A stretch of 64,000 nt of DNA from Mongoliitalea daihaiensis (GTDB taxonomy: Bacteria > Bacteroidota > Bacteroidia > Cytophagales > Cyclobacteriaceae). The translations under genes and the position numbers were made by a program. The notes below the pieces were generated by a model. That model worked only from the letters and a program-made list of their open reading frames with translations. It did no database searches and had not been told where the DNA came from. Location of the stretch: positions 685,501-749,500 of the forward strand of contig NZ_CP063779.1 in assembly GCF_021596945.1 (NCBI RefSeq). Direction: 5' to 3'. The stretch's first letter is position 1. Every line of letters starts with the position of its first letter. Positions 1-64,000 of the stretch are shown here, one piece after another.

Positions 1-606
1 AAGTCTGTCATTTTGAAAATCAATATCAAAGAGCAACGTAGATGTAGCTCCAGCCACCGAATTCGTGTACCCAATTGCTCCAATTCTTGGATTATTATCT
101 CCAGAAATTTGCCCATCTGTAGCAACTACCGTCCCCAACTCTGGATGCAAACGCAAATTTTGCCCAGATTCGGTCACTAAGCGGATTCTATCTACAGTTG
201 GATTAAAGTCAATAGATGCATTTGCTCCATTCAAGCGTGGCTCAAATGGTCCACTGCCTAATGTGGTAGCTCTTCCATTTAGCTCATTGATATGATAAAG
301 TCTGCTGCTTGCACCCAATGCATACAATTGCCCAGTAGCTGGTCTAAAATCTATACTAATGATCTGCTCTCCGTCAGGAAGATTACTAATCATCATAACA
401 TCCGTAGGATTATTAAGAGATCTTGCATTAAACGTAGCAATCCTGTTGTCATTGGTTAGTCCAACAAATGATACATCAGGAGCTTGGCCCATTTCAGATA
501 TGTCTAAAATCGGAGCCTGTGACTGTTCATCATTACAGCTAGAAAGGAGGAGTAAGCCAACAAGCACTAACCATGCCTTGTTGACTAAGATGTTGACATG
601 CTTCAT
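1..606 (-). CDS. DUF4394-type lipoprotein, 3' end cut by window edge
   Basis: Reading the minus strand from an ATG at 606 gives 202 codons with no stop before the window edge, so the C-terminus is missing. The N-terminus is a lipoprotein signal (hydrophobic run, then LLLLSSC, then acidic and polar residues), which predicts an anchored envelope protein. The mature part (VSFVGLTNDNRIATFNA, then LYALGASSRLYHIN, then IDFNPTVDRIRLV) resembles DUF4394, a propeller-like domain of unknown function. It follows carB and the DUF4834 gene on the same strand after a gap of about 130 bases. No enzymatic role can be assigned. The family call is from recalled motif similarity. Confidence 0.75.
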   Translation of the reverse strand, partial: MKHVNILVNKAWLVLVGLLLLSSCNDEQSQAPILDISEMGQAPDVSFVGLTNDNRIATFNARSLNNPTDVMMISNLPDGEQIISIDFRPATGQLYALGASSRLYHINELNGRATTLGSGPFEPRLNGANASIDFNPTVDRIRLVTESGQNLRLHPELGTVVATDGQISGDNNPRIGAIGYTNSVAGATSTLLFDIDFQNDRL

Positions 607-735
607 GTGATTTAGTTTTCCCTCACATACGAAGCAAGATGCTCAACTGGATTGAGCCACTTTAAAAAACCCTTTTGAGAAAGTGATTGACTTAGGAGCT
701 CGAAAGAGACCAAATAAAAAAAAGAACAAAAATAC

Positions 736-993
736 TTAGTCTTTTACTTCTTCATAATCTATGTAATCTCCACCTTTCAAATCTCTGTTTCTCTTTTCCT
801 GATAAGTTGGTGGGATATGATCTACTTTCACCCCCCCTTGTTCAGGCCTTTTTCTACGCTCCTCCTCTCTTCTCAACTCATCGGCATGCGTAGCAAATTG
901 ACGGATTTTTGTTCGGACAAAGAATTTTAACAACTTGGAAAATATCCAAGACAAGGCAACAGCAATAAGAATAAATTTTAAGATAAAACCCAT
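736..993 (-). CDS. DUF4834 family small membrane protein
   Basis: A protein of about 85 residues if it starts at MGFILKF (position 993). The open frame runs on to 1056, but that extension is polar and would put the hydrophobic segment out of place. Residues 1-20 form one membrane segment. The rest is a charged cytoplasmic tail rich in Arg, Lys and Glu that ends in acidic residues. The layout fits the short DUF4834 proteins of Bacteroidota, whose function is unknown. It lies about 100 bases downstream of carB on the same strand and may be cotranscribed with it. Confidence 0.7.
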   Translation of the reverse strand: MGFILKFILIAVALSWIFSKLLKFFVRTKIRQFATHADELRREEERRKRPEQGGVKVDHIPPTYQEKRNRDLKGGDYIDYEEVKD

Positions 994-1092
994 TGGGAGA
1001 CTATTTGAATTTAGAAGCGAGAGACGAGACTTTGTTAATTCAGTCTTGTCTCTCACTCATTAAATTAATTAGAAGTATTGAGTACCTCTTGA

Positions 1093-3912
1093 TTAACGGC
1101 TTAGATATAAATTTCGTTCGGCGTAGATTTTGAGGAAGTAGTCATCCATTAAATCTTCAATGAAGTAGATCGCTTCTCCGGTAGACTTCATTTCAGGACC
1201 TAATTCCTTGTTGACATTCGGGAATTTATGGAAGGAGAATACAGGTTCCTTGATAGCATAACCCTTTTTCACTGGATTAAATTCGAAATCTGTGACTTTT
1301 TTCTCTCCCAACATCACTTTCGTAGCATAATTCACATAAGGCTCCTGATACGCTTTACAGATAAATGGAACGGTTCTAGAAGCTCTAGGGTTGGCTTCAA
1401 TTACATAAACCTTGTCATTTTTGATGGCAAACTGAATATTGATCAAGCCAACAGTTCTCAAAGCCAAAGCAATTTTCTTAGTATAGGTCTCAATCTGACG
1501 CATCACATAATCACCCAAGTTGTACGGAGGCAATACGGCATAAGAATCACCCGAATGGATACCTGCGGGTTCTATATGCTGCATGATACCAATGATGTAG
1601 ACATTTTCTCCATCACAAATGGCATCAGCCTCTGCTTCAATCGCTCCTTCCAAGAAATGATCAAGTAGTATTTCATTGTTTGGAATATCACGTAATACAT
1701 TGACCACATGCTCTTCCAGTTCCTTTTCATTGATTACAATTTTCATCCCCTGACCACCCAGTACGTAAGAAGGCCTAACCAACAATGGAAATCCAATTGT
1801 CTTGCAAAGCTCCAATGCCTCGTCGGTATTATGAATAGTACCAAACTCCGGATAAGGAACCTCGTTTTCCTTCAATAAGGTAGAAAAACGACCTCTGTCT
1901 TCTGCCAAATCTAGTGCCTCATAGCTGGTCCCGATGATTTTGATGCCATACTTATCCAACTTCTCAGCCAACTTCAAGGCAGTCTGACCACCCAACTGTA
2001 CAATCACCCCTTCAGGCTTTTCTTGCAGGATGATCTCGTAGATGTGTTCCCAGAAAACTGGCTCAAAATATAATTTATCGGAAATATCAGGATCCGTAGA
2101 AACTGTCTCAGGATTACAGTTGATCATGATGGTCTCATAGCCACACTCTTTGGCAGCCAATACCCCATGCACACAGGAATAGTCAAATTCAATCCCTTGC
2201 CCTACACGATTTGGCCCTGAACCTAAGACTACTACCTTCTTTTTGTTGGATCTCACAGATTCATTTTCCTCTCCAAAAGTGGAGTAGTAATAAGGAGTCT
2301 GCGCTTCAAACTCAGCCGCGCAGGTGTCTACCAGTTTATAGACTCGCTTGATGCCCATTTCATGGTAACGCTTGTTGAACACATCTGACTCCAAACAATC
2401 TAGTAAATGCGCAATCTGACGGTCCGCATACCCTCTTTTCTTGGCCTTGTCCATCAACTCAGCTGGAATAGTATCGATCTTGTATTTTTCGATTTCATGC
2501 TCTAGCTGGATCAACTCTTCAATTTGCTTCAAAAACCACTTGTCAATCTTGGTAAGGTCTTGAATAGTACGGAAGGAAATACCCAATTTGAACGCATCAT
2601 ATACATGGAATAAACGATTCCAACTTGGATTGGCTAAACTGTATAATAACTCTTCTTGGTTTCTCAACTCCTTACCATCGGCTCCCAAGCCGTTACGCTT
2701 GATTTCCAGAGACTGACAGGCTTTTTGTAAGGCTTCTTGGAAGTTACGGCCAATACCCATCACTTCACCTACCGCCTTCATGGATAATCCCAATCTACGA
2801 TCGGATCCTTTAAATTTATCAAAATTCCAACGCGGGATCTTTACAATCACATAATCAATAGCCGGTTCAAAAAATGCTGAAGTAGTACCTGTAATGGAAT
2901 TCGTCAATTCATCCAAATTGTAACCAATAGCCAATTTGGCAGCAACTTTAGCAATTGGATAGCCTGTAGCTTTGGATGCCAAGGCAGAAGAACGGGAAAC
3001 CCGTGGATTGATTTCAATACCGATGATTTCCGAATTATCCGGACTTACGGCAAACTGCACATTACAGCCTCCTGCAAAATTCCCGATACTATTCATCATG
3101 GTAATCGCATAATTTCGCATGCGCTGATACACTGTATCTGGAAGCGTCATCGCAGGTGCTACGGTGATGGAGTCTCCTGTATGCACACCCATTGGGTCAA
3201 AATTTTCAATCGAACAGATCACAATCATGTTCCCGATATTATCCCGCATCACCTCCAACTCATACTCCTTCCAGCCCAAGATGCTCTGCTCAATCAGTAC
3301 TTCGTGAACAGGTGAAGCTTGCAAGCCAGCTGATAGCAATCTTTCAAAATCCTCAGCTTTCTCTACAAAAGCTCCACCAGCACCACCCAGGGTATAGGAT
3401 GCTCTGATGATCAATGGAAAGCCTATTTCCTGTGCAATTTCTTTTCCTTGCAAAAAGGAAGTGGCTGTATCACCTTTACAAACCCCAACACCAATCTTCT
3501 CCATCAAGGCTTTGAATTTCTCACGGTTTTCAGCAGTATCAATAGCGTCAATATCTACACCGATCATGCGAACACCAAATTTTTTCCAAACGCCACCTTT
3601 TTCGCAGTCGATGGCTAAGTTCAATGCCGTCTGACCACCCATGGTAGGCAATACTGCATCGATATCAGGGTGATCTTGTAGGATTTTAACGATGGATTTC
3701 TTTTCTAACGGAAGCAAATACACGTTATCCGCAGTCACCGGATCCGTCATGATAGTCGCTGGATTCGAGTTGATCAAGGTAACTTTAATCCCTTCTTCTC
3801 TCAAAGACCTAGAGGCCTGAGAGCCAGAGTAATCAAATTCGCATGCTTGACCAATAACAATGGGACCAGAACCGATGAGTAAGACGTGTTTAATGCTGGA
3901 GTCTTTAGGCAT
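1093..3912 (-). CDS. carB: Carbamoyl-phosphate synthase large subunit, without C-terminal allosteric domain
   Basis: Makes carbamoyl phosphate from bicarbonate, ATP and glutamine-derived ammonia for pyrimidine and arginine synthesis. The 939 residues hold two homologous ATP-grasp halves. The first begins at KHVLLIGSGPIVIGQACEFD near residue 9 and the second at VVVLGSGPNRVGQGIEFDYS near residue 560. ATP-grasp signatures such as IRASYTLGGAGG and VRPSYVLGGQG are present. The E. coli enzyme has about 1073 residues. The missing part here corresponds to the MGS-like domain that binds UMP, IMP and ornithine, so this enzyme should lack that allosteric control. The protein ends naturally after the second ATP-grasp half. 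The small subunit carA is not in the window. Confidence 0.96.
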   Translation of the reverse strand: MPKDSSIKHVLLIGSGPIVIGQACEFDYSGSQASRSLREEGIKVTLINSNPATIMTDPVTADNVYLLPLEKKSIVKILQDHPDIDAVLPTMGGQTALNLAIDCEKGGVWKKFGVRMIGVDIDAIDTAENREKFKALMEKIGVGVCKGDTATSFLQGKEIAQEIGFPLIIRASYTLGGAGGAFVEKAEDFERLLSAGLQASPVHEVLIEQSILGWKEYELEVMRDNIGNMIVICSIENFDPMGVHTGDSITVAPAMTLPDTVYQRMRNYAITMMNSIGNFAGGCNVQFAVSPDNSEIIGIEINPRVSRSSALASKATGYPIAKVAAKLAIGYNLDELTNSITGTTSAFFEPAIDYVIVKIPRWNFDKFKGSDRRLGLSMKAVGEVMGIGRNFQEALQKACQSLEIKRNGLGADGKELRNQEELLYSLANPSWNRLFHVYDAFKLGISFRTIQDLTKIDKWFLKQIEELIQLEHEIEKYKIDTIPAELMDKAKKRGYADRQIAHLLDCLESDVFNKRYHEMGIKRVYKLVDTCAAEFEAQTPYYYSTFGEENESVRSNKKKVVVLGSGPNRVGQGIEFDYSCVHGVLAAKECGYETIMINCNPETVSTDPDISDKLYFEPVFWEHIYEIILQEKPEGVIVQLGGQTALKLAEKLDKYGIKIIGTSYEALDLAEDRGRFSTLLKENEVPYPEFGTIHNTDEALELCKTIGFPLLVRPSYVLGGQGMKIVINEKELEEHVVNVLRDIPNNEILLDHFLEGAIEAEADAICDGENVYIIGIMQHIEPAGIHSGDSYAVLPPYNLGDYVMRQIETYTKKIALALRTVGLINIQFAIKNDKVYVIEANPRASRTVPFICKAYQEPYVNYATKVMLGEKKVTDFEFNPVKKGYAIKEPVFSFHKFPNVNKELGPEMKSTGEAIYFIEDLMDDYFLKIYAERNLYLSR

Positions 3913-4192
3913 TACAAGGAGGTTTAAGTAAGGTTAAATACTGATGGCTAAATTGGCGTAAAATTAGGCAAATAATTTAAAGTAGCCCGATGGAAAAGAA
4001 AAAAATGCAATAAACTGATAAAATGGTAAGAATTTAAGCCAAATCTGTTGTTGCGTATTTTTACGTAGAAAAAGCCTAGGGTTTGTTTAAGCTGACTTTT
4101 GGAAATTACAAGTGAAAAAATGAATTTTATGGTTCTACACATTCATTTCACTAGCTACGCAGATGAATACATTTAACCAAAAAAAGCTCTCC

Positions 4193-4314
4193 GATCCCAA
4201 AAGGATCATATGTTTATAGCACAAAATCAACCTAGGCCAAGGTACGACCCCGAAAGGGGTCGAATAGGGCTACTATTTAATTGGTATCTATAAACATGTG
4301 ACCTCTTCGAGGTC
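4193..4314. repeat. REP-like cluster of three hairpins inside an inverted repeat
   Basis: Three stem-loops occur in about 120 bases: GATCC/GGATC at 4193-4207, CGACCCC/GGGGTCG with a GAAA loop at 4245-4262, and GACCTC/GAGGTC at 4300-4314. The outer two are each joined to an AT-rich tail (ATATGTTTATAG at 4208-4219, and its mirror CTATAAACATGT at 4288-4299), so the whole cluster is roughly symmetric. The arrangement resembles dispersed REP/BIME-type elements. Copy number in the genome cannot be seen from here. Confidence 0.6.
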
Positions 4315-4513
4315 GGTCTTCTCAGCACTTATAAAACCTAACAATCTTTGAGAAAATTCTAGAATTATCATTCTTCTTCCTGAATGCCAAAGGAAATAAA
4401 ATTATTGACTAATATCATCCGAAAACTAGAACAAGTTAAAAACTGTTTCTACCCTTATTTCCACATTATTTCTACCTTATTTCAAAAAGACAAACCTCCT
4501 TCTTACACCAAGT

Positions 4514-4541
4514 CTTGGTTCTTGGTTCTTGTTTCTTGCCT
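4514..4541 (+). repeat. Four-unit heptanucleotide tandem repeat (CTTGGTT type)
   Basis: Units read CTTGGTT, CTTGGTT, CTTGTTT, CTTGCCT. A similar four-unit array is found at 8609-8636, also in an intergenic region next to a short GATCC-type hairpin. No coding potential is involved. Confidence 0.7.
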
Positions 4542-4587
4542 CTAAAACCTCGTCTCCTGCTTGCAGCAGGCAAGTCTCGCATCTCCC

Positions 4588-5070
4588 CTACCTCCACCGA
4601 AAACTCTTCTCATCTATCGCGCGCATCGTGCACAGAACTCCATTGAGATGGTCATATTCATGCTGGATCAGTTCTGCAATCGCACCTTCAACTGTCCAAT
4701 ATTGTTTTTCCCAATTTTCATCCAAGTATTCCAAGGTAATAGACTGATGACGCTCGACTTTTACAAACAAATTTGGGAAGCTCATGCAGTCGTCCCATAG
4801 CTCAAACATCTCCGAACTCGCTTGGACAATCTCAGGATTGATGATGATGTATGGCTTATCCAAATTCAGATAAAACAGCCGCTTCATAATCCCCAACTGC
4901 GGGGCTGCAATGCCTCTCCCAAAACCATAAACCTTCCGGATATCCTCCATGGCCTCGTGCAGGTCCTGTACCCAAGCCTTCACCAGAGGTAATTCCGATT
5001 CCAACACCGGTTCGCACACCTCATACAAGCGCGGGTCCCCTAATTTTAAGATATCATCAACGGTCTTCAT
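4588..5070 (-). CDS. def: Peptide deformylase-like metalloenzyme
   Basis: Deformylases remove the N-formyl group from new polypeptides. Three family motifs are visible in order: GRGIAAPQLG near residue 53 (motif GxGxAAxQ), WDDCMSFP near residue 92 (the place of EGCLS, with the metal-binding Cys kept), and QHEYDHLNG near residue 138 (HExxDH, metal ligands and catalytic Glu). The canonical Glu-Gly before the Cys is replaced by Asp-Asp, so this is a divergent member and may be a secondary deformylase. The length of 160 residues is slightly short for the family. The ATG at 5070 is chosen because the upstream extension overlaps the divergent sigma factor region. Confidence 0.8.
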   Translation of the reverse strand: MKTVDDILKLGDPRLYEVCEPVLESELPLVKAWVQDLHEAMEDIRKVYGFGRGIAAPQLGIMKRLFYLNLDKPYIIINPEIVQASSEMFELWDDCMSFPNLFVKVERHQSITLEYLDENWEKQYWTVEGAIAELIQHEYDHLNGVLCTMRAIDEKSFRWR

Positions 5071-5138
5071 GTATTTTTCTTACTTTTTTTCCCATGCTTT
5101 CCAACCTTTTGGTAGTTTCAAGACTCTTTAGTCCGATT

Positions 5139-5675
5139 ATGAAACATTTGTACCGCAAAGAAGAAGATTTACTCAGAGATTGCCTCCAACAAAAACAGGA
5201 TGCGCAGTTTGAGTTATTTGAGCGGTACAAGTTAGCCATGTTTAATCTTGTCTATCGAATCTGCAATGACTATGATCAAGCAAATGATATTTTGCAGGAA
5301 GGCTTTATAGATGTATTCAGAAATTTAGGAAAGTTTGAACAGAAATCTACGCTAGGTGCTTGGATAAAATCCATCATGCTGAGAAAAGCCCTGAAGGTAG
5401 TTAGCAAAAAAATGGTCTTCGAAGAGATTGTCGAAAATTTAGAAGACCAAACCTATCCCTTAGAACAGTGGATTCAGGCAGAAGTGTTGGATCAGGCAAT
5501 CCGAAGTTTACCAGTGGCTTCCAGGACTGTGTTTGTCATGTATGAAGTGGAAGGCTACTCTCATCAGGAAATTGCAGATACTCTACATATAAGCTTAGGT
5601 ACTTCAAAGTCCCAGCTTCATTATGCAAAGAAAATCTTACAAGAACGTCTCTCAAAACATTACCAAGAAAAATGA
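5139..5675 (+). CDS. ECF-type RNA polymerase sigma factor (locus 1)
   Basis: Sigma-70 family regulator of the extracytoplasmic-function class. Region 2 covers roughly residues 10-75 (FELFERYKLAMFNLVYRI, then DQANDILQEGFIDVFRNL) and region 4 covers about residues 115-170 (IRSLPVASRTVFVMYEVEGYSHQEIA, then a helix-turn-helix). There is no region 1 or 3. The frame is open from 5094, but MKHLYRKEEDLL at 5139 is the likely start because the first 15 codons are not sigma-like. The stop overlaps the next start by four bases (ATGA), so the two are translationally coupled. Target genes are unknown; the cotranscribed membrane protein is the likely partner. Confidence 0.9.
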   Translation: MKHLYRKEEDLLRDCLQQKQDAQFELFERYKLAMFNLVYRICNDYDQANDILQEGFIDVFRNLGKFEQKSTLGAWIKSIMLRKALKVVSKKMVFEEIVENLEDQTYPLEQWIQAEVLDQAIRSLPVASRTVFVMYEVEGYSHQEIADTLHISLGTSKSQLHYAKKILQERLSKHYQEK

Positions 5676-6427
5676 GCGCTGAGAAACCAACTAACCTAAA
5701 AAATATGCTCCCTGAGTTTCAACCCAAAGCTAAGCTTTGGGACGAAATGATGGAAAAGCAATCATTGGATGCTCAGGTGCGCACATTGGTCAATGAACTC
5801 CCTGTCCATCAACCTAAAGCAGAGCTTTGGGCAAACATTCAGGCGGGGTTGAACCGAAAAAAGCTTGCCTTGATTTGGTATGGAGGAATAGCTGCCAGTA
5901 TTATTATGCTCCTAGGGGTATCAGCTCTTTTTCTATTTTCCTCTAGAAATTCAGCACTAGATAAAAATCAGCTATCCATACTTGAAAATATAAGAAAAGA
6001 AGACCCTATTTCAACAAGCCCTCCACAATCGACTGAGATGGAAGGGGTTTTGGAAATGGAAGTTGCTATAACGACCCATTTCGACAATACCAATAACCAA
6101 GTCGTTCAATTGGAGAAATTAAGTCTGCTTGAAAAAGGGGCTAAAAAAGATCGTCTGAACTTACCTTTTCAAACACCTATAGTGCCTTTTCCAGAAAAAA
6201 CAATCACCTGGGATAACCAAGATATTCTTCAAGAGCGAAAACTCATAGCTTCTTCCTCCAAAAGAGAGATTATAATCCAATGGGACACTCCCATGAGGCG
6301 CGTACGTTTAGATGGATTTATGGTAAGACTTACCGAAGAAGAATGGCAAAACTTACAGGAGTCCAATAAATCCAAAAAAGGATTTCTTAAACTTCCTGAA
6401 CTAGTTGCCCGAACACCAGAAAAATAG
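5672..6427 (+). CDS. One-pass membrane protein, probable anti-sigma factor of locus 1
   Basis: 251 residues with a cytoplasmic N-terminus (1-65), one membrane segment (about 66-90) and a periplasmic tail. The cytoplasmic part contains a duplicated motif, LPEFQPKAKLWDEM at 13-26 and LPVHQPKAELWANI at 43-56, which could be two sigma-contacting helices. No zinc-binding anti-sigma (ZAS) motif is seen. The four-base overlap with the sigma gene and the topology suggest an anti-sigma role; this is inference. The tail contains no recognised domain. Confidence 0.65.
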   Translation: MSAEKPTNLKNMLPEFQPKAKLWDEMMEKQSLDAQVRTLVNELPVHQPKAELWANIQAGLNRKKLALIWYGGIAASIIMLLGVSALFLFSSRNSALDKNQLSILENIRKEDPISTSPPQSTEMEGVLEMEVAITTHFDNTNNQVVQLEKLSLLEKGAKKDRLNLPFQTPIVPFPEKTITWDNQDILQERKLIASSSKREIIIQWDTPMRRVRLDGFMVRLTEEEWQNLQESNKSKKGFLKLPELVARTPEK

Positions 6428-6480
6428 CAGCTGTATTCATACACCTCCTCCCGATATCAGAGGAACTTCCAACAAACGCA

Positions 6481-7233
6481 ATGAAAAAACAACTCTTAAC
6501 TCTTCTGATCAGCCTGATCGGATACACAGTCTATGCACAAATCCCGGGAAACACACCCAAATACATTGTGTCTTTTAAAAATTGGATAGAGCAAAATCCA
6601 GACTACTTTACAGACACCTTAAGTTTTAAATTACCAAACAATGGAATCATCTGGACCTATTACAATGCACAAGATTATTATACAGAAGACATCCTGACCA
6701 AACTCCAACCTGTCCTCAAAAAAGCCACCAACTTTCCAGAAAAAGAAGAGCGACATTACTTCCTTCAACCAAACTTTTGGGAATCTCAATTGGATTATGT
6801 GGCTGAAGATATCAACAGAAGATACACAAGCCACCGTACCAGTTACACCTTAGGCATTCCCATTGGGCTAGACTATACGGGAGGCAGGTTTACGATTGAT
6901 GCAGGATTTCGAATGATGGCAGATTTAAAAAGATTCAGCCTCGGAGCATCTCTTACCAACACAGTATTCTTTACTGACCGCAATGAAGGCGGAGTAAACG
7001 TTCACCACAATCCGTTCATCAATGCAGAGTTAGAATTCCGTCCTTATAAAAGAGCCATTAGCGGTCTCCAACTAGGCTATCTAACAAGCCCATCAGGCCC
7101 TGTATTCCAAGGTCAAACATTCCAGATAAATTATCGATATTTTGTCAAAAGTACTATTCAGCTAAAAATCGGAGCAGTTTTAACAGATGACGCAAAAACA
7201 TTGATACCTACAATAGGAGTTAGATTCTTTTAA
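6481..7233 (+). CDS. Exported, probably outer-membrane barrel-like protein of ECF locus 1
   Basis: 250 residues starting with a signal peptide (MKKQLLTLLISLIGYTVYAQ). The second half has alternating hydrophobic and polar strands (GIPIGLDYTGGRFTIDAGF, LKIGAVLTDDAKTLIPTIG) and ends in a terminal Phe pair, as in outer-membrane beta-barrels. It follows the anti-sigma-like gene by about 50 bases on the same strand and may be the sensed or regulated product of that locus. No named family was recognised. Confidence 0.6.
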   Translation: MKKQLLTLLISLIGYTVYAQIPGNTPKYIVSFKNWIEQNPDYFTDTLSFKLPNNGIIWTYYNAQDYYTEDILTKLQPVLKKATNFPEKEERHYFLQPNFWESQLDYVAEDINRRYTSHRTSYTLGIPIGLDYTGGRFTIDAGFRMMADLKRFSLGASLTNTVFFTDRNEGGVNVHHNPFINAELEFRPYKRAISGLQLGYLTSPSGPVFQGQTFQINYRYFVKSTIQLKIGAVLTDDAKTLIPTIGVRFF

Positions 7234-7253
7234 AAATAGTAGACAGGAGAGTG

Positions 7254-7337
7254 TGCATCTTCAATGATACAAAAAATAGTCATTTTTGCATCTTTGAAGA
7301 TACACTTTTAATTATGTTTTGTATCTTTGATGATACA
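7254..7337 (+). promoter_or_regulatory. Three phased palindromes upstream of an ATPase gene
   Basis: Copies at 7254-7271, 7287-7304 and 7320-7337 are spaced exactly 33 bases apart, about three helical turns. The third, TGTATCTTTGATGATACA, is a perfect inverted repeat (TGTATC, six-base spacer, GATACA); the first two are close variants. The third copy contains TATCTTTG (7322-7329), which fits the Bacteroidota -7 box TAnnTTTG, and ends right at the ATG at 7338. This looks like an operator array for a dedicated or self-acting regulator. The frame is open through the repeats, so a longer protein from GTG 7251 is formally possible. Confidence 0.6.
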
Positions 7338-8534
7338 ATGGAAGGGTTAGTAAATAGATATAGAAATTTACTCTTGTCTGTAAAGACAGATTTTAAAAGA
7401 GGCCACTACCAAACCATCAATTGGAATGGACGAGCCATATGCATTTTGGGAGCAAGAGGAACTGGTAAAACAACCTTAATGCTTCAATACCTCAAGGAAA
7501 ATTTACCCTTGGATAAATCGCTATATCTAAGTTTAGATGATCTTTACTTCAAGGAAAATAACCTTGTTGATCTAGCAGAAAGATTTTACCAATTAGGCGG
7601 AAGAAATTTGCTATTGGATGAAGTACATAAATATAATGATTGGCAAAGTGCAGTAAAAAATATTTATGATTTCTATCCAGATCTCAAACTAATCATATCT
7701 GGGTCTTCTATTCTCGAACTCCAAAAATCACAAGCAGACTTGAGTAGAAGACTTGTTTACTATAATTTGCCAGAATTATCATTCAGAGAATACTTAAGCC
7801 TCAAATTCAGGATTAACCTGGTTCAATATGACTTAAATGAAGTTTTGACTACTCATCAAGCACTTGTCGATCCTATCCTTACATCTATTCCTGATATTAT
7901 GCTTCATTTTGAGCATTATAAAAAAATTGGTGCTTACCCATTCTTTTTGGAGGATGAAAGAGATTATGTTTCGAAAATCAATCAATTAATCAACGTCATT
8001 ATTGACTATGACCTACCCGAAGGTAAAGACATATCAAGCAATACACAGTCGAAATTGAAAAAATTACTTTATGTTATTTCAACATCCGTGCCTTTCAGTC
8101 CGAATATTAGTAAGCTAGCAGAAAAAACTGAAACAACCCGACCTAGGCTACTTGAAATGCTACATTTGTTGGAAGTTTCAAAACTTATACTAAGCCTAAG
8201 TTCTTCCTCTAAAGGTATAAGCTTCATGAATAAACCAGATAAAATTTATTTAGCAAATTCAAACTTGATATATGCACTTGCATTAGAAAATCAAAATCAA
8301 GGAAATGTTAGAGAAACATTTTTCATAAACCAACTCAAAAACTCTGGAAATACGGTTACCACTGCGAGAAATGGAGACTTCTTAGTAAACGATACTCATG
8401 AATTTGAAATTGGTGGGAAAAACAAAAGTTTCGACCAAATAGCTAACATCCCCAATTCCTTTATTGCAGCAGATGAAATACTTTATGGATTCGGAAACAA
8501 AATACCTTTGTATCTATTTGGTTTCCTCTATTAA
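7338..8534 (+). CDS. AAA-type ATPase with C-terminal DUF4143/nuclease-like region
   Basis: 398 residues. Walker A is GARGTGKT at 38-45 and Walker B is LLLDEVH at 91-97, followed by a sensor-like IISGSS. A middle helical part leads to a C-terminal region containing GDFLV and FEIGGK, reminiscent of a PD-(D/E)XK nuclease fold as in DUF4143 ATPases. The cellular role of this family is not established. The frame is open back to GTG 7251, but that part only translates the 33-base repeats, so ATG 7338 is preferred. A strong terminator follows. A second ATPase of the same broad type is at 53402-54595. Confidence 0.85.
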   Translation: MEGLVNRYRNLLLSVKTDFKRGHYQTINWNGRAICILGARGTGKTTLMLQYLKENLPLDKSLYLSLDDLYFKENNLVDLAERFYQLGGRNLLLDEVHKYNDWQSAVKNIYDFYPDLKLIISGSSILELQKSQADLSRRLVYYNLPELSFREYLSLKFRINLVQYDLNEVLTTHQALVDPILTSIPDIMLHFEHYKKIGAYPFFLEDERDYVSKINQLINVIIDYDLPEGKDISSNTQSKLKKLLYVISTSVPFSPNISKLAEKTETTRPRLLEMLHLLEVSKLILSLSSSSKGISFMNKPDKIYLANSNLIYALALENQNQGNVRETFFINQLKNSGNTVTTARNGDFLVNDTHEFEIGGKNKSFDQIANIPNSFIAADEILYGFGNKIPLYLFGFLY

Positions 8535-8538
8535 ACCA

Positions 8539-8568
8539 AAAAAGACCCTAATTCCTTAAGGTCTTTTT
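8539..8568 (+). terminator. Intrinsic terminator after ATPase gene
   Basis: Stem AAAAAGACC (8539-8547) pairs with GGTCTTTTT (8560-8568) and is followed by more T residues. It lies five bases after the stop codon. Confidence 0.8.
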
Positions 8569-8570
8569 TT

Positions 8571-8826
8571 TAAACGATCCCCAAAGGGGATTCTTTATTA
8601 CGCTTTATCTTAATTCTTGATTCTTGAGTCTTGGATATTTTTTATCTGTATTTTACATCTCTCGAAAACTATTCTTTCCTTTTAAGAATAATCTTTAATC
8701 TCACACTCCCCAATTATTTCGCCGAAGGCATATTTCAATTTATTTCGCGTCAGCATATTTCAGTCGCTACACCTCAAAATCAAACCTTCCCAAACATCTA
8801 ACTATACCCAAGCCAGCCCGCTTCTC
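8571..8826. repeat. Intergenic repeats: short hairpin, heptad array, 25-base direct repeat
   Basis: A hairpin ATCCCC/GGGGAT lies at 8577-8591. Four heptanucleotide units (CTTAATT, CTTGATT, CTTGAGT, CTTGGAT) follow at 8609-8636. Two imperfect copies of a 25-base unit starting TATTTCGC and containing GCATATTTCA lie back to back at 8715-8740 and 8741-8765. No gene is seen. Confidence 0.6.
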
Positions 8827-9951
8827 CTACACATAGTTATTCAACATCACCGGCATCACCAACATCAAAATATCCTCATTATCAGACTTATCAGATGGTA
8901 CGATCAAACCAGCTCTATTTGGAGCAGAGAACTGAAGCGTAACTTCTCTGGAAGAAAGGTTATTCAACATTTCTACTAAGAATTTTGCGTTGAAGCCGAT
9001 TTCGATATCCTCACCGTCATGCTCACAAGATAGACGCTCGTTTGCTTCATTGGAGAAGTCTAAGTCCTCAGCAGAGATTTGTAATTCAGAACCTGTCAAT
9101 TTCAAGCGGACTTGATGCGTAGTTTTATTGGCATAGATGGCAATCCTTCTCAAGGAACTCAAGAAATCCATACGATCAATAGTCATATGGTTAGGATTGT
9201 CAATCGGAATTACATTTTCATAATCTGGGAAACGCTCATCGATCAAGCGGCAAATCATTTTGATGCTGCCAAACTTGAAGTAGGCATTGGAAGAGTTGAA
9301 CTCAACGGTTACCGGAACATTTTCAGATGGTAAAGTAGATTTCAATAAGTTCAACGCTTTACGAGGGATAATCAAACTCGCTGCATCAGCAGAGGCAATA
9401 TCTACTCTTCTGTAGCGCACCAATCGGTGACCATCCGTAGCAACAAACGTCGCATTGGTACTGCTCAAGTTGATGTAAACCCCAGTCATCGCCGGTCTCA
9501 ATTCATCGTTGCTGGTAGCAAAGATGGTATTGCTGATAGCCGAACTCAATACCTCAGTAGACATATCTACCGCAGTAGCATTAGTGACAGTAGGTATTTT
9601 TGGGAAATCAGTTGCATTTTCCCCTGAAAGCTTGTACCGGCCATTGTCAGAACTGATCTCGATACTGTAGGTATCATGATCGATGCTGAAAGTAACTGGC
9701 TGCTCTGGTAGATTTTTCAAGGTTTCGATTAAAATCTTTGCAGGAACTGCAATATTGCCATCCTCCTTAGACTCCACATCGATTTCAGTCATCATGGATG
9801 TCTGTAAGTCGGATGCAGTAATAGTCAATTTACCTTCTTTGATTTCAAAAAGGAAATTTTCCAAAATGGGTACAACTGGGTTGGTAGTCACTACGCCATT
9901 GATAGCAGAAAGCTGCTTTAAAAGGGCAGAGGAGGAAACAATGAATTTCAT
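8827..9951 (-). CDS. dnaN: DNA polymerase III beta subunit (sliding clamp)
   Basis: Forms the ring-shaped clamp that tethers the replicative polymerase to DNA. The length of 374 residues matches the family (about 366). Three clamp folds are recognisable. The start MKFIVSSSALLKQLSAI is typical, IPRKALNLLKSTLP lies in the middle domain, and the C-terminus LMLVMPVMLNNY is the conserved binding-groove end (MPVRL-type, here MPVML). It is monocistronic in this window and dnaA is not adjacent. The ATG at 9951 is well supported by the family start. Confidence 0.97.
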   Translation of the reverse strand: MKFIVSSSALLKQLSAINGVVTTNPVVPILENFLFEIKEGKLTITASDLQTSMMTEIDVESKEDGNIAVPAKILIETLKNLPEQPVTFSIDHDTYSIEISSDNGRYKLSGENATDFPKIPTVTNATAVDMSTEVLSSAISNTIFATSNDELRPAMTGVYINLSSTNATFVATDGHRLVRYRRVDIASADAASLIIPRKALNLLKSTLPSENVPVTVEFNSSNAYFKFGSIKMICRLIDERFPDYENVIPIDNPNHMTIDRMDFLSSLRRIAIYANKTTHQVRLKLTGSELQISAEDLDFSNEANERLSCEHDGEDIEIGFNAKFLVEMLNNLSSREVTLQFSAPNRAGLIVPSDKSDNEDILMLVMPVMLNNYV

Positions 9952-10074
9952 ATCGTTATTGCTAATTTTTTCCTAATGTTTGAATAGAGTAAATTTATAA
10001 ATAAAATCTAATTTTGAGCCTTCAACTCGACAGATTTCGCAAATTTGTAGAATTCTCTCCAAAATTTAAGGGAT

Positions 10075-11751
10075 TCACCTGTTTTTGTACTTCAATTTCC
10101 GCACAAAAAACCAAACACCTCCAAGCAGTCCCAAGAAAATCAAGGGAACGCCCACATTGAACCACTGCCAGAAACTTTTTTCTTGCCTGACCTTAGCTTT
10201 ATTGAGTGGTCTGATTTTAAACTGCTTACTCCTAGATGCTATCAATCCTTCAGGTTCTGTAAGATAAGCTATCGTATTTTGTAGGAATTGTCGATTAGCA
10301 AAGGTTACTGCATTGAATGGGTCAACGCCAAGGGGAAGTGGGGTTCCGGTACCTAATTCGGACTGACTCGTGAAGACAGAACTGCCCCCAACCACTAATA
10401 CTTTCCCTCCAGCTCCTTGCTCTTGAAACGTAGTTTTATCAGCTCCAGTAGGCAAAAACCGATTTTTAAAAACAGAGGTAAACTCCCCTTCCAACAAATA
10501 TCCCAATGGCAAAAAAGCCTGATTGAAATCTTCTATATTGGGTTCATTGGCCATATCTTCAAAAGCAATCCGTACAGGTGCTGATAATTTTCTACTAAAC
10601 TCTGATGTAAATATCAACGGTGTCTTTCGCACCCCATCAGCTTTGACAGTATCCAAGCTACTCGTGAATCGAAACAATACCTGATCAAGACCTTTGGTTA
10701 TGGGATGCTTGGCCATCAAACTCGCCTTGATGAAAAATGGCCAAGGCAACGGGACCAACTGCTCCTGATTACCAAAATTACCTGCCATCACAGGATAATA
10801 GCCAAAATTAATATCCTGTATAAAATCCTTGTTCACCCGTACACCATATCTGAATAACATATTATCCAAACCATGATCAAAAGGCATCCCTACCGTACCA
10901 TCTCCTCTCGCTTGGATCATATCATAAACTAATGCATCCACTAAGAATAGTACATTACCTCCATTCATGAGGTATTGATCAATCAAATAAATAGCTCGTT
11001 CATCATAGCTTTCTCGTGGCCCAGATACAATCAAAACTGCAAAAGGATCCAAATCCTCTACTTTTTTCGCTTGTTCCATAGGGATCTTGAATACCTCATA
11101 ATCATCCACTAAGGCTTCTACAAAACCAAAACCATCATCTTCACTTAACTCCCCATGTCCCATGAATAAACCAATGGAATATTGCTTTTCACCCACCAAC
11201 TTTCGAATGGCGTTTATGAGTTCAAACTCTAAATTTTCTATGGATTGATTCAAGATTTCTTCATTGGATGCCATTCGCTCCCCTTTCAAAATCAAGGCAC
11301 CTGTTTCAAACTCCTCCGTTCTAGCAACAATTCCTGGCCAAATTAAAATGGATTTTTGTCCACCATCTTCTGTGACAAATAAATTGGTAGGATTGATACC
11401 GTATTCTGCAAGGATCACAATGTATTCCTCCTGAACATCTTTTGGAAGGGCAAGCGGATCTTGATAGATAAAAGAAATTTTCTTCGATGCATAGGCATCA
11501 AACGTACGGAGCATTTCTTCAGTAGAACGTTGCAAACGCCTCATCCCACCAGGCAAATTTCCTGTCAGAAGGATCTCCACCTCCACAGGTTCGTCCAATT
11601 GCCTTAAAAATTCAATCGTAGCTGGATTTAAACTGTATCGTTTTTCTTCCGTCAAATCAATTCTAAAAGGGACAATATACGTCAAAATGACGCTAATGGC
11701 GATCAATGCTCCCAAACCGATCAAGAAGGATATGAGGTTGTTCTTTTGCAT
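10075..11751 (-). CDS. gldG: Gliding-motility ABC transporter auxiliary protein GldG
   Basis: 558 residues with an N-terminal membrane segment (about 6-28), a large periplasmic domain (ABC-type uncharacterised/IFT52-like, with YSIGLFMGHGELSED and FAVLIVSGPRESYDERAIY) and a C-terminal membrane segment near 530-550. The region LTEEKRYSLNPATIEFLRQL is typical of GldG. In Flavobacterium, GldA, GldF and GldG form an ABC transporter needed for gliding. The gene follows gldF with a one-base gap, so it is in one operon with gldA and gldF. Whether this organism glides cannot be told from the sequence. Confidence 0.93.
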   Translation of the reverse strand: MQKNNLISFLIGLGALIAISVILTYIVPFRIDLTEEKRYSLNPATIEFLRQLDEPVEVEILLTGNLPGGMRRLQRSTEEMLRTFDAYASKKISFIYQDPLALPKDVQEEYIVILAEYGINPTNLFVTEDGGQKSILIWPGIVARTEEFETGALILKGERMASNEEILNQSIENLEFELINAIRKLVGEKQYSIGLFMGHGELSEDDGFGFVEALVDDYEVFKIPMEQAKKVEDLDPFAVLIVSGPRESYDERAIYLIDQYLMNGGNVLFLVDALVYDMIQARGDGTVGMPFDHGLDNMLFRYGVRVNKDFIQDINFGYYPVMAGNFGNQEQLVPLPWPFFIKASLMAKHPITKGLDQVLFRFTSSLDTVKADGVRKTPLIFTSEFSRKLSAPVRIAFEDMANEPNIEDFNQAFLPLGYLLEGEFTSVFKNRFLPTGADKTTFQEQGAGGKVLVVGGSSVFTSQSELGTGTPLPLGVDPFNAVTFANRQFLQNTIAYLTEPEGLIASRSKQFKIRPLNKAKVRQEKSFWQWFNVGVPLIFLGLLGGVWFFVRKLKYKNR

Positions 11752-11752
11752 A

Positions 11753-12475
11753 CTACCGCCTTTTGATAAGTAAACCCGTCAATAGCAGCATCAATCCGCT
11801 AATGAAAATAAAATACGACAAGTTGCTGCTTGCAATCACTCCTCTACTCATACTCCGGTAATGAAAACTCAAACTCAACTCTTCCAAAAATAAGGCAAAA
11901 GGACTATACACATTCAACTCTACTAGAGCCGTCAAACCAAAATAGAGAAAGAAGCACAAAAACACTCCCCATACAAAGGCAACCACTTGATGCACAGTCA
12001 AGGCAGAACCAAATAATCCAATCGCTGCAAATACAGCTCCCATAAACAATAGTCCAATAAAAGATCCAAAGAAACCTGCATGATCAATATTGCCTAACGG
12101 TTGTCCAAGCTGTACAATACTCCAATAGTAAATCAAGGTTGGCATAACAGCTATCAGCACCAAGCTGATTGTCGCCAAGTACTTCGCCAAAATGATTTTT
12201 GAAATAGAAAGTGGGGAAGTCATCAATAATTCCCAAGTGCCTGATTTCCGTTCTTCTGCAATCATCTTCATGGTCATAGCAGGAATCAGAAAGGTGAAAA
12301 CATAGGGAGCGTATACAAACAGTGCCTCCAAATCAGCAAATCCATATTCTAAAACCGATGTATCAGGAAAAACCCAAACGATCAAACCTAGAGAAACCAA
12401 AAACAGACTCAAAATGAGATAACCGCTCAAGTTCCCAAAGAAAGCATTGATTTCTTTTTTATACAGTGCCCACAT
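11753..12475 (-). CDS. gldF: Gliding-motility ABC transporter permease GldF
   Basis: 240 residues with six predicted membrane segments and the ABC-2 permease coupling region MIAEERKSGTWELLMTSPLS near residue 70. It lies two bases after the ATPase gene and one base before gldG, so the three form an ABC transporter operon. The transported substrate is unknown in all species. Confidence 0.93.
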   Translation of the reverse strand: MWALYKKEINAFFGNLSGYLILSLFLVSLGLIVWVFPDTSVLEYGFADLEALFVYAPYVFTFLIPAMTMKMIAEERKSGTWELLMTSPLSISKIILAKYLATISLVLIAVMPTLIYYWSIVQLGQPLGNIDHAGFFGSFIGLLFMGAVFAAIGLFGSALTVHQVVAFVWGVFLCFFLYFGLTALVELNVYSPFALFLEELSLSFHYRSMSRGVIASSNLSYFIFISGLMLLLTGLLIKRR

Positions 12476-12477
12476 AC

Positions 12478-13383
12478 TCAGGATTGGGTAATTTGTTGGA
12501 AAATGGACTCTAAATTTTTACGCTCCTGTCGCAAACTGACCAAATTAAGATTTTTGTCAGCAACAACTTGAAGAATGGCTTTCCTTGCGTTACCAGCATC
12601 CATTACATGGATTTTTAAGAGGTTAGTTCGATCGGAACTGGTCATTAAACCGATTCCTTCAAACCAGTCAAGCGTGAGTTCTTCTTCAGTTTCCAAAACC
12701 AAACTTACTTGACCGCTTTCCTTGGTCAAATTGACCAATAGGTCTTCCGCTACAATTTCCCCACGATTGATGATAACAACCTTGTCACAGATAGCCTCCA
12801 CCTCTTGCATGATATGCGTACTCAAAATCAGCGTCTTATTTTCACTGATGCTTTTGATTAGTTTTCTGATTTCTACCAGTTGATTAGGGTCCAGTCCAGT
12901 GGTGGGTTCATCCAAGATGATTACCTCAGGGTCATGAATCAAGGCTTTTGCCAAACCAACCCGCTGTCGGTAACCTTTGGAAAGTTGCTGAATCTGTTTG
13001 TGAGCTTCTCTTTCCAGTCCACATAGACCAACTAGTTCTTCTACTCGATTTTTAAGACTTTTTCCGGACATGCCGTACAGGCCTCCCGTAAAAGATAAAA
13101 ATTCCCGCACATACATATCCACATACAAGGGATTATGCTCCGGTAGATAACCAATCAATTGACTGATTCTATGAGGCTCTTTTGCTACAGAAATTCCATT
13201 CACTAACACATCGCCTTCATCTGCCAACAGATACCCTGTAGCAATCTTCATAGTTGTAGACTTGCCTGCACCATTGGGACCAAGGAACCCTACTACCTGC
13301 CCTTTTTCTGCTGAAAAAGAGATCTGATTCAAAGCCTTTTGGCTTCCATAAAACTTACTCAGCTGCTGAATGGATAATGACAT
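12478..13383 (-). CDS. gldA: ABC transporter ATP-binding protein GldA
   Basis: About 301 residues from MSLSIQQLSKFYGSQKAL. The frame opens 19 codons earlier, but those residues are not ABC-like. Walker A is GPNGAGKST near 36-44, the signature is QLSKGYRQRVGLAKAL, and Walker B is VIILDEP, followed by the switch His in LILSTHIMQE. It is the energising subunit of GldA/F/G. In Flavobacterium gldA is reported apart from gldFG, whereas here it heads a three-gene operon. Confidence 0.9.
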   Translation of the reverse strand: MSLSIQQLSKFYGSQKALNQISFSAEKGQVVGFLGPNGAGKSTTMKIATGYLLADEGDVLVNGISVAKEPHRISQLIGYLPEHNPLYVDMYVREFLSFTGGLYGMSGKSLKNRVEELVGLCGLEREAHKQIQQLSKGYRQRVGLAKALIHDPEVIILDEPTTGLDPNQLVEIRKLIKSISENKTLILSTHIMQEVEAICDKVVIINRGEIVAEDLLVNLTKESGQVSLVLETEEELTLDWFEGIGLMTSSDRTNLLKIHVMDAGNARKAILQVVADKNLNLVSLRQERKNLESIFQQITQS

Positions 13384-13438
13384 GAATAGGTATTCGTATG
13401 AAAATTCAGTTGTAAAATTACAAAAAAGCCTATAAACC

Positions 13439-13459
13439 AAAAAAGGCTTCTATGAAGCC
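13439..13459 (-). terminator. Terminator for the minus-strand phosphatase gene
   Basis: Read on the minus strand, GGCTTC and GAAGCC pair around a three-base loop (13445-13459) and are followed by six T (13444-13439). It lies about 100 bases after the phosphatase stop and before gldA. Confidence 0.65.
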
Positions 13460-13563
13460 CCATTTAAAGAAGTGTCAGTCAAGAACTGCCAAATCTCTTG
13501 AATATTAAACCTTACTAGCGCTAAGATAAAGGCTATAAGGAAATTAATCAACATTTTTGGACA

Positions 13564-14799
13564 TTATTTACCAATCAATGGATTTTGCGGGTAACTATCG
13601 ATCACATTACCCTCCCAATCCAATGAAATCAGCGAGTATTGACTGCCTTCAATAGTCAATAATGTAAATGCATTTACGCTCTGCGCCACTTTCAGATACC
13701 AAGTATCATCTACCGAATGAATCGGTCTAGGCTCGGTGCCCCACGAACCATCGCCCACATAGGTAATCCCTGTTTGGTCAATCTTTCCATTACGAATAGG
13801 AAACGTCCGCTTGTAGGCATGGTCATGGTTTTCAAAAGCAAGTCTGATAGGGTATTGCTCAAATATGGGTACCCAAGTATCCCTCACCAAGGTTTGTGTA
13901 GTTCCATTATAATCTCTAACAGAAGGAAAAGCCGGAACATGATAAATCGGTAATACATGTAAAAAATCTTTACGTTCTTCTAAGGTTTGTTTGAGCCATT
14001 CGGTCTGAACTCCCTCCACAGGATTGCTATGCTCGGTATCCAATATGACCAAACTCAAATATTTCCCAAAGTCCAATACATTGTATCCTGGTTGACCTGG
14101 GAAAGAAAATAAGGAATAAAAATATGGTGCAATACGGTTTCTAAACGAATTGGTCTGCTCATAGCCCGGATTACGAGAATGATAGCCACCTACAACCTCG
14201 TGATTTCCTGCAGCCACAATACACGGTAAAATACGATTTTCTGCCGTTACCAAGGTCTTGGTATAGGCATCAAACCAATCATAGATTCGTTGAAGATTTT
14301 CAGCTACGCCGTTTTCATAAGCCATATCTCCACCGATGATCACAAAATCAGGCTCATAGGAAGTAACGATCCCATTCGTTTGCTCAAACCATTCTTTTCT
14401 ATGCATGGTGTCTCCACCGATAGCTATTTTGATGCTAGAAGTATTTAAGTCACCTGGCATGGTATGGAAGTGATAGACCGATTCCAAACCCGGAAACATC
14501 AACTCATACGTTGTCGCCGCTGATAGCCCTCCAATGCCAACCCTATGCACTTTCCGCTCTGAAAAAGGATAAGGCAATACTGTGCTTTCAAAATCTCTCC
14601 AAGCCTCGGTCCCTTTTTTTCGGAATTTGAGTGTAGTGCTTGCAGTAGCATCTGAATGCCAATCGATACTGATGCTACTAGTTGGATCATCCGTCCATGT
14701 CAAATAAAAGGCATGTGTAGCTTGCTGTGCTTGGGCTATTGCCGACAAAACAAAAACAAGTGCAATTGTTGCAATCCAGAAATGTTTGTAAATGCGCAT
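13564..14799 (-). CDS. Exported purple acid phosphatase-like metallophosphoesterase
   Basis: 411 residues with a signal peptide (MRIYKHFWIATIALVFVLSAIAQAQ). Residues about 30-115 are a fibronectin-like N-terminal domain (FYLTWTDDPTSSISIDWHS, AATTYELMF). The calcineurin-like core follows: IAIGGDTMHR, FVIIGGDMAYENG, AAGNHEV, PIYHVPAF and ENHDHAYKR supply the Asp, Asn and His metal ligands in order. The domain order matches purple acid phosphatases. It sits just upstream of nothing on its strand except gldA after a terminator, and just downstream of the trehalase gene with a 14-base gap, so it may share that transcript. The substrate is unknown. Confidence 0.9.
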   Translation of the reverse strand: MRIYKHFWIATIALVFVLSAIAQAQQATHAFYLTWTDDPTSSISIDWHSDATASTTLKFRKKGTEAWRDFESTVLPYPFSERKVHRVGIGGLSAATTYELMFPGLESVYHFHTMPGDLNTSSIKIAIGGDTMHRKEWFEQTNGIVTSYEPDFVIIGGDMAYENGVAENLQRIYDWFDAYTKTLVTAENRILPCIVAAGNHEVVGGYHSRNPGYEQTNSFRNRIAPYFYSLFSFPGQPGYNVLDFGKYLSLVILDTEHSNPVEGVQTEWLKQTLEERKDFLHVLPIYHVPAFPSVRDYNGTTQTLVRDTWVPIFEQYPIRLAFENHDHAYKRTFPIRNGKIDQTGITYVGDGSWGTEPRPIHSVDDTWYLKVAQSVNAFTLLTIEGSQYSLISLDWEGNVIDSYPQNPLIGK

Positions 14800-14813
14800 G
14801 TGTAAATAAGGGT

Positions 14814-16307
14814 TTATGTTCTTAGAAACTCTTTCATGGCCAAATAAATTCCATTAGACCATCCAAATCCATCCTGAACAGGGTATTCTCCTCCACCTGC
14901 TTCCAAGGACAAATCTTCCACATTGTATTTTTCCATCATTTTTCCCGTCCGGGCAAACACGTTTTCATTCAATGCAGTCCATCGGGCAGCTATGTCAACA
15001 GCCAAATCCTGATACCCGTAATTCGCACAGGCCACCAATCCTATCCATTGCAAAGGCGCCCAACCATTGGGCGCATCCCACTGTTGACCTGAATAACTAT
15101 TACTCGTGACCAATCCACCGGGTTTCAACAACTGCTTTTCGATATAATTTAAAACTGACTTAGCCTGATTTTCTGATGCAAAACCTGACCAAAGAGGAAA
15201 TAGCGTAGCTAAGGAAGGTCGCTGCATAGACTTTTGTTGAACAAAATGATAATCCAAATACAACTCACCTTCCGATGACCACAAATACCGCTCGATTCCA
15301 TTTAATCTTTTCCCCATTAAATCCTGATAATGAATAGCATGAGCCATATCTTCTTTCAATGAATAGACATAGTGCAACACCCGCTCCAATTCAAACAACA
15401 ACACATTTAAATCTATGGGAATGATATGTGCCGCCTCAATGGTATTCAAATCCTGTTCATCCATCAACCATCGCGAACTAAAATCCCAGCCTGATTCACA
15501 AGCTGCCCGGATATGTCGCATACGGCTTTGATCTCCCTTGCTTAGATGCAGTAGCTCCACATCCTCCCGATAAGACTCTGCTCTTGGGGTATCCAAATCA
15601 TCCCAGTACCGATTCAAAATCGTCGCCTCATCTAAACGGACCACTCTTGCATTTGCTTTCCCCACGATCAAATCTACACTCCCATCCATCCAAAACGCAT
15701 ATTCTCGCTCCAATTGAGGTAAATATTGAATCAAGATACTTTCGTCTTGCGTGACCTCTGCCAACAACTCTACCATCTTGACAAAAAACGGCGGCTGGGA
15801 ACGGCTGATAAAATAAGAACGATTCCCATTAGGGATATGGCCAACCACATCAATCAAATGAGCAAAATTCTTTACCATCGCCTCAATCAAATCCACGCGC
15901 CCAGATCCCTTTAAGCCTAGCATGGTGAAGTAACTGTCCCAGTAATAGATTTCTCCAAATCTTCCTCCAGGAACCACATAGGCATAGGGTAATGGAATCA
16001 AAGAAGAACCTTCTTTTTCCTCATCTGCATCTTTGGTCAAAACCTTCCACTGTTGATGCAATCGCTCCTCTAAAGAATTGAACGCTGCCAGTTCTGGAAG
16101 TATCCCTGTAGTTGGCAAGGAAAAATGCCGATCTACGAAAATTTTTAGATTGAAATCCTTCAAATCTTTTTGCCGACGGTATTGGATTAGAACTTCCTCC
16201 ACGGAAATCTTGGGAATCATATCTACAAATGTTTTGGAGTCGGGAAAAACTCCTTGCATTTGAACTGCTTCAAAAAGCTCTCCAAATACGTGCTCTGGAC
16301 TATGCAT
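14814..16307 (-). CDS. treF: Trehalase, glycoside hydrolase family 37, probably cytoplasmic
   Basis: Splits trehalose into two glucose molecules. Both family signatures are present: PGGRFGEIYYWDSY at 113-126 and QWDAPNGWAP near 415. The catalytic Asp region ESGWDFSSRW and the Glu-bearing loop GGGEYPVQDGFGW are also visible. There is no signal peptide, so the enzyme should act inside the cell. Its start overlaps the end of the MFS carrier gene by eight bases, which suggests uptake and cleavage are coupled. The length of 497 residues is usual for bacterial GH37. Confidence 0.93.
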   Translation of the reverse strand: MHSPEHVFGELFEAVQMQGVFPDSKTFVDMIPKISVEEVLIQYRRQKDLKDFNLKIFVDRHFSLPTTGILPELAAFNSLEERLHQQWKVLTKDADEEKEGSSLIPLPYAYVVPGGRFGEIYYWDSYFTMLGLKGSGRVDLIEAMVKNFAHLIDVVGHIPNGNRSYFISRSQPPFFVKMVELLAEVTQDESILIQYLPQLEREYAFWMDGSVDLIVGKANARVVRLDEATILNRYWDDLDTPRAESYREDVELLHLSKGDQSRMRHIRAACESGWDFSSRWLMDEQDLNTIEAAHIIPIDLNVLLFELERVLHYVYSLKEDMAHAIHYQDLMGKRLNGIERYLWSSEGELYLDYHFVQQKSMQRPSLATLFPLWSGFASENQAKSVLNYIEKQLLKPGGLVTSNSYSGQQWDAPNGWAPLQWIGLVACANYGYQDLAVDIAARWTALNENVFARTGKMMEKYNVEDLSLEAGGGEYPVQDGFGWSNGIYLAMKEFLRT

Positions 16308-17541
16308 GCTGCTGTTTGGTTACTTGCTTATGTAATAGAAATAAAATCAGGCAAAGTGCCACAATGGGAATCAATGAGAAGTAAAACGCATTGGTTCCCC
16401 CGTAGCGCTCAAAAATATTCCCTGTAATGATCGACCCTGTCGTACCTCCTAAGGCAGAAAAGACCACAATCAAGCCTGACATTGAGCTTTGCATGTATTT
16501 GGGTAAGGCACTCAAGACCACGGAATTGATAGTAGGATAAATTGGCGCCAAAAAGACTCCCAATAAAGGAAAGAGATACACTACAAAAGGAGCATTGAAC
16601 CAAGTGATTGTTTCGGTTACCTCTGGAAGGTTTTGTGTCAAAGGCAAGGTAAGTAAGACACATATCCCCACCAAAACAGTACTAGTCAAGGTAAAGGTAA
16701 GCCAATGTACCCGCTTCAAAATCACTCCCGCTAATAAACGACCAACAGCCAAAGCACCTGCCAAAACTGCCCCTGCCTGTATCCCCATGCTCGCCGGAAC
16801 TTTCAATACATCCTGATAAAAGGTCGGAGTCCAAGTCATAAAACTCTGCTCTATCAAGACAAACAAGAAAGCCGAGGCTGCAAATACCAGCACCAAGGGC
16901 TTCGCTACTAATTTGATCATCTCGACAAAATCATCCCAAGCCTTGCTGTTTTCACGCTTGGATGCAGATTCATTGACATCAGCTAGCAAGAGAAACAAGG
17001 CTGCCACTACACTCAAAGCGCCCAAATACCAATAGATACTCAGCCAAGCAGTGGAGCGAGGATCTGCATCATTGACAAATAGGCTGAAGAATACATTCCC
17101 TAAAAGTACGCCTATCATGAAAAATCCCTCAATGGTGCTCATCAAACTGCTATGCTCTTTGGTATCATCCGTCACTAGTCCAATCATAGCAAATACAGAT
17201 ACTTTAATCACTGCAAAGGATATACCCACAGTGGCAAACAACATTTTAAAATACCAAAACTCATTGGCCATCACAGGCATGATAAAGCACATACCTGCTA
17301 CCAAACCCAAGGCAATCAGCATCCCTCTCTTCAAACCAATTTTGGGTAAAAAAGAGGCTACTACAAATGAAAAGATAGCAATTGGCAAATCCTTGAAGCC
17401 TTCCAAAATGGAAGCCTCTGCTTTGGTGACATCAAAAGTACGCTGTACTTGAAGGATAACTGCCCCTACTGAATTTAACAACACAGCAAATACCATGTAA
17501 TTAAAAATCAAGGACAAACGAATCAATAATTTGGCATTCAT
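16300..17541 (-). CDS. MFS sugar-type transporter linked to trehalase
   Basis: 413 residues with about twelve membrane segments. A typical MFS loop after segment two (FLPKIGLKRGML near 65) and a repeat of the same pattern in the second half are seen. The eight-base overlap with the trehalase gene makes trehalose or a related disaccharide the best guess for the substrate. That is inference from context; the sequence itself only shows an MFS carrier. Confidence 0.85.
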   Translation of the reverse strand: MNAKLLIRLSLIFNYMVFAVLLNSVGAVILQVQRTFDVTKAEASILEGFKDLPIAIFSFVVASFLPKIGLKRGMLIALGLVAGMCFIMPVMANEFWYFKMLFATVGISFAVIKVSVFAMIGLVTDDTKEHSSLMSTIEGFFMIGVLLGNVFFSLFVNDADPRSTAWLSIYWYLGALSVVAALFLLLADVNESASKRENSKAWDDFVEMIKLVAKPLVLVFAASAFLFVLIEQSFMTWTPTFYQDVLKVPASMGIQAGAVLAGALAVGRLLAGVILKRVHWLTFTLTSTVLVGICVLLTLPLTQNLPEVTETITWFNAPFVVYLFPLLGVFLAPIYPTINSVVLSALPKYMQSSMSGLIVVFSALGGTTGSIITGNIFERYGGTNAFYFSLIPIVALCLILFLLHKQVTKQQHA

Positions 17542-17614
17542 ACAGAATGAAGATTGGTGGTGAATGGAAATCGGGTATTAAGTTGGTAAATTTATTCCCA
17601 ATTCACAAAAACCA

Positions 17615-18427
17615 TCAATCCATGCTCATTCTCAGCTCGACTTGCAGCGGGTAATCTGAAACCAATATATTAGGCTTCCTTTTCTGTAAAAAATCAGTGT
17701 AAACAAAAATACCCTCTTCTTGAGCCTGTGCATCAATCGCCCCCAATACATCTGTAATTGTCGGAAGACCAAGGGAACGAGCTTTTTGGAATAACTCCAC
17801 TGGTCCGTTCTTGTTGATATAAGCGGCTAGGTAATAGGGTTGCTCCGTTTTGCAGAGATAATAGTCAAAATCATCTTCCTCAGTAATCAATACAGACAAC
17901 AAAAACCGTTCTTCTAAAGCCAAAGCTTCTGCTGTTCGCTCCTTGCTAAACGTGAGTAAGACTACCCGCTCCAACATATCAAATTTTTTTACGAGGGACA
18001 TGACCTTGTCCAATGAAGCTTCTTTGACATCCAACATTAAATAAAATCCTTTCTCTTTACTAATTGCCAAAAAATCTTCCAATCGTGGTAAGCGCTCTTT
18101 AAGCCCATTCAATTTCACTCCATCCAAAAAAGCGCTAGCTAATTCTTTTACCGCTCCCTTGGACGAGGTGGTTCTGTCCAAAGTTTTATCATGCAGCACG
18201 TACAAAACCCCATCTTTACTCTCCACTACATCAATCTCGTGGAACATAAATCCCATTTCACCGGATTTCTCAAGGGAATACACACTATTTTCCACCCAAG
18301 AAGGCTCCAAGGCCACCCGATGAGAAAAAAGGACAGTTTGTTCCTCTTCAAGGAGTTTACGCAAGGACTGAGCTTCTGAAGCAAAGGAAAATACACAGAA
18401 ACAAATGAACGCAAAGATAACTTTCAT
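17615..18427 (-). CDS. Glycerophosphodiester phosphodiesterase-like exported protein
   Basis: About 270 residues from MKVIFAFICFCVFSFASEAQ, a signal peptide; the frame opens 17 codons earlier without reason to use them. GDPD motifs are visible: FSHR near residue 33 (catalytic His-Arg), FHEIDVVESKDGVLYVLHD (Glu, Asp and second His, metal and catalytic residues), then LDRTTSSKG. The canonical HRG is HRV here. The family cleaves glycerophosphodiesters to glycerol 3-phosphate. A periplasmic location is expected. Confidence 0.82.
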   Translation of the reverse strand: MKVIFAFICFCVFSFASEAQSLRKLLEEEQTVLFSHRVALEPSWVENSVYSLEKSGEMGFMFHEIDVVESKDGVLYVLHDKTLDRTTSSKGAVKELASAFLDGVKLNGLKERLPRLEDFLAISKEKGFYLMLDVKEASLDKVMSLVKKFDMLERVVLLTFSKERTAEALALEERFLLSVLITEEDDFDYYLCKTEQPYYLAAYINKNGPVELFQKARSLGLPTITDVLGAIDAQAQEEGIFVYTDFLQKRKPNILVSDYPLQVELRMSMD

Positions 18428-18489
18428 AGTAAAGGATATACACAAGGATGAATGAAAAGGTTTTAGATTACCATCCATTCCTAACTAGC

Positions 18490-20079
18490 CTACTTCTTAT
18501 CCAACAAATACCAATAATTGGGATCCACTACAATAGGTCCATCACTTCTCACCAAAACAGGGTTTGAAGAAAGCACATGACGCTCCAAACCATTGCTGGT
18601 TTTGATTTCTACTGGAATAGAAAAATCAATAGTCGGCAGACTCACCGCATAGCCCCGTTTTCCCTTCTTAGAGACTTTCACTTGGGGTAAGCGGACAGAT
18701 TTCAAGTACAAATCAAAGAATCCCTGCAAATCCTGTTCGGCATACTGCTGCACAAAGCTGGTGAAATCATTGGTATCTACTAAATTTTCATAGGTAAAGC
18801 GCTCATCTGAGGCAAAGGCTTTCAACATGGGAAAGAAAATTTCATCACCCAAGAAATACCGCAGCGAATGAATGATAAAAGCACCTTTGGTATAAATTTC
18901 TGGATGATAAGCAAAGTCTGAATGGGAATTGCGGGGAGATACAACGGGTCTCAGGTTTCGAATATTAACTCGAACAGAAGCGACCTTTTGATGATAGGCC
19001 TCTTCACCTCCATGCTCCAAATAAAACAGCCAATCCGCATAAGCCGTCAAGCCTTCATGAATCCAGAAGTCTGCCCAATCTTTCACAGAAACCTTATTCC
19101 CAAACCATTCATGGCCAAGTTCGTGATGCAATAACCAATCCGCCCAAACATCCCCTACCTTCTCGAATTTGAAATTATTCCCATAACCATTGATGGTCTG
19201 ATGTTCCATTCCCAAATAAGGGGTTTCGACTACCGCTATTTTATCATCCCCAAAAGGATATGGCCCTAAATATTTCTCCAAAGTTTGCGTGGAGGTTTCT
19301 AAGACCTGCAACAAGTCATAAGCTTTGGATTTGTTTTGTTGCAAAACATAGACATACATGGGTATTTCCTTTCCATCGATCGACTGATATACTTTGGATG
19401 CCTCATAGAACACACCAACTGTAAAATTCACATTGTAATTATTGATGGGGTATTGGGTTGACCAGTGATACCGGTATCGGTCCCCAAGGTCCTCTTGGGC
19501 AGCAAGCCTTCCATTGGAAGCAACAAAATAAGGTTTGGGTACTGTGAAGAATAAATCCACGCCATTGATAGGTTCGGAGGAAGGATGGTCCAAGCAAGGC
19601 ATAAAGATTTTGGCACCTTCATTTTGTGAAGAAAGACCCATCCAATGGTTCCCCAGCTCATCCATTTCCCAAGTAAACCCACCTGTCCAAGGAGGCCGAA
19701 TGGCAATAGGCGTTTCTCCTTCGTAAAATATTTCCACTTCATTGCAAGTACAGTCGACCGGAAAAATATCCAACACATCCCCCACGTGTTCGAATCTGAT
19801 TTCCTTTCCATCCATGATGACCTTACTTACCTGATATTCCTCTATCAAGTCCAGTCGTAAAGTATCCAACCGCTCATCCGCATGGAAGGTCACTTTATTG
19901 CTTCCTTTGATTTTCTGTGTTTCAGGGAAAATCTCCAAATTCAATTGATAGTGCACTACTTGAAACTGCTCTTGAAGGGGATGTATTGGTCCTCCCCAAG
20001 TCCAATTCTTTTGGATTTGGGCAAAAGATTGGTGCGCAAAAAATAGAAAAGAAAGGAAGACAAATAGCTGCTTTTTCAT
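18490..20079 (-). CDS. M1 family metallopeptidase, exported, short form
   Basis: 529 residues with a signal peptide (MKKQLFVFLSFLFFAHQSFAQ). The catalytic core has LGMEHQTINGYG (place of the GxMEN exopeptidase motif) and HELGHEWFGNKVS followed 18 residues later by the Glu ligand in IHEGLTAYADW. An N-terminal saddle-like domain comes first. The long C-terminal helical domain of large aminopeptidases is missing, so this is a short M1 protein, as common in Bacteroidota. Likely a periplasmic or surface aminopeptidase used in peptide scavenging. Confidence 0.92.
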   Translation of the reverse strand: MKKQLFVFLSFLFFAHQSFAQIQKNWTWGGPIHPLQEQFQVVHYQLNLEIFPETQKIKGSNKVTFHADERLDTLRLDLIEEYQVSKVIMDGKEIRFEHVGDVLDIFPVDCTCNEVEIFYEGETPIAIRPPWTGGFTWEMDELGNHWMGLSSQNEGAKIFMPCLDHPSSEPINGVDLFFTVPKPYFVASNGRLAAQEDLGDRYRYHWSTQYPINNYNVNFTVGVFYEASKVYQSIDGKEIPMYVYVLQQNKSKAYDLLQVLETSTQTLEKYLGPYPFGDDKIAVVETPYLGMEHQTINGYGNNFKFEKVGDVWADWLLHHELGHEWFGNKVSVKDWADFWIHEGLTAYADWLFYLEHGGEEAYHQKVASVRVNIRNLRPVVSPRNSHSDFAYHPEIYTKGAFIIHSLRYFLGDEIFFPMLKAFASDERFTYENLVDTNDFTSFVQQYAEQDLQGFFDLYLKSVRLPQVKVSKKGKRGYAVSLPTIDFSIPVEIKTSNGLERHVLSSNPVLVRSDGPIVVDPNYWYLLDKK

Positions 20080-20124
20080 AGTCTGGGTAAAACTGGAAGA
20101 TTATCTAGAAAAGTGATCATTCAA

Positions 20125-20550
20125 TCACTTATTCACCACTTCAATTTCGGGGTTAATTTTCAATAAATCAGCGATCAACTCATCATTATTTTCGGGGGCA
20201 ATGTAGATTTCATCAAATCGATTGAAATAAATGACAATTCCTTTGGTCGCTAAAGCAGGCTTTATACCCGTAAAATTCGTGACATCTTTACTTGCTTTTG
20301 TAATTTCTTGAATATCAATTTGCCCTTTTAAAAATGCGGAGCGATAATAAAAAACACCTTCTACTATTCGATAAGAAGTATCAATATAGAGCCAAAGGAC
20401 AATAGCAAAAGGTAACGCCAATATGAAAAACCCAAGAAGCATACGTAAAAGATTTTCAGCATTATAAAAGCCTCCAATAAATGGTAAAAATGCTGTAAGG
20501 ATTACTAATCCTGTAATAAGTTTTCCTTTGCGGGCTTTGTATATTTTCAT
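20125..20550 (-). CDS. Membrane protein with bacterial PH-like domain
   Basis: About 141 residues from MKIYKARKGKLITG. Two membrane segments lie near 10-29 and 36-57, followed by a soluble part (YRIVEGVFYYRSAFLKGQIDI, then EIYIAPEN) resembling the short bacterial PH domain of PF06713. The function of the family is unknown. The frame is open seven codons upstream. Confidence 0.65.
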   Translation of the reverse strand: MKIYKARKGKLITGLVILTAFLPFIGGFYNAENLLRMLLGFFILALPFAIVLWLYIDTSYRIVEGVFYYRSAFLKGQIDIQEITKASKDVTNFTGIKPALATKGIVIYFNRFDEIYIAPENNDELIADLLKINPEIEVVNK

Positions 20551-20595
20551 AGGATAGTCTGATAAATTCAAATTAAACAGGAAATTTCCCTTAAA

Positions 20596-20633
20596 AACAC
20601 GTATATTTACCTAACCATTAACACGTGTATTTA
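20596..20633 (+). promoter_or_regulatory. Direct repeats before the toxin-antitoxin genes, probable operator
   Basis: AACACGTATATTTA (20596-20609) recurs as AACACGTGTATTTA (20620-20633) with a 24-base period; the second ends at the antitoxin start codon and contains the palindrome ACACGTGT. TA operons usually repress themselves through such sites. TATATTTA in the first copy is close to the -7 box. Confidence 0.5.
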
Positions 20634-20881
20634 TGAGTACTAAATTAACACTTACAATTGATAAATCAGTTATTGAATCTGCCAAATCGTATGCAAAAGA
20701 TCAAGGGAAAAGTCTTTCTCAAGTGATAGAAAATTATTTAAAATCGCTGACTGATGAAAGCCAACCAAAGGAAATTTCAGCAAACGTGAAAAAATTGATT
20801 GGCTCAATCAAATTACCAGAAGATTTTGATTATAAAAAAGAATTAGAAGAAGCAGTTGCAAAAAAATATCTTAATCAATGA
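20633..20881 (+). CDS. Antitoxin, DUF6364-like
   Basis: 82 residues. The N-terminus STKLTLTIDKSVIESAKSYA looks like a ribbon-helix-helix DNA-binding fold, and QGKSLSQVIENYLKSL continues it. The C-terminal tail is charged and would wrap the toxin. It overlaps the PIN gene by four bases (ATGA), the normal coupling in VapBC-type modules. Expected to neutralise the toxin and repress the operon. Confidence 0.82.
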   Translation: MSTKLTLTIDKSVIESAKSYAKDQGKSLSQVIENYLKSLTDESQPKEISANVKKLIGSIKLPEDFDYKKELEEAVAKKYLNQ

Positions 20882-21312
20882 AAGCTGTTTTAATTGACTC
20901 TGACGTAATTCTAGACGCTTTATCCAATAGACAACCTTTTGCTAAAGACTCCATCCAAATCCTCACGCTGTGTGAAACAAAACAAATTCACGGCTACATC
21001 ACTCCAGTCATTCTAAGTAATCTTTACTACTTGTTGAGGAAAATTGGCGTGTCAAATAGCCTGATTCTTGAAAATTTCAGAAATCTTTTAACCAATATTT
21101 TATTTGATGTGGTACCTATGGATAAAAAGTCTATTATGACTGCTATAGATTCCGAGTTCAATGATTTGGAAGATGCTCTACAAAATTTTTCAGCAGAAAA
21201 TCATGCTGACATTTCGGTGATAATCACTAGGAATACAAGAGATTTTAAAAGAAGTAATCTCTCTATTATGACTCCCAAAGAGTTTTTAGGAACAGTGAGG
21301 GCGAAACAGTAA
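20878..21312 (+). CDS. PIN-domain toxin (VapC-like ribonuclease)
   Basis: 144 residues. The first acidic residue is in VLIDSDVILDALSNRQPF near residue 8. Later acidic residues lie in FNDLEDALQNFSAENHADISVIITRNTRDF, which is the conserved end of PIN domains. PIN toxins cut RNA, often tRNA. The module sits alone between a minus-strand membrane protein and gcvP and ends at a terminator, which fits a transferable unit. Confidence 0.88.
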   Translation: MKAVLIDSDVILDALSNRQPFAKDSIQILTLCETKQIHGYITPVILSNLYYLLRKIGVSNSLILENFRNLLTNILFDVVPMDKKSIMTAIDSEFNDLEDALQNFSAENHADISVIITRNTRDFKRSNLSIMTPKEFLGTVRAKQ

Positions 21313-21318
21313 AAAATT

Positions 21319-21346
21319 AAGGCTAGCCGAATATTCAGCTAGCCTT
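21319..21346. terminator. Bidirectional terminator between PIN toxin and gcvP
   Basis: AAGGCTAGC (21319-21327) pairs with GCTAGCCTT (21338-21346). T-rich sequence follows on the plus side and A-rich sequence precedes it, so it can serve both converging genes. Confidence 0.8.
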
Positions 21347-21384
21347 CTTATTTTTAGGGAAGAGTAATTCCTTACCAGCTATTC

Positions 21385-24285
21385 TTACTTCTCAATCACA
21401 GAGTCTGTAGCATATTCTTCTACAGGGATACAGCTGCACACCAAGTTTCTGTCACCAAAGGCAGAATCAATTCTTCTGACAGTAGGCCAGAATTTATTGG
21501 TTCTCACATATGGCAATGGAAATACTGCCTTTTCTCTGCTGTAAGGGAAATCCCAAGCATCTGCCAAGGCAAGATTAGCGGTATGCGGCGCATTTTTCAA
21601 GACATTGTTTTGCTTATCAGCAACACCATCTTGGATTTCCTGAATCTCTTGACGGATGGCTATCATTGCATCACAGAATCTATCCAATTCAGGTTTGGTT
21701 TCAGATTCGGTAGGCTCAATCATCAAGGTTCCAGCTACAGGAAAGGACACTGTCGGTGCATGGAAACCATAATCCATCAATCGCTTGGCAATATCTTCTA
21801 CTTCAACCCCAAAATCTTTGAAAGCTCTGCAATCCAAAATCATTTCATGTGCCGCTCTTCCATTGGCTCCTGTATACAAGATTGGATAATGTGCTTCCAA
21901 TCTAGACTTCATGTAGTTGGCATTCAATATAGCTATCTTGGTAGCATTGGTCAAACCTTCTCCGCCCATCATTGCGATATAGGCATAGGATATAGGAAGA
22001 ATGCTTGCACTACCAAATGGTGCTGCAGAGATGGATGTGATCGCTTCAGTACCACCTGTTTTTATCACAGGGTTTCCTGGAAGGAATGGTGCTAAGTGCT
22101 TAGCCACACAGATTGGACCCATGCCAGGACCACCACCACCGTGAGGAATACAGAAGGTTTTATGGAGGTTCAAGTGACATACATCCGCACCAATCATACC
22201 CGGGCTGGTCAAACCAACCTGCGCATTCATATTGGCACCGTCCATGTATACTTGACCACCGTTATCGTGGATAATTTGGCAAATCTCTTGAATAGCTTCT
22301 TCAAATACACCATGGGTAGATGGATAGGTAACCATCAAGGAAGCCAATTCATTTTTATGTAATTCCGCTTTTTCTTTCAAATCAGCGACATCGATATTTC
22401 CTTTTTCATCACACTTCACCAATACCACTTTCATCCCTGCCATGACAGCAGAAGCTGGGTTGGTACCGTGAGCTGAGGTAGGAATCAAAGCGATATTTCT
22501 ATGATGATCACCTCTACTCATGTGATACGCACGGATGACCATCAAACCCGCATATTCGCCTTGAGCACCAGAGTTTGGTTGTAAGGATGTATCGGCAAAG
22601 CCAGTAATCTCAGTCAACCAGTTTCTTAGATTTTGGAATAACTCATAATAACCCGCTGCTTGGTCTTGTGGAGCAAATGGGTGTAACTGACCGAATTCTG
22701 GCCAAGTTACCGGAATCATTTCAGAAGTAGCATTCAATTTCATCGTACAAGAACCCAATGAAATCATGGAATGCACCAAGGAAAGGTCTTTTGCTTCCAA
22801 GCGTTTGATGTATCTCAACATCTCGTGCTCGGAGTGATTGTGATTGAATACAGGATGTGTCAAGTATTCTGACGTACGCGCAACAGAAGCTGGCAATTCC
22901 AAGGTCAAGCCAGCTACCAGTGCATCAAAGTCAATACTTGCTTTTTTGTCAGTAGACTTAGCGAATACCTCTACTACGGCTTTAACATCTTCTAATGTCT
23001 TGGCCTCATCAAAAGACAAGAAAATAGCCCCACTTTCGTACCTAAAGTTCATTTCTGCAGATACTGCAAAAGCTTTGATTTTTGATTGTTGTACATCATC
23101 CGTCTTCAGACCAATGGTGTCGAAAAATGTCTCAGAAGTCGGTTCAAAGCCCATTTGCTTCAACGCTTGTAAGGTCAATTTAGCCAATCCATGCGCTTTC
23201 AAAGCAATTTCTTTCAACCCTTTAGGACCGTGGTACACTGCATACATTCCAGCCATGACAGCTAACAATACTTGCGCAGTACAAATATTAGAAGTGGCTT
23301 TTTCTCTTTTGATATGTTGCTCTCTGGTCTGTAAAGCCATTCTGTAAGCTTTGTTGCCATCTCTGTCTACAGATACCCCAATAATCCTACCGGGTACTTG
23401 TCTTTTAAAAGCCTCTTTGGTGGCAAAAAAAGCTGCATGAGGTCCGCCATAGCCCATTGGAACACCAAATCTTTGGCTCGTACCCACGACTACATCTGCA
23501 CCCATTTCACCTGGAGATTTCAATAAGGTTAAGGCTAATAAATCCGACGCAAATGCAGTGAATACATGATTGTCCTTAGCTGATGCTACAAGGTTTGTAT
23601 AATCAATCACTTCACCATCCATATTTGGATACTGCAACAATACTCCGTAGATATCCGGATCCGTCAGGTCTAGCTCGGACAAAGGGGCTATATGTAAGTC
23701 AATACCGATCGGTTGAGCTCTAGTCAGCAATAAATCTTTGGTTTGAGGAAAAATTTTCTCGTCTACAAAAAATTTATTCGCATTCTTCTTTTCCCTTGGC
23801 TTGGACGCATGCAACATAGTCATAGCTTCTGCAGCTGCTGTAGCTTCATCCAGCAAAGATGCATTCGCCATTTCCATTCCAGTCAACTCCATCACAACAG
23901 TTTGGAAATTAATCAAGGCTTCCAAACGGCCCTGTGCAATTTCAGCTTGGTAAGGTGTGTAGGCAGTATACCATCCTGGATTCTCCAAGATATTTCGTAG
24001 AATCACCCCTGGTACAATGGTATCGTAATACCCCAATCCAAGGAATGATTTGAAAATCTTGTTTTTAGAGGCCATTTTTTTGAAATCCTTTAAAAATTCC
24101 GCCTCCGATTGAGCTGATGGAAGATCCATAGGCTTCTTCAACTGAATGGACTTTGGAATCGTTTGGTCGATCAACTCCTCAAGAGAAGATGCCCCGATTG
24201 CACCTAGCATAGCATTGATCTCTTCCGGTGAAGGAGCATTGTGCCTATTTTCAAAGGTGGTACTTGGATGGAGATTAATTTTCAT
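21385..24285 (-). CDS. gcvP: Glycine dehydrogenase (decarboxylating), P protein
   Basis: The P protein of the glycine cleavage system decarboxylates glycine with PLP and passes the aminomethyl group to lipoyl-GcvH. The 966 residues make a full single-chain enzyme with two homologous halves. The PLP lysine is in [17 protein letters not shown] of the C-terminal half. [14 protein letters not shown]-like sequence ([16 protein letters not shown]) is also seen. gcvH and gcvT are not adjacent. lipA, which makes the lipoyl group this system needs, lies about 1.8 kb upstream on the same strand. Confidence 0.97.
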
Positions 24286-24342
24286 AATCGATTGAAATGT
24301 GAGTATTTATTTGGGTTTTATCCGCTTTAAATTTTCGTAGTG

Positions 24343-24350
24343 CAAAGGTA
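24343..24350 (-). promoter_or_regulatory. Predicted -7 box for gcvP (TACCTTTG)
   Basis: On the minus strand TACCTTTG matches TAnnTTTG and lies 58 bases before the gcvP start. No convincing -33 TTG is seen at the usual spacing. Confidence 0.45.
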
Positions 24351-24484
24351 TAAATTATTGATATCAAATGGATTTTTGAAGCTCAAGAATTCCTCATCAT
24401 AACAAGCTTCTTGATAAACGGTTTTAATGTGATGGGAATATTTTTTAAGTTTAGCCACTAAAAAATTGAAAACTAAATAAAACT

Positions 24485-25975
24485 ATGAAAAAACGTTTTT
24501 GGTTGGTGGGTGCGATGGCATACATGCTATCATTCTCCATCAGCGCCCAAGATGCAACCGCATTGAAATATGGCGCTACAATTACTGCAGCAGACCTTGA
24601 AAAACACCTGAGATTTATTGCTTCTGATGAGCTTGCTGGAAGAGATACAGGCACTGAAGGTCAAAAGATGGCCGCTAGCTACATCAAAGATCATTTTGAA
24701 AAGTGGGGACTTGCTGGTCCAGTTGATGGTGGATATTACCAAGTTTTCAATTTGGTATCCAATAGTTATCCAGGTGTAAGCCTTCAAGTAGGGAAAAATA
24801 AAATGCAGCAGAACAAGGATTTTATCTTTGTCGGCGATGCTGATATGAAGAAAAGCCAAAAAGCTGCAATTGTATTTGTAGGCGATGGTTCTAAAGAAAG
24901 TCTAGCAAAAGTAGATGTAAAAGGAAAGCTAGCGGCAGTTTGGGCAATTGGTGCCCGTACCCAAAACATCGTCAAAGATGCAATGGAAGCTGGCGCCATA
25001 GGAGTGATTGTCACGACAATGGAAGACCAAACTGCCTTTGATCGACTAGCAGCTCGCTACGCTGCCATGACAGGTGGCCGCTTAGGTTTTGAGCGTCCCA
25101 CTGTACAAGAACCAGCCTTCATGGTAAGCGGAACACAGATGGCAGCTATTTTTGGTGCTACTGTAGACCAAGTAAAAGCTGCACTAGGAAACCCAGCTTC
25201 TGTTGCACCAGCTCAGGCTACTTTCCAAGTCAAAAAACAAACTACAACAGTACCAACTGAGAATGTATTAGGCTACCTGGAAGGTACAGATAAGAAAGAG
25301 GAAGTATTGGTACTTTCTGCTCACTATGACCACGTTTCTCCAGGAGCTGACGGTAGAATAATTCCTGGCGCTGATGACAATGGATCAGGAACAGTTGCTG
25401 TAATGGAAATTGCAGAAGCATTTGCGCTAGCAGCAAAAGATGGGATCAAACCTAGAAGAAGTGTTTTGTTCATTGCTCTAACTGCTGAAGAAAAAGGGTT
25501 GCTTGGTTCTCAATATTACGTGGAAAACCCTATATTCCCATTGGAAAATACGGTCAATAACTTAAATATTGACATGTTGGGGAGAATTGACAATGTTTAT
25601 AAAGATGCGGAAGATACCAATTATTTATATGCTATTGGTTCTGAGATGTTGTCTTCACACTTAAAGAAAATTTTAGATTACAATAACATCACTTATACCG
25701 GTCTTAACTTGGATTATCGCTACGATGACCCTGCGGATCCTAACAGGTTCTATTTCAGATCTGACCATTATAATTTCGCAAAGTATAACATTCCTTCTAT
25801 CTTTTTCTTCTCAGGATTACACAATGACTACCACACACCTGAGGATACCATCGATAAAATTGAATTCCCTTTGATGACCACAAGAGCTCAGTTAATTTTC
25901 CACTTGGCTTGGGACTTGGCTAACAGGGAAAAACGAAATCCTGTAGATGGCTCCAATAATAGAGGAGATCGTTAA
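24485..25975 (+). CDS. M28 family zinc peptidase with PA-domain insert, exported
   Basis: 496 residues with a signal peptide (MKKRFWLVGAMAYMLSFSISAQ). The region of about 115-210 (VKGKLAAVWAIGA, AMEAGAIGVIVTT) is a PA-like insert. Di-zinc ligands are seen in order: SAHYDH, GADDNGSG, TAEEKGLLGS, NIDMLGRID and the final His in LHNDYHTPEDT. The family contains aminopeptidases and carboxypeptidases. Likely periplasmic peptide digestion. It is followed by a strong terminator and stands alone. Confidence 0.94.
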   Translation: MKKRFWLVGAMAYMLSFSISAQDATALKYGATITAADLEKHLRFIASDELAGRDTGTEGQKMAASYIKDHFEKWGLAGPVDGGYYQVFNLVSNSYPGVSLQVGKNKMQQNKDFIFVGDADMKKSQKAAIVFVGDGSKESLAKVDVKGKLAAVWAIGARTQNIVKDAMEAGAIGVIVTTMEDQTAFDRLAARYAAMTGGRLGFERPTVQEPAFMVSGTQMAAIFGATVDQVKAALGNPASVAPAQATFQVKKQTTTVPTENVLGYLEGTDKKEEVLVLSAHYDHVSPGADGRIIPGADDNGSGTVAVMEIAEAFALAAKDGIKPRRSVLFIALTAEEKGLLGSQYYVENPIFPLENTVNNLNIDMLGRIDNVYKDAEDTNYLYAIGSEMLSSHLKKILDYNNITYTGLNLDYRYDDPADPNRFYFRSDHYNFAKYNIPSIFFFSGLHNDYHTPEDTIDKIEFPLMTTRAQLIFHLAWDLANREKRNPVDGSNNRGDR

Positions 25976-25983
25976 AAATTAAA

Positions 25984-26011
25984 AGAGGGCTACTGAATTC
26001 AGTAGCCCTCT
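25984..26011. terminator. Terminator between M28 peptidase and lipA
   Basis: A perfect palindrome of 14 + 14 bases with arm AGAGGGCTACTGAA is followed by a T run. It serves the plus-strand peptidase gene and could also stop lipA transcription. Confidence 0.88.
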
Positions 26012-26057
26012 TTTTTTAAATGAAAATCTATGAGAATATTATTCTACCTTTTAGCTT

Positions 26058-26936
26058 TTAAACATTCACATGTCTTTCTGCATGATAGGAAGAACGCACC
26101 AAAGGGCCAGATTCAACATATTTCAACCCTCTAGTTAATCCTTCTTCTCTGTAATGCGCAAACATGTCTGGATGAATAAATTCCGCAACCTCTATGTGCA
26201 TCTTGGTAGGCTGTAAGTATTGGCCTAGTGTAAGAATATCACACCCGTGAGCTGCTAGATCATCCATTGCTTTATACACCTCTTCTTTGGTTTCACCTAG
26301 ACCAAGCATAATTCCAGTCTTGGTACGCTTACCATATTCTTTGGTCAACTTGATTTGTTCCAAGGATCGCTCGTATTTGGCCTGAGGACGTACTCTTCTG
26401 TACAGTCGCTCCACCGTTTCCATATTGTGAGAAACTACTTCTTGTCCACCACTGATCATGCGATACAAGGCATCCCAATTTGATTTCACATCTGGAATAA
26501 GCGTTTCTATGGTTGTTTCCGGAGACAGTTCTTTGGTCATCACCACTGTCTGATACCAAATCTCTGCTCCCCTATCCTTTCTTTCATCCCTATTAACGGA
26601 AGTAATTACAGCATGCTTTACTCCCATTAGCTTGATAGCTTCCGCCACCCTGCGAGGTTCATCAGTATCATACTCTGGGGGTCTACCAGTAGCTACTGCA
26701 CAAAACGAACAGGAACGGGTACACACATTGCCCAAAATCATGAAAGTTGCAGTACCTGCCCCCCAACATTCACCCATATTGGGACAATTACCACTTTCAC
26801 AAATTGTATGTAATTTATGTTCATCTACTAATTTTCTGACCTTAGCATATTCCTTCCCCACTGGAAGTTTGACTCGCAACCAATCCGGTTTTTTTCGTTT
26901 GGTACTTTCTTCAGAAATTACTGGTAACTCTATCAT
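26058..26936 (-). CDS. lipA: Lipoyl synthase
   Basis: Radical SAM enzyme that inserts two sulfurs into octanoyl groups on lipoyl domains. The radical SAM cluster is in CTRSCSFC near residue 72 (CxxxCxxC). The auxiliary cluster is in [13 protein letters not shown] near residue 46, and the C-terminal RSSYHAE supplies the conserved Ser ligand (RSSY). The length of 292 residues is normal. It serves GcvH and the 2-oxoacid dehydrogenases; lipB is not in the window. Confidence 0.97.
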
Positions 26937-26959
26937 TGCTTCTGAATTTAATTGATTAA

Positions 26960-26967
26960 CAAATGTA
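26960..26967 (-). promoter_or_regulatory. Predicted -7 box for lipA (TACATTTG)
   Basis: TACATTTG on the minus strand matches TAnnTTTG exactly and ends 23 bases before the lipA ATG, giving a short leader. Confidence 0.55.
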
Positions 26968-26999
26968 AGGGCTAGTGATGGATTAACCCAATAGATTCC

Positions 27000-27731
27000 T
27001 TATTTCCTAAACCCGTAAAAAAACGTAAAATAAACCGATTGGAATAGTTGTCTGTTTTCAACAGTGGGCATCAAAGGAATCTCTCTGGTAAAACCCTCTA
27101 ATTGATACCCAAGTTCCAGCCCCGTCACATTTGTACGAAATACACCAAATTCAAAAAAAACGGCCGCTTTGGCATTCCCTCCGATAGCAAACTCAGACTG
27201 ACCAATACCTTCAAAAATTCTTCCTGGCCCCAGAATGTTGAATCTACTTTGATGCACTTCCGGATTATATTGTTCGCGGACCGTTTCCAAGCGATTAACT
27301 GCATACTCCACTATATAGGGCGCAATGATTCCCACAGAAGGCCCCACGGCACCCAAGAGTGAGACTTGTACTCCCTGCTGCGGCGCTTTTTTAAATAAGA
27401 CCAATTCTCTACCATAATAAGGTCTTACTGAATACAGATAGTTTGATTTACCAAAAATAAAAGAATTACCTAAAATAGTATTGTAGCGGACTTCTTTAGG
27501 GTTTTTGACATTAGCTAAATCCAATCCAAAAAATTGAAATTGAGTATCATCTAGCCGTTGAGCAACCTTTACAGAAAAACCCCCAATCAATCCTCCATTG
27601 GTATTTTTATTGATCCCAAACAGTACCTCGCGGTCATATTCATAATTTCCCGCATCTTCCCGTTGAGCGTATACGCCTAGAGACAATCCTAGAAACAGTA
27701 TTGAAAATATATAAATTCGATGTTTCATCAT
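27000..27731 (-). CDS. Exported barrel-like protein of unknown function
   Basis: 243 residues with a signal peptide (MMKHRIYIFSILFLGLSLGVYAQ). Many amphipathic strands follow (VLFGINKNTNGGLIGGFSVK, AAVFFEFGVFRTNVTGLELGYQ), and the protein ends SVYFTFFYGFRK, which suggests an outer-membrane beta-barrel. Two ATG codons stand in a row at the start. It lies upstream of lipA on the same strand with a gap of about 60 bases. No named family was recognised. Confidence 0.6.
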   Translation of the reverse strand: MMKHRIYIFSILFLGLSLGVYAQREDAGNYEYDREVLFGINKNTNGGLIGGFSVKVAQRLDDTQFQFFGLDLANVKNPKEVRYNTILGNSFIFGKSNYLYSVRPYYGRELVLFKKAPQQGVQVSLLGAVGPSVGIIAPYIVEYAVNRLETVREQYNPEVHQSRFNILGPGRIFEGIGQSEFAIGGNAKAAVFFEFGVFRTNVTGLELGYQLEGFTREIPLMPTVENRQLFQSVYFTFFYGFRK

Positions 27732-27799
27732 TTCACAGATGCAATATTAACGTTAACTTGCCCACTAAGTTATCTAACCAAAAATAAAAGTAAGAGTTT

Positions 27800-28204
27800 A
27801 TGCCTACTATTAAAAGTGTGTATCAAGGAAATCTCCGAACAAACATGAAACATCTGCAATCCGGACTCGAAGTAATCACGGATGCACCTGTTGATAATAA
27901 TGGTAAGGGTGAAGCATTTTCGCCAACAGACCTTGTCGCAGCTGCCCTAGGAAGCTGCATGGTCACTATTATGGGAATCGTTGCAGAAAGAGATGGAGTC
28001 TCTTTGGAAGGACTGAGTTGGGAAGTCACTAAAATCATGAACCCTCAACCTCGAAAAATAAGTGAAATCGTAATCGACTTTCACTGGGAAAATCCTGTAC
28101 AAGATGCCGCTATGCTACAAAAACTGAAGAATGCAGCCAAAACCTGTCCTGTCGCTCTAAGTTTAGATCCAGAGCTCAAGCAAACGATCAATTTTAATTT
28201 TTAA
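27800..28204 (+). CDS. OsmC family peroxiredoxin-like protein
   Basis: 134 residues. The OsmC core is seen: SPTDLVAAALGSCMVTIMGIVAERDGVS holds the first redox Cys, and KNAAKTCPVALSLDP holds the second. OsmC/Ohr proteins reduce organic hydroperoxides through these two cysteines. It is cytoplasmic. It precedes the second ECF sigma locus by about 70 bases on the same strand. Confidence 0.92.
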   Translation: MPTIKSVYQGNLRTNMKHLQSGLEVITDAPVDNNGKGEAFSPTDLVAAALGSCMVTIMGIVAERDGVSLEGLSWEVTKIMNPQPRKISEIVIDFHWENPVQDAAMLQKLKNAAKTCPVALSLDPELKQTINFNF

Positions 28205-28277
28205 TTATTTTTCAGAAAGCATGTAGCAAATCGACATGCTCTTACGTCTTCAATAAAAGGAAGTAATTTAAGCGTCT

Positions 28278-28826
28278 TTGGAAGAATTTATAATCCAAAA
28301 AGCAAAGAAAGGTGACCCTAAAGCTGTAGAAATGCTCTATAAACATTTCTACGGCTTCGCTATGGGTGTTGCTTTACGGTATAGCTACAACAAAGAAGAA
28401 GCTTGCGAGATTGTCAATGACAGTTTCATGAAAGTATTTGATAAACTCACAACTTATGAAACGCAAAATTCTTTCAAAGGCTGGTTTCGGAGGATCATTG
28501 TGAATACCTCAATCGATTATTACAGAAAAAATAATAAATACAAAGCCGTTTTGGATATAGAGCATGCACATTTAAGCGAACAAGACGCCTCGATCATTGA
28601 TGAATTATCCAAAGAAGATATCCTAAACTTATTACAAAACTTGCCCAATATGCTGCGAATAGTCTTCAATCTCTATGAAATTGAAGGGTATTCGCACAAC
28701 GAAATAGCAGAAAAATTGACTATTCCTTCTAGTACTTCCCGAACGTACTTAGCAAGAGCGAAAGAAAAATTACGAGAAAAAATCATACTCCTAAACAAAC
28801 AAAGTGATGAAGGAGCCATTCGATAA
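28278..28826 (+). CDS. ECF-type RNA polymerase sigma factor (locus 2), TTG start
   Basis: 182 residues with region 2 (MLYKHFYGFAMGVALRYSYNKEEACEIVNDSFMKVFDKL, residues about 19-57) and region 4 (NLPNMLRIVFNLYEIEGYSHNEIAEKL, then helix-turn-helix). An in-frame stop lies at 28269-28271 and no ATG or GTG occurs between, so TTG 28278 is the only plausible start. A purine-rich AAAAGGAAG lies at 28256-28263. Its 3' end overlaps the next gene by about 20 bases. It is the paralogue of the sigma factor at 5139-5675. Confidence 0.9.
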   Translation: MEEFIIQKAKKGDPKAVEMLYKHFYGFAMGVALRYSYNKEEACEIVNDSFMKVFDKLTTYETQNSFKGWFRRIIVNTSIDYYRKNNKYKAVLDIEHAHLSEQDASIIDELSKEDILNLLQNLPNMLRIVFNLYEIEGYSHNEIAEKLTIPSSTSRTYLARAKEKLREKIILLNKQSDEGAIR

Positions 28827-30090
28827 AAAACTGTCCCAACGAATAAAATCAGTATTCGAAAATCACCAGGAATCTCCGAGTGAGAAAGAATGGGAGAAAT
28901 TTGCAGCGGCCTATTTCAATAAACCGGCTAAGAAACCTGTGCCTATTTGGATATGGTGGTTCTCTGGAATCGCAGCATCACTGGTCTTCGGAATTTGGTT
29001 GCTAAATCCAACATCCATTGACCATTCAGAAGAACAACTTTTATCCTTTGCGGATAGCTTAGCTAAAGAAAGTAAAACATTTACCTTTGAAGAATTAGGG
29101 TCTATCGAAAAACTGGAAGAAGCTAGCTCCGCAGTAGAAAAAATTACCCAATTGAATACAGGTAACAGTTCAGTTAAAAATAAGACACCTGAAACAGCAC
29201 AAAAAGAGGCCATGTTGATGGAAGTAAAGGGAAGTAATCAAGTAGGACAAAACAATCCCCAGGATATTTCAATCATTGCTGAAAATGGATCTCAATCACA
29301 AGCCAACATCCTAACAAAAGACACCAATCCCTTACTTGAAGAGAAGGCATTTGCGTACATCCAAAACCTACTTTCAGAGGAAAGTAACGTCATTCCGTCA
29401 TCAAAGAAAGATCCTTTTAGAATAGGCTTTCTATTGGCTCCTCAAACAGTAAGTAACACCAATCAAACAATCGGCTTATCTGCTGGTATTATGTCGGAGT
29501 TTTCTGTATCCAAAAAATTGAAAATTGATATGGGTATCGCATATGCACAGCAAAATATAAATCCCAATACAAATGGAGGTATACTAAATGCATCTGTAAA
29601 TGATGCTTTGGAAGCAAATTTTGGGTCTCGAAGTCAGTACAATACAGCCGGTCTACTTTCTACAGGGAATCTTTTAAGTTTCAATGAAGAATTGCGATTT
29701 GGACAGTTAGAAATTCCCATCAATTTAAAATACAAACTATTGGAGCGTAACAAAGCGGATATTTATTTTGTCTCTGGTATATCCAATATGTTCTATTTGA
29801 ATCAAGAACGCATTAGCACGTTAAAATTTGCAAATCTAAGCACAGCAGCATCGATGGGTGATGGACTTCAAAGCTTCTCTCAAAGGACTGTTCCCGATGC
29901 AACTAATCGGGATGTTATGATAGGTCAATTAGTGAATGTTGCAGTAGGATTTGAACAGAATCTTTCTAATGGAACATTTTTGTATATAGAACCATTCTAT
30001 AAAATATCTGTAGGCAATCAGACATTTGCTGAGCAACAATTTTCAATAGGCGGCATCAATCTTAGAATGAATTTCCAGTTAAAAAAGTAA
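28807..30090 (+). CDS. Anti-sigma-like membrane segment fused to a barrel-like domain (locus 2)
   Basis: 427 residues. The N-terminus (1-45) is charged and includes SPSEKEWEKFAAAY. One membrane segment lies at about 46-66, then a polar linker rich in Ser, Gln and Asn. From about 190 to the end comes a barrel-like domain (RIGFLLAPQTVSNTNQTIGLSAGIMSEF, KIDMGIAYAQQN, IPINLKYKLLERNKADIYFVSG) similar to outer-membrane barrel folds. In locus 1 (5672-7233) the same parts are two genes. The overlap with the sigma gene and the topology suggest an anti-sigma role, which is inference. GTG 28804 is an alternative start. Confidence 0.65.
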   Translation: MKEPFDKKLSQRIKSVFENHQESPSEKEWEKFAAAYFNKPAKKPVPIWIWWFSGIAASLVFGIWLLNPTSIDHSEEQLLSFADSLAKESKTFTFEELGSIEKLEEASSAVEKITQLNTGNSSVKNKTPETAQKEAMLMEVKGSNQVGQNNPQDISIIAENGSQSQANILTKDTNPLLEEKAFAYIQNLLSEESNVIPSSKKDPFRIGFLLAPQTVSNTNQTIGLSAGIMSEFSVSKKLKIDMGIAYAQQNINPNTNGGILNASVNDALEANFGSRSQYNTAGLLSTGNLLSFNEELRFGQLEIPINLKYKLLERNKADIYFVSGISNMFYLNQERISTLKFANLSTAASMGDGLQSFSQRTVPDATNRDVMIGQLVNVAVGFEQNLSNGTFLYIEPFYKISVGNQTFAEQQFSIGGINLRMNFQLKK

Positions 30091-30096
30091 ACAAAT

Positions 30097-31053
30097 ATGA
30101 AGAAAGTATGGACTAGTTTGGTGGCAATCATCGTATTGTCATGGATGGGTGGGTGTATCAGCTCCGAAAATGAACTTGAATTGGCTATCCAAAGAGATGT
30201 TCAATTAATCAAAGATTTCCTACAGCGAAACAATATTGATGCTGTAGAAAATCAACTTGGCTATTTTTATCGAAAAGTAGTCACTAATGAAAGTGGAAGA
30301 CAAATTGTGAACAACGACATTGTTGGTGTTTACTATGAAATCCGTACAATCGATGGTCAGTTAATTGAATCTTATTTGAATGAAAGTAAGCCTGCTCGCC
30401 TTTACCTGCACGGGGATTCTGGATTGGTACCTCGGGGAATCAACTTTTCAAGTGGAATTGCAAGAGAAGGCGAAACATTAGAATTATTTATCCCATCACA
30501 TTTGGCCTATGGAGGATATAGCTTTCAACAGCTGATTCAGCCTAACTCCAACCTCGTAGTAAGAATTATATTCTCGAGAGTTTACTCTTTAACAGAGGTA
30601 AATGGTATGGAAGCCGAACTCATGGAAGCATTCATTGAAGAAAAAGAGTTGGAAGGTTTTGAACAGACATCTCAAGGAATGTGGGCACGCACAGTAGTCG
30701 AAGGAAACGCTGCTGGAAGCGCATCAGAAATAGGCAATCTAGTAAGATTCACGTATACTATCCAACAAATGGATACTGATAAACCTTTTGAGGTAGCACC
30801 TAGCAGCACCAACTCTTTCCAAATTAGAGTTGGGAACCAAGAGAACCAAGCATTTTTAAACTTAGGGCTGACAGGTGTGCGAGTAGGTCAAGAAATCGAT
30901 GTTATTGTGCCATCCAGGTTAGGCTTTGGGGCCACTACTCAGGTATTCCCTTTCACTATAAGGCAAGATTTATTTGCTAGGGGTTTGATCCCTGAATTGG
31001 CTCGGCCATATGAACCACTGCTTTTCAAAGCAAGAATTATTTCAATCAATTAA
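30097..31053 (+). CDS. Lipoprotein with two FKBP-type peptidyl-prolyl isomerase domains
   Basis: 318 residues with a lipoprotein signal (MKKVWTSLVAIIVLSWMGGC). Domain 1, about 60-170, has VGVYYEIRTIDGQLIES and LELFIPSHLAYGGYSF. Domain 2, about 195-318, has VRFTYTIQQMD and IDVIVPSRLGFGATTQ. The second half of each carries the FKBP pattern IPxxLAYG. It follows the anti-sigma/barrel gene by six bases, so it is cotranscribed; a role in folding envelope proteins governed by the sigma factor is plausible. Catalytic residues look incompletely conserved, so activity is uncertain. Confidence 0.85.
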   Translation: MKKVWTSLVAIIVLSWMGGCISSENELELAIQRDVQLIKDFLQRNNIDAVENQLGYFYRKVVTNESGRQIVNNDIVGVYYEIRTIDGQLIESYLNESKPARLYLHGDSGLVPRGINFSSGIAREGETLELFIPSHLAYGGYSFQQLIQPNSNLVVRIIFSRVYSLTEVNGMEAELMEAFIEEKELEGFEQTSQGMWARTVVEGNAAGSASEIGNLVRFTYTIQQMDTDKPFEVAPSSTNSFQIRVGNQENQAFLNLGLTGVRVGQEIDVIVPSRLGFGATTQVFPFTIRQDLFARGLIPELARPYEPLLFKARIISIN

Positions 31054-31054
31054 C

Positions 31055-31094
31055 AAAAAAGCCCCCATTAAATGAACCAAATGGGGGCTTTTTT
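31055..31094 (+). terminator. Terminator after the FKBP lipoprotein gene
   Basis: AAAAAAGCCCCCATT (31055-31069) pairs perfectly with AATGGGGGCTTTTTT (31080-31094) around a ten-base loop. It closes the ECF locus 2 operon. Confidence 0.92.
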
Positions 31095-31152
31095 ATTTTT
31101 TGCTATTACCAATCTTATTGGTCAATTTTACTGTCCTATAAACCCAAAAAAT

Positions 31153-32061
31153 ATGAGCTTTTTATTTGATAGCTTCAAAGGCTGGAAAAATTACTGTCTA
31201 GACAAAAACATGTCTTTGTTTGAGTCAGTCATTGAATATGAAATGACTCAAAAAAACAAAATGGAAAATGACATATGGATAGGCTTAGGCAAAGCCTACG
31301 CTGTCATGAAGGAGGCTGTTGAAACAGGCTTAAATGAAGAAATGAGTTCCCGCTCGGGAATGATCAATAATGGGGCAAAAAAAGTTTACCGCCATCCCGT
31401 CACTGTTTTGTCACCCGAATTTCAAAAATTAATATCCCGAGCACTTGCCGCCAAAGAAGTAAATTCTTGTATGGGCAGAGTGGTGGCTGCACCAACCGCT
31501 GGAGCATCTGGCATTCTCCCTGGGACTCTTTATACCCTGCAAGAAATTCATCAACTGGATGATCGAAAAATCTTAGAAGGATTATTAATTGGGGCAGGAA
31601 TAGCGTTGATTATTGAAGAAAAAGCGAGTCTAGCAGGTGCTGTAGGTGGATGTCAAGCAGAAACGGGTTCTGCTGCAGCCATGGCATCGGGAGCGATTGT
31701 TTACTGCTTAGGAGGAACTATTGACCAGATTTTTAATGCAGTTGCCATTACCATTCAATGCATGCTGGGATTAGTGTGCGATCCTGTAGCGGGCCTGGTT
31801 GAGATTCCATGTGTAGTAAGGAATGCCAGTGCCGCAGCGATTGCAAACAGTTCAGCACAGATTGCATTAGCAGATGTCAGTCCTGTTATCCCAGTGGATG
31901 AATGCATTGAAGCTATGGGCGAAATTGGGGCTAGTATGGAAACCCGCTACAAAGAAACCGCCTTGGGTGGATTGGCAGCAACATTGACTGGACAAGAAAT
32001 TTCCAAAAGGGTATTGATACAGGACATAGAGGTTCTACCAGACGAGGAACTACCGCAGTAG
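31153..32061 (+). CDS. sdaAA: L-serine dehydratase, iron-sulfur type, alpha subunit
   Basis: Turns L-serine into pyruvate and ammonia with a [4Fe-4S] cluster. About 302 residues from MSFLFDSFKGW; the frame runs back into the terminator, so the earlier ATG at 31072 is rejected. Cys-containing family motifs are SCMGRVVAAPTAGASGILPG, AVGGCQAETGSAAAMA and CMLGLVCDPVAGLVEIPC. This is the catalytic alpha part only. The beta (ASB) domain found in two-subunit enzymes is not encoded next to it, so it may lie elsewhere. Confidence 0.92.
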   Translation: MSFLFDSFKGWKNYCLDKNMSLFESVIEYEMTQKNKMENDIWIGLGKAYAVMKEAVETGLNEEMSSRSGMINNGAKKVYRHPVTVLSPEFQKLISRALAAKEVNSCMGRVVAAPTAGASGILPGTLYTLQEIHQLDDRKILEGLLIGAGIALIIEEKASLAGAVGGCQAETGSAAAMASGAIVYCLGGTIDQIFNAVAITIQCMLGLVCDPVAGLVEIPCVVRNASAAAIANSSAQIALADVSPVIPVDECIEAMGEIGASMETRYKETALGGLAATLTGQEISKRVLIQDIEVLPDEELPQ

Positions 32062-32508
32062 ATCCCCAAGAAAAGGAATTTCTAAGATATATTGAATTGA
32101 AAAAGAAAAGATTACACCCCATACCATGGCACTAACAAACATGTAAAGGAAAATCTTTTCTTTTTTCACGTTAAAAGCATTTAGAATAATCGTACCTCCC
32201 ACTGGAGTTAACAATAAAGGGGTCAAGGCTGCTACGCCAAGAAGTCCATATTTCCTCCAAACAGTGACAATTTTCCTCGTCCTTGGAGTGAATACTTTTT
32301 TCTTTTTAGTCAAACCCAGTTGCCAATTTGTACGAAACCAGTCACCTAGTAAGGTAATTGAAAAAACAGTGGTCATCATACCAGATACAGTGATAACGAG
32401 CATTTCGATACTACTCAATCCAGCGGCGAGACCAAGAACAGGACCTGCAATAAATTTAAATAATGTAGCGATGTAAATGAATACTACTTTTAGAAAATAC
32501 TCTATCAT
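32050..32508 (-). CDS. Small polytopic membrane protein
   Basis: About 152 residues from MIEYFLKVVFIYI, with three or four hydrophobic segments and a basic loop (WQLGLTKKKKVFTPRTRK). The layout is like the PF06695-type small membrane proteins (COG2426), but that match is tentative. It overlaps the antiporter gene by four bases (ATGA) and so is translationally coupled to it. It converges with and overlaps the serine dehydratase gene by 12 bases at the 3' end. Confidence 0.6.
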   Translation of the reverse strand: MIEYFLKVVFIYIATLFKFIAGPVLGLAAGLSSIEMLVITVSGMMTTVFSITLLGDWFRTNWQLGLTKKKKVFTPRTRKIVTVWRKYGLLGVAALTPLLLTPVGGTIILNAFNVKKEKIFLYMFVSAMVWGVIFSFSIQYILEIPFLGDLLR

Positions 32509-33422
32509 ACGAGCAAGTACAAATATGTTGCATAAATACCAAGCAAAACAACTCCTTCCCATCGTTTGATAACCATGCTACTTCTGATAATGGGAAACAA
32601 AAGGAGAGTAATTCCAAGCATCCACATATAATCATTGAATAAAAATGCATCAGAGACCGGTATCGGCTGAACAATACTGGTAATCCCTAAAATTGCTAAA
32701 ATATTCATAATATTACTTCCCAAAACATTCCCTATAGCTATATCGGTTTTTTTATTCAGTCCAGCTATTACGGAAGTTACCAATTCGGGTAAACTTGTAC
32801 CAATGGCAATAATCGTAACTCCAATCACACGCTCACTAACACCATACACTTGAGCTATTTTTACTGCATTGTCAACAAATAAATCCGATCCAACATAGAG
32901 TCCACCAATCCCTGCAAGAAGAAAAAATAAAGCTTTCCACATATTCGTTGGTGCAATAAATTCGTCCTCATCTGGCACAACTCCACTCAACTTTTTAAAG
33001 AAATACCAATTAAGAAGCAGTAAACAAACCACAAAAAATATTCCCTCCAACCGAGAAATGATTCCATTCCAACTCAATAGAATCAAAAGAACGGTGGTAA
33101 CAACCGTTGCTAGATAATCCAGCTTTAATACGGATCGCATAATGGCTATCGGATATAAAATTGCACTGACTCCCAATACTAAGGCAATATTTGCAATATT
33201 AGAACCAACAACATTACCAATCGCAATGTCGCTAGTACCTTTGAGAGCGGCATTGATACTTACTAGTAACTCCGGAGCCGATGTTCCAAAAGCAACTACA
33301 GTAAGACCTATGAGACCAGGGCTTAGTCCAAACTTAGATGCGATACCAGAAGCACCATCCACCAACAACTTTCCCCCATAAAGAAGGATTGCTAAACCTA
33401 GAATCAATAAACCGTAAACCAC
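32505..33422 (-). CDS. Calcium/sodium antiporter, CaCA family
   Basis: 305 residues in two homologous halves, each with the family alpha-repeat: VVAFGTSAPELLVSINAALKG near 43-63 and IIAIGTSLPELVTSVIAGLNKK near 205. Acidic Glu in GTSxPEL binds the cation. About ten membrane segments. It is a YrbG-like inner-membrane exchanger of Ca2+ for Na+ or H+. It is followed by the coupled small membrane gene and preceded by upp. Confidence 0.95.
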   Translation of the reverse strand: MVYGLLILGLAILLYGGKLLVDGASGIASKFGLSPGLIGLTVVAFGTSAPELLVSINAALKGTSDIAIGNVVGSNIANIALVLGVSAILYPIAIMRSVLKLDYLATVVTTVLLILLSWNGIISRLEGIFFVVCLLLLNWYFFKKLSGVVPDEDEFIAPTNMWKALFFLLAGIGGLYVGSDLFVDNAVKIAQVYGVSERVIGVTIIAIGTSLPELVTSVIAGLNKKTDIAIGNVLGSNIMNILAILGITSIVQPIPVSDAFLFNDYMWMLGITLLLFPIIRSSMVIKRWEGVVLLGIYATYLYLLV

Positions 33423-33431
33423 AGATTGAAT

Positions 33432-34082
33432 TTATAATTTTTCTCCAAAAGCCAAGTCTCCCGCATCACCAAGACCAGGTACAATGTAAGAATGCTCATT
33501 TAAATGACTGTCCAGTGCACAAGTCCACAGATTAACGGAATAATTTTGAAGTTGTTGCTTCAAAAGTGCTACCCCCTCGGGTGCTGCAATAACCGAAGCA
33601 ATATGCACTGTTTTAGGAAGGCCATTTTTCAACAAATTTTCGAATGTTTTGACAAATGATTTACCTGTAGCAAGCATAGGATCCACTATGATTACGGTTT
33701 TACCTTCTAAGCTTGGGCATGCCTGATACAAGTAATCGACATCAACTCCATCATTCATTTCTTTGGATTCTATTCTATAAGCACCAACAAAACCACTCTC
33801 AGCATGGTCAAAAGCCTCTAAAAATCCATCATAAAAAGGAGCTGCAGCTCTTAAAACTGAAATGATGACTACATTTTCAGGCACCTGAATTTTAGTGGTG
33901 TCTAAAGGCGTTTGAATTAACTCTTCGTGGAAAGTTAAACTTTTAGAAATCTCATAAGCCATCAAAAACCCCAGACGTTTTAAATTATGGCGAAAGCGCA
34001 TACGGTCTTTCTGACTATCAATATCTCGGAGTTCTGCCAAAAACTTATTGACAAGACTAGGTGTAGTATTTAATATAAACAT
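33432..34082 (-). CDS. upp: Uracil phosphoribosyltransferase
   Basis: Salvages uracil to UMP using PRPP. 216 residues. The PRPP-binding loop is VIIVDPMLATGKS near residue 130; the uracil-contacting C-terminus has YIVPGLGDAGDLAFG. The gene lies nine bases before the antiporter gene. Its start is only 13 bases beyond a terminator-like hairpin that also ends the ompA transcript, so expression needs readthrough or a promoter inside ompA. Confidence 0.95.
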   Translation of the reverse strand: MFILNTTPSLVNKFLAELRDIDSQKDRMRFRHNLKRLGFLMAYEISKSLTFHEELIQTPLDTTKIQVPENVVIISVLRAAAPFYDGFLEAFDHAESGFVGAYRIESKEMNDGVDVDYLYQACPSLEGKTVIIVDPMLATGKSFVKTFENLLKNGLPKTVHIASVIAAPEGVALLKQQLQNYSVNLWTCALDSHLNEHSYIVPGLGDAGDLAFGEKL

Positions 34083-34095
34083 AGCGTTAGGGCAT

Positions 34096-34127
34096 AAAAA
34101 AACCCGAAACTAATTTCGGGTTTTTTT
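34096..34127 (-). terminator. Terminator after ompA, also close to upp start
   Basis: AAAAAAACCCGAAA (34096-34109) pairs with TTTCGGGTTTTTTT (34114-34127), with T runs in both directions. On the minus strand it follows the OmpA stop and immediately precedes upp. Confidence 0.88.
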
Positions 34128-34147
34128 TATTAATTGTTATGATTTGA

Positions 34148-35440
34148 TTACTTCACTTCGAAGCTTGTTCTTCTTGCAAGTTGTCTTGCATCTGCAGAAC
34201 GCTTGTCTACGCTTGTATCTTCACCGTAACCTTTGTAAGAAAGTCTTCCAGCATCAACACCAGCAGCTACTAACAAGTCATATACTGATTTAGCTCTTCT
34301 TTCAGATAACTTCATGTTGTAATCCTCTGGACCTAATTCGTCAGCAAAACCTTTGATTTCAACATTTACACCTGGATTTCTCTTTAAGAAGTTAGCTACA
34401 TAGTTAACAGAAGAAGAAGAATATCCTAGTGGTTTAGAACTATCAAATGCAAAGTATACGTTCACATATCCTTCATTGATTGCCTTCTTGAAGTAATCCA
34501 CTTCTTTTACTTCTTCAACAGGACATCCGTTGTTAGATGCTGGACCTGGAGCAAATGGACACTTGTCTAAGTGATCAGGAATACCATCACCATCAGAATC
34601 TAAAGTTCTACCAAAAGAATCAACTCTAGCTCCAGCTGGAGTGTTAGGCTCCTTGTCTAGGTAATCAGGAATACCGTCACCATCAGAATCTTTCAACATA
34701 TCTTTAATCTCACCGATTTGCTGAGCAAGTTCTTCCTTAGTAGCATACTTATCGGCTGCAATGTACCAGTCAGCATGAGTATCTTTGCTTCCTAAGTAGA
34801 ATGTAAGTCCTAATGTACCTGTCCACCAAGTAGCTGCTGGACCGAAAAATCCATTATTGTTACCACCTGTCATTGTAGTAGGCAAAATAGCAGAAGCTCC
34901 ATCGAAAGTAACTGTTTGTCTACCATTTGAAATGGTAGTAATGTCACCAGTTAAAGCAATTCTTTCGGATAATTTTACTTGACCAGTAAAACCAAGCTTG
35001 ATGTTGTAAACTCTATCAGTGAAATCGTTGAATTGATTTTCCTGAGGTCTTACGTTTCCGAAACCACCACCAAGGTGACCAAGTAAACTTACTCTTCTTG
35101 AAAAGCTTTCCCAACCCATGATTCTACCTAGGTTAGCTACACCGGAAAGGTTAGCTCTAAAATAGTTAGTTGAGAAAGAAGGGCTGTTGCCACTTGCTTC
35201 AGAGAAAGAACCGAACCCGTAGTCCACTTTGGCTCCGAATTTTTCATTGAACATGTATCTGACACCTAAGTCAGCATGTCCAATATTTAGAGTTGGAGAT
35301 AAAAAACCAGCGGTCAAAGGAGCCATTGGCTTGTTAAAACCTCCACTTACTTCAATCGACCACTTATTAAAGTCGTCTTGTGCCTGAGCACCGATTGCAA
35401 GTGTACTTGCGATTAATGTAGATAGTATTATTTTTTTCAT
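34148..35440 (-). CDS. OmpA family outer-membrane protein with type 3 thrombospondin repeats
   Basis: About 430 residues from MKKIILSTLIASTLAIGAQA, a signal peptide; the frame opens six codons earlier. An N-terminal barrel of about 230 residues is followed by calcium-binding repeats (SDGDGIPDYLD and SDGDGIPDHLDKCP near 255-300) and an OmpA-type peptidoglycan-binding domain (YVNVYFAFDSSKP, then NVEIKGFADELGPEDYNMKLSERRA). It anchors the outer membrane to the wall. It has its own predicted promoter and terminator, which suits a highly expressed gene. Confidence 0.94.
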   Translation of the reverse strand: MKKIILSTLIASTLAIGAQAQDDFNKWSIEVSGGFNKPMAPLTAGFLSPTLNIGHADLGVRYMFNEKFGAKVDYGFGSFSEASGNSPSFSTNYFRANLSGVANLGRIMGWESFSRRVSLLGHLGGGFGNVRPQENQFNDFTDRVYNIKLGFTGQVKLSERIALTGDITTISNGRQTVTFDGASAILPTTMTGGNNNGFFGPAATWWTGTLGLTFYLGSKDTHADWYIAADKYATKEELAQQIGEIKDMLKDSDGDGIPDYLDKEPNTPAGARVDSFGRTLDSDGDGIPDHLDKCPFAPGPASNNGCPVEEVKEVDYFKKAINEGYVNVYFAFDSSKPLGYSSSSVNYVANFLKRNPGVNVEIKGFADELGPEDYNMKLSERRAKSVYDLLVAAGVDAGRLSYKGYGEDTSVDKRSADARQLARRTSFEVK

Positions 35441-35511
35441 AACAAAAAATTTTTTCAAATTTTGAGTGTTTAATTGATTTGATTACAGATTTACAAGCTT
35501 TAAACTAGATA

Positions 35512-35519
35512 CAAATGTA
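35512..35519 (-). promoter_or_regulatory. Predicted -7 box for ompA (TACATTTG)
   Basis: TACATTTG on the minus strand matches TAnnTTTG exactly and lies about 71 bases before the ATG at 35440. Confidence 0.55.
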
Positions 35520-35605
35520 TAGGAATAATTTAATAATTTAAACTTTATCAGAAAACTTTTCGATTTTCGAATATAATTTGAATTTCACAAACTTTAACAT
35601 AAACT

Positions 35606-36523
35606 ATGCCAAATACCACCTTATTACACGAATTAGCTAAAATAAAATCAACATCAGGAGATGAGAGCTCTTTTACTAAATACGTCATTGATTTCATCAA
35701 TAAACGAAAAGAAACATTTAAAGTTTTACCAGAAGTATATGCTGATGAAAAATTTTACGGAAACATATTGCTGAAGTTTGGAAAACCGCGCACAGCAGTA
35801 TTTGCACATCTCGATACAATTGGATTTATGGTCCGATATGCAAACCAATTAGTGCCAATAGGAGGACCAGAGGCTGAGACTGGATATATTTTAGAGGGAG
35901 AAGATGATTTGGGCCCGATCAGGTGCACATTAATTGAAAATGAGGGGGCATTGTTATATGACTTCCCTAGAGCAATTCAAACAGGCACAAGGCTTTCATT
36001 CGGTGGGGAATGGAAAATAGATGCTGATTTTATTACAGGCCCTTATCTAGATAATAAGTTAGGTGTTTACAATGCTTTACAATTATGCGAGGTAATTGAA
36101 GATGGGTGGATAGTGTTTTCAACTTATGAGGAACATGGTGGCGGGAGTATTCCGGCTCTGCTTCATTTCATTCAAAAGACTTCGCCTATCAAACATGCGT
36201 TGATTTCAGATATTACCTGGGTCACCGATGGTGTCCATCATCACGAGGGCGTCGTCGTATCCATCAGAGACAAACATATCCCACGAAAAAAATTTATTGA
36301 CCGGATTATGGAGTTAGCCATTGAGAGTGGTGTCCCTTTTCAACTGGAAGTTGAGGCGTCTGGTAGCTCTGATGGACGGGAGATTCAAATGTCTCCATAT
36401 TTTATTGATTGGTGTTTTATAGGCGCTCCAGAAGATCATGTTCATAGCCCCCACGAAAAAGTTTCAATCAAAGATTTGGATGCAATGGTCGACTTGTATA
36501 AATATCTCGTCAAATATCTATAA
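35606..36523 (+). CDS. M42/M20-like cytosolic aminopeptidase
   Basis: 305 residues with no signal peptide. Metal ligands fit the co-catalytic zinc peptidases of clan MH: AHLDTIG (His68, Asp70), GPYLDNKLG (Asp149), TYEEHGGG (Glu175, Glu176), SDITWV (Asp) and the final His in EDHVHSPHEK. HSPHEK near the C-terminus is typical of M42. It is somewhat shorter than usual M42 enzymes (about 350), so a precise family call is open. Probably an intracellular aminopeptidase. Confidence 0.82.
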   Translation: MPNTTLLHELAKIKSTSGDESSFTKYVIDFINKRKETFKVLPEVYADEKFYGNILLKFGKPRTAVFAHLDTIGFMVRYANQLVPIGGPEAETGYILEGEDDLGPIRCTLIENEGALLYDFPRAIQTGTRLSFGGEWKIDADFITGPYLDNKLGVYNALQLCEVIEDGWIVFSTYEEHGGGSIPALLHFIQKTSPIKHALISDITWVTDGVHHHEGVVVSIRDKHIPRKKFIDRIMELAIESGVPFQLEVEASGSSDGREIQMSPYFIDWCFIGAPEDHVHSPHEKVSIKDLDAMVDLYKYLVKYL

Positions 36524-36564
36524 GTTATTAGCAGATAAAAATTACGCAGGGCTCCATTTTTTTT

Positions 36565-36598
36565 TATATTTGTCAAGCCCTTCGGTTAGGGCTTTTTT
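36565..36598 (+). promoter_or_regulatory. hpt promoter with 5' stem-loop
   Basis: TATATTTG at 36565-36572 fits the -7 box. Just after it, AAGCCC (36575-36580) pairs with GGGCTT (36589-36594) and a T run follows. Transcription would start near the base of the stem, so the mRNA would begin with a hairpin. It may also be the terminator of the preceding peptidase gene. Confidence 0.55.
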
Positions 36599-36609
36599 AT
36601 TTTAGTTAT

Positions 36610-37137
36610 ATGGTCACTATTAAAGACAAACAATTCTCACCATTTATCGATGCAGAAACCATTCAGCAAAGATTGGAAATACTTGGTGAGGAGATTACAA
36701 AAGACTTCCAAGAAAAAACACCTATTTTAATAGGCATTTTAAATGGGTCTTTTATGTTTATATCAGACCTAGTCAAGCATATAAGTTGTCCCATTGAAGT
36801 TTCGTTCATCAGAATTTCTTCTTACGAAGGAACCGAATCTACTGGTGAGGTCACTTCTATTATGGGATTAAATACCGATTTGAAAGATAGACACGTAATC
36901 ATTGTAGAGGACATTGTAGATACTGGTTTGAGTATGTACAGAATCTTGGAAGAGCTCAAGATCATGCAGCCTAGCTCGCTTTCTATTTCTACACTTCTGC
37001 TCAAGCCAGATGCATTGAAGCACCCAATTGAGTGCAGATACATTGGTTTTGAGATCCCTAATAAGTTTGTGGTAGGGTATGGTTTAGACTATGATGGACT
37101 AGGCAGAAATCTTCCTGAAATATATCAGTTAAAGTAA
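36610..37137 (+). CDS. hpt: Hypoxanthine phosphoribosyltransferase
   Basis: Salvages hypoxanthine (and often guanine) with PRPP. 175 residues. The PRPP loop is VIIVEDIVDTGLSM near 97; the region PILIGILNGSFMFISDLV near 38 and the C-terminal VVGYGLDYDGLGRNLPEIY are typical. It is followed by adk after 25 bases, so purine salvage and nucleotide phosphorylation are probably cotranscribed. Confidence 0.95.
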   Translation: MVTIKDKQFSPFIDAETIQQRLEILGEEITKDFQEKTPILIGILNGSFMFISDLVKHISCPIEVSFIRISSYEGTESTGEVTSIMGLNTDLKDRHVIIVEDIVDTGLSMYRILEELKIMQPSSLSISTLLLKPDALKHPIECRYIGFEIPNKFVVGYGLDYDGLGRNLPEIYQLK

Positions 37138-37162
37138 TTAGCAGCAGAAAAACAAATACGTA

Positions 37163-37735
37163 ATGATCAATCTAGTATTATTTGGCCCTCCTGGGGCAGG
37201 AAAAGGCACTCAAAGCGAGAAGATAATTGAAAAATTCCATCTGACTCATTTATCTACAGGTGATTTGTTTAGAAAACACTTGGGAGAGGGGACTGAACTA
37301 GGCAAATTAGCCAGAACTTACATGGATAAGGGGCATTTGGTCCCAGACGAAGTTGTTATCGGTATGGTAGAAGATAAACTTGTGACGACTACTGAAACCA
37401 ATGGATTTATTTTTGATGGATTCCCCAGAACTGTTGCACAGGCTGAGGCCTTGGATCAATTGATGGTTAAAATAGGTGCTCAAATATCTGGGATGGTTGC
37501 ATTGGAGGTAGACGAGGAAGTTCTCAAAAATAGAATCCGCGAGCGTGGGAAAACTTCCGGTAGAGTGGACGATCAAGATGAGCAAAAGATCCAAACACGT
37601 ATCAATGTTTATTTGGACGAAACACTTCCTGTAGCTGCATACTATGATAAACAAGGTAAATTAACAAAGGTGAACGGTGTGGGAAGTATTGATGACATCT
37701 TTCAAAATATCAGTAAAGTCCTTGAAAGTTATTAA
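37163..37735 (+). CDS. adk: Adenylate kinase
   Basis: Equilibrates AMP, ADP and ATP. 190 residues. P-loop GPPGAGKGTQ at 7-16, AMP-binding THLSTGDLFRKH and GFPRTVAQAEAL, and LID Arg residues in RIRERGKTSGRVDD. The LID is the short form without zinc cysteines. Located between hpt and obgE on the same strand. Confidence 0.97.
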   Translation: MINLVLFGPPGAGKGTQSEKIIEKFHLTHLSTGDLFRKHLGEGTELGKLARTYMDKGHLVPDEVVIGMVEDKLVTTTETNGFIFDGFPRTVAQAEALDQLMVKIGAQISGMVALEVDEEVLKNRIRERGKTSGRVDDQDEQKIQTRINVYLDETLPVAAYYDKQGKLTKVNGVGSIDDIFQNISKVLESY

Positions 37736-37750
37736 TCCTTAAATAATTTA

Positions 37751-37796
37751 TATCTTTGTGTCGAATTTGGCTAAGCGTTGAAGCTTAGCCTTTTTT
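37751..37796 (+). promoter_or_regulatory. obgE promoter with 5' stem-loop
   Basis: TATCTTTG at 37751-37758 fits the -7 box. GGCTAAGC (37769-37776) pairs with GCTTAGCC (37783-37790), followed by six T. The hairpin lies between promoter and the GTG start at 37813, as for hpt. It could end adk transcription as well. Confidence 0.55.
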
Positions 37797-37812
37797 ATTT
37801 AACTCAACAGTT

Positions 37813-38808
37813 GTGGCAGATTCAAACTTTATAGATTACGTAAAATTTTGTTCAAGATCAGGAGCGGGAGGCTCCGGCTCTGTGCATTTTAGACGGGAAA
37901 AGCATGTTCCTAAGGGAGGACCTGATGGAGGTGATGGTGGAAGAGGCGGACATATTATCTTGAGAGGGAATGCCCAGCATTGGACATTACTTCACCTCAA
38001 ATACAAGAAGCATGTCATTGCAGAGGAAGGCAAGAATGGAGAGGGAGGCAGAAGAAAAGGACGTGATGGAAAAGACATTATCTTAGATGTTCCCTTGGGA
38101 ACAGTTGCTAAAGATGCGGAAACATTTGAAGTTAGATTTGAAATAACAGAGGATGGCCAAGAAGTAATCCTTACCCCCGGAGGAAGAGGGGGACTAGGAA
38201 ACGACCATTTCAAAACTGCCACCAATCAAGCTCCTCACTACGCACAGCCAGGTGAAGAAGGAATCGAAGAGTGGATTATCCTTGAATTAAAACTTTTGGC
38301 AGACGTGGGATTGGTTGGGTTTCCTAATGCTGGAAAATCAACACTATTAGCTTCTATGTCTGCTGCCAAACCTGAAATTGGAGATTATCCATTTACCACT
38401 TTGGTTCCCAATCTTGGGGTCATTTCTTACAGAGACGACAAATCCTTCGTCATGGCAGATATCCCGGGAATCATTGAAGGAGCAGCCGAAGGTAGGGGCC
38501 TTGGTTTAAGATTTTTAAGGCATATTGAAAGAAATTCAATCCTTTTATTTATGATTCCTGCCGATGCAGAAAGCATTCAAGATCAGTATGGAATTTTATT
38601 AAGCGAACTGGAACAATATAATCCAGAATTGCTCGATAAAAAACGTATCCTCGCTATAACAAAAGCTGACATGCTTGATGATGAATTGATGGATGAGATG
38701 AGACGAGATGTCCCCAAAGATATACCATCTATATTTATATCATCTGTCAGTCAATTTAATTTGGATAAACTAAAGGATATTCTGTGGCAGGCGATTACCA
38801 CCGATTAA
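37813..38808 (+). CDS. obgE: Obg family GTPase
   Basis: Ribosome-associated GTPase acting in large-subunit assembly and stress. 331 residues. The Gly-rich Obg fold spans residues 1-158 ([27 protein letters not shown]). The G domain follows: GFPNAGKST (G1), FTTLVPNLG (G2), [12 protein letters not shown] (G3), and TKAD (G4). The variable C-terminal domain is absent. GTG 37813 is the start since the Obg fold begins there. Confidence 0.96.
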
Positions 38809-38879
38809 ATGCCACTTTGTCAGTTAAGTCCAGATGGCAAGTGAATTGATATTAATTAATTGCATAAAAAAATAATCCG

Positions 38880-39464
38880 ATGGAAAAAGAAATCATGAAT
38901 GAAGACGGCGTAAATTCAGCTACCAAAGAAATGAACGAGCAAGAACAACTAACAACTGAAAGCGTTTCTTCTAGTGATTCTTCCACTTCAACAGAAGAAA
39001 GCACAACCATTTCAGAAGTAGAGAAGCTCCGGTTGGAGGTGTCTGAAGCAAAAGAAAAATATTTGAGACTGTACTCTGAATTTGACAATTTCAGAAGAAG
39101 AACAGCTAAAGAGAAGTTAGAGTTAACGAAGACAGCTTCAGAAGATGTTTTGAGAGAAATCATCCCCATAGTGGATGACTTTGAACGTGCCTTCAAGGCA
39201 AGCGAAAAAGAGGAGCATGCAGGCAATGTCAGGGAAGGCAATCAATTAGTTTTTCACAAACTTGTAAAAACATTAGAGTCAAAAGGCTTAACAGCAATGA
39301 CTGATCTTGTTGGAAAACCATTTGATGCAGAGACACAAGAGGCAATTACCCAAATCCTCGCTCCTTCAGAGGATTTGAAAGGGAAGGTTATAGATGTGGT
39401 AGAAAAAGGTTATACCCTTGGAGACAAGGTAGTAAGGTATGCCAAAGTTGTAATTGGAGCTTAA
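38880..39464 (+). CDS. grpE: Nucleotide exchange factor GrpE
   Basis: Releases ADP from DnaK. 194 residues. An acidic, Ser/Thr-rich N-terminus (1-45) is followed by a long coiled coil (KLRLEVSEAKEKYLRLYSEFDNFRRR) and a C-terminal beta domain (GLTAMTDLVGKPFDAETQEAI, YTLGDKVVRYAKVVI). dnaJ starts six bases after its stop, so both are made from one message. dnaK is elsewhere. Confidence 0.96.
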   Translation: MEKEIMNEDGVNSATKEMNEQEQLTTESVSSSDSSTSTEESTTISEVEKLRLEVSEAKEKYLRLYSEFDNFRRRTAKEKLELTKTASEDVLREIIPIVDDFERAFKASEKEEHAGNVREGNQLVFHKLVKTLESKGLTAMTDLVGKPFDAETQEAITQILAPSEDLKGKVIDVVEKGYTLGDKVVRYAKVVIGA

Positions 39465-39470
39465 GAAATC

Positions 39471-40577
39471 ATGGCAAAAAGAGATTATTACGAAGTATTG
39501 GGGGTAAGCAAAGGTGCAAGCCCGGAAGAAATAAAAAAAGCTTATCGAAAGCTTGCTATCCAATTTCACCCAGATAAAAATCCAGATAATCCAGAAGCGG
39601 AGGATAAGTTTAAAGAAGCTGCCGAAGCCTATGAGGTCTTGAGTAACCCAGATAAAAAAGCCCGATATGACCAATTTGGTCACCAAGGATTGGGTGGCAA
39701 TGGTGGATATGGTGGAGGAGGGATGAATATGGAAGACATATTCTCTCAATTTGGAGATATCTTCGGCGGCGGTGGATTTGATTCATTTTTTGGAGGTGGC
39801 AGATCTGGCAGACGTACAAAAAAAGGGACCAATCTTCGAGTTAAGCTCAAGCTGAATCTTAAGGAAATTGCCAATGGCGTAGAGAAAAAAATAAAGGTCA
39901 AAAGGCAGGTACTTGCAGAAGGCGTAACCTTTAAAACCTGTCAAACCTGTCAAGGATCAGGACAGATCAAAAAAGTGGTAAATACCATGCTAGGACAAAT
40001 GGTATCAGCTTCTACTTGCCATTTATGTGGTGGAAATGGTCAGATCGTTGATAAAAAACCAGCCGAAGCAGATTCCAGAGGATTGATCCTCAAGGAAGAG
40101 GTTATTGCCATCAATATTCCAGCAGGTGTTGCGGATGGCATGCAGTTAAGTATGTCTGGTAAAGGAAATGAAACCGCAGGTGGAATTCCTGGAGATTTAT
40201 TGATCGTAATCGAAGAACTAGAAGATGAAATCCTCCAAAGAGATGGCAACAATGTGGTGTATGATTTATACGTTAGTTTCGTAGATGCCGCGCTCGGTGA
40301 GCAAATTGAAGTTCCTACAATTGATGGGAAAGTAAAAATAAAAATCGAACCCGGTACTCAAAGCGGAAAAATTTTACGCCTAAAAGGAAAGGGTATCAAA
40401 GATTTGCAAGGGTATTCTAAGGGAGATCAATTAATCCATGTTAACGTATGGACTCCTAAACAACTGAGCAAGGAAGAAAGAAGTATTTTAGAGCAATTAA
40501 AAACCTCTGAAAACTTCAAACCTGATCCAGGAAAATCAGAAAAAAGTTTCTTTGATAAAATGAAAGAGTTTTTCTAA
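39471..40577 (+). CDS. dnaJ: Chaperone DnaJ with two-motif zinc finger
   Basis: Hsp40 co-chaperone. 368 residues. The J domain (1-70) has [12 protein letters not shown] with the HPD motif. A Gly-rich region with repeated GGGGF follows. The cysteine region has only two CxxCxGxG motifs (CQTCQGSG and CHLCGGNG, about residues 162-195), where the E. coli protein has four, so a single zinc site is expected. C-terminal substrate-binding domains follow ([20 protein letters not shown]). This reduced finger appears common in Bacteroidota, from recalled sequences. Confidence 0.95.
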
Positions 40578-40582
40578 AATAT

Positions 40583-40604
40583 AAGCCGGATTTATTTCCG
40601 GCTT
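40583..40604 (+). terminator. Terminator after dnaJ
   Basis: AAGCCGGA (40583-40590) pairs with TCCGGCTT (40597-40604), followed by a T run. Confidence 0.85.
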
Positions 40605-40654
40605 TTTTATTAGATTTCGAGAACCTTTCCACCCAATTGCCGTTTTTAGAAGTT

Positions 40655-41542
40655 ATGTTGAATAAGATTTGCCTGATATTTGGTTTGTTAATCGGCGTAC
40701 TTTCAGATTTGCAGGCTCAGATTACTAAGGATTTTAAAATACTGGAAAATCAGGGATTTAATCTGGTAGTCTTGGACTTCAACGTTTATAAAGGTGTTTC
40801 GAATATAAAAAGAGAGGTCGGTGCAGACCCACTTCATATACATTCACATCTTTCGAAAGTCAATATACTTCCGTCTTTTTCTTATCAGATCAAAGATGAG
40901 ACGATGTATGCCAATTTAGTCCATAGAAATGTGGAGTCTGAAAGTTTGGGGAAATCTCTCTCATACAAACTATTTCCAAGCAGCAATGATGATTTTGGGC
41001 ATTCATGGTTTGTTGACCTCAATTCTAATTTTTTATATAACCTAAATCTAAATTTTGGTGTAGGCGTCGCTAATATTGACTTATCACAAATCCCTGTAGC
41101 CAATTGCATGATTCGGTCTGCCAGTGCAGATATTAACTTTGACTATGGCCGAAAAACTCCCAATACAGTAAGGATGGACACGTTATCCGTTCTGATAAAC
41201 ATGGGAAATCTTCATGCAAAAAAACTGAATTTATTCAACGCTAAAAAGATGAATTTTGAGGTCAATTATGGCACCATGGATTTGAACTTTTCAGGAGGAA
41301 TGACTGAAAAAACTCACTTACATGCAGTTGTGGGTGCAGGCAAAATAAACATTACTCTTCCAGATGAAAGCCAGCCTTTCATCATTAAAATAAAGTCAAC
41401 TGCCATGTGCAGGACATATATCCCCAAACACTTGAAGGATATTGGAAATAAAACCTACATCAGTAAATCTTTTCGGGAGGACGCACCCAACTTGATGGAA
41501 TTAACTTTAGACGTTTCTGTTGGTTCTGTTACCTTAAAATAG
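40655..41542 (+). CDS. Exported protein with a DUF4097/toast-rack-like beta-strand pattern
   Basis: About 295 residues from MLNKICLIFGLLIGVLSDLQAQ, a signal peptide; a TTG six codons upstream is unlikely. The C-terminal half has repeated strands (VNYGTMDLNFSGGM, AVVGAGKINITLPD, LDVSVGSVTLK) in the spacing typical of toast-rack or adhesin-like beta-solenoid domains. It precedes an ABC exporter by about 35 bases on the same strand. Function unknown. Confidence 0.6.
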   Translation: MLNKICLIFGLLIGVLSDLQAQITKDFKILENQGFNLVVLDFNVYKGVSNIKREVGADPLHIHSHLSKVNILPSFSYQIKDETMYANLVHRNVESESLGKSLSYKLFPSSNDDFGHSWFVDLNSNFLYNLNLNFGVGVANIDLSQIPVANCMIRSASADINFDYGRKTPNTVRMDTLSVLINMGNLHAKKLNLFNAKKMNFEVNYGTMDLNFSGGMTEKTHLHAVVGAGKINITLPDESQPFIIKIKSTAMCRTYIPKHLKDIGNKTYISKSFREDAPNLMELTLDVSVGSVTLK

Positions 41543-41578
41543 TAATTTTTAGCCATCATCTAAAAACCCTCTAAGGAA

Positions 41579-42478
41579 TTGAATATTCTCGAAATCAAAG
41601 AACTGCATAAATCCTATGCAACTACCACCGCACTCGATTCTATAAGCATAGATGTCCCACACCAAGGGATATTTGGACTATTGGGACCCAATGGTGCTGG
41701 CAAATCCACGCTGATTCGCATTATCAACCAAATCATAGAACAAGACTCTGGAGAAATCTTTTTTAATGGAGAAAAATTAAATCCTCATCATATCAGCAAC
41801 ATTGGCTATTTGCCAGAGGAAAGAGGCTTGTACAAGAAAATGAAAGTTTGGGATCAACTGATTTTCTTTGCAAGGCTCAAAGGTATGAGTCTTACTGAAG
41901 CAAAAAACAGGGTGAAAAGCTGGTTACAAAAATTTGAGATCGAACATTGGCGTAACAAAAGCATCGATGAGCTCTCTAAAGGAATGGCTCAGAAAATACA
42001 GTTTATTGCCACAGTAATCCATGAACCACAATTACTGATTCTCGACGAGCCTTTCTCAGGATTTGATCCTGTCAATGCAGAGCTCATCAAAAATGAAATC
42101 CTCGAATTGAGAGCAAAAGGAGTAACCATCATCTTATCCACACATAGAATGGAATCGGTAGAATTATTATGTGATACTATTGCACTCCTTCACCGATCCC
42201 GTGTGATTCTTCAAGGATCTCTTGAAAGTGTGAAGGATACTTTTGCTGGTGATAAGTACCATGTCAAATTACGGACTCATTCAGAACAAATTCCAGATAC
42301 ATTAATTAAAAGTAGCAATGGCAATATCCATTTATTAGAAGTTGCGCTCGATGGTAAAAAAAGTAATGAATTGCTCCATACACTCATGGAGTATGGGGAG
42401 ATTTTAGAATTTTCAAAACAAATCCCCAGTATGGAACAGATATTCATCCAACAAGTAAACAATCTCAAACATGGATAA
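41579..42478 (+). CDS. ABC transporter ATP-binding protein
   Basis: 299 residues. Walker A GPNGAGKST near 38, signature LSKGMAQKIQ, Walker B LLILDEPFSG, and switch His in LSTHRM. The C-terminal extension is typical of the DUF4162-bearing NatA-like ATPases. The start is TTG 41579, because an in-frame stop lies at 41561-41563 and no ATG is available. It overlaps the permease gene by eight bases. Confidence 0.92.
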   Translation: MNILEIKELHKSYATTTALDSISIDVPHQGIFGLLGPNGAGKSTLIRIINQIIEQDSGEIFFNGEKLNPHHISNIGYLPEERGLYKKMKVWDQLIFFARLKGMSLTEAKNRVKSWLQKFEIEHWRNKSIDELSKGMAQKIQFIATVIHEPQLLILDEPFSGFDPVNAELIKNEILELRAKGVTIILSTHRMESVELLCDTIALLHRSRVILQGSLESVKDTFAGDKYHVKLRTHSEQIPDTLIKSSNGNIHLLEVALDGKKSNELLHTLMEYGEILEFSKQIPSMEQIFIQQVNNLKHG

Positions 42479-43781
42479 GATTTGGCTAATCATACAGCGG
42501 GAATACCTTTCGAGAGTACAGAAAAAATCTTTTCTCCTAGCTACTTTACTTACGCCGTTGATCTTCCCTGCTATCATTGGGCTTTTTCTTTGGATAGCAC
42601 TTGGAGATATGGACAAACCTTCCCTACGAATTATTGAAGTAGTAGATGAAAATAACCTGTTTTTCATCGAAAGCTCTGATCAATATGCATTTTCATTTTC
42701 CAAAAGCTCTTTGGATGATGCCAAACTGATGGTTCAAAATGGCGAACGCTACGGTTTACTTCACATTCCCCCGATTGACTTATCTAAGCCCACAGGATTT
42801 GTTTTTTATTCCATGCAAAGTCCAAGCGTTGGAATCATTTCATTTGTAGAAGCAAGTCTGAAAAGAAGAATTGAAGAGCAGCGCTTATACGAAGCAGGGA
42901 TTGACCCAAAGGTATTAGAGACTTACCGTACCAAGGTCTCCATACAAAACATCACCTTAGACAGTAAAGGCGAAGAAAAAATTAGCAGTGCAACAGTCAA
43001 TTACGTCATCGGATTTATTGCGGGGATATTAATCTACCTGTTTATTTTTCTCTATGGAAATCAGATTATGCAAGGCGTGATTGAAGAGAAATCAAGTAGA
43101 ATTGTTGAAATCTTAATTTCATCTTTAAAGCCTTTCCAGTTGATGATGGGAAAGATTGTCGGTATTGGCGCTGTTGGCTTGACTCAATTTGCCATATGGG
43201 TGATTTTAATCTCTGGACTTACCTCCATTGTAACAGGGATTTTTGGCCAAAAAATGCCGCAACAACAATTGATGGAGATTCAGATAGAAGGTAGCGGACA
43301 GGCATTGGAAAGCTCCAACGAATTTTTAGAGGTTATACAGATAATCCAAGGCATTGACTTTGTTTCCATCATCTTGCTGTTTACCTTTTATTTTATTGCA
43401 GGCTATTTATTGTACGGAGCCTTTTTTGCAGCTATCGGAGCTGCTGTAGACAGTCCATCGGAAGCTCAACAATTTGTATTCCCTATTACTATTCCTTTGA
43501 TTATTTCATACATGGGGTTATTCGTATTTGTCCTCAATGACCCTGATAGCCAAGTTTCGTTTTGGCTATCGATTATCCCACTGACATCACCGATCGCCAT
43601 GATGGGGAGGGTTTCATTTGGCGTGCCTTGGTGGGAACTATTGACATCTATGAGTCTACTGATTATGGGATTTATCAGTACCGCTTGGCTAGCTGGGAAA
43701 ATATACAGGATAGGGATCCTGACACACGGCACCAAAGTGAATTACCGGACACTCTGGAAATGGCTAAGTTCTGCGCAATAA
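42471..43781 (+). CDS. ABC-2 type permease (NatB-like)
   Basis: 436 residues. One membrane segment near 20-45, a large extracytoplasmic loop, then about five segments from 170 to 430. The coupling region GVIEEKSSRIVEILISSLKP near 201 is characteristic of Na+/drug ABC-2 exporters. It forms a transporter with the upstream ATPase. The substrate is unknown. Confidence 0.92.
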   Translation: MDKIWLIIQREYLSRVQKKSFLLATLLTPLIFPAIIGLFLWIALGDMDKPSLRIIEVVDENNLFFIESSDQYAFSFSKSSLDDAKLMVQNGERYGLLHIPPIDLSKPTGFVFYSMQSPSVGIISFVEASLKRRIEEQRLYEAGIDPKVLETYRTKVSIQNITLDSKGEEKISSATVNYVIGFIAGILIYLFIFLYGNQIMQGVIEEKSSRIVEILISSLKPFQLMMGKIVGIGAVGLTQFAIWVILISGLTSIVTGIFGQKMPQQQLMEIQIEGSGQALESSNEFLEVIQIIQGIDFVSIILLFTFYFIAGYLLYGAFFAAIGAAVDSPSEAQQFVFPITIPLIISYMGLFVFVLNDPDSQVSFWLSIIPLTSPIAMMGRVSFGVPWWELLTSMSLLIMGFISTAWLAGKIYRIGILTHGTKVNYRTLWKWLSSAQ

Positions 43782-43801
43782 TAAGGGGGCTCCCCCCTTA
43801 T
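43781..43801. terminator. GC-rich hairpin between converging genes
   Basis: ATAAGGGGG (43781-43789) pairs with CCCCCTTAT (43793-43801). No long T run follows, so the terminator role is only likely from its position between two converging stops. Confidence 0.5.
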
Positions 43802-43804
43802 CAA

Positions 43805-44251
43805 TCATTCTTCTTCCTCCGAGTAATTGTAACTATCAATTTGCTCTTTAACCCAATCCTTATAACGGGTCAAATGATACTCATCCCATAAACCCTTGTA
43901 TTTACCAGAATTATTAATCAAAAATCGGAATCCTGTGCTAGCTTTGGGCTTGGAAAGGGCATTGACTAATTCGTCCTGAAATATCTTTTCTTTGACCATT
44001 CTATCAGCAAAACTTTCCATCACTAGGTGCTCTTGGTTGGGCTCCATTTTAGTAAATTCTGCATAATTATCCGGATTATCTTCTATCTCATCTAAGACAT
44101 CTTCCTCTTCAGGGGTCAAATCATAATTGAAATAATCTTCATCATCAGGCATGGAATGAATTTTTTTGTTATCAATTTGATAAAAACAAATCATACCCTT
44201 TTGCAGCAACGCTGCCATTTTTTCCACTTCTTTTTCTGAAAGAGTTAACAT
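43805..44251 (-). CDS. UPF0158 family protein
   Basis: 148 residues, acidic, no signal peptide. It matches the pattern of UPF0158 (CFYQIDNKKIHSMPDD near the start, then FADRM, and the C-terminal GFRFLINNSGKYKGLWDEYHLTRYKDWV). The function is unknown. It lies downstream of the esterase gene on the same strand with a gap of about 45 bases. Confidence 0.82.
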   Translation of the reverse strand: MLTLSEKEVEKMAALLQKGMICFYQIDNKKIHSMPDDEDYFNYDLTPEEEDVLDEIEDNPDNYAEFTKMEPNQEHLVMESFADRMVKEKIFQDELVNALSKPKASTGFRFLINNSGKYKGLWDEYHLTRYKDWVKEQIDSYNYSEEEE

Positions 44252-44295
44252 GGTTTTTGTAATGATAAAATTTTAGGAAAATTAAATAAGTCCAT

Positions 44296-44976
44296 CTAAA
44301 TATCAAACATTTGCCCCCTACTTCCTTGATATTCTTTTGAAAAGACCATTTCCCTGAACACATCCATATTCAATTCATGTCCACCATCAAATGATTTGTA
44401 GTTTACATCAAGACCTAAAGTGGAAATCAATTCTTCCTGCTTTTGTTTCGATTCTTCGGTAATAAATTCATCTTGAGTGCCTTCAACACTGTAAAGCTGC
44501 ATATTTTTTAGCTTGTTACTAGCAGCATGGACGTCCAAGTCGTGCGCAAATCCACCTGCCCATAACACTAATGTACGAACAGGAATATCCAACTGTGAAA
44601 CCCATCGCGTGGCGGTAGCTGCACCTTGAGAAAATCCAAGAACATGAACAATGGGAGCCCTGTCCCATTTTAATAAAAGCGTATGCAACAAGGCATTCAA
44701 ATAACGATGATTATTTGCAATAGCTGTTTCTCGCTCATGCTTGGTCATCCAGTTTGCACCTACTCTCCCCGTAAAACCTTGCAGGTATGTGTAATTCGTA
44801 GCTTCAGGGGCCAAAAAAAGAATGTCCTCTGAAAATACTGGTTCGAATTTCTTTAAAAAGAAATTTGCCAATTGTCCATAACCATGCAATACAACCCAAA
44901 TTTCTTTTTCTTTCCTATTTACTAAATGAGATGTGTAATAGTGAGCTTGATGCTCATATCTGATACTCGCTTTCAT
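44296..44976 (-). CDS. Alpha/beta-hydrolase, carboxylesterase/phospholipase-like
   Basis: About 226 residues. The nucleophile elbow is GFSQGAAT near 106, the oxyanion region is VVLHGYGQLANFF near 30, and the catalytic His is in DGGHELNMD near the end; an Asp in EGTQDEFIT completes the triad. No signal peptide, so cytoplasmic. The ATG at 44976 overlaps the cdd stop codon by one base. Confidence 0.85.
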   Translation of the reverse strand: MKASIRYEHQAHYYTSHLVNRKEKEIWVVLHGYGQLANFFLKKFEPVFSEDILFLAPEATNYTYLQGFTGRVGANWMTKHERETAIANNHRYLNALLHTLLLKWDRAPIVHVLGFSQGAATATRWVSQLDIPVRTLVLWAGGFAHDLDVHAASNKLKNMQLYSVEGTQDEFITEESKQKQEELISTLGLDVNYKSFDGGHELNMDVFREMVFSKEYQGSRGQMFDI

Positions 44977-45458
44977 CAATCATTCAAATTATTAAACCTA
45001 AATGGGAGAAAATTTTCTACTCCCTCGGCTTTTAATACGGTATTTTCTGGTGTAAGGATTAAAATTTCAATAGGCTTATTAAATTTGAGTTCATATTCAT
45101 TGATCGCTTGCCTACACATCCCGCATGGCGTAACATTGGCAAGCCTATCTAACCCAATTTTCTTTGCTACAATTGCTATTTTTACGGGGCGATTGGTAGG
45201 AAAATTGGCCATCGCATAACCCAATGCTATCCGCTCCGCACATGTCCCTACAGGAAAGGAAACATTTTCTTGATTATTGGCGGCAAAAATTTCCCCATTA
45301 TCCAACATTACAGAGGCGCCTACATAAAACTCTGAGTATGGAGCATAAGCTTTACTCATGAGCTCTTGAGCTTTTTCTAATAGCTTCATTTCATCTAATG
45401 ACAATTCTGTCAATTGATACTCAACCAAGCTGACAGTCATTTCAATTTTCTTTCGCAT
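44976..45458 (-). CDS. cdd: Cytidine deaminase
   Basis: Deaminates cytidine and deoxycytidine to uridines, feeding the same pool as upp. About 160 residues. Zinc ligands are in TCAERIA (Cys-Ala-Glu) and PCGMCRQ, as in the tetrameric form. YVGASVML precedes them. The start is placed at MRKKIEM (45458); an ATG three codons earlier (45467) is possible. Confidence 0.93.
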   Translation of the reverse strand: MRKKIEMTVSLVEYQLTELSLDEMKLLEKAQELMSKAYAPYSEFYVGASVMLDNGEIFAANNQENVSFPVGTCAERIALGYAMANFPTNRPVKIAIVAKKIGLDRLANVTPCGMCRQAINEYELKFNKPIEILILTPENTVLKAEGVENFLPFRFNNLND

Positions 45459-45591
45459 GCTTCGCATTTAAATGGGATTGAATTAACGAAAAAAACTTAG
45501 AAAATGTTAATTTCTTGATTTATCAATCACAGTATTTTTCTCATTCGGTCTTTTTTAACATTTTGCGGGATACTTAAACCCATCGTGGCCT

Positions 45592-46923
45592 ATGAATACC
45601 ATCCTCATTTTTGGCGCAGGAAAATCTGCTACCTATTTGATCGATTATTTGCTAAAAACAGCCGCTCAAAAAAATAGGGAAATTGTAATAGCTGACTTGT
45701 CACAGTCCTTGGCTGAGGAAAAAATCAAAGGCAACCCCTGCGGGAAAGCAGTAGCTATTGATTTAAAAAATCAAGAACAAAGAAGAAACTTGATAGCAAA
45801 TGCCAGCATCGTGATTTCCATGTTACCAGCACACTTGCATCCCATCATTGCCAAAGACTGTCTTGCATTAGAGAAACACTTTTTTACTGCTTCCTATGAG
45901 TCAGAGGAATTGAATGCTTTTAGAGACGAAATAGAAAAAAAAGAACTCCTTTTTCTCAATGAATGTGGTCTTGACCCCGGAATTGATCACATGTCGGCGA
46001 TGAAAATCATTGATGCAGCACATGCAAAGGGATATACGATCCAAAGCTTCAAATCCTTTACTGGAGGATTGATGGCTCCAGGGTCAGACAATAATCCATG
46101 GAAGTACAAATTCACATGGAATCCAAGAAATGTAGTGCTTGCTGGACAAGGAACCGCTAAATACTTAGACCATAAAGAATACAAGTACATCCCCTACCAT
46201 AAATTGTTTGAACGCTTTGAGAAAATTGACTTGGGAGATTATGGAATCTTTGAAGGGTATGCAAACAGAGATTCACTTGGATACAGGGAAGTTTATAAAC
46301 TTCAAAAAATCTCTACACTACTACGGGGGACTTTAAGGAAAGAAGGATTCTGCAACGCTTGGAATGTCTTTATTCAACTGGGGATGACAGACGATTCTTA
46401 CCTAGTGGATTTTGATACTCCGCAAGGGACCAAACGAGCCTTCTTAAATTCTTTTCTTCCATTTGATAAATATCAATCTATTGAGCAAAAACTCACAAAT
46501 TTTCTTCCTTGGATAGACGAGGGGATTATGGAAAAAATAGCGTACCTAGGCCTATTTTCAAACGAGCCACTCCCACTCAAACATGGCAGTCCAGCTGCGA
46601 TTCTTCAAGCCATCCTAGAACCCAAATGGCAACTTCAGGACAGCGACAAGGACTTGATAGTGATGCAGCACATTTTTGAAATCAAAAGCCCTCGAGGAAT
46701 ACAAACACTCAAATCCAGCCTTGTAGAAGAAGGACTCAACCAAACCTACACAGCCATGGCAAAAACCGTTGGACTCCCCCTGGCCATTGCTGCAGATTTG
46801 TTCCTGGATGGAAAAGTTCTATCCCGTGGACTCCTTCGACCCACTGTCCAAGAACTGTATGAGCCAATCCTTCATCAATTAGAACAACATGGTATCATAT
46901 TTCATGAAGACACCCTCGATTAA
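45592..46923 (+). CDS. Saccharopine dehydrogenase-family reductase
   Basis: 443 residues. The N-terminal NAD(P) fold has ILIFGAGKSATYLIDYLL; later ECGLDPGIDHMSAM and FKSFTGGLMAPGSDNNPWKYKFTWNP fit saccharopine/lysine dehydrogenases of the Lys9 type. The family acts in lysine breakdown or in carboxynorspermidine-type reactions. The exact substrate is unclear. Its stop converges with the DUF4249 gene with a four-base overlap. Confidence 0.9.
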   Translation: MNTILIFGAGKSATYLIDYLLKTAAQKNREIVIADLSQSLAEEKIKGNPCGKAVAIDLKNQEQRRNLIANASIVISMLPAHLHPIIAKDCLALEKHFFTASYESEELNAFRDEIEKKELLFLNECGLDPGIDHMSAMKIIDAAHAKGYTIQSFKSFTGGLMAPGSDNNPWKYKFTWNPRNVVLAGQGTAKYLDHKEYKYIPYHKLFERFEKIDLGDYGIFEGYANRDSLGYREVYKLQKISTLLRGTLRKEGFCNAWNVFIQLGMTDDSYLVDFDTPQGTKRAFLNSFLPFDKYQSIEQKLTNFLPWIDEGIMEKIAYLGLFSNEPLPLKHGSPAAILQAILEPKWQLQDSDKDLIVMQHIFEIKSPRGIQTLKSSLVEEGLNQTYTAMAKTVGLPLAIAADLFLDGKVLSRGLLRPTVQELYEPILHQLEQHGIIFHEDTLD

Positions 46924-47993
46924 TTACGGGGAGGATTCCAGTTTGAGGGAGGATCTACGGTAGCCCCTTGTACAGTTCTGCAATCATCTGGAATAATCCG
47001 GGGTGTCTGCAAGAATTGAAGGTTTTGATTTTCAATGTAAATCTGTTTGGTATCCACTGATGCCGCAATAAAATATCCCAACACCGTTTCATCTGGATTA
47101 CTCAAACTGATCATATTTCCGCGGATATTGGCTGGAGGCTGATCAAAAACACTCCCTGTAAGACTCACCTGTTGCTCAACCAATCTTAAAAAACGATGAG
47201 CTTCCGAAGTAATTCCCAATTGCTGAATCTCTGCCCGATAGGTTCGCTTAAAGCGAAGCCCATTATCCTCAATAAAAGCTACTGGAAGACGATTACTTAA
47301 CCCATTAAAATCTTCATCGGAAGCTAAAGAAAACCCATTGATTCGTGTAGGATCCACTAAAAAGCATGTAGCACAGCAATCTTTAGGATTTGGCCCTCTT
47401 GGATTGGTCGGATGATTCGGGGGAAAAGTGTGCAATTCAGGATTAGCCACCACTACAAACGTCCCTGGAACCGTACGCCAATAATAAAAATTAGTTTGAT
47501 CTACAGGATCCCTGAAGGAAGCCACGATTTGGACTCCAGACCTATCAAAAACACGGCTATCAGTTGCTACCTGTACGGATCGATAACTAAGTGAATCAAT
47601 GACAGGTACAGGGTTCACCAATTCCGGTAAAGAAGTATATTCCTTCCCATCTTGTAAAGTAATTTGCAACACATAAGACTTTCCTACTTCCGCCCTAAAC
47701 CCCCGAGGTGTCTCATAAGCTCCAGGCTCAATTTCCGTAAGGAAAGTAACCTCACCTTGACTATCTCTTACAGCCACTGTAGCCTGACTGACCGGTCGAA
47801 TCAACCCTTCAAAAACGCTTCCATAGGTATCGGAACGGGTCAGCGTAATTCGATGTGGACCGAAATCCGTGGTTATATATCCATCTACCGTCAACAAACG
47901 CTCTCCATCTGGCAATGAAATACGATAAGGATCAATGCAAGATGCAATGGATAAAAAAGAGAGCACTATTATTAATCGTTGAAACATCATCAT
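46920..47993 (-). CDS. DUF4249 lipoprotein, partner of the TonB-dependent receptor
   Basis: 357 residues with a lipoprotein signal (LIIVLSFLSIASC). The DUF4249 pattern is seen: DGERLLTVDGYITTDFGPHRITLTRS near 30, VRDSQGEVTFLTE, and a Cys-rich loop (DCCATCFLVD). Three ATG codons stand at the start; the first overlaps the receptor stop codon by one base. DUF4249 genes commonly follow TonB-dependent receptor genes, so it is probably a surface partner in nutrient uptake, in place of a SusD. The substrate is unknown. Confidence 0.88.
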   Translation of the reverse strand: MMMFQRLIIVLSFLSIASCIDPYRISLPDGERLLTVDGYITTDFGPHRITLTRSDTYGSVFEGLIRPVSQATVAVRDSQGEVTFLTEIEPGAYETPRGFRAEVGKSYVLQITLQDGKEYTSLPELVNPVPVIDSLSYRSVQVATDSRVFDRSGVQIVASFRDPVDQTNFYYWRTVPGTFVVVANPELHTFPPNHPTNPRGPNPKDCCATCFLVDPTRINGFSLASDEDFNGLSNRLPVAFIEDNGLRFKRTYRAEIQQLGITSEAHRFLRLVEQQVSLTGSVFDQPPANIRGNMISLSNPDETVLGYFIAASVDTKQIYIENQNLQFLQTPRIIPDDCRTVQGATVDPPSNWNPPRN

Positions 47994-50401
47994 TAAAATT
48001 TAAGCGAGTAACTTAACGTAGGAAGAGGTACACCTAAAATCGCCAACCTGTAAGCCTGAGGGGGTGAACCAGCCTGATCTGCAAAGAATATGGAGAAAGG
48101 ATTTTTCCTTCCGTAGGCATTCATCACAGCAAATGTCCAATCTCCCTCATAAAACTTTCCTTTCCCTTTCAACTGAAAATTCAAAGATAAGTCTAAGCGG
48201 TGAAAATCTGGAATTCGCTGCAGATTCCGATTTCGGAAGAAAGCTAAGGAGTTACCTGCAAAGTCAAACTTAGCCTCTGGGAACGTTACCGGACGACCTG
48301 TACTATAAAAGAAAGTCCCCGATAAAGAAACATTGGAAGCAAGCTTATAATTTCCTATTAATGTCAAATCATGTGGTTTGTCAAAGTTTGCAGGAAACCA
48401 ATTTCCATCATTTATAATTTCTTCCTCAAAAGGAGTCAACACTCTTCTGAGCGCCCTCGAATAGGTATAACTTACCCAACCTGTCAATCTCCCCAAATTT
48501 TTCTTAACATACATCTCAACTCCATAGGCTTGACCTATACCAGGGATAATTTCCGTTTCCAAATTATTTTGCAGCAACAATCTTGCACCATCCTTGTAGT
48601 CCACTACATTTTGAATGTCTTTGTAGTACACTTCAAAAGAGGTTTCAAAAATATTCCCTTTGAAATTTTTGTAAAGCCCCAATGAATACTGATCGACAAT
48701 CTGTGGTCGGATAAATTCATCACTCAATTTCCAAACATCGGTTGGTGCAATAGTAGCAGTATTGGATATCAAATGGATAAATTGATACATTTTATTATAT
48801 CCACCTTTAATAGAAGTCTTGGGATTGATGGAGTATCGAAAAGATGCTCGCGGCCCCAGTCCGTCATAGGATTGAATCACTTCTCCATCTGCATAAGTAC
48901 GTTCACCAATGACATTAGCCGAATTGATAGGAAGATTTGGACTATAGGCACGAACGGTGCGAGGACCAAAATATTGATAGGTATCATACCTCAAGCCATA
49001 AGAGAAACCCAACTTTTCACCAACTTCAAACTCATGTTGAAAATAAACACCGGATTCCCTAGCAAATTCAGGTTGAACCAATTGAGGTAAGACACTGACT
49101 TCGCCATTTTCATTCATCCCAGGAATGAGTTCCCCTGGATTGATGGTAATCGTCTTGGTATCTGCACCAAAAGAAAACTTGTTCCGATCACTCAGATTGT
49201 ATGTCAAGTTAAGTCGCATCCCCACATCTTGTATACCTGATTTCAAATCGAAATTATTGACTCCCGAACGGTTAAATATGCTGAAATCATACAGCGTGTA
49301 AAAGCCAATGGCATCTACTAAAAACTTATCCGAAAACTGCCCAGTATAGCGCAGAGAATGACTCAAATTAGTCCATGAAATGGTGGTATCAGAAGCCAAC
49401 GCAAAATCATCGTAACTGCGATAGAAACTATACGTTAGGTTATGATTTTCGTTAATCTCCCCATACAGTATACCATTCACATCGTTGAAATTCGCCTGAC
49501 TGGTACGTAAATCAGGGTTATTCAGAGAGTTTAACAACCAATTGATGTATGAACCTCTGAAACCGACCTTGGCAGAAACCTTGTCTTTGATTACAGGGCC
49601 ATTGACCGACAATTTGCCAGATATAGAACCCGCCATCAAGTCTCCTCCCCAAGTATCCAAACTCCCGGATTTGGGTGTGATATCCAAGATCGATGAACCT
49701 CTTCCCCCAAACTTAGTGGGAATTATAGCTTTGTAAAGGGTAAAATCGTTTACTACGTCAGGATTGAAGGCCGTAAATAGACCAAATAAATGAGAAGGAT
49801 TATAAATCGGTGCACCGGCAAACATGATTAGGTTTTGATCAGCACCTCCTCCACGAACATTCAATCCAGAAGATGCTTCCCCCACTTGTGAAACACCTGG
49901 CAAGGTAGCAATGGACCTTATGATATCCACCTCACCCAAGAATGGAGGGAGTTCTTTCAGAGTATTCATGTTGATACTGATCGCACCCATTTCGGTACTC
50001 CGTAGATTTTTTTCAGGATCTCTCCCAAAAATCACCACGTCATCCAGCGTGAAATCTTCCTGAATCATAGTCATGCTGATTCTCCCTTCGCCTACTGCTA
50101 CGATGGGGTAAATTACTGTTTCGTAACCCACATATCGAAACTCCAAGGTGTACTCTGCCCTGTCTAAAACCAAATAAAAATTTCCATTGGTATTGGTTAC
50201 CTCTGTTTTATTGAGTTCTCGGATCGTCACGGTGGCACCTACCAAGGGCTCCCCAGAAATTTGATCAATCAAGCGCCCACTGATCCGAATATTCTTTAAC
50301 TCTCCCACATCTCTTCCCACTACTGTCGCTTTTTGCTGAGCATACAATCCTTGGGGAAGAAGTAAAACAAGTGAAAAGATGAAAAGTAAAATCTTTTTCA
50401 T
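47993..50401 (-). CDS. TonB-dependent receptor with carboxypeptidase-regulatory-like domain
   Basis: About 802 residues from MKKILLFIFSLVLLLPQGLYAQ, a signal peptide; 26 upstream codons are rejected. Residues about 35-115 are a CarboxypepD_reg-like domain (GEPLVGATVTIRELNKTEV). The plug follows (LNVRGGGADQNLIMFAGAPIY) and then a 22-strand barrel-type region ending in a terminal Phe. It imports a substrate across the outer membrane with TonB energy. It lies between the kelch/IPT gene and the DUF4249 gene. Confidence 0.94.
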   Translation of the reverse strand: MKKILLFIFSLVLLLPQGLYAQQKATVVGRDVGELKNIRISGRLIDQISGEPLVGATVTIRELNKTEVTNTNGNFYLVLDRAEYTLEFRYVGYETVIYPIVAVGEGRISMTMIQEDFTLDDVVIFGRDPEKNLRSTEMGAISINMNTLKELPPFLGEVDIIRSIATLPGVSQVGEASSGLNVRGGGADQNLIMFAGAPIYNPSHLFGLFTAFNPDVVNDFTLYKAIIPTKFGGRGSSILDITPKSGSLDTWGGDLMAGSISGKLSVNGPVIKDKVSAKVGFRGSYINWLLNSLNNPDLRTSQANFNDVNGILYGEINENHNLTYSFYRSYDDFALASDTTISWTNLSHSLRYTGQFSDKFLVDAIGFYTLYDFSIFNRSGVNNFDLKSGIQDVGMRLNLTYNLSDRNKFSFGADTKTITINPGELIPGMNENGEVSVLPQLVQPEFARESGVYFQHEFEVGEKLGFSYGLRYDTYQYFGPRTVRAYSPNLPINSANVIGERTYADGEVIQSYDGLGPRASFRYSINPKTSIKGGYNKMYQFIHLISNTATIAPTDVWKLSDEFIRPQIVDQYSLGLYKNFKGNIFETSFEVYYKDIQNVVDYKDGARLLLQNNLETEIIPGIGQAYGVEMYVKKNLGRLTGWVSYTYSRALRRVLTPFEEEIINDGNWFPANFDKPHDLTLIGNYKLASNVSLSGTFFYSTGRPVTFPEAKFDFAGNSLAFFRNRNLQRIPDFHRLDLSLNFQLKGKGKFYEGDWTFAVMNAYGRKNPFSIFFADQAGSPPQAYRLAILGVPLPTLSYSLKF

Positions 50402-50414
50402 AAATATCTCATTA

Positions 50415-51884
50415 TCAATTAAAACCTTTAGGATCAAACTCCCATAATTCCATATTACCCGGGAGTTGCAAGTCAGCACTTCTGAGAAAGTATATCAATC
50501 CACTATGGACATAAACACCAACATTACTTGCTTGAATGACCCCTGGGAAATCATTCTTCAATGCCCAGTTTAAGTTGCTCATATTCAACTCCCAAATCCT
50601 ATTGGAACGATTCTCCATTCCAATATATGCCCTTCCATCAATGACAGCCCCAAAACCACCTGTTCCTCCTGGTAAGCCTGGATAATTGGTGACAAATGCC
50701 CATGAATCAGTCTCGGGTGTATAGGCAAAAATCTCGCGTGTCTCTGGATTTAAGATGTAAAACTTACCTTCATATACAAAAGAACTATTCGCTTTCGTAA
50801 CACGAAATGGCGTGTTATTTACCCGCATCCATGTACCAGTGGTCGGGGTGTACCGGTAAGTCTCCTGACCAAATCCATTTTCACCGCCAGCCACATACAA
50901 ATTCCCGTTCAACTCAAAAGCCAATGCATTGGCTTCTACAAACGGTACATCAGGAAGCTTTAGGAAAGATCCATCTGCTTCTAACTTCCAAAAATCTCCT
51001 ACTAAGAAAAATGGTAATCGATCAAGAAATAAAGAACCTGATCCAAAATACTGGCTAGAATTAAAAGCAAACCTAACTGGCCTTCCCTCAAAAGATACTT
51101 GATACCATTGTTGGGCCAATATATTGAATTTCCACATTTCAGGATTAAACGAAAGTCTCCTGTCAGTCCCTAATCCCACATAAAAATCTGTTCCTTGCTG
51201 TAAAAACACATTATCAAAATAGCGCTGTGGACGAGGGAACTCGGAAATTTTCTTGTACGTCCCAATTGTATATTCAAAGAGATCGGGGACAATCATTTCC
51301 CTCCCCTGACTAATTACTTTAATTGAAACTACAGGTGCTTCTGCAACAGGTATCCTTACCCTGATACGAGATTCAAAATCAATCCCAATAACTTGCCCCT
51401 CCGTCTCACCAAAAAAGACCCTGGAATCAGCCGTAAAATTTCTTCCCAATATATTGATAACATCTCCCTGCCTTCCATTATTCGGTTGCAGGGAGGTAGA
51501 TGCAGGCTGAAGTGTAGTTAATTCCAAGGTATTGCCAAAAATCAGCTCTCCATCTACCTGAAGAAATGATTTTACAAAATAACGCTGCTCCACTTGAAGC
51601 GCTGATGTTTCTCCTATAAATCTACCCGGAGAAAGCCGCTCTCCCAGTGAGATGATCAAAGGCTGTCCAAAACTCTCATTTGTTGAAATATAAAAACCAT
51701 GATCTGTAGCGCGGACCTCCTGAACAGTAATTACCCTTCCCAATAATCGAACCCGTTCTCCACTTAAGTAAATAACCTCTTCCGTTACCAATGAGGTTGT
51801 AAAATCATCAATTTCTTCACAAGAGGAAAAAATACTACCAATGAAAATAAGCATTGAAAGTAAGCCAAACGTGTACTTTTTCAT
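50415..51884 (-). CDS. IPT/TIG and kelch-repeat lipoprotein
   Basis: About 489 residues from MKKYTFGLLSMLIFIGSIFSSC, a lipoprotein signal. An IPT/TIG domain (LQPNNGRQGDVINILGRNFT, about residues 125-210) is followed by kelch-like repeats in a propeller (VEANALAFELNGNLYVAGG, RYTPTTGTWMRV, SSFVYEGKFYILN). It starts the receptor operon, with its stop 14 bases before the receptor start. A surface-binding role with the receptor is inferred. Confidence 0.85.
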   Translation of the reverse strand: MKKYTFGLLSMLIFIGSIFSSCEEIDDFTTSLVTEEVIYLSGERVRLLGRVITVQEVRATDHGFYISTNESFGQPLIISLGERLSPGRFIGETSALQVEQRYFVKSFLQVDGELIFGNTLELTTLQPASTSLQPNNGRQGDVINILGRNFTADSRVFFGETEGQVIGIDFESRIRVRIPVAEAPVVSIKVISQGREMIVPDLFEYTIGTYKKISEFPRPQRYFDNVFLQQGTDFYVGLGTDRRLSFNPEMWKFNILAQQWYQVSFEGRPVRFAFNSSQYFGSGSLFLDRLPFFLVGDFWKLEADGSFLKLPDVPFVEANALAFELNGNLYVAGGENGFGQETYRYTPTTGTWMRVNNTPFRVTKANSSFVYEGKFYILNPETREIFAYTPETDSWAFVTNYPGLPGGTGGFGAVIDGRAYIGMENRSNRIWELNMSNLNWALKNDFPGVIQASNVGVYVHSGLIYFLRSADLQLPGNMELWEFDPKGFN

Positions 51885-51976
51885 CACAATTGTATTAAAT
51901 GCAACGCTAAAATTAAACGAATATTTTTTTATAAAAAACAACTAATATTGCTCCAACAGATATAAATGAAATTAGA

Positions 51977-52696
51977 TCAAAAAATCAATAAAAATTCCCT
52001 CAGCAAATGAGCATAATCCGAATTAAATTTTCCACTATCATTTTTTATGGCAATTTCATTTTGAAAAAAATTTCTTTCACTTTTTGAAAATCCACAAATC
52101 AATCGCAACACAGGTTTATTGGGCTGATCTCTCAGAACTACAGTAGAAAAATGATAAAAACCGCAAGTCTGGGAACGCTTGATTAAATCCATCATCTGCC
52201 TTTCGGGCAAAATCACCCAAAACTCCCCCACCTCATCCACTAGAAAAGCAGCAGCTTCAAGCAATTCATCAAAACTCAAGGCATCTGTGTGAAGCGCTAG
52301 ACTACGCTTCGAATCTACGGACTTGAGGTGATCTGAGAAATAAGGAGGATTACTCACAAGTAAATCAACCGAAGCAGGTTGAGCATTCAAAAGAAATTCT
52401 TGAATGGCCATATGCTGAAAGTGTATGCGGCTGACAAATGGACTGGCATCAGCATTAAACTGGGCCTCTTCGAATGCATCCTTATCTATTTCAACCCCGC
52501 TGACTAGGCTTTCAGGGTATCGTTGTGCCAGCATGAGGGAAATGACCCCAGTCCCTAATCCTATTTCGAAAATTTTCCCAAACTTAGTTTTGCTCCCAGC
52601 CAAAGCACCAAGTACCACCGCATCAGTAGATACTTTCATGGCAGACTTCTCATGTCGCACCCCAAATTGCTTAAACTGAAAATATCCTTTGCGCAT
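51977..52696 (-). CDS. trmN6: tRNA1(Val) adenine-N6-methyltransferase-type enzyme
   Basis: 239 residues. SAM-binding IFEIGLGTGVISLMLAQRYP near 42 and the catalytic NPPYF (VSNPPYFSDH near 115) are seen. The family methylates A37 of tRNA1(Val). RNase H follows upstream on the same strand, with a gap of 11 bases, so they may be cotranscribed. Confidence 0.9.
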   Translation of the reverse strand: MRKGYFQFKQFGVRHEKSAMKVSTDAVVLGALAGSKTKFGKIFEIGLGTGVISLMLAQRYPESLVSGVEIDKDAFEEAQFNADASPFVSRIHFQHMAIQEFLLNAQPASVDLLVSNPPYFSDHLKSVDSKRSLALHTDALSFDELLEAAAFLVDEVGEFWVILPERQMMDLIKRSQTCGFYHFSTVVLRDQPNKPVLRLICGFSKSERNFFQNEIAIKNDSGKFNSDYAHLLREFLLIF

Positions 52697-52707
52697 GAGT
52701 GAGATTA

Positions 52708-53166
52708 TTAAAATTCCGAGGCATGCTCGTAGCCAATATCGGCCGGTAAATTAGGCCCTTCAGCGGCTTCTACCGCCAATCGATCGCATCGCTCATTCTC
52801 TGCATTCCCTGCATGACCTTTTACCCACACAAATTTGGGTTTATACTTGACATGCAGTGGAATATACACGCGCCACAAGTCTGGATTTTTTTTATCCTTA
52901 AAACCCTTCTTTTGCCAACCCCACAGCCAACCTTTTTCGATGGCATCCACTACATACTTACTATCAGAATAAATCGTCACAGGAATCCCGTGAACTTTCA
53001 GTTCTTGCAGTGCTTTGATCACAGCTAATAGCTCCATGCGATTATTAGTGGTCATCCGAAAGCCTCCTGATAACTCTTTGCGGTGTTGCTTGTACAACAA
53101 TACTGCCCCATAACCACCAGGTCCGGGATTGCCTTTGGCCGCTCCGTCTGTAAAAATTGAAATCAT
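52708..53166 (-). CDS. rnhA: Ribonuclease HI
   Basis: Cuts RNA in RNA-DNA hybrids. About 152 residues from MISIFTDGAAKGNPGPGG. Catalytic acidic residues appear in FTDGAAKG (Asp), NRMELLAV (Glu), YSDSKYV (Asp) and ENERCDRLA (Asp). A frame of five extra codons upstream is unlikely to be used. Confidence 0.96.
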   Translation of the reverse strand: MISIFTDGAAKGNPGPGGYGAVLLYKQHRKELSGGFRMTTNNRMELLAVIKALQELKVHGIPVTIYSDSKYVVDAIEKGWLWGWQKKGFKDKKNPDLWRVYIPLHVKYKPKFVWVKGHAGNAENERCDRLAVEAAEGPNLPADIGYEHASEF

Positions 53167-53331
53167 GCACAAAGAAAACATTTAAAAACGAATAATATCC
53201 CAAAGTAAGGAGGTAGGATTTGCAAAGCTCCTAATCAAAAGAATAAAAGTACCCTTTACCTCCTTCAAAAATTGGCAAAAAATAGTTTCATATTAATCTC
53301 ATTTTCAATATTTTACATTCATTTTTAAAAA

Positions 53332-53379
53332 TTTACTCAATAAATTGAGTAAATTTACTCAATAAAACACGTAAATTTG
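53332..53379 (+). promoter_or_regulatory. Tandem 22-base palindromes overlapping an ATPase promoter
   Basis: The unit has left arm TTTACTCAAT, two spacer bases, and right arm ATTGAGTAAA, perfect at 53332-53353. A second, decayed copy follows directly at 53354-53375 (left arm kept, right arm ends in CGTAAA). The second copy runs into TAAATTTG (53372-53379), a match to the -7 box. Similar tandem copies lie downstream of the gene at 54852-54895. Confidence 0.65.
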
Positions 53380-53401
53380 TAAATAGCTATTATTCAACGA
53401 A

Positions 53402-54595
53402 ATGAGCTTCTATCGTTCGGACAAAAAAGTAATTCATCATAGACTAGCTAATGAATCACGGAGATTCATCCAAGTCATCTATGGCCCTCGTCAAGTGGGT
53501 AAGACTACCCTTGTCAGGCAGGTCATGAAGGAGCTCAACTATCCTTCAAAGTTTGTTGCGGCCGATGCCGTACCTGCGGGGGACCAAGCATGGATCAATC
53601 AACAATGGGAAGCAGCAAGGCTTCAGCAATCCCAACAAACAGACAAGCCACTTCTACTGGTCATTGACGAAGTTCAGAAAATCCATAACTGGAGTGAACA
53701 GATCAAAGCTGAATGGGATAAAGACAGCTTGGAAGAACGGGATATCAGAGTTGTCCTTTTGGGCTCATCCCGTCTCATGCTCCAACAAGGCTTGACAGAG
53801 TCATTAGCTGGAAGATTTGAAGCCACCTATTTGGGGCATTGGACCTTAACAGAGATGAAGACGGCATTTGGACTAAGTGCGGAAGAATACGTATGGTTTG
53901 GAGGCTACCCCGGTGCCATTACACTACGAGAAGATGAGGATCGTTGGAAAAGCTATCTTCGGGACTCCTTATTAGAAACAAGTATTTCTAAAGATATCCT
54001 AATGCTGACAAGAGTGGACAAACCAGCTTTGATGAAAAGACTCTTTGAGTTAGGCTCCGTCTATTCAGGGCAAATCTTGAGCTTTACCAAAATCATGGGG
54101 CAACTCACCGAAGCAGGAAATACGACCACACTTGCCAATTACCTAGAATTACTAAATGATGCAGGCCTGTTGGGAGGCATTGAAAAATACAGCCCAAACA
54201 TGGTCCGAAAGCGTGCTTCCAGCCCAAAATTCCAAGTTCATAACACCGCTATCATGTCAGGTATTTCCAATGAAAGCTACGAAAGCATCATCGAAGATCA
54301 CAAAGTCTGGGGAAGATGGGTAGAATCTGCTGTAGGCTCTCATCTGATGAATCAGACCTTTCGAAATAAAAAGTTATCCCTATACTATTGGAAAGAAGGG
54401 AATGATGAAGTGGACTTTGTCGTTGAATATCAAAAAAAAGTCATCGGTTTAGAAGTGAAATCTGGACTCACTGGCAAACTCACTGGTATGAATGCCTTCA
54501 AAGAAAAGTTTGCCCCTGATAAGCTTTTTGTCATTGGAAACGATGGAATTCCTTGGCAAGAGTTTTTAGCGCTGGATATGACTGATTTATTCTAA
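53402..54595 (+). CDS. AAA-type ATPase with DUF4143 and PD-(D/E)XK-like C-terminus
   Basis: 397 residues. Walker A GPRQVGKT at 28-35, Walker B LLLVIDE at 84-90, and sensor VVLLGSSRLML. The C-terminal part has NDEVDFVVEYQKKVIGLEVKSG, with the Asp...Glu-x-Lys spacing of the PD-(D/E)XK nuclease fold. The family is widespread, but its role is unsettled. The stop codon lies at the left edge of the 200-base inverted-repeat element. It is flanked on both sides by tandem palindromes, which suggests a cassette with its own regulation. Compare the ATPase at 7338-8534. Confidence 0.9.
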   Translation: MSFYRSDKKVIHHRLANESRRFIQVIYGPRQVGKTTLVRQVMKELNYPSKFVAADAVPAGDQAWINQQWEAARLQQSQQTDKPLLLVIDEVQKIHNWSEQIKAEWDKDSLEERDIRVVLLGSSRLMLQQGLTESLAGRFEATYLGHWTLTEMKTAFGLSAEEYVWFGGYPGAITLREDEDRWKSYLRDSLLETSISKDILMLTRVDKPALMKRLFELGSVYSGQILSFTKIMGQLTEAGNTTTLANYLELLNDAGLLGGIEKYSPNMVRKRASSPKFQVHNTAIMSGISNESYESIIEDHKVWGRWVESAVGSHLMNQTFRNKKLSLYYWKEGNDEVDFVVEYQKKVIGLEVKSGLTGKLTGMNAFKEKFAPDKLFVIGNDGIPWQEFLALDMTDLF

Positions 54596-54793
54596 AAAGA
54601 GGCTGTCTCATAAGTTAATGCTTTAAAATAATGCCAAAATTTTATTTGGTTTGTAATCAGTGAAACTTTGTGCCTTAGAGCCTTCGTGGCATTTCTAGCC
54701 ACAAAGCCACTAAGTCACAAAGGGATTGATTCTTAAACAGAATTTTGTTTGGTTAATAAATCTGAAGAGCAATTTATGAGACAGCCTCTTTTT
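54594..54793. mobile_element. 200-base MITE-like element with 20-base terminal inverted repeats
   Basis: AAAAAGAGGCTGTCTCATAA (54594-54613) and its exact reverse complement (54774-54793) bound a 200-base non-coding segment. Its left edge overlaps the ATPase stop codon (TAA at 54593-54595). The end sequence, of the GAGGCTGTCTCA type, resembles insertion sequence termini in Bacteroidota. The inner part contains runs such as CTTCGTGGC and GCCACAAAG. No target duplication is evident. The whole could also act as a transcription terminator. Confidence 0.7.
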
Positions 54794-54851
54794 GCTTAAA
54801 AATATTTTTATAACACACTAATTTACAATTACTTAAACATGTTTTAAAAAT

Positions 54852-54895
54852 TTTACTCAATGTACTGAGTAATTTTACTCAATACATCGAGTAAA
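54852..54895. repeat. Downstream tandem copies of the ATPase palindrome
   Basis: Two direct 22-base units at 54852-54873 and 54874-54895, each starting TTTACTCAAT and with a GAGTAA-type right arm (ACTGAGTAAT and ATCGAGTAAA). They match the pair at 53332-53375 in unit length and order. No plus-strand gene follows, since the next gene is marC on the minus strand. Confidence 0.7.
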
Positions 54896-54938
54896 TAAAA
54901 TTATTCCCCCTTCCAAAGGGACAGTTCCCCCCAACAAT

Positions 54939-55529
54939 CTAAACAGCTACCATTTCACCAGACATCAATGCTGTCTTGAAAATCTTCACGGCAATCGACA
55001 GGAGGATAATCCCGAAAATTCTTCTCAATACATCCAAGCCCGTCTTTCCCAGTTTTCGTTCCAGCCAATTGGTGCTTTTTAATACCGCATAGACAATGGC
55101 TAAATTGATGATAATTCCTACTCCAATATTTGCTTGGGTAAACTCTGCCTTCAGTGTCAGAATAGTAGTCAAGGTTCCTGCCCCTGCAATCAAGGGAAAG
55201 GCAATCGGGACAATGGATGCCGAAGTGGTCGAGGCTTCTGGGTCAGGCTTAAACAATTCAATACCCAATATCATCTCTACCCCCAGAGCAAAAATGATCA
55301 AGGCTCCAGCAATGGCAAAATCCTCTACTCCAATGCCAAAAAGACTCAAAATAGACTTTCCAACAAAGAGAAACAGTAACATCAAAAACCCAGCAGCCAA
55401 GGTAGCTTTACCAGATTGTATATGACCTACTTTTTTTCGCAAATTGATGATGATAGGCACGGAACCCAAAATATCAATCACAGAAAATAAAATCAGCGTC
55501 ACAGAGAAAATCTGCTTGAGATCAAACAT
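54939..55529 (-). CDS. MarC family integral membrane protein
   Basis: 196 residues with about six membrane segments. MarC/YchE motifs include DILGSVPIIINLRKK near 19 and ALGVEMILGIELF, then VPIAFPLIAGAG. The family is annotated as related to multiple antibiotic resistance or amino-acid transport, but its function is not firmly established. Six bases separate it from the upstream aminotransferase gene, so they are probably cotranscribed. Confidence 0.9.
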   Translation of the reverse strand: MFDLKQIFSVTLILFSVIDILGSVPIIINLRKKVGHIQSGKATLAAGFLMLLFLFVGKSILSLFGIGVEDFAIAGALIIFALGVEMILGIELFKPDPEASTTSASIVPIAFPLIAGAGTLTTILTLKAEFTQANIGVGIIINLAIVYAVLKSTNWLERKLGKTGLDVLRRIFGIILLSIAVKIFKTALMSGEMVAV

Positions 55530-55534
55530 GGCTA

Positions 55535-56593
55535 TCAGTAGTTTTTAAGGAAATCCAATAATCTGTTAAACTCCTCATCCGTAATCGCAGGAAAATTGGC
55601 AATTCGGAAGCTTGTCGCTTTCAAAGGACCATAACCTCCCCCGAGTTGCATTCCCACTTTTTCGGCTGCTTTTTTGATAGAAGCGATAAAGTCTTCCTTG
55701 GCAGTCACTCCCATGACGGTGCTGCTTCTTGCTTGTTCGTTGGTGATCAACATACGCATCTGCGTGGTATTGGCAATGCAGTCTTCCAAGGCACGCATAC
55801 GCTCCTTGATTTTTTGATCGACTAGCTGTATCTCAGGCATGTCCTGCAAGACTCTTTTGAGCAAGTAAATCCCAAATACATTCGGCGTATAATGGGTCTG
55901 ATAATTGACAGCATTTTCCAACATAAATGAAAGGCTGTTGTACCTTCCCGACTCCCCTTTTTCCTTGACCTTGGCAATGGCTCTTGGGGAAAGTAATAGG
56001 ATCCCCAAACCTGCGGGCAAACCAAAACACTTCTGAACCGATGCGTACCAGATATCTCCGTACTGCCAATCCAACGCAATGCCCCCCATGGATGATGTAG
56101 TGTCCACAGCAATCAATTTCTCAGGATATTTTGCAGCCACCGCAGCCAGGTATTCATTTCTGACTTGGGTAGCATTGGAGGTTTCATTTTGGGTAAGGCA
56201 GATGACGTCATAGGCATGGCCAACATTCAGCGAGGCAACATCTATCACCTCATTGGCATCCAACTTGAGTCCTTGGGTAGCAGGCACAATATGCTTGGCA
56301 TAATCGAACCATTTTTTTCCAAACGAACCCGAATACACATGGAAGCTGGCTTCCTGTACGATGGACTGAGAAATGATTTCCCAGTTTTCTGTAGCAGAAG
56401 AAGTAAACAATAATTTAAAATCAGCTGGCACGTGCAATTTTTCCCGCATCAACTGCTCTACTTCTTGGTATAGGTCCATAAAAACAGCAGAACGGTGATT
56501 AGCACTTAAGATGCCTTGTTGGTATGCATCTTGCATATATTGAGGTAGTCCATCGTACACTTTGGACGGCCCTGGAGCAAATGTGATTTTCAT
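55535..56593 (-). CDS. Class V PLP-dependent aminotransferase (phosphoserine aminotransferase-like)
   Basis: About 352 residues from MKITFAPGPSKVYDG; the frame opens 24 codons earlier without homology. It has FTSSATENWEIISQS, DTTSSMGGIALDW and the PLP lysine in SVQKCFGLPAGLGIL. HSGDSY-like loops are absent. Candidate activities are phosphoserine or alanine-glyoxylate transamination; the sequence does not decide. It overlaps aroQ by four bases (ATGA). Confidence 0.85.
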   Translation of the reverse strand: MKITFAPGPSKVYDGLPQYMQDAYQQGILSANHRSAVFMDLYQEVEQLMREKLHVPADFKLLFTSSATENWEIISQSIVQEASFHVYSGSFGKKWFDYAKHIVPATQGLKLDANEVIDVASLNVGHAYDVICLTQNETSNATQVRNEYLAAVAAKYPEKLIAVDTTSSMGGIALDWQYGDIWYASVQKCFGLPAGLGILLLSPRAIAKVKEKGESGRYNSLSFMLENAVNYQTHYTPNVFGIYLLKRVLQDMPEIQLVDQKIKERMRALEDCIANTTQMRMLITNEQARSSTVMGVTAKEDFIASIKKAAEKVGMQLGGGYGPLKATSFRIANFPAITDEEFNRLLDFLKNY

Positions 56594-57012
56594 GAGTGTG
56601 TGATAAAATAATGGATTCCTAATGCGTATCCTTTCAAGCCCAAACCTGAAATCATCCCTACGCAAGCTTGGGAGATGATGCTTTTATGACGAAATTCTTC
56701 CCGCTTGTAGATATTGGAGATATGCACCTCTACCGTGGGCGTTTGCACTGCCGCAATCGCATCCGAGATGGCCACCGATGTGTGCGTATATCCTCCAGCA
56801 TTCAACAATATCCCATCAAAGGAAAAACCTACTTCATGGATTTTGTTGATGAGTTCTCCCTCCACATTCGATTGGTAGTAATGAAGCTCAAGCTGAGGAA
56901 ATTGCTGCTGCAATTGCTCGAAAAACTCCTCAAAGGATTGACTGCCATAAATTCCCGGTTCCCGCTTGCCCAGCAGGTTGAGATTTGGACCGTTGATGAT
57001 GATGATTTTCAA
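56590..57012 (-). CDS. aroQ: 3-dehydroquinate dehydratase, type II
   Basis: Shikimate pathway step: dehydroquinate to dehydroshikimate. 140 residues. IINGPNLNLLGKREPGIYG near 3-21 holds the catalytic Tyr and Arg; LNAGGYTHTSVAISDAI and VEVHISNIYKREEFR hold the conserved Asn and His. Its 3' end overlaps the aminotransferase start by four bases. Confidence 0.97.
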   Translation of the reverse strand: MKIIIINGPNLNLLGKREPGIYGSQSFEEFFEQLQQQFPQLELHYYQSNVEGELINKIHEVGFSFDGILLNAGGYTHTSVAISDAIAAVQTPTVEVHISNIYKREEFRHKSIISQACVGMISGLGLKGYALGIHYFITHS

Positions 57013-57136
57013 AGGAATCTGGTTTAGTGGTTTGAATACCCAAAAGTATCAGTAATTTGGTGCATGCCCAAAATATCCTCTAAAGTTCCTTTGCTTTTTC
57101 TGTGATTACTTGCCAATTTTAATCTTTATACAAGCC

Positions 57137-58045
57137 ATGCTTTCCTGGGAAAATCTAACCAAACGTTTTCAGCATTACCTCAAATTAGAACGCTCTCTAA
57201 GCGAAAACTCCATTCTCGCCTACCTGCAGGATATGGAGAAGTTACAGCGGTACATGGAGCAGCAGTTTCCCGACACCCCTCCTTTACAAACTCAATTACC
57301 CCATCTTCGAAGTTTTGTCAATAGTTTGGCAGCTTTGGAAATCTCAGCTTATACTCAAGCACGGATCGTATCGGGTATCAAGGCCTTTTTTCGGTTTTTG
57401 ATGTATGAGGACCTGATTACAGAAGACCCGGCCCAGCTACTGGAAACCCCCAAACTAGGAAGAAGACTACCCGACACCCTTAGCTTTCACGAAATCCAAT
57501 CCATCCTAGAGAGCATCCCTTTGGGCAGTCCCGAAGGACACCGCAATCGGGCTATGTTGGAGATGCTATACAGTTCGGGACTGAGAGTGTCCGAACTCGT
57601 TGAGCTCAAACTCTCTCATGTGTATGCCGATGCAGGATTTCTTCGGATTATCGGCAAAGGAAATAAGGAGCGTCTGGTACCTGTGGGACAAGAGGCTTTG
57701 AAGTATTTGCATATTTATCTGGAAGAAATACGCGTACACATGCCACTAGTGAAAGGGCATGAGCAATACGTATTCTTAAACCGCCGAGGAAAAAGACTCA
57801 CCCGAGTGATGGTATTTTTGATTATCAAAAAACAGGTAGAAGCCATTGGATTGGAAAAAAACGTGAGCCCTCACACCTTTCGGCACAGTTTTGCCACTCA
57901 CTTAGTCGAAGGAGGAGCCGATTTACGTGCTGTGCAGGAAATGCTCGGTCACGAAAGCATCACGACCACAGAAATCTACACCCATCTGGACCGAGATTAT
58001 TTGAGGCAAGTATTACAAGAGTTTTTGCCGAGGAAAAAATGTTGA
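57137..58045 (+). CDS. xerD: Tyrosine recombinase XerD-like
   Basis: Resolves chromosome dimers at dif with XerC. About 302 residues from MLSWENLTKRFQHYL. The N-terminal SAM-like domain is followed by the catalytic residues: Arg in SGLRVSELVEL, Lys in GKGNKERLVP, His-Arg in HTFRHSFATHL, and Tyr in TTTEIYTHLD near the end. The frame opens ten codons upstream (57110). A decayed propeller gene starts right after its stop, so the last few residues (PRKKC) might derive from a deletion junction. Confidence 0.94.
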   Translation: MLSWENLTKRFQHYLKLERSLSENSILAYLQDMEKLQRYMEQQFPDTPPLQTQLPHLRSFVNSLAALEISAYTQARIVSGIKAFFRFLMYEDLITEDPAQLLETPKLGRRLPDTLSFHEIQSILESIPLGSPEGHRNRAMLEMLYSSGLRVSELVELKLSHVYADAGFLRIIGKGNKERLVPVGQEALKYLHIYLEEIRVHMPLVKGHEQYVFLNRRGKRLTRVMVFLIIKKQVEAIGLEKNVSPHTFRHSFATHLVEGGADLRAVQEMLGHESITTTEIYTHLDRDYLRQVLQEFLPRKKC

Positions 58046-58055
58046 TTACTCCTAT

Positions 58056-58592
58056 TTGGTTGAATCTTTGGATGACTACTTATTTGTGTTAAATGCCCGA
58101 ACAGGTCATGTTATCTCTATATATGATTGGAAAGACTTATCATTCATCACATCAGGAATTGAATTTGGCACAGGTCCGGAGGAAATGCTCAGCCCGGTAT
58201 TTTTACAAGTAGACAAACAGGACAAATCATTTTATGTATACGACCCCAGTCAAAGAAAAATAATTTTTTACGAGCTCTATAAAGTACTTGAAAATAAAAT
58301 CCTCAGCCCAAAAACAATTGTTAAAACACCGGCAACAGCTGATTTTATGTTTCCTGTATTTCATCTCAAGAATCAGGAAATGATTGCCATAACTTACACC
58401 CAAGACAGCCACTTACTGACTTTTTCCAAAGAAGGTGAAGAAATCAGCCGAACAGGTTCTTTTCCTTCTCTTGATAGTAAGCAAGCAACCTTACCCCTTC
58501 TTGAAGGTATGGCTTGGGAGGGAAGGCATGCCTACAGCAAGGATAAAAATCTTCTTATAAACAATAATAGGTGTCAACTATACCTTGGATGA
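58056..58592 (+). pseudogene. Decayed propeller lipoprotein gene fragment (BF3164-like)
   Basis: An open frame of 178 codons beginning at TTG, continuous with upstream codons that run out of frame into xerD. It lacks a signal peptide and any proper start. The visible protein (FVLNARTGHVISIYDWKDL, TGPEEMLSPVFLQVDKQDKSFYVYDPSQRK) resembles the middle of six-bladed propeller lipoproteins (BF3164 or DUF4221 type). The C-terminal end is abrupt (LINNNRCQLYLG). Another frame downstream, ending about 58618, could hold a bit of a second gene (VNYTLDEGLIKFTY). This looks like debris of a deletion next to xerD. Confidence 0.5.
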
Positions 58593-58948
58593 AGGACTGA
58601 TCAAGTTTACTTATTAGTCAGAAAATGGCACATTGGTAGTGGTTGTTGGACTAACATTGTCATTAATCTACTTTTATATTTTTTTACCGGTTGCTGAAAA
58701 ATGTATTACTTGTATCTGCTCAACAAGTGGAAAGCTACTTGTAAACCCGAGTAAACGAGGAGAATAAATCACTTACCCAATCCCCCTCATAACCACCAAA
58801 AAATACCCAATTTTGGGTATTTTTATTCTCAATTACCATGGTTACTTTTATTGAATGAGTTGCAGAATAAAAACGATGATTAAAATCATCCGCTTCAAAG
58901 CTGCGCTCATTAAAACAATTACGCTTTTCATTTTACCAACCAATCATT
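58593..58948. other. Intergenic region with decayed sequence and repeat A
   Basis: No intact gene is visible. It contains the tail of the decayed region, repeat A at 58768-58830, and the leader of the HExxH lipoprotein. Confidence 0.6.
58768..58830 (+). repeat. Repeat A with upstream palindrome (copy 1)
   Basis: Begins ATCACTTACCCAATCC and ends with a palindrome whose arms are AAATACCCAA (58801-58810) and TTGGGTATTT (58813-58822) around TT. A second copy lies at 62140-62197. In both, about 17 bases after the GGGTATTTTTA comes a box of the TAnnTTTx kind (TACTTTTA here, TACATTTG in copy 2), so it may be an upstream operator of accessory genes. Confidence 0.65.
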
Positions 58949-60618
58949 ATGAGAAACTTTAAATTTACCCCCCCCTTAACCTTACAGACTTAGTTAATCT
59001 GTGCAAAAGTAAGGTTACAATCAAAGCTGTTTCGTTTGTCTTACTACTAGGCCTAGGGTTATTTGCCTCCTCCTGTCTTGAAGAGCAGGAAAAGCTGGCG
59101 GAAATCCAGAACCCTGACAAAGGAGAAATACTTCAAGTGAAGCAGTGGTTTGAACAAAGAAAAGAAACATGGATCCCTGAAAAGACAGGGAACGATACCT
59201 ACCGAGAAGATTCGGGGGAGCTTCGGATGCCCTTCTTCGAAAAAGACCCTGACTGGAGTAAATTCCACTCCTACTATTTCGAGGATGGTCGCAAGGTGTA
59301 TGAAATCCCTTTGAAAAATGCCGAAGTCTTTCTCCCAAGTGATGTCATGAACTCCTTAAACGTAGAAGAACACGGAACATCTATCATCCAAAACATCCTA
59401 TTTGTAGAAAGCCCCAGTGTAAACGGAACCTTTTACATGCCCTTGATAGCGCGATACTATCCTTCTGCGGAACAGGATATCAAAGATTTCCAAGAGATAT
59501 ACTACAATAAGATCCCGGCAGACTGGAGCGGAACTTTGGATATTTGGACCTATGACGAACGGTTTTTTGTAGGATTCGGCATAGAGGATGGGCAGATACT
59601 AACGACACGGCATCCAGATATTGCTAGCTCTTTAGAAAACAGTTCGAAAAAAGACCCTTCTATCAACCACTTAGTATCATGCCAACGGTACAGAATTACC
59701 ATTGTAATCCACAACATCGTATTTGCAGGCGCTAATAACTGCCATGTTACACAAGGGGAAACAGAATACCGATATGTCACGGAATGTACTGTAAGTTCAG
59801 GAGCTGGACCTTCCTTAGGTGGCATAGATCCTATTTATAATTACCCAGGATCGGGGGTGGGAGGTGCAATAGGCACAATCGGGGATTCGGGGAATATTAA
59901 AATTACTATTCCTCCTATACCTCCTGCAAGAGTTGTCATACAGCTAGATGATAGTTTCCGTCAAAATAGACGAGCGGTTTGTCTTCTAAACAAATTAAGG
60001 GATAATGGATATTTTGAAGCAATGGCAAAAAAATTTGAAGGAGTAAGTCCGGACATTGAATTAAAACTATTTTTAAATTCTTTAAACAACCCAAGTATTA
60101 ATGGACAGGCTCAATGGAGAGGAAAAGACCGACCTATGTATATAACAATAAACGAACAAAATTTCCATAATAGATCTTCACTTGAAGTTGCGCGAACAAT
60201 CCTTCATGAAATGCTACATGCTGACTTTTACAGGGCTCTTAATACTAATCACCCAGATGGACAAGACATGCAGTTTAGAGATACCTTTGATTCTTATGTA
60301 AAAATGTATGTGGGTACAGGCGACCAACATCATAATCAGATGGCTAACGAATATCTAGATGTAATGGCTGATATTTTGGCTGATATTCACAAGAAATTAG
60401 ATTATGAAGCCTTTACCCGTACGGTGAAGGATGTTTATCCTAATGACATCCCAAAAAGCTTCTATAAATCTTTAGCATGGGAAGGATTGGATGGTACCAT
60501 TGCATTTCAACTGATGAAAAACATGAAACTACCGCCACCCTTGAAAAGTGAATATGAGAAATACAATGAAGCAAAAATGTTTATTAGATACTTAGGGAGT
60601 AAATCTTGCTCACAATGA
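58949..60618 (+). CDS. HExxH metallopeptidase-like lipoprotein, signal peptide frameshifted at a C8 tract
   Basis: The main frame is open from just after 58963 to the stop at 60618. It reads through a lipoprotein signal (SFVLLLGLGLFASSCLEEQ, around 59029-59090), but no start codon exists in that frame before GTG 59137. The ATG at 58949 (MRNFKFTP) lies in another frame and joins it if the tract of eight C (58968-58975) had nine or six. From 59137 there are 493 residues: a Gly/Pro-rich linker at about 221-262, and HEMLH at 357-361 with HHNQMANEY 40 residues later, a probable third zinc ligand region. A secreted protease is likely; its target is unknown. It overlaps the next gene by four bases. 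Confidence 0.75.
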
Positions 60619-61085
60619 AAATTTTATCCATTATTCTAACTTTGATCTGTATTTGGGGAATTAAGTCCCCATCCCGTAACAGCTCAACACTGAATTCTGA
60701 TATGTACATTATACTAGTGGACAGGTACGGAGCAAATACAAAATTCTTTCAGGAAGAAGGTAAATACAATGTTCCTGAGAATGCAAGAGCCGAAGAAATA
60801 AGGATTTATAGAGATAATTTTAACCACCCATCATTCTTTCTATACCTTGCACATCTCCCATTTCAAGGGCATCAGACAAGGCCCTATTCAAGGAAGGTGT
60901 TATCGGAAATGAAGCTTATTTATGATAAAGACTTGAGTTACGAGGATTGGGCAAACTTTGCTATTAAAGACAAGGCCTCGTTTTTTATGATCTTTCAGGA
61001 CGAATATCTTCATGCTGACAGGTTTACTTTAGGATTTACCATCAATGCTTACCAAATCAATATCCATACAGGAGCCGAAGAATAA
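60615..61085 (+). CDS. Small secreted protein of unknown function
   Basis: About 156 residues from MKILSIILTLICIWGIKSPS, probably a signal peptide. No recognised domain; motifs such as FQEEGKYNVPENARAEEI and YEDWANFAIKDKASFFMIF are seen. The ATG at 60615 overlaps the protease stop (ATGA), indicating coupling, and suggests it works with the HExxH protein, as an inhibitor, immunity or partner protein. Nothing in the sequence decides which. Confidence 0.6.
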   Translation: MKILSIILTLICIWGIKSPSRNSSTLNSDMYIILVDRYGANTKFFQEEGKYNVPENARAEEIRIYRDNFNHPSFFLYLAHLPFQGHQTRPYSRKVLSEMKLIYDKDLSYEDWANFAIKDKASFFMIFQDEYLHADRFTLGFTINAYQINIHTGAEE

Positions 61086-61116
61086 AAAACTTCATAATCC
61101 GAACGGGAACTACAGA

Positions 61117-61407
61117 ATGAAAAAGCTACTAATAATTATCCCCTTTGCAATGGTTATCATGCTGGCTTTATACCTGCCAAAAGTTTATAAGTCTTACAAA
61201 AATGTAACTAATTCAAAATTGCTTGAATTAGGCATGGATAAAGCAGAAGTAATTAGAATTATGGGTCTTCCTGATTCCCAAGGAATTTCATACTTTAATC
61301 AATTAGACTCTCTTTATTTTTATCAGCCTCCCTTTGCCGCATCATCGGGCATAGAAATAATTTTCGGAAGTGATGGAAAAGTAACAAAAATAATCCCTTA
61401 TGAATAA
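61117..61407 (+). CDS. Small membrane-anchored protein with BamE/SmpA-like fold
   Basis: 96 residues from MKKLLIIIPFAMVIMLALYL, a membrane anchor or signal. The rest, LELGMDKAEVIRIMGLPDSQG and YFYQPPF, then IEIIFGSDGKVTKI, has the two-helix, three-strand pattern of SmpA/BamE-type domains. It lies about 30 bases after the preceding small gene. Function unknown. Confidence 0.6.
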   Translation: MKKLLIIIPFAMVIMLALYLPKVYKSYKNVTNSKLLELGMDKAEVIRIMGLPDSQGISYFNQLDSLYFYQPPFAASSGIEIIFGSDGKVTKIIPYE

Positions 61408-61540
61408 CCATTGTATATTGTATTTGATTTTCTAACGTGTTCTAAAAAAGTAGATTGTTGGGATTTGGATAAAAAGGTGAGTAGTGAAAATCTACCACCT
61501 TCTTTCCTTCCAGAAGAATTCTTGAAAACCACCTCAAGCA

Positions 61541-62125
61541 ATGAAATATTGTATTATTTTATTTATCTGTACCAGTATATTCAGTTGCATCTCACAGGAA
61601 GACAGAGAGACCAAGGCACTGATAGCTGCTGTTTTTGAGAATGAATTAGCCTCGGGTCAAGAAATATTCCTATTTGAAGACGCAGAAACCAATTGGAAGA
61701 TTCCTTGGCTTGACTCCTGTACGGTGGAAGGAATTTGGAATTTAGAAAGTGATTTTAGGCAGAAAATTTTGATTAAAGACGTTTTTTCACGAGAGGAAAC
61801 GGAAAGAATCTGCACCGAAGGAAGCGCTCCTTACAAATTTCGAAAAGAATTACTCCCTGATGGTATAAACCTGTCTTCCGAAAGAAGTCGATATGATAGC
61901 ATTTTAAATGCCTTTTACACGCATATAGGAAAACCTGAAATTGTTGAACTTGATGTAGCTCTGAGAGCATACAGTACCTATAGAAGTTTTTCAAAACCAG
62001 TATTTTTCCGTGAGTTTACTTATGCATGCTTATACCAATCATATGAAGGCCCTCATCTTGCTGTGTACAAAAAAGAACATGGAAAGTGGAAAAGGTATTT
62101 TAGTGTTACCTTTTTGTTGGTGTAA
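61541..62125 (+). CDS. Lipoprotein of unknown function in accessory region
   Basis: 194 residues with a lipoprotein signal (MKYCIILFICTSIFSC). No recognised domain. The mature part has acidic and aromatic stretches (NWKIPWLDSCTVEGIWNL) and ends in FLLV. It ends just before repeat copy 2 and is the last gene of the cassette before the IS element. Stretch 61408-61540 upstream holds no clear gene. Confidence 0.6.
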   Translation: MKYCIILFICTSIFSCISQEDRETKALIAAVFENELASGQEIFLFEDAETNWKIPWLDSCTVEGIWNLESDFRQKILIKDVFSREETERICTEGSAPYKFRKELLPDGINLSSERSRYDSILNAFYTHIGKPEIVELDVALRAYSTYRSFSKPVFFREFTYACLYQSYEGPHLAVYKKEHGKWKRYFSVTFLLV

Positions 62126-62139
62126 TTTTTCTATTTCTC

Positions 62140-62197
62140 ATCACTTACCCCCCCTCGTACCCACCAATAAATACCCAATTTTGGGTATTTTTATCCC
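62140..62197 (+). repeat. Repeat A (copy 2) next to a promoter box
   Basis: Second copy of the 58768-58830 element. The palindrome arms are AAATACCCAA (62169-62178) and TTGGGTATTT (62181-62190) around TT. TACATTTG at 62211-62218 follows, a perfect -7 box. The gene it once served is not visible before the IS insertion at 62347. Confidence 0.65.
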
Positions 62198-62210
62198 CGT
62201 TTCATCAGGG

Positions 62211-62218
62211 TACATTTG
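62211..62218 (+). promoter_or_regulatory. Predicted -7 box after repeat copy 2
   Basis: TACATTTG matches TAnnTTTG. There is no intact gene between here and the IS end at 62347, which suggests an orphan promoter cut off from its gene by the IS insertion. The 62219-62346 stretch shows nothing else. Confidence 0.45.
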
Positions 62219-62346
62219 TTGTGGAACTAAAGAGTTTATTTCAATCTAAATTTCTCCACGCCTCAACAAGGCATTTTCAACTTAATAACCAAAACAAACT
62301 CCAGCTAAAGCAATCAACAAGTATGCGCCATTCTTTTGTAGTTATC

Positions 62347-63999
62347 TCCTGTTTTGTGCGATGGGACACCCACGCTAAATTTTCATAATAACTGAGATAA
62401 GTTCTTGCTGTTCCTCGGTTGGTTTAAGCGGTATAGTTGTATAAGTTTTTGAATCTGGAAGGAAAACTTTTATCTGATACATGTTTTTTGTCAGCTCTAT
62501 TGCTCTTGTTGCAGAAAAACCCGCTTTAGATATTTTTAACATTCTTTCTAGCTCCTTGAAAACTGCATAAGACACAAAACAGATACAGATGTGTGTTTCT
62601 ATTCTTCTTGGTATACGGTGATAAATAGGTCTTATTCTGATATCAGTTTTACTTATTCGGAAAGCTTTCTCGATATGCCACAGGTTTCCATATGCTGCAA
62701 TGACTTCAACTGGCTTCATAGACGTGTTTGTCAGATAGCCCTTCAAACCGTCCCATCTAGCATCCATTTCATATTTAGTGTAATCGATAGCTACTTTTAT
62801 TTCTGATTCCAACTTGAGGTATTTGTTATACCCTCTGTTATTGATGCTATTTTTATCTAGTTTCCCGTTTTTAACCTTTTTTCAAGCTTTTAAGGCCCTT
62901 TTCCCGATTATGAGAATCCTTCTTCCTCCGTTTTTCTGAAAAGCTCACAATAAGCCTATAACCATCCTTTTTCACTTCCCTTGGTTTGTCTTCGGTAACC
63001 TCCAGTTGTTGGATTTTATTTTTGATTTCAGCACTTTCATTCTTGATTTTACCTCCTAGGACAAACTTGTACCCATTGCTGATGAGTGCATCGATATTGG
63101 TCGATGACAGTAAACCTGCATCAGCAATCACAATAGGTTTGTCAATAGAAAACTTCTTTTCAATATTCTTCAATACAGGAATAAGTGTATGCCCTTCATA
63201 AGTGCTTCCTTCAAAAATATCATACCCCAAGGGGTAGCCATCAGGTCCTACTAGCAACCCTAATTTGATCTGGGGATGCTGATGCTTGCCGTCTTTTGAA
63301 TAGCCTATTTTCCGTAAATCATCTTCATCTGGCACCTCGAAGTATAACGTAGTCATATCGTAAAAAATAAGGCCGATATTCCCCCCTAAAATATCCTTGA
63401 AGTGTTTAAATGTCAACGCTTCAATCCTATCTTTATAATTTCTATGGATCTTATCCATATACCGATAGATGGAATAAACGCTGATTTCCTTGTTCTTGAA
63501 CCTGGCAAGATAATCGATGGTTTTCAGCTTGGATCCAGGATAAACAAGCCTAGACATGATCAGGTCTCTGAAAAGCTCATCTAATCCGATAGTGTGATAC
63601 CCTATTGACTCATAAACCTTTCCAAGAATATTATCAGGACCAATAAGCTCTATTTCGCTATTACTTACATTGGAAAGCACAGATTTTAGGTTGGTATCCC
63701 TATCATTGGAAAACAGGGAAGCCTGACCCTTCATTTTCTCAATTTCAAGTAAGGCCTGCCTTTCAAGGAGAACAAGCTCTGATTCATCAAAAGAACTGCC
63801 TAATGACTTGACAACTTTATTGATTCTGCCTACTTTTTGGATAATCTGTACACTAAAGCTACCGCTAGAATTCCTTTTACGTCTCACAAACATAAACTAA
63901 AAATAATCCGAGACACCCAAAAACACAAAATCAATCGAAATAATCCATTAAATTTCAATGACTTAATTTTGAACTAAAGTGTGCCCGCACAAAACAGGA
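62347..63999 (-). mobile_element. IS1634-type insertion sequence, complete ends
   Basis: The left end TCCTGTTTTGTGCG (62347-62360) and the right end CGCACAAAACAGGA (63986-63999) are inverted repeats, extended imperfectly inward (GGGACAC against GTGTGCCC). The length is about 1653 bases. One transposase gene fills it on the minus strand. The right flank is at the window end, so target duplication cannot be checked. Confidence 0.85.
62375..63893 (-). pseudogene. IS1634-family transposase, broken by a frameshift
   Basis: DDE transposase in two frames. The N-terminal 340 codons (63893-62871) carry YDMTTLYFE (first Asp) and VIADAGLLSS (second Asp). They end SLKKG and stop. The C-terminal 145 codons (62812-62375) carry WHIEKAFRISKTDI with the third acidic residue. 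The sequence between them is open in the frame beginning VKNGKLDKNS, reached if the six-A run before GGTT had five or eight A. Thus an indel in the A tract splits the catalytic triad; the shift (+1) is not the usual programmed -1 type. This copy is probably inactive, unless it is a sequencing error. Confidence 0.85.
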
Positions 64000-64000
64000 A

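What the first reader, a model, noticed from the sequence alone, without database searches (positions are those of the whole stretch)
53332..54895. ATPase gene bracketed by tandem 22-base palindromes on both sides
Seen: two direct copies upstream (53332-53375) and two downstream (54852-54895), each about 22 bases with TTTACTCAAT left arms. The upstream second copy overlaps a -7 box. The downstream pair precedes no gene on its strand. Together with the array at 7254-7337, both DUF4143-type ATPases here have dedicated iteron-like arrays of different sequence. Inference: these ATPases form self-regulated cassettes; the downstream pair may be the relic of a lost second cassette or an insertion boundary.
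Basis: partly seen in the sequence, partly recalled or inferred. Interest (0 to 1): 0.7.

Follow-up and report, generated by a model that had tools for sequence, protein, structure and literature searches.

The report
Self-flanked ATPase-nuclease gene cassette
A gene from a common family of candidate bacterial defence genes carries its own private DNA tag in front of it and here also behind it, and the tagged unit behaves like a small cassette that has entered and left genomes as a piece, which suggests what this protein binds.

Summary
Two 22-bp palindromes lie at 53332-53375 and two at 54852-54895; at two or fewer mismatches the 4.8-Mb genome has only one other hit. Each pair sits inside a ~100-bp direct repeat. 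The gene between them is an AAA_14-DUF4143 protein (ATPase, winged helix, PD-(D/E)xK-like domain) of PADLOC's phage-defence candidate family PDC-S01. The upstream array is old and specific: the motif precedes the gene in 78 of 80 homologues, against none in upstream control windows, and most paralogues tested have different arrays. Likeness mostly fades below about 50% protein identity. The downstream copy is not an accident: 29 of 30 close orthologues have both ends, and bracketing recurs in three other lineages. Empty sites support mobility: of 28 rnhA loci from relatives, 24 have rnhA next to marC, and none of the 28 has the ATPase or palindrome. At another site one genome keeps a single, apparently hybrid end and no gene, as expected of excision between the repeats. 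Most likely the palindromes are the protein's own binding sites: an operator upstream and the end of a movable cassette downstream. Binding, regulation and self-driven movement are inferred, not shown.

The parts
53278..53331 (+). left end, A+T-rich lead-in shared with the right end
   Evidence: direct repeat D1; aligned ends of 30 loci
53332..53353 (+). left end, palindrome 1 TTTACTCAATAAATTGAGTAAA
   Evidence: motif conserved in 78 of 80 homologues
53354..53375 (+). left end, palindrome 2 (imperfect), 22 bp after the first
53372..53379 (+). -7-like box TAAATTTG overlapping palindrome 2 (consensus recalled)
   Evidence: sequence
53402..54595 (+). AAA_14-DUF4143 protein, 397 aa: ATPase, winged helix, PD-(D/E)xK-like domain; PDC-S01 family
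54594..54793 (.). MITE-like insertion with 23-bp inverted ends between the stop codon and the right end; not part of the cassette
54798..54851 (+). right end, A+T-rich lead-in (same orientation as the left end)
54852..54873 (+). right end, palindrome 1 TTTACTCAATGTACTGAGTAAT
54874..54895 (+). right end, palindrome 2 TTTACTCAATACATCGAGTAAA

Best explanation
The palindromes are the DNA sites recognised by the ATPase itself, probably through its winged-helix domain. The upstream pair is an autoregulatory operator over its own promoter. The downstream pair with its A+T-rich lead-in is the matching right end of a small cassette (left end - gene - right end, ends in direct orientation). In the window's genus this cassette was inserted between rnhA and marC; at its usual site in Algoriphagus (esterase | SbcC) it is often missing, and in one genome it appears to have been lost by recombination between the two ends. 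Shown from sequence: private conserved motif, bracketing, filled and empty sites, a scar with one end. Inferred: that this protein binds the motif, that it represses its own promoter, and that its nuclease/ATPase rather than host recombination moves the cassette. The last step is the weakest.
For: Motif at >=14/20 in the 110 bp before the matched start in 30/30 close and 48/50 distant homologues; 0 in two upstream control windows for each group, n 30, 30, 49 and 48. Over 100 DUF4143 genes, upstream likeness follows protein identity with a fall near 50%; with only intergenic upstream regions, ATPase pairs at 50-65% identity share it in 63% of 1709 pairs against 15% of 73 for other genes. Tandem periods of 22-23 or 32-33 bp in 10 of 14 own-genome paralogues tested. 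Same motif in Collinsella at 39% protein identity. Bracketing: 29/30 close orthologues, 8/20 of another orthologue group, L205 with a 41-bp copy 40/41 identical, Collinsella 46/52. Empty sites: 24 of 28 rnhA loci; 4 congeners at the L205 site; Algoriphagus home site. Hybrid scar L170. Winged-helix-like module at about 208-279 in a confident model.
Against: No binding, regulation or movement data. The cassette has no recognised transposase or recombinase and its ends are direct, not inverted, repeats. No target-site duplication or exact junction could be defined, because the nearest relative (G001) is also filled and the other genomes are too diverged. The distant homologues as a rule and most paralogues have no downstream copy, so bracketing is not general. 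The scar can be explained by host recombination between ~100-bp repeats, and not every comparison supports the hybrid reading. In 24 of 30 close loci the cassette stays near SbcC, and four of the apparently relocated loci share a right flank, so the number of moves is small. I ran no control for up-down repeats around other genes. Four paralogue pairs at 23-27% identity also score 22-24 upstream, so A+T-rich chance likeness exists. Winged helices of such ATPases need not bind DNA.
Confidence: 0.52

Rival explanations
1. Autoregulation only: the protein binds both arrays and loops the DNA across its own gene, giving tighter control. Changes of place and losses are passive, by host recombination and ordinary gene loss.
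For: Operator-like position overlapping the likely promoter; arrays spaced by whole helical turns; 24 of 30 close loci stay near SbcC; the scar needs only recombination between direct repeats; L147 and L149 look like ordinary deletions.
Against: Does not explain why the rnhA|marC insert carries both ends and little else, nor why a downstream copy is missing in nearly all distant homologues with the same upstream motif.
Confidence: 0.27
2. The downstream array is a leftover of a lost tandem second cassette, now without function.
For: Left and right ends are similar in direct orientation, as a lost duplicate would leave.
Against: Kept in 29 of 30 loci from 13 named genera while upstream control windows keep nothing; no locus with two cassettes seen: 39 of 40 positive genomes list one match, some of them partial, and G260 lists two pieces of a broken one (at most 6 candidates per genome were scored, E <= 1e-50).
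Confidence: 0.06
3. The arrays are initiation or loading sites like the origin boxes beside archaeal Orc1/Cdc6 genes (recalled), so the protein is an initiator-type ATPase of a small replicating element.
For: Foldseek's top rows include ORC and Orc1/Cdc6 chains; repeats beside an AAA+/winged-helix gene.
Against: A C-terminal nuclease-like domain is present; Foldseek TM-scores are low, about 0.3-0.4; the best VIA matches are archaeal ATPases 2fna and 2qen. Independent replication was not looked for.
Confidence: 0.05
4. The repeats act in the RNA: they fold in the 5' end of the mRNA and control translation or are cut by the nuclease.
For: Inverted repeats in several paralogues run right up to the ATG.
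Against: In the window the palindromes lie upstream of and over the likely -7 box, so they would hardly be transcribed from it; 22/32-bp phasing points to DNA. No transcript data.
Confidence: 0.05

Closest known systems
PDC-S01 (PADLOC phage-defence candidate; ATPase fused to PD-(D/E)XK)
   Same: PADLOC model PDLC04791 matches over residues 3-396, E 4.6e-180; same domain make-up as described in PMC12988326 (passages read)
   Different: No private array or bracketing is mentioned in the passages I read of PMC12988326 and PMC13356809; I found no test of anti-phage activity
RptR-controlled defence islands (PMC12255303, passages read)
   Same: a defence locus whose promoter carries several palindromic repeats over the -10 region
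   Different: there a separate 9-kDa repressor binds 6-bp palindromes; here no separate regulator gene lies in the cassette, and the motif follows the ATPase itself
Tn7-type TnsA (PD-(D/E)xK) plus TnsC (AAA+) machinery (recalled, not tested)
   Same: AAA+ ATPase and PD-(D/E)xK nuclease, multiple protein-binding repeats at the ends
   Different: one fused protein, no DDE transposase seen, ends in direct orientation
BrickBuilt MITE of Porphyromonas gingivalis (PMC4596501, passages read)
   Same: short tandem repeats of 23 bp in a Bacteroidota genome
   Different: 19 dispersed MITE copies with small inverted ends; here a single locus tied to one gene

Membership tests
PDC-S01 | full-length match to a PADLOC PDC-S01 model | tested here: met
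   PDLC04791, E 4.6e-180, residues 3-396 of 397
PDC-S01 | ATPase domain fused to a PD-(D/E)XK domain | tested here: met
   AAA_14 and DUF4143 in Pfam; D338 invariant, E351 and K353 nearly so in 61 sequences; model order H300-321, E325-332, E335-343, E346-353, H361-370, E374-379. That this order and motif mark a PD-(D/E)XK domain is recalled
PDC-S01 | protects against phages | not testable with these tools
PD-(D/E)XK nuclease superfamily | structural match of the C-terminal domain to a solved member | tested here: inconclusive
   hits cover mainly residues 1-325; the C-terminal part was not searched alone
transposon with a known transposase or recombinase | transposase or recombinase gene in the unit | tested here: not met
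   apart from an 80-aa frame overlapping it, only the ATPase gene lies between the ends among ORFs of 80 aa or more; its Pfam matches are ATPase families and DUF4143
transposon with a known transposase or recombinase | inverted terminal repeats | tested here: not met
   whole ends are in direct orientation; only the palindromes inside are self-inverted
transposon with a known transposase or recombinase | target-site duplication | tested here: inconclusive
   no empty site close enough to define junctions
autoregulated gene (self-binding operator) | motif over the promoter, conserved with orthologues, different in paralogues | tested here: met
   the promoter position rests on a recalled consensus
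autoregulated gene (self-binding operator) | protein binds the motif and changes transcription | not testable with these tools
   needs the bench

The most novel reading that the evidence does not exclude
PDC-S01-type ATPase-nucleases include a class of one-gene mobile elements that move without any known transposase: the ATPase/winged helix bridges two copies of its own private site, one on each side of the gene, and the nuclease domain releases the unit. Their 'defence' label may then partly reflect mobility, and each family member has its own site specificity.
Probability: 0.2. Interest if true: 0.88.

Novelty: new variant of a known kind. Interest (0 to 1): 0.68.

Why it matters
PDC-S01 is reported as the fourth most common defence system across prokaryotes, and experimental validation is said to be pending for most such candidates (PMC12988326, passages read). 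A private, deeply conserved DNA site attached to family members gives a directly testable ligand for the protein, separates regulation from defence, and offers a simple way to sort the family by specificity. If the bracketed form moves itself, it would be a transposase-free mobile element built from a defence-type ATPase-nuclease.

Tried and rejected
Counting relocations by neighbour genes alone: rejected, because L070, L072, L073 and L074 (and partly L067) share sequence beyond the right end by eye, so I claim only two distinct sites for this group. Finding exact junctions or a target duplication at rnhA|marC: failed. First promoter control was confounded, because the regions upstream of many neighbour genes are coding: there other genes shared upstream sequence in 0.28-0.76 of pairs at 40% identity or more (n 104-398) and rnhA in 0.33 of 378; replaced, which keeps intergenic regions only. 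Up-down matches of L003 and L016 (printed) and of L208, L218, L229 and L251 (printed) are other sequences, not the motif. BrickBuilt as a match: rejected. PDB by sequence: no hit. The first structure model had low confidence and was replaced. Literature: 'DUF4143' + 'repeats', 'DUF4143', 'COG1373', 'PDC-S01', 'guilt-by-embedding', 'AAA_14' + 'ATPase' (hits unrelated) and a five-term search gave nothing describing these arrays in what I saw; this is one open-licence library, I saw listings, and passages of five papers only (PMC4596501, PMC12988326, PMC13356809, PMC12255303, PMC11514479). Absence of a fold match for the C-terminal domain says little. Phage records: 7 hold a match to the protein, one of them 47% over 99% of it; not followed up.

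Full report
What was checked. In the whole 4,816,617-base genome the pattern TTTACTCAATNNANNGAGTAA with two or fewer mismatches hits only these four copies and one stray locus; at three mismatches there is a background of scattered hits. Each pair is the tail of a longer direct repeat, 53278-53376 and 54798-54896. The window lies at C1:685501-749500 of that genome. Neighbour gene names are mine, by eye.

The gene. The 397-aa protein matches AAA_14 and DUF4143 and, over nearly its full length, PADLOC's PDC-S01. With 61 sequences aligned, G28, G33, K34, D89, E90 and D338 are among the invariant residues, and E336, E351 and K353 are nearly so. The AlphaFold2 model from that alignment has mean pLDDT 89.8 and pTM 0.90: an ATPase part, a three-helix plus strands module at about 208-279 that I read as a winged helix, and a helix-strand-strand-strand-helix-strand order at 300-379, as in PD-(D/E)xK nucleases (recalled). 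The best VIA matches are two archaeal ATPases, 2fna and 2qen (Z 17, 262 residues), followed by a broad tail of AAA+ and CED-4/NLR proteins. These rows test mainly residues 1-325.

A private array in front of family members. The genome has 17 DUF4143 matches. I scored 14; ten of these have an upstream tandem repeat above all 100 shuffles, with periods 22, 22, 23, 23, 32, 32, 32, 32, 33 and 33 (L015 only just, 14 against 13). L001, L003, L004 and L011 do not, and L008, L013 and L014 were not scored. By eye the ten arrays differ in sequence, and L003 and L004 have one inverted pair ending at the ATG. In a phylum sample of 41 genomes, 20 had DUF4143. Of 37 genes from other genomes that I could place by a Walker A pattern and an ATG, many of them from two genomes (G365, G372), 24 have an inverted repeat near the start above all 20 shuffles and 13 do not (few shuffles, so weak per gene).

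The array is conserved with the orthologue. Of 80 homologues kept (of 312 found), 30 are 73-95% and 50 are 58-62% identical. The motif ATTGAGTAAATTTACTCAAT at 14 or more of 20 is in the 110 bp before the matched start of 30/30 and 48/50. Two control windows further upstream give 0/30, 0/30, 0/49 and 0/48; a window inside the gene gives 0/30 and 5/50 (none at 16 or more). The two without it are L106 (match lacks the first residues) and L132 (13/20; the MAG labelled Clostridia). The others include records titled Chlorobium, Balneola, Sphingobacterium and Bacteroides. Beyond this set, Collinsella (Actinomycetota, 39% identity) has two copies of TACTCAGTATACTGAGT at a 22-bp spacing, and Bacteroides finegoldii (44%) has three copies of ATTGAGTAAAATTA (one varied). 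So within this line the motif outlasts 50% identity. Of 14 plasmid loci examined, 6 were flagged for a repeat above 30 shuffles, one of them (L285) with an uncertain start, and 8 were not.

Co-divergence. Among 100 DUF4143 genes, the share of pairs with similar upstream regions (local score at least 20) rounds to 0.00 below 40% protein identity, and is 0.03 at 40-50% (n 292), 0.51 at 50-65% (541), 0.97 at 65-80% (190) and 1.00 above 80% (51). A control region 310-420 bp upstream gives 0.00 up to 80% and 0.18 above (pairs below 30% were sampled at one in four; in the full list four pairs at 23-27% score 22-24). Against other genes with intergenic upstream regions, the ATPases stand out: 0.63 against 0.15 at 50-65%, 0.88 against 0.25 at 65-80%, 0.94 against 0.53 above 80% (pairs are not independent). 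An earlier control was confounded by coding sequence and is told under Tried and rejected.

Bracketing. In 29 of 30 close orthologues the 200 bp before the gene and the 450 bp after it share a direct repeat of 36-138 bp, score 24-68 against a maximum of 13-21 in 30 base shuffles; L066 is the exception. By the stricter single-motif test the four downstream windows of these 30 loci give 15, 4, 5 and 1. Distant homologues nearly all lack the downstream copy: 1 of 50, 0 of 48, 0 of 47 and 1 of 45 in the same windows. Bracketing recurs elsewhere. In the L005 orthologue group (period 32, AAATTAGGCCTAATTT core) 8 of 20 have it downstream too, though two of the 20 have uncertain starts. In L205, a 41-bp inverted repeat ending at the ATG is repeated 40/41 just after the stop. 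In Collinsella the repeat is 46/52. It is absent in the other 12 of 13 plasmid loci scored, in 12 of the 14 own-genome genes scored (generic matches of L003 and L016 set aside) and in 36 of 37 phylum-sample genes (four generic matches set aside). So bracketing is a recurrent variant, not the rule. I ran no bracketing control on other genes.

Filled, empty and excised sites. In the window the cassette lies between rnhA and marC. Of 28 rnhA loci from other genomes, 24 have marC directly next to rnhA; none of the 28 has the ATPase or the palindrome core (30 loci were returned for 278 genomes with rnhA). Spacers at these 24 junctions show no array. In 24 of 30 close orthologues an SbcC-like gene lies within three ORFs downstream of the cassette. 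In Algoriphagus, 72 genomes were searched and 68 had the flanking esterase; of the 30 loci returned, 8 have the ATPase, 2 a broken one (L150, L154), 4 no ATPase but one recognisable unit (palindrome 15/22 or better: L147, L149, L157, L170), 13 neither (L146, L152, L155, L159-L163, L165, L169, L171-L173; L155 keeps a possible partial lead-in by eye), and 3 are undecided (L158, L166, L168). In L170 the left half of the single unit is closer to the left than to the right end in 5 of 7 relatives compared (best L080, score 62 against 21), with one tie (L088) and one against (L087, 20 against 27). The right half is clearly closer to the right end in 4 of 7 (L076 37 against 5, L080 32 against 8, L087 42 against 7, L088 33 against 11) and the other 3 say nothing. 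That is what recombination between the two ends would leave. L157 gave no clear answer. L147 and L149 look by eye like ordinary deletions that left the right end. At the unrelated L205 site, 4 congeners (L303-L306) of 11 family genomes have SbcD close to SucA with no ATPase.

How it probably works. The motif lies over the likely promoter, keeps a spacing of whole helical turns, follows the protein across phyla and changes with it. The simplest reading is that the protein binds it and regulates itself. In the window's lineage a second copy with the same lead-in lies behind the gene, and the two travel together. I read that as a cassette whose ends are the protein's own sites. Whether its nuclease and ATPase do the cutting, or host recombination merely uses the repeats, is open. 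A lost neighbour or regulation of another gene explains the downstream copy poorly.

Comparison with what is known. PDC-S01 is described as ATPase plus PD-(D/E)XK and the fourth most common defence system, with validation pending for most such candidates (PMC12988326, passages); it is also the most frequent individual locus in a rumen survey (PMC13356809, passages). Neither set of passages mentions arrays. RptR (PMC12255303, passages) shows that a defence promoter can carry palindromic repeats bound by a separate repressor; no such gene is present here. My literature searches cover one open-licence library only.

Limits. No bench evidence; presence in orthologues is not independent evidence per genome; the exact ends of the cassette are unknown; only two insertion sites are safely established for this orthologue group.

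Noticed in passing
window 54594-54793: A 200-bp MITE-like element with 23-bp inverted ends (GAGGCTGTCTCATAA) sits right after the ATPase stop codon; 8 near-full-length copies (78-100%) in the genome, absent at this place in G001.
   Followed up: partly
G000, loci L001-L017: 17 DUF4143 matches in one 4.8-Mb genome; in a phylum sample 21 of 41 genomes have none and one (G372) has 16.
   Followed up: partly
L205 1-738; Cyclobacteriaceae home site, e.g. L075: Two unrelated bracketed cassettes lie beside SbcD-like and SbcC-like genes (names by eye), nucleases known for acting on DNA hairpins (recalled). Possibly chance.
   Followed up: no
L003, L004, L210, L287, L288, L289: Much the same inverted pair CCTTGCAA ... 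TGCAAGG at or one base before the ATG occurs before DUF4143 genes in Bacteroidota and Alphaproteobacteria (L004 has CCCTGCAA ... TTGCAGGG).
   Followed up: no
L127, last 120 bp before the gene: About five copies of the half-site at 22-bp spacing, so the array length varies.
   Followed up: no
L003 and L016 flanks: Near-identical intergenic stretches (69 and about 80 bp) on both sides of these genes are not the motif; they look like generic intergenic repeats, not checked.
   Followed up: no
downstream of the ATPase in many of L020-L044: A terminator-like hairpin (AAAGACAGTC..GGCTGTCTTTTT) follows the stop codon in many orthologues by eye; in the window the MITE sits in its place.
   Followed up: no
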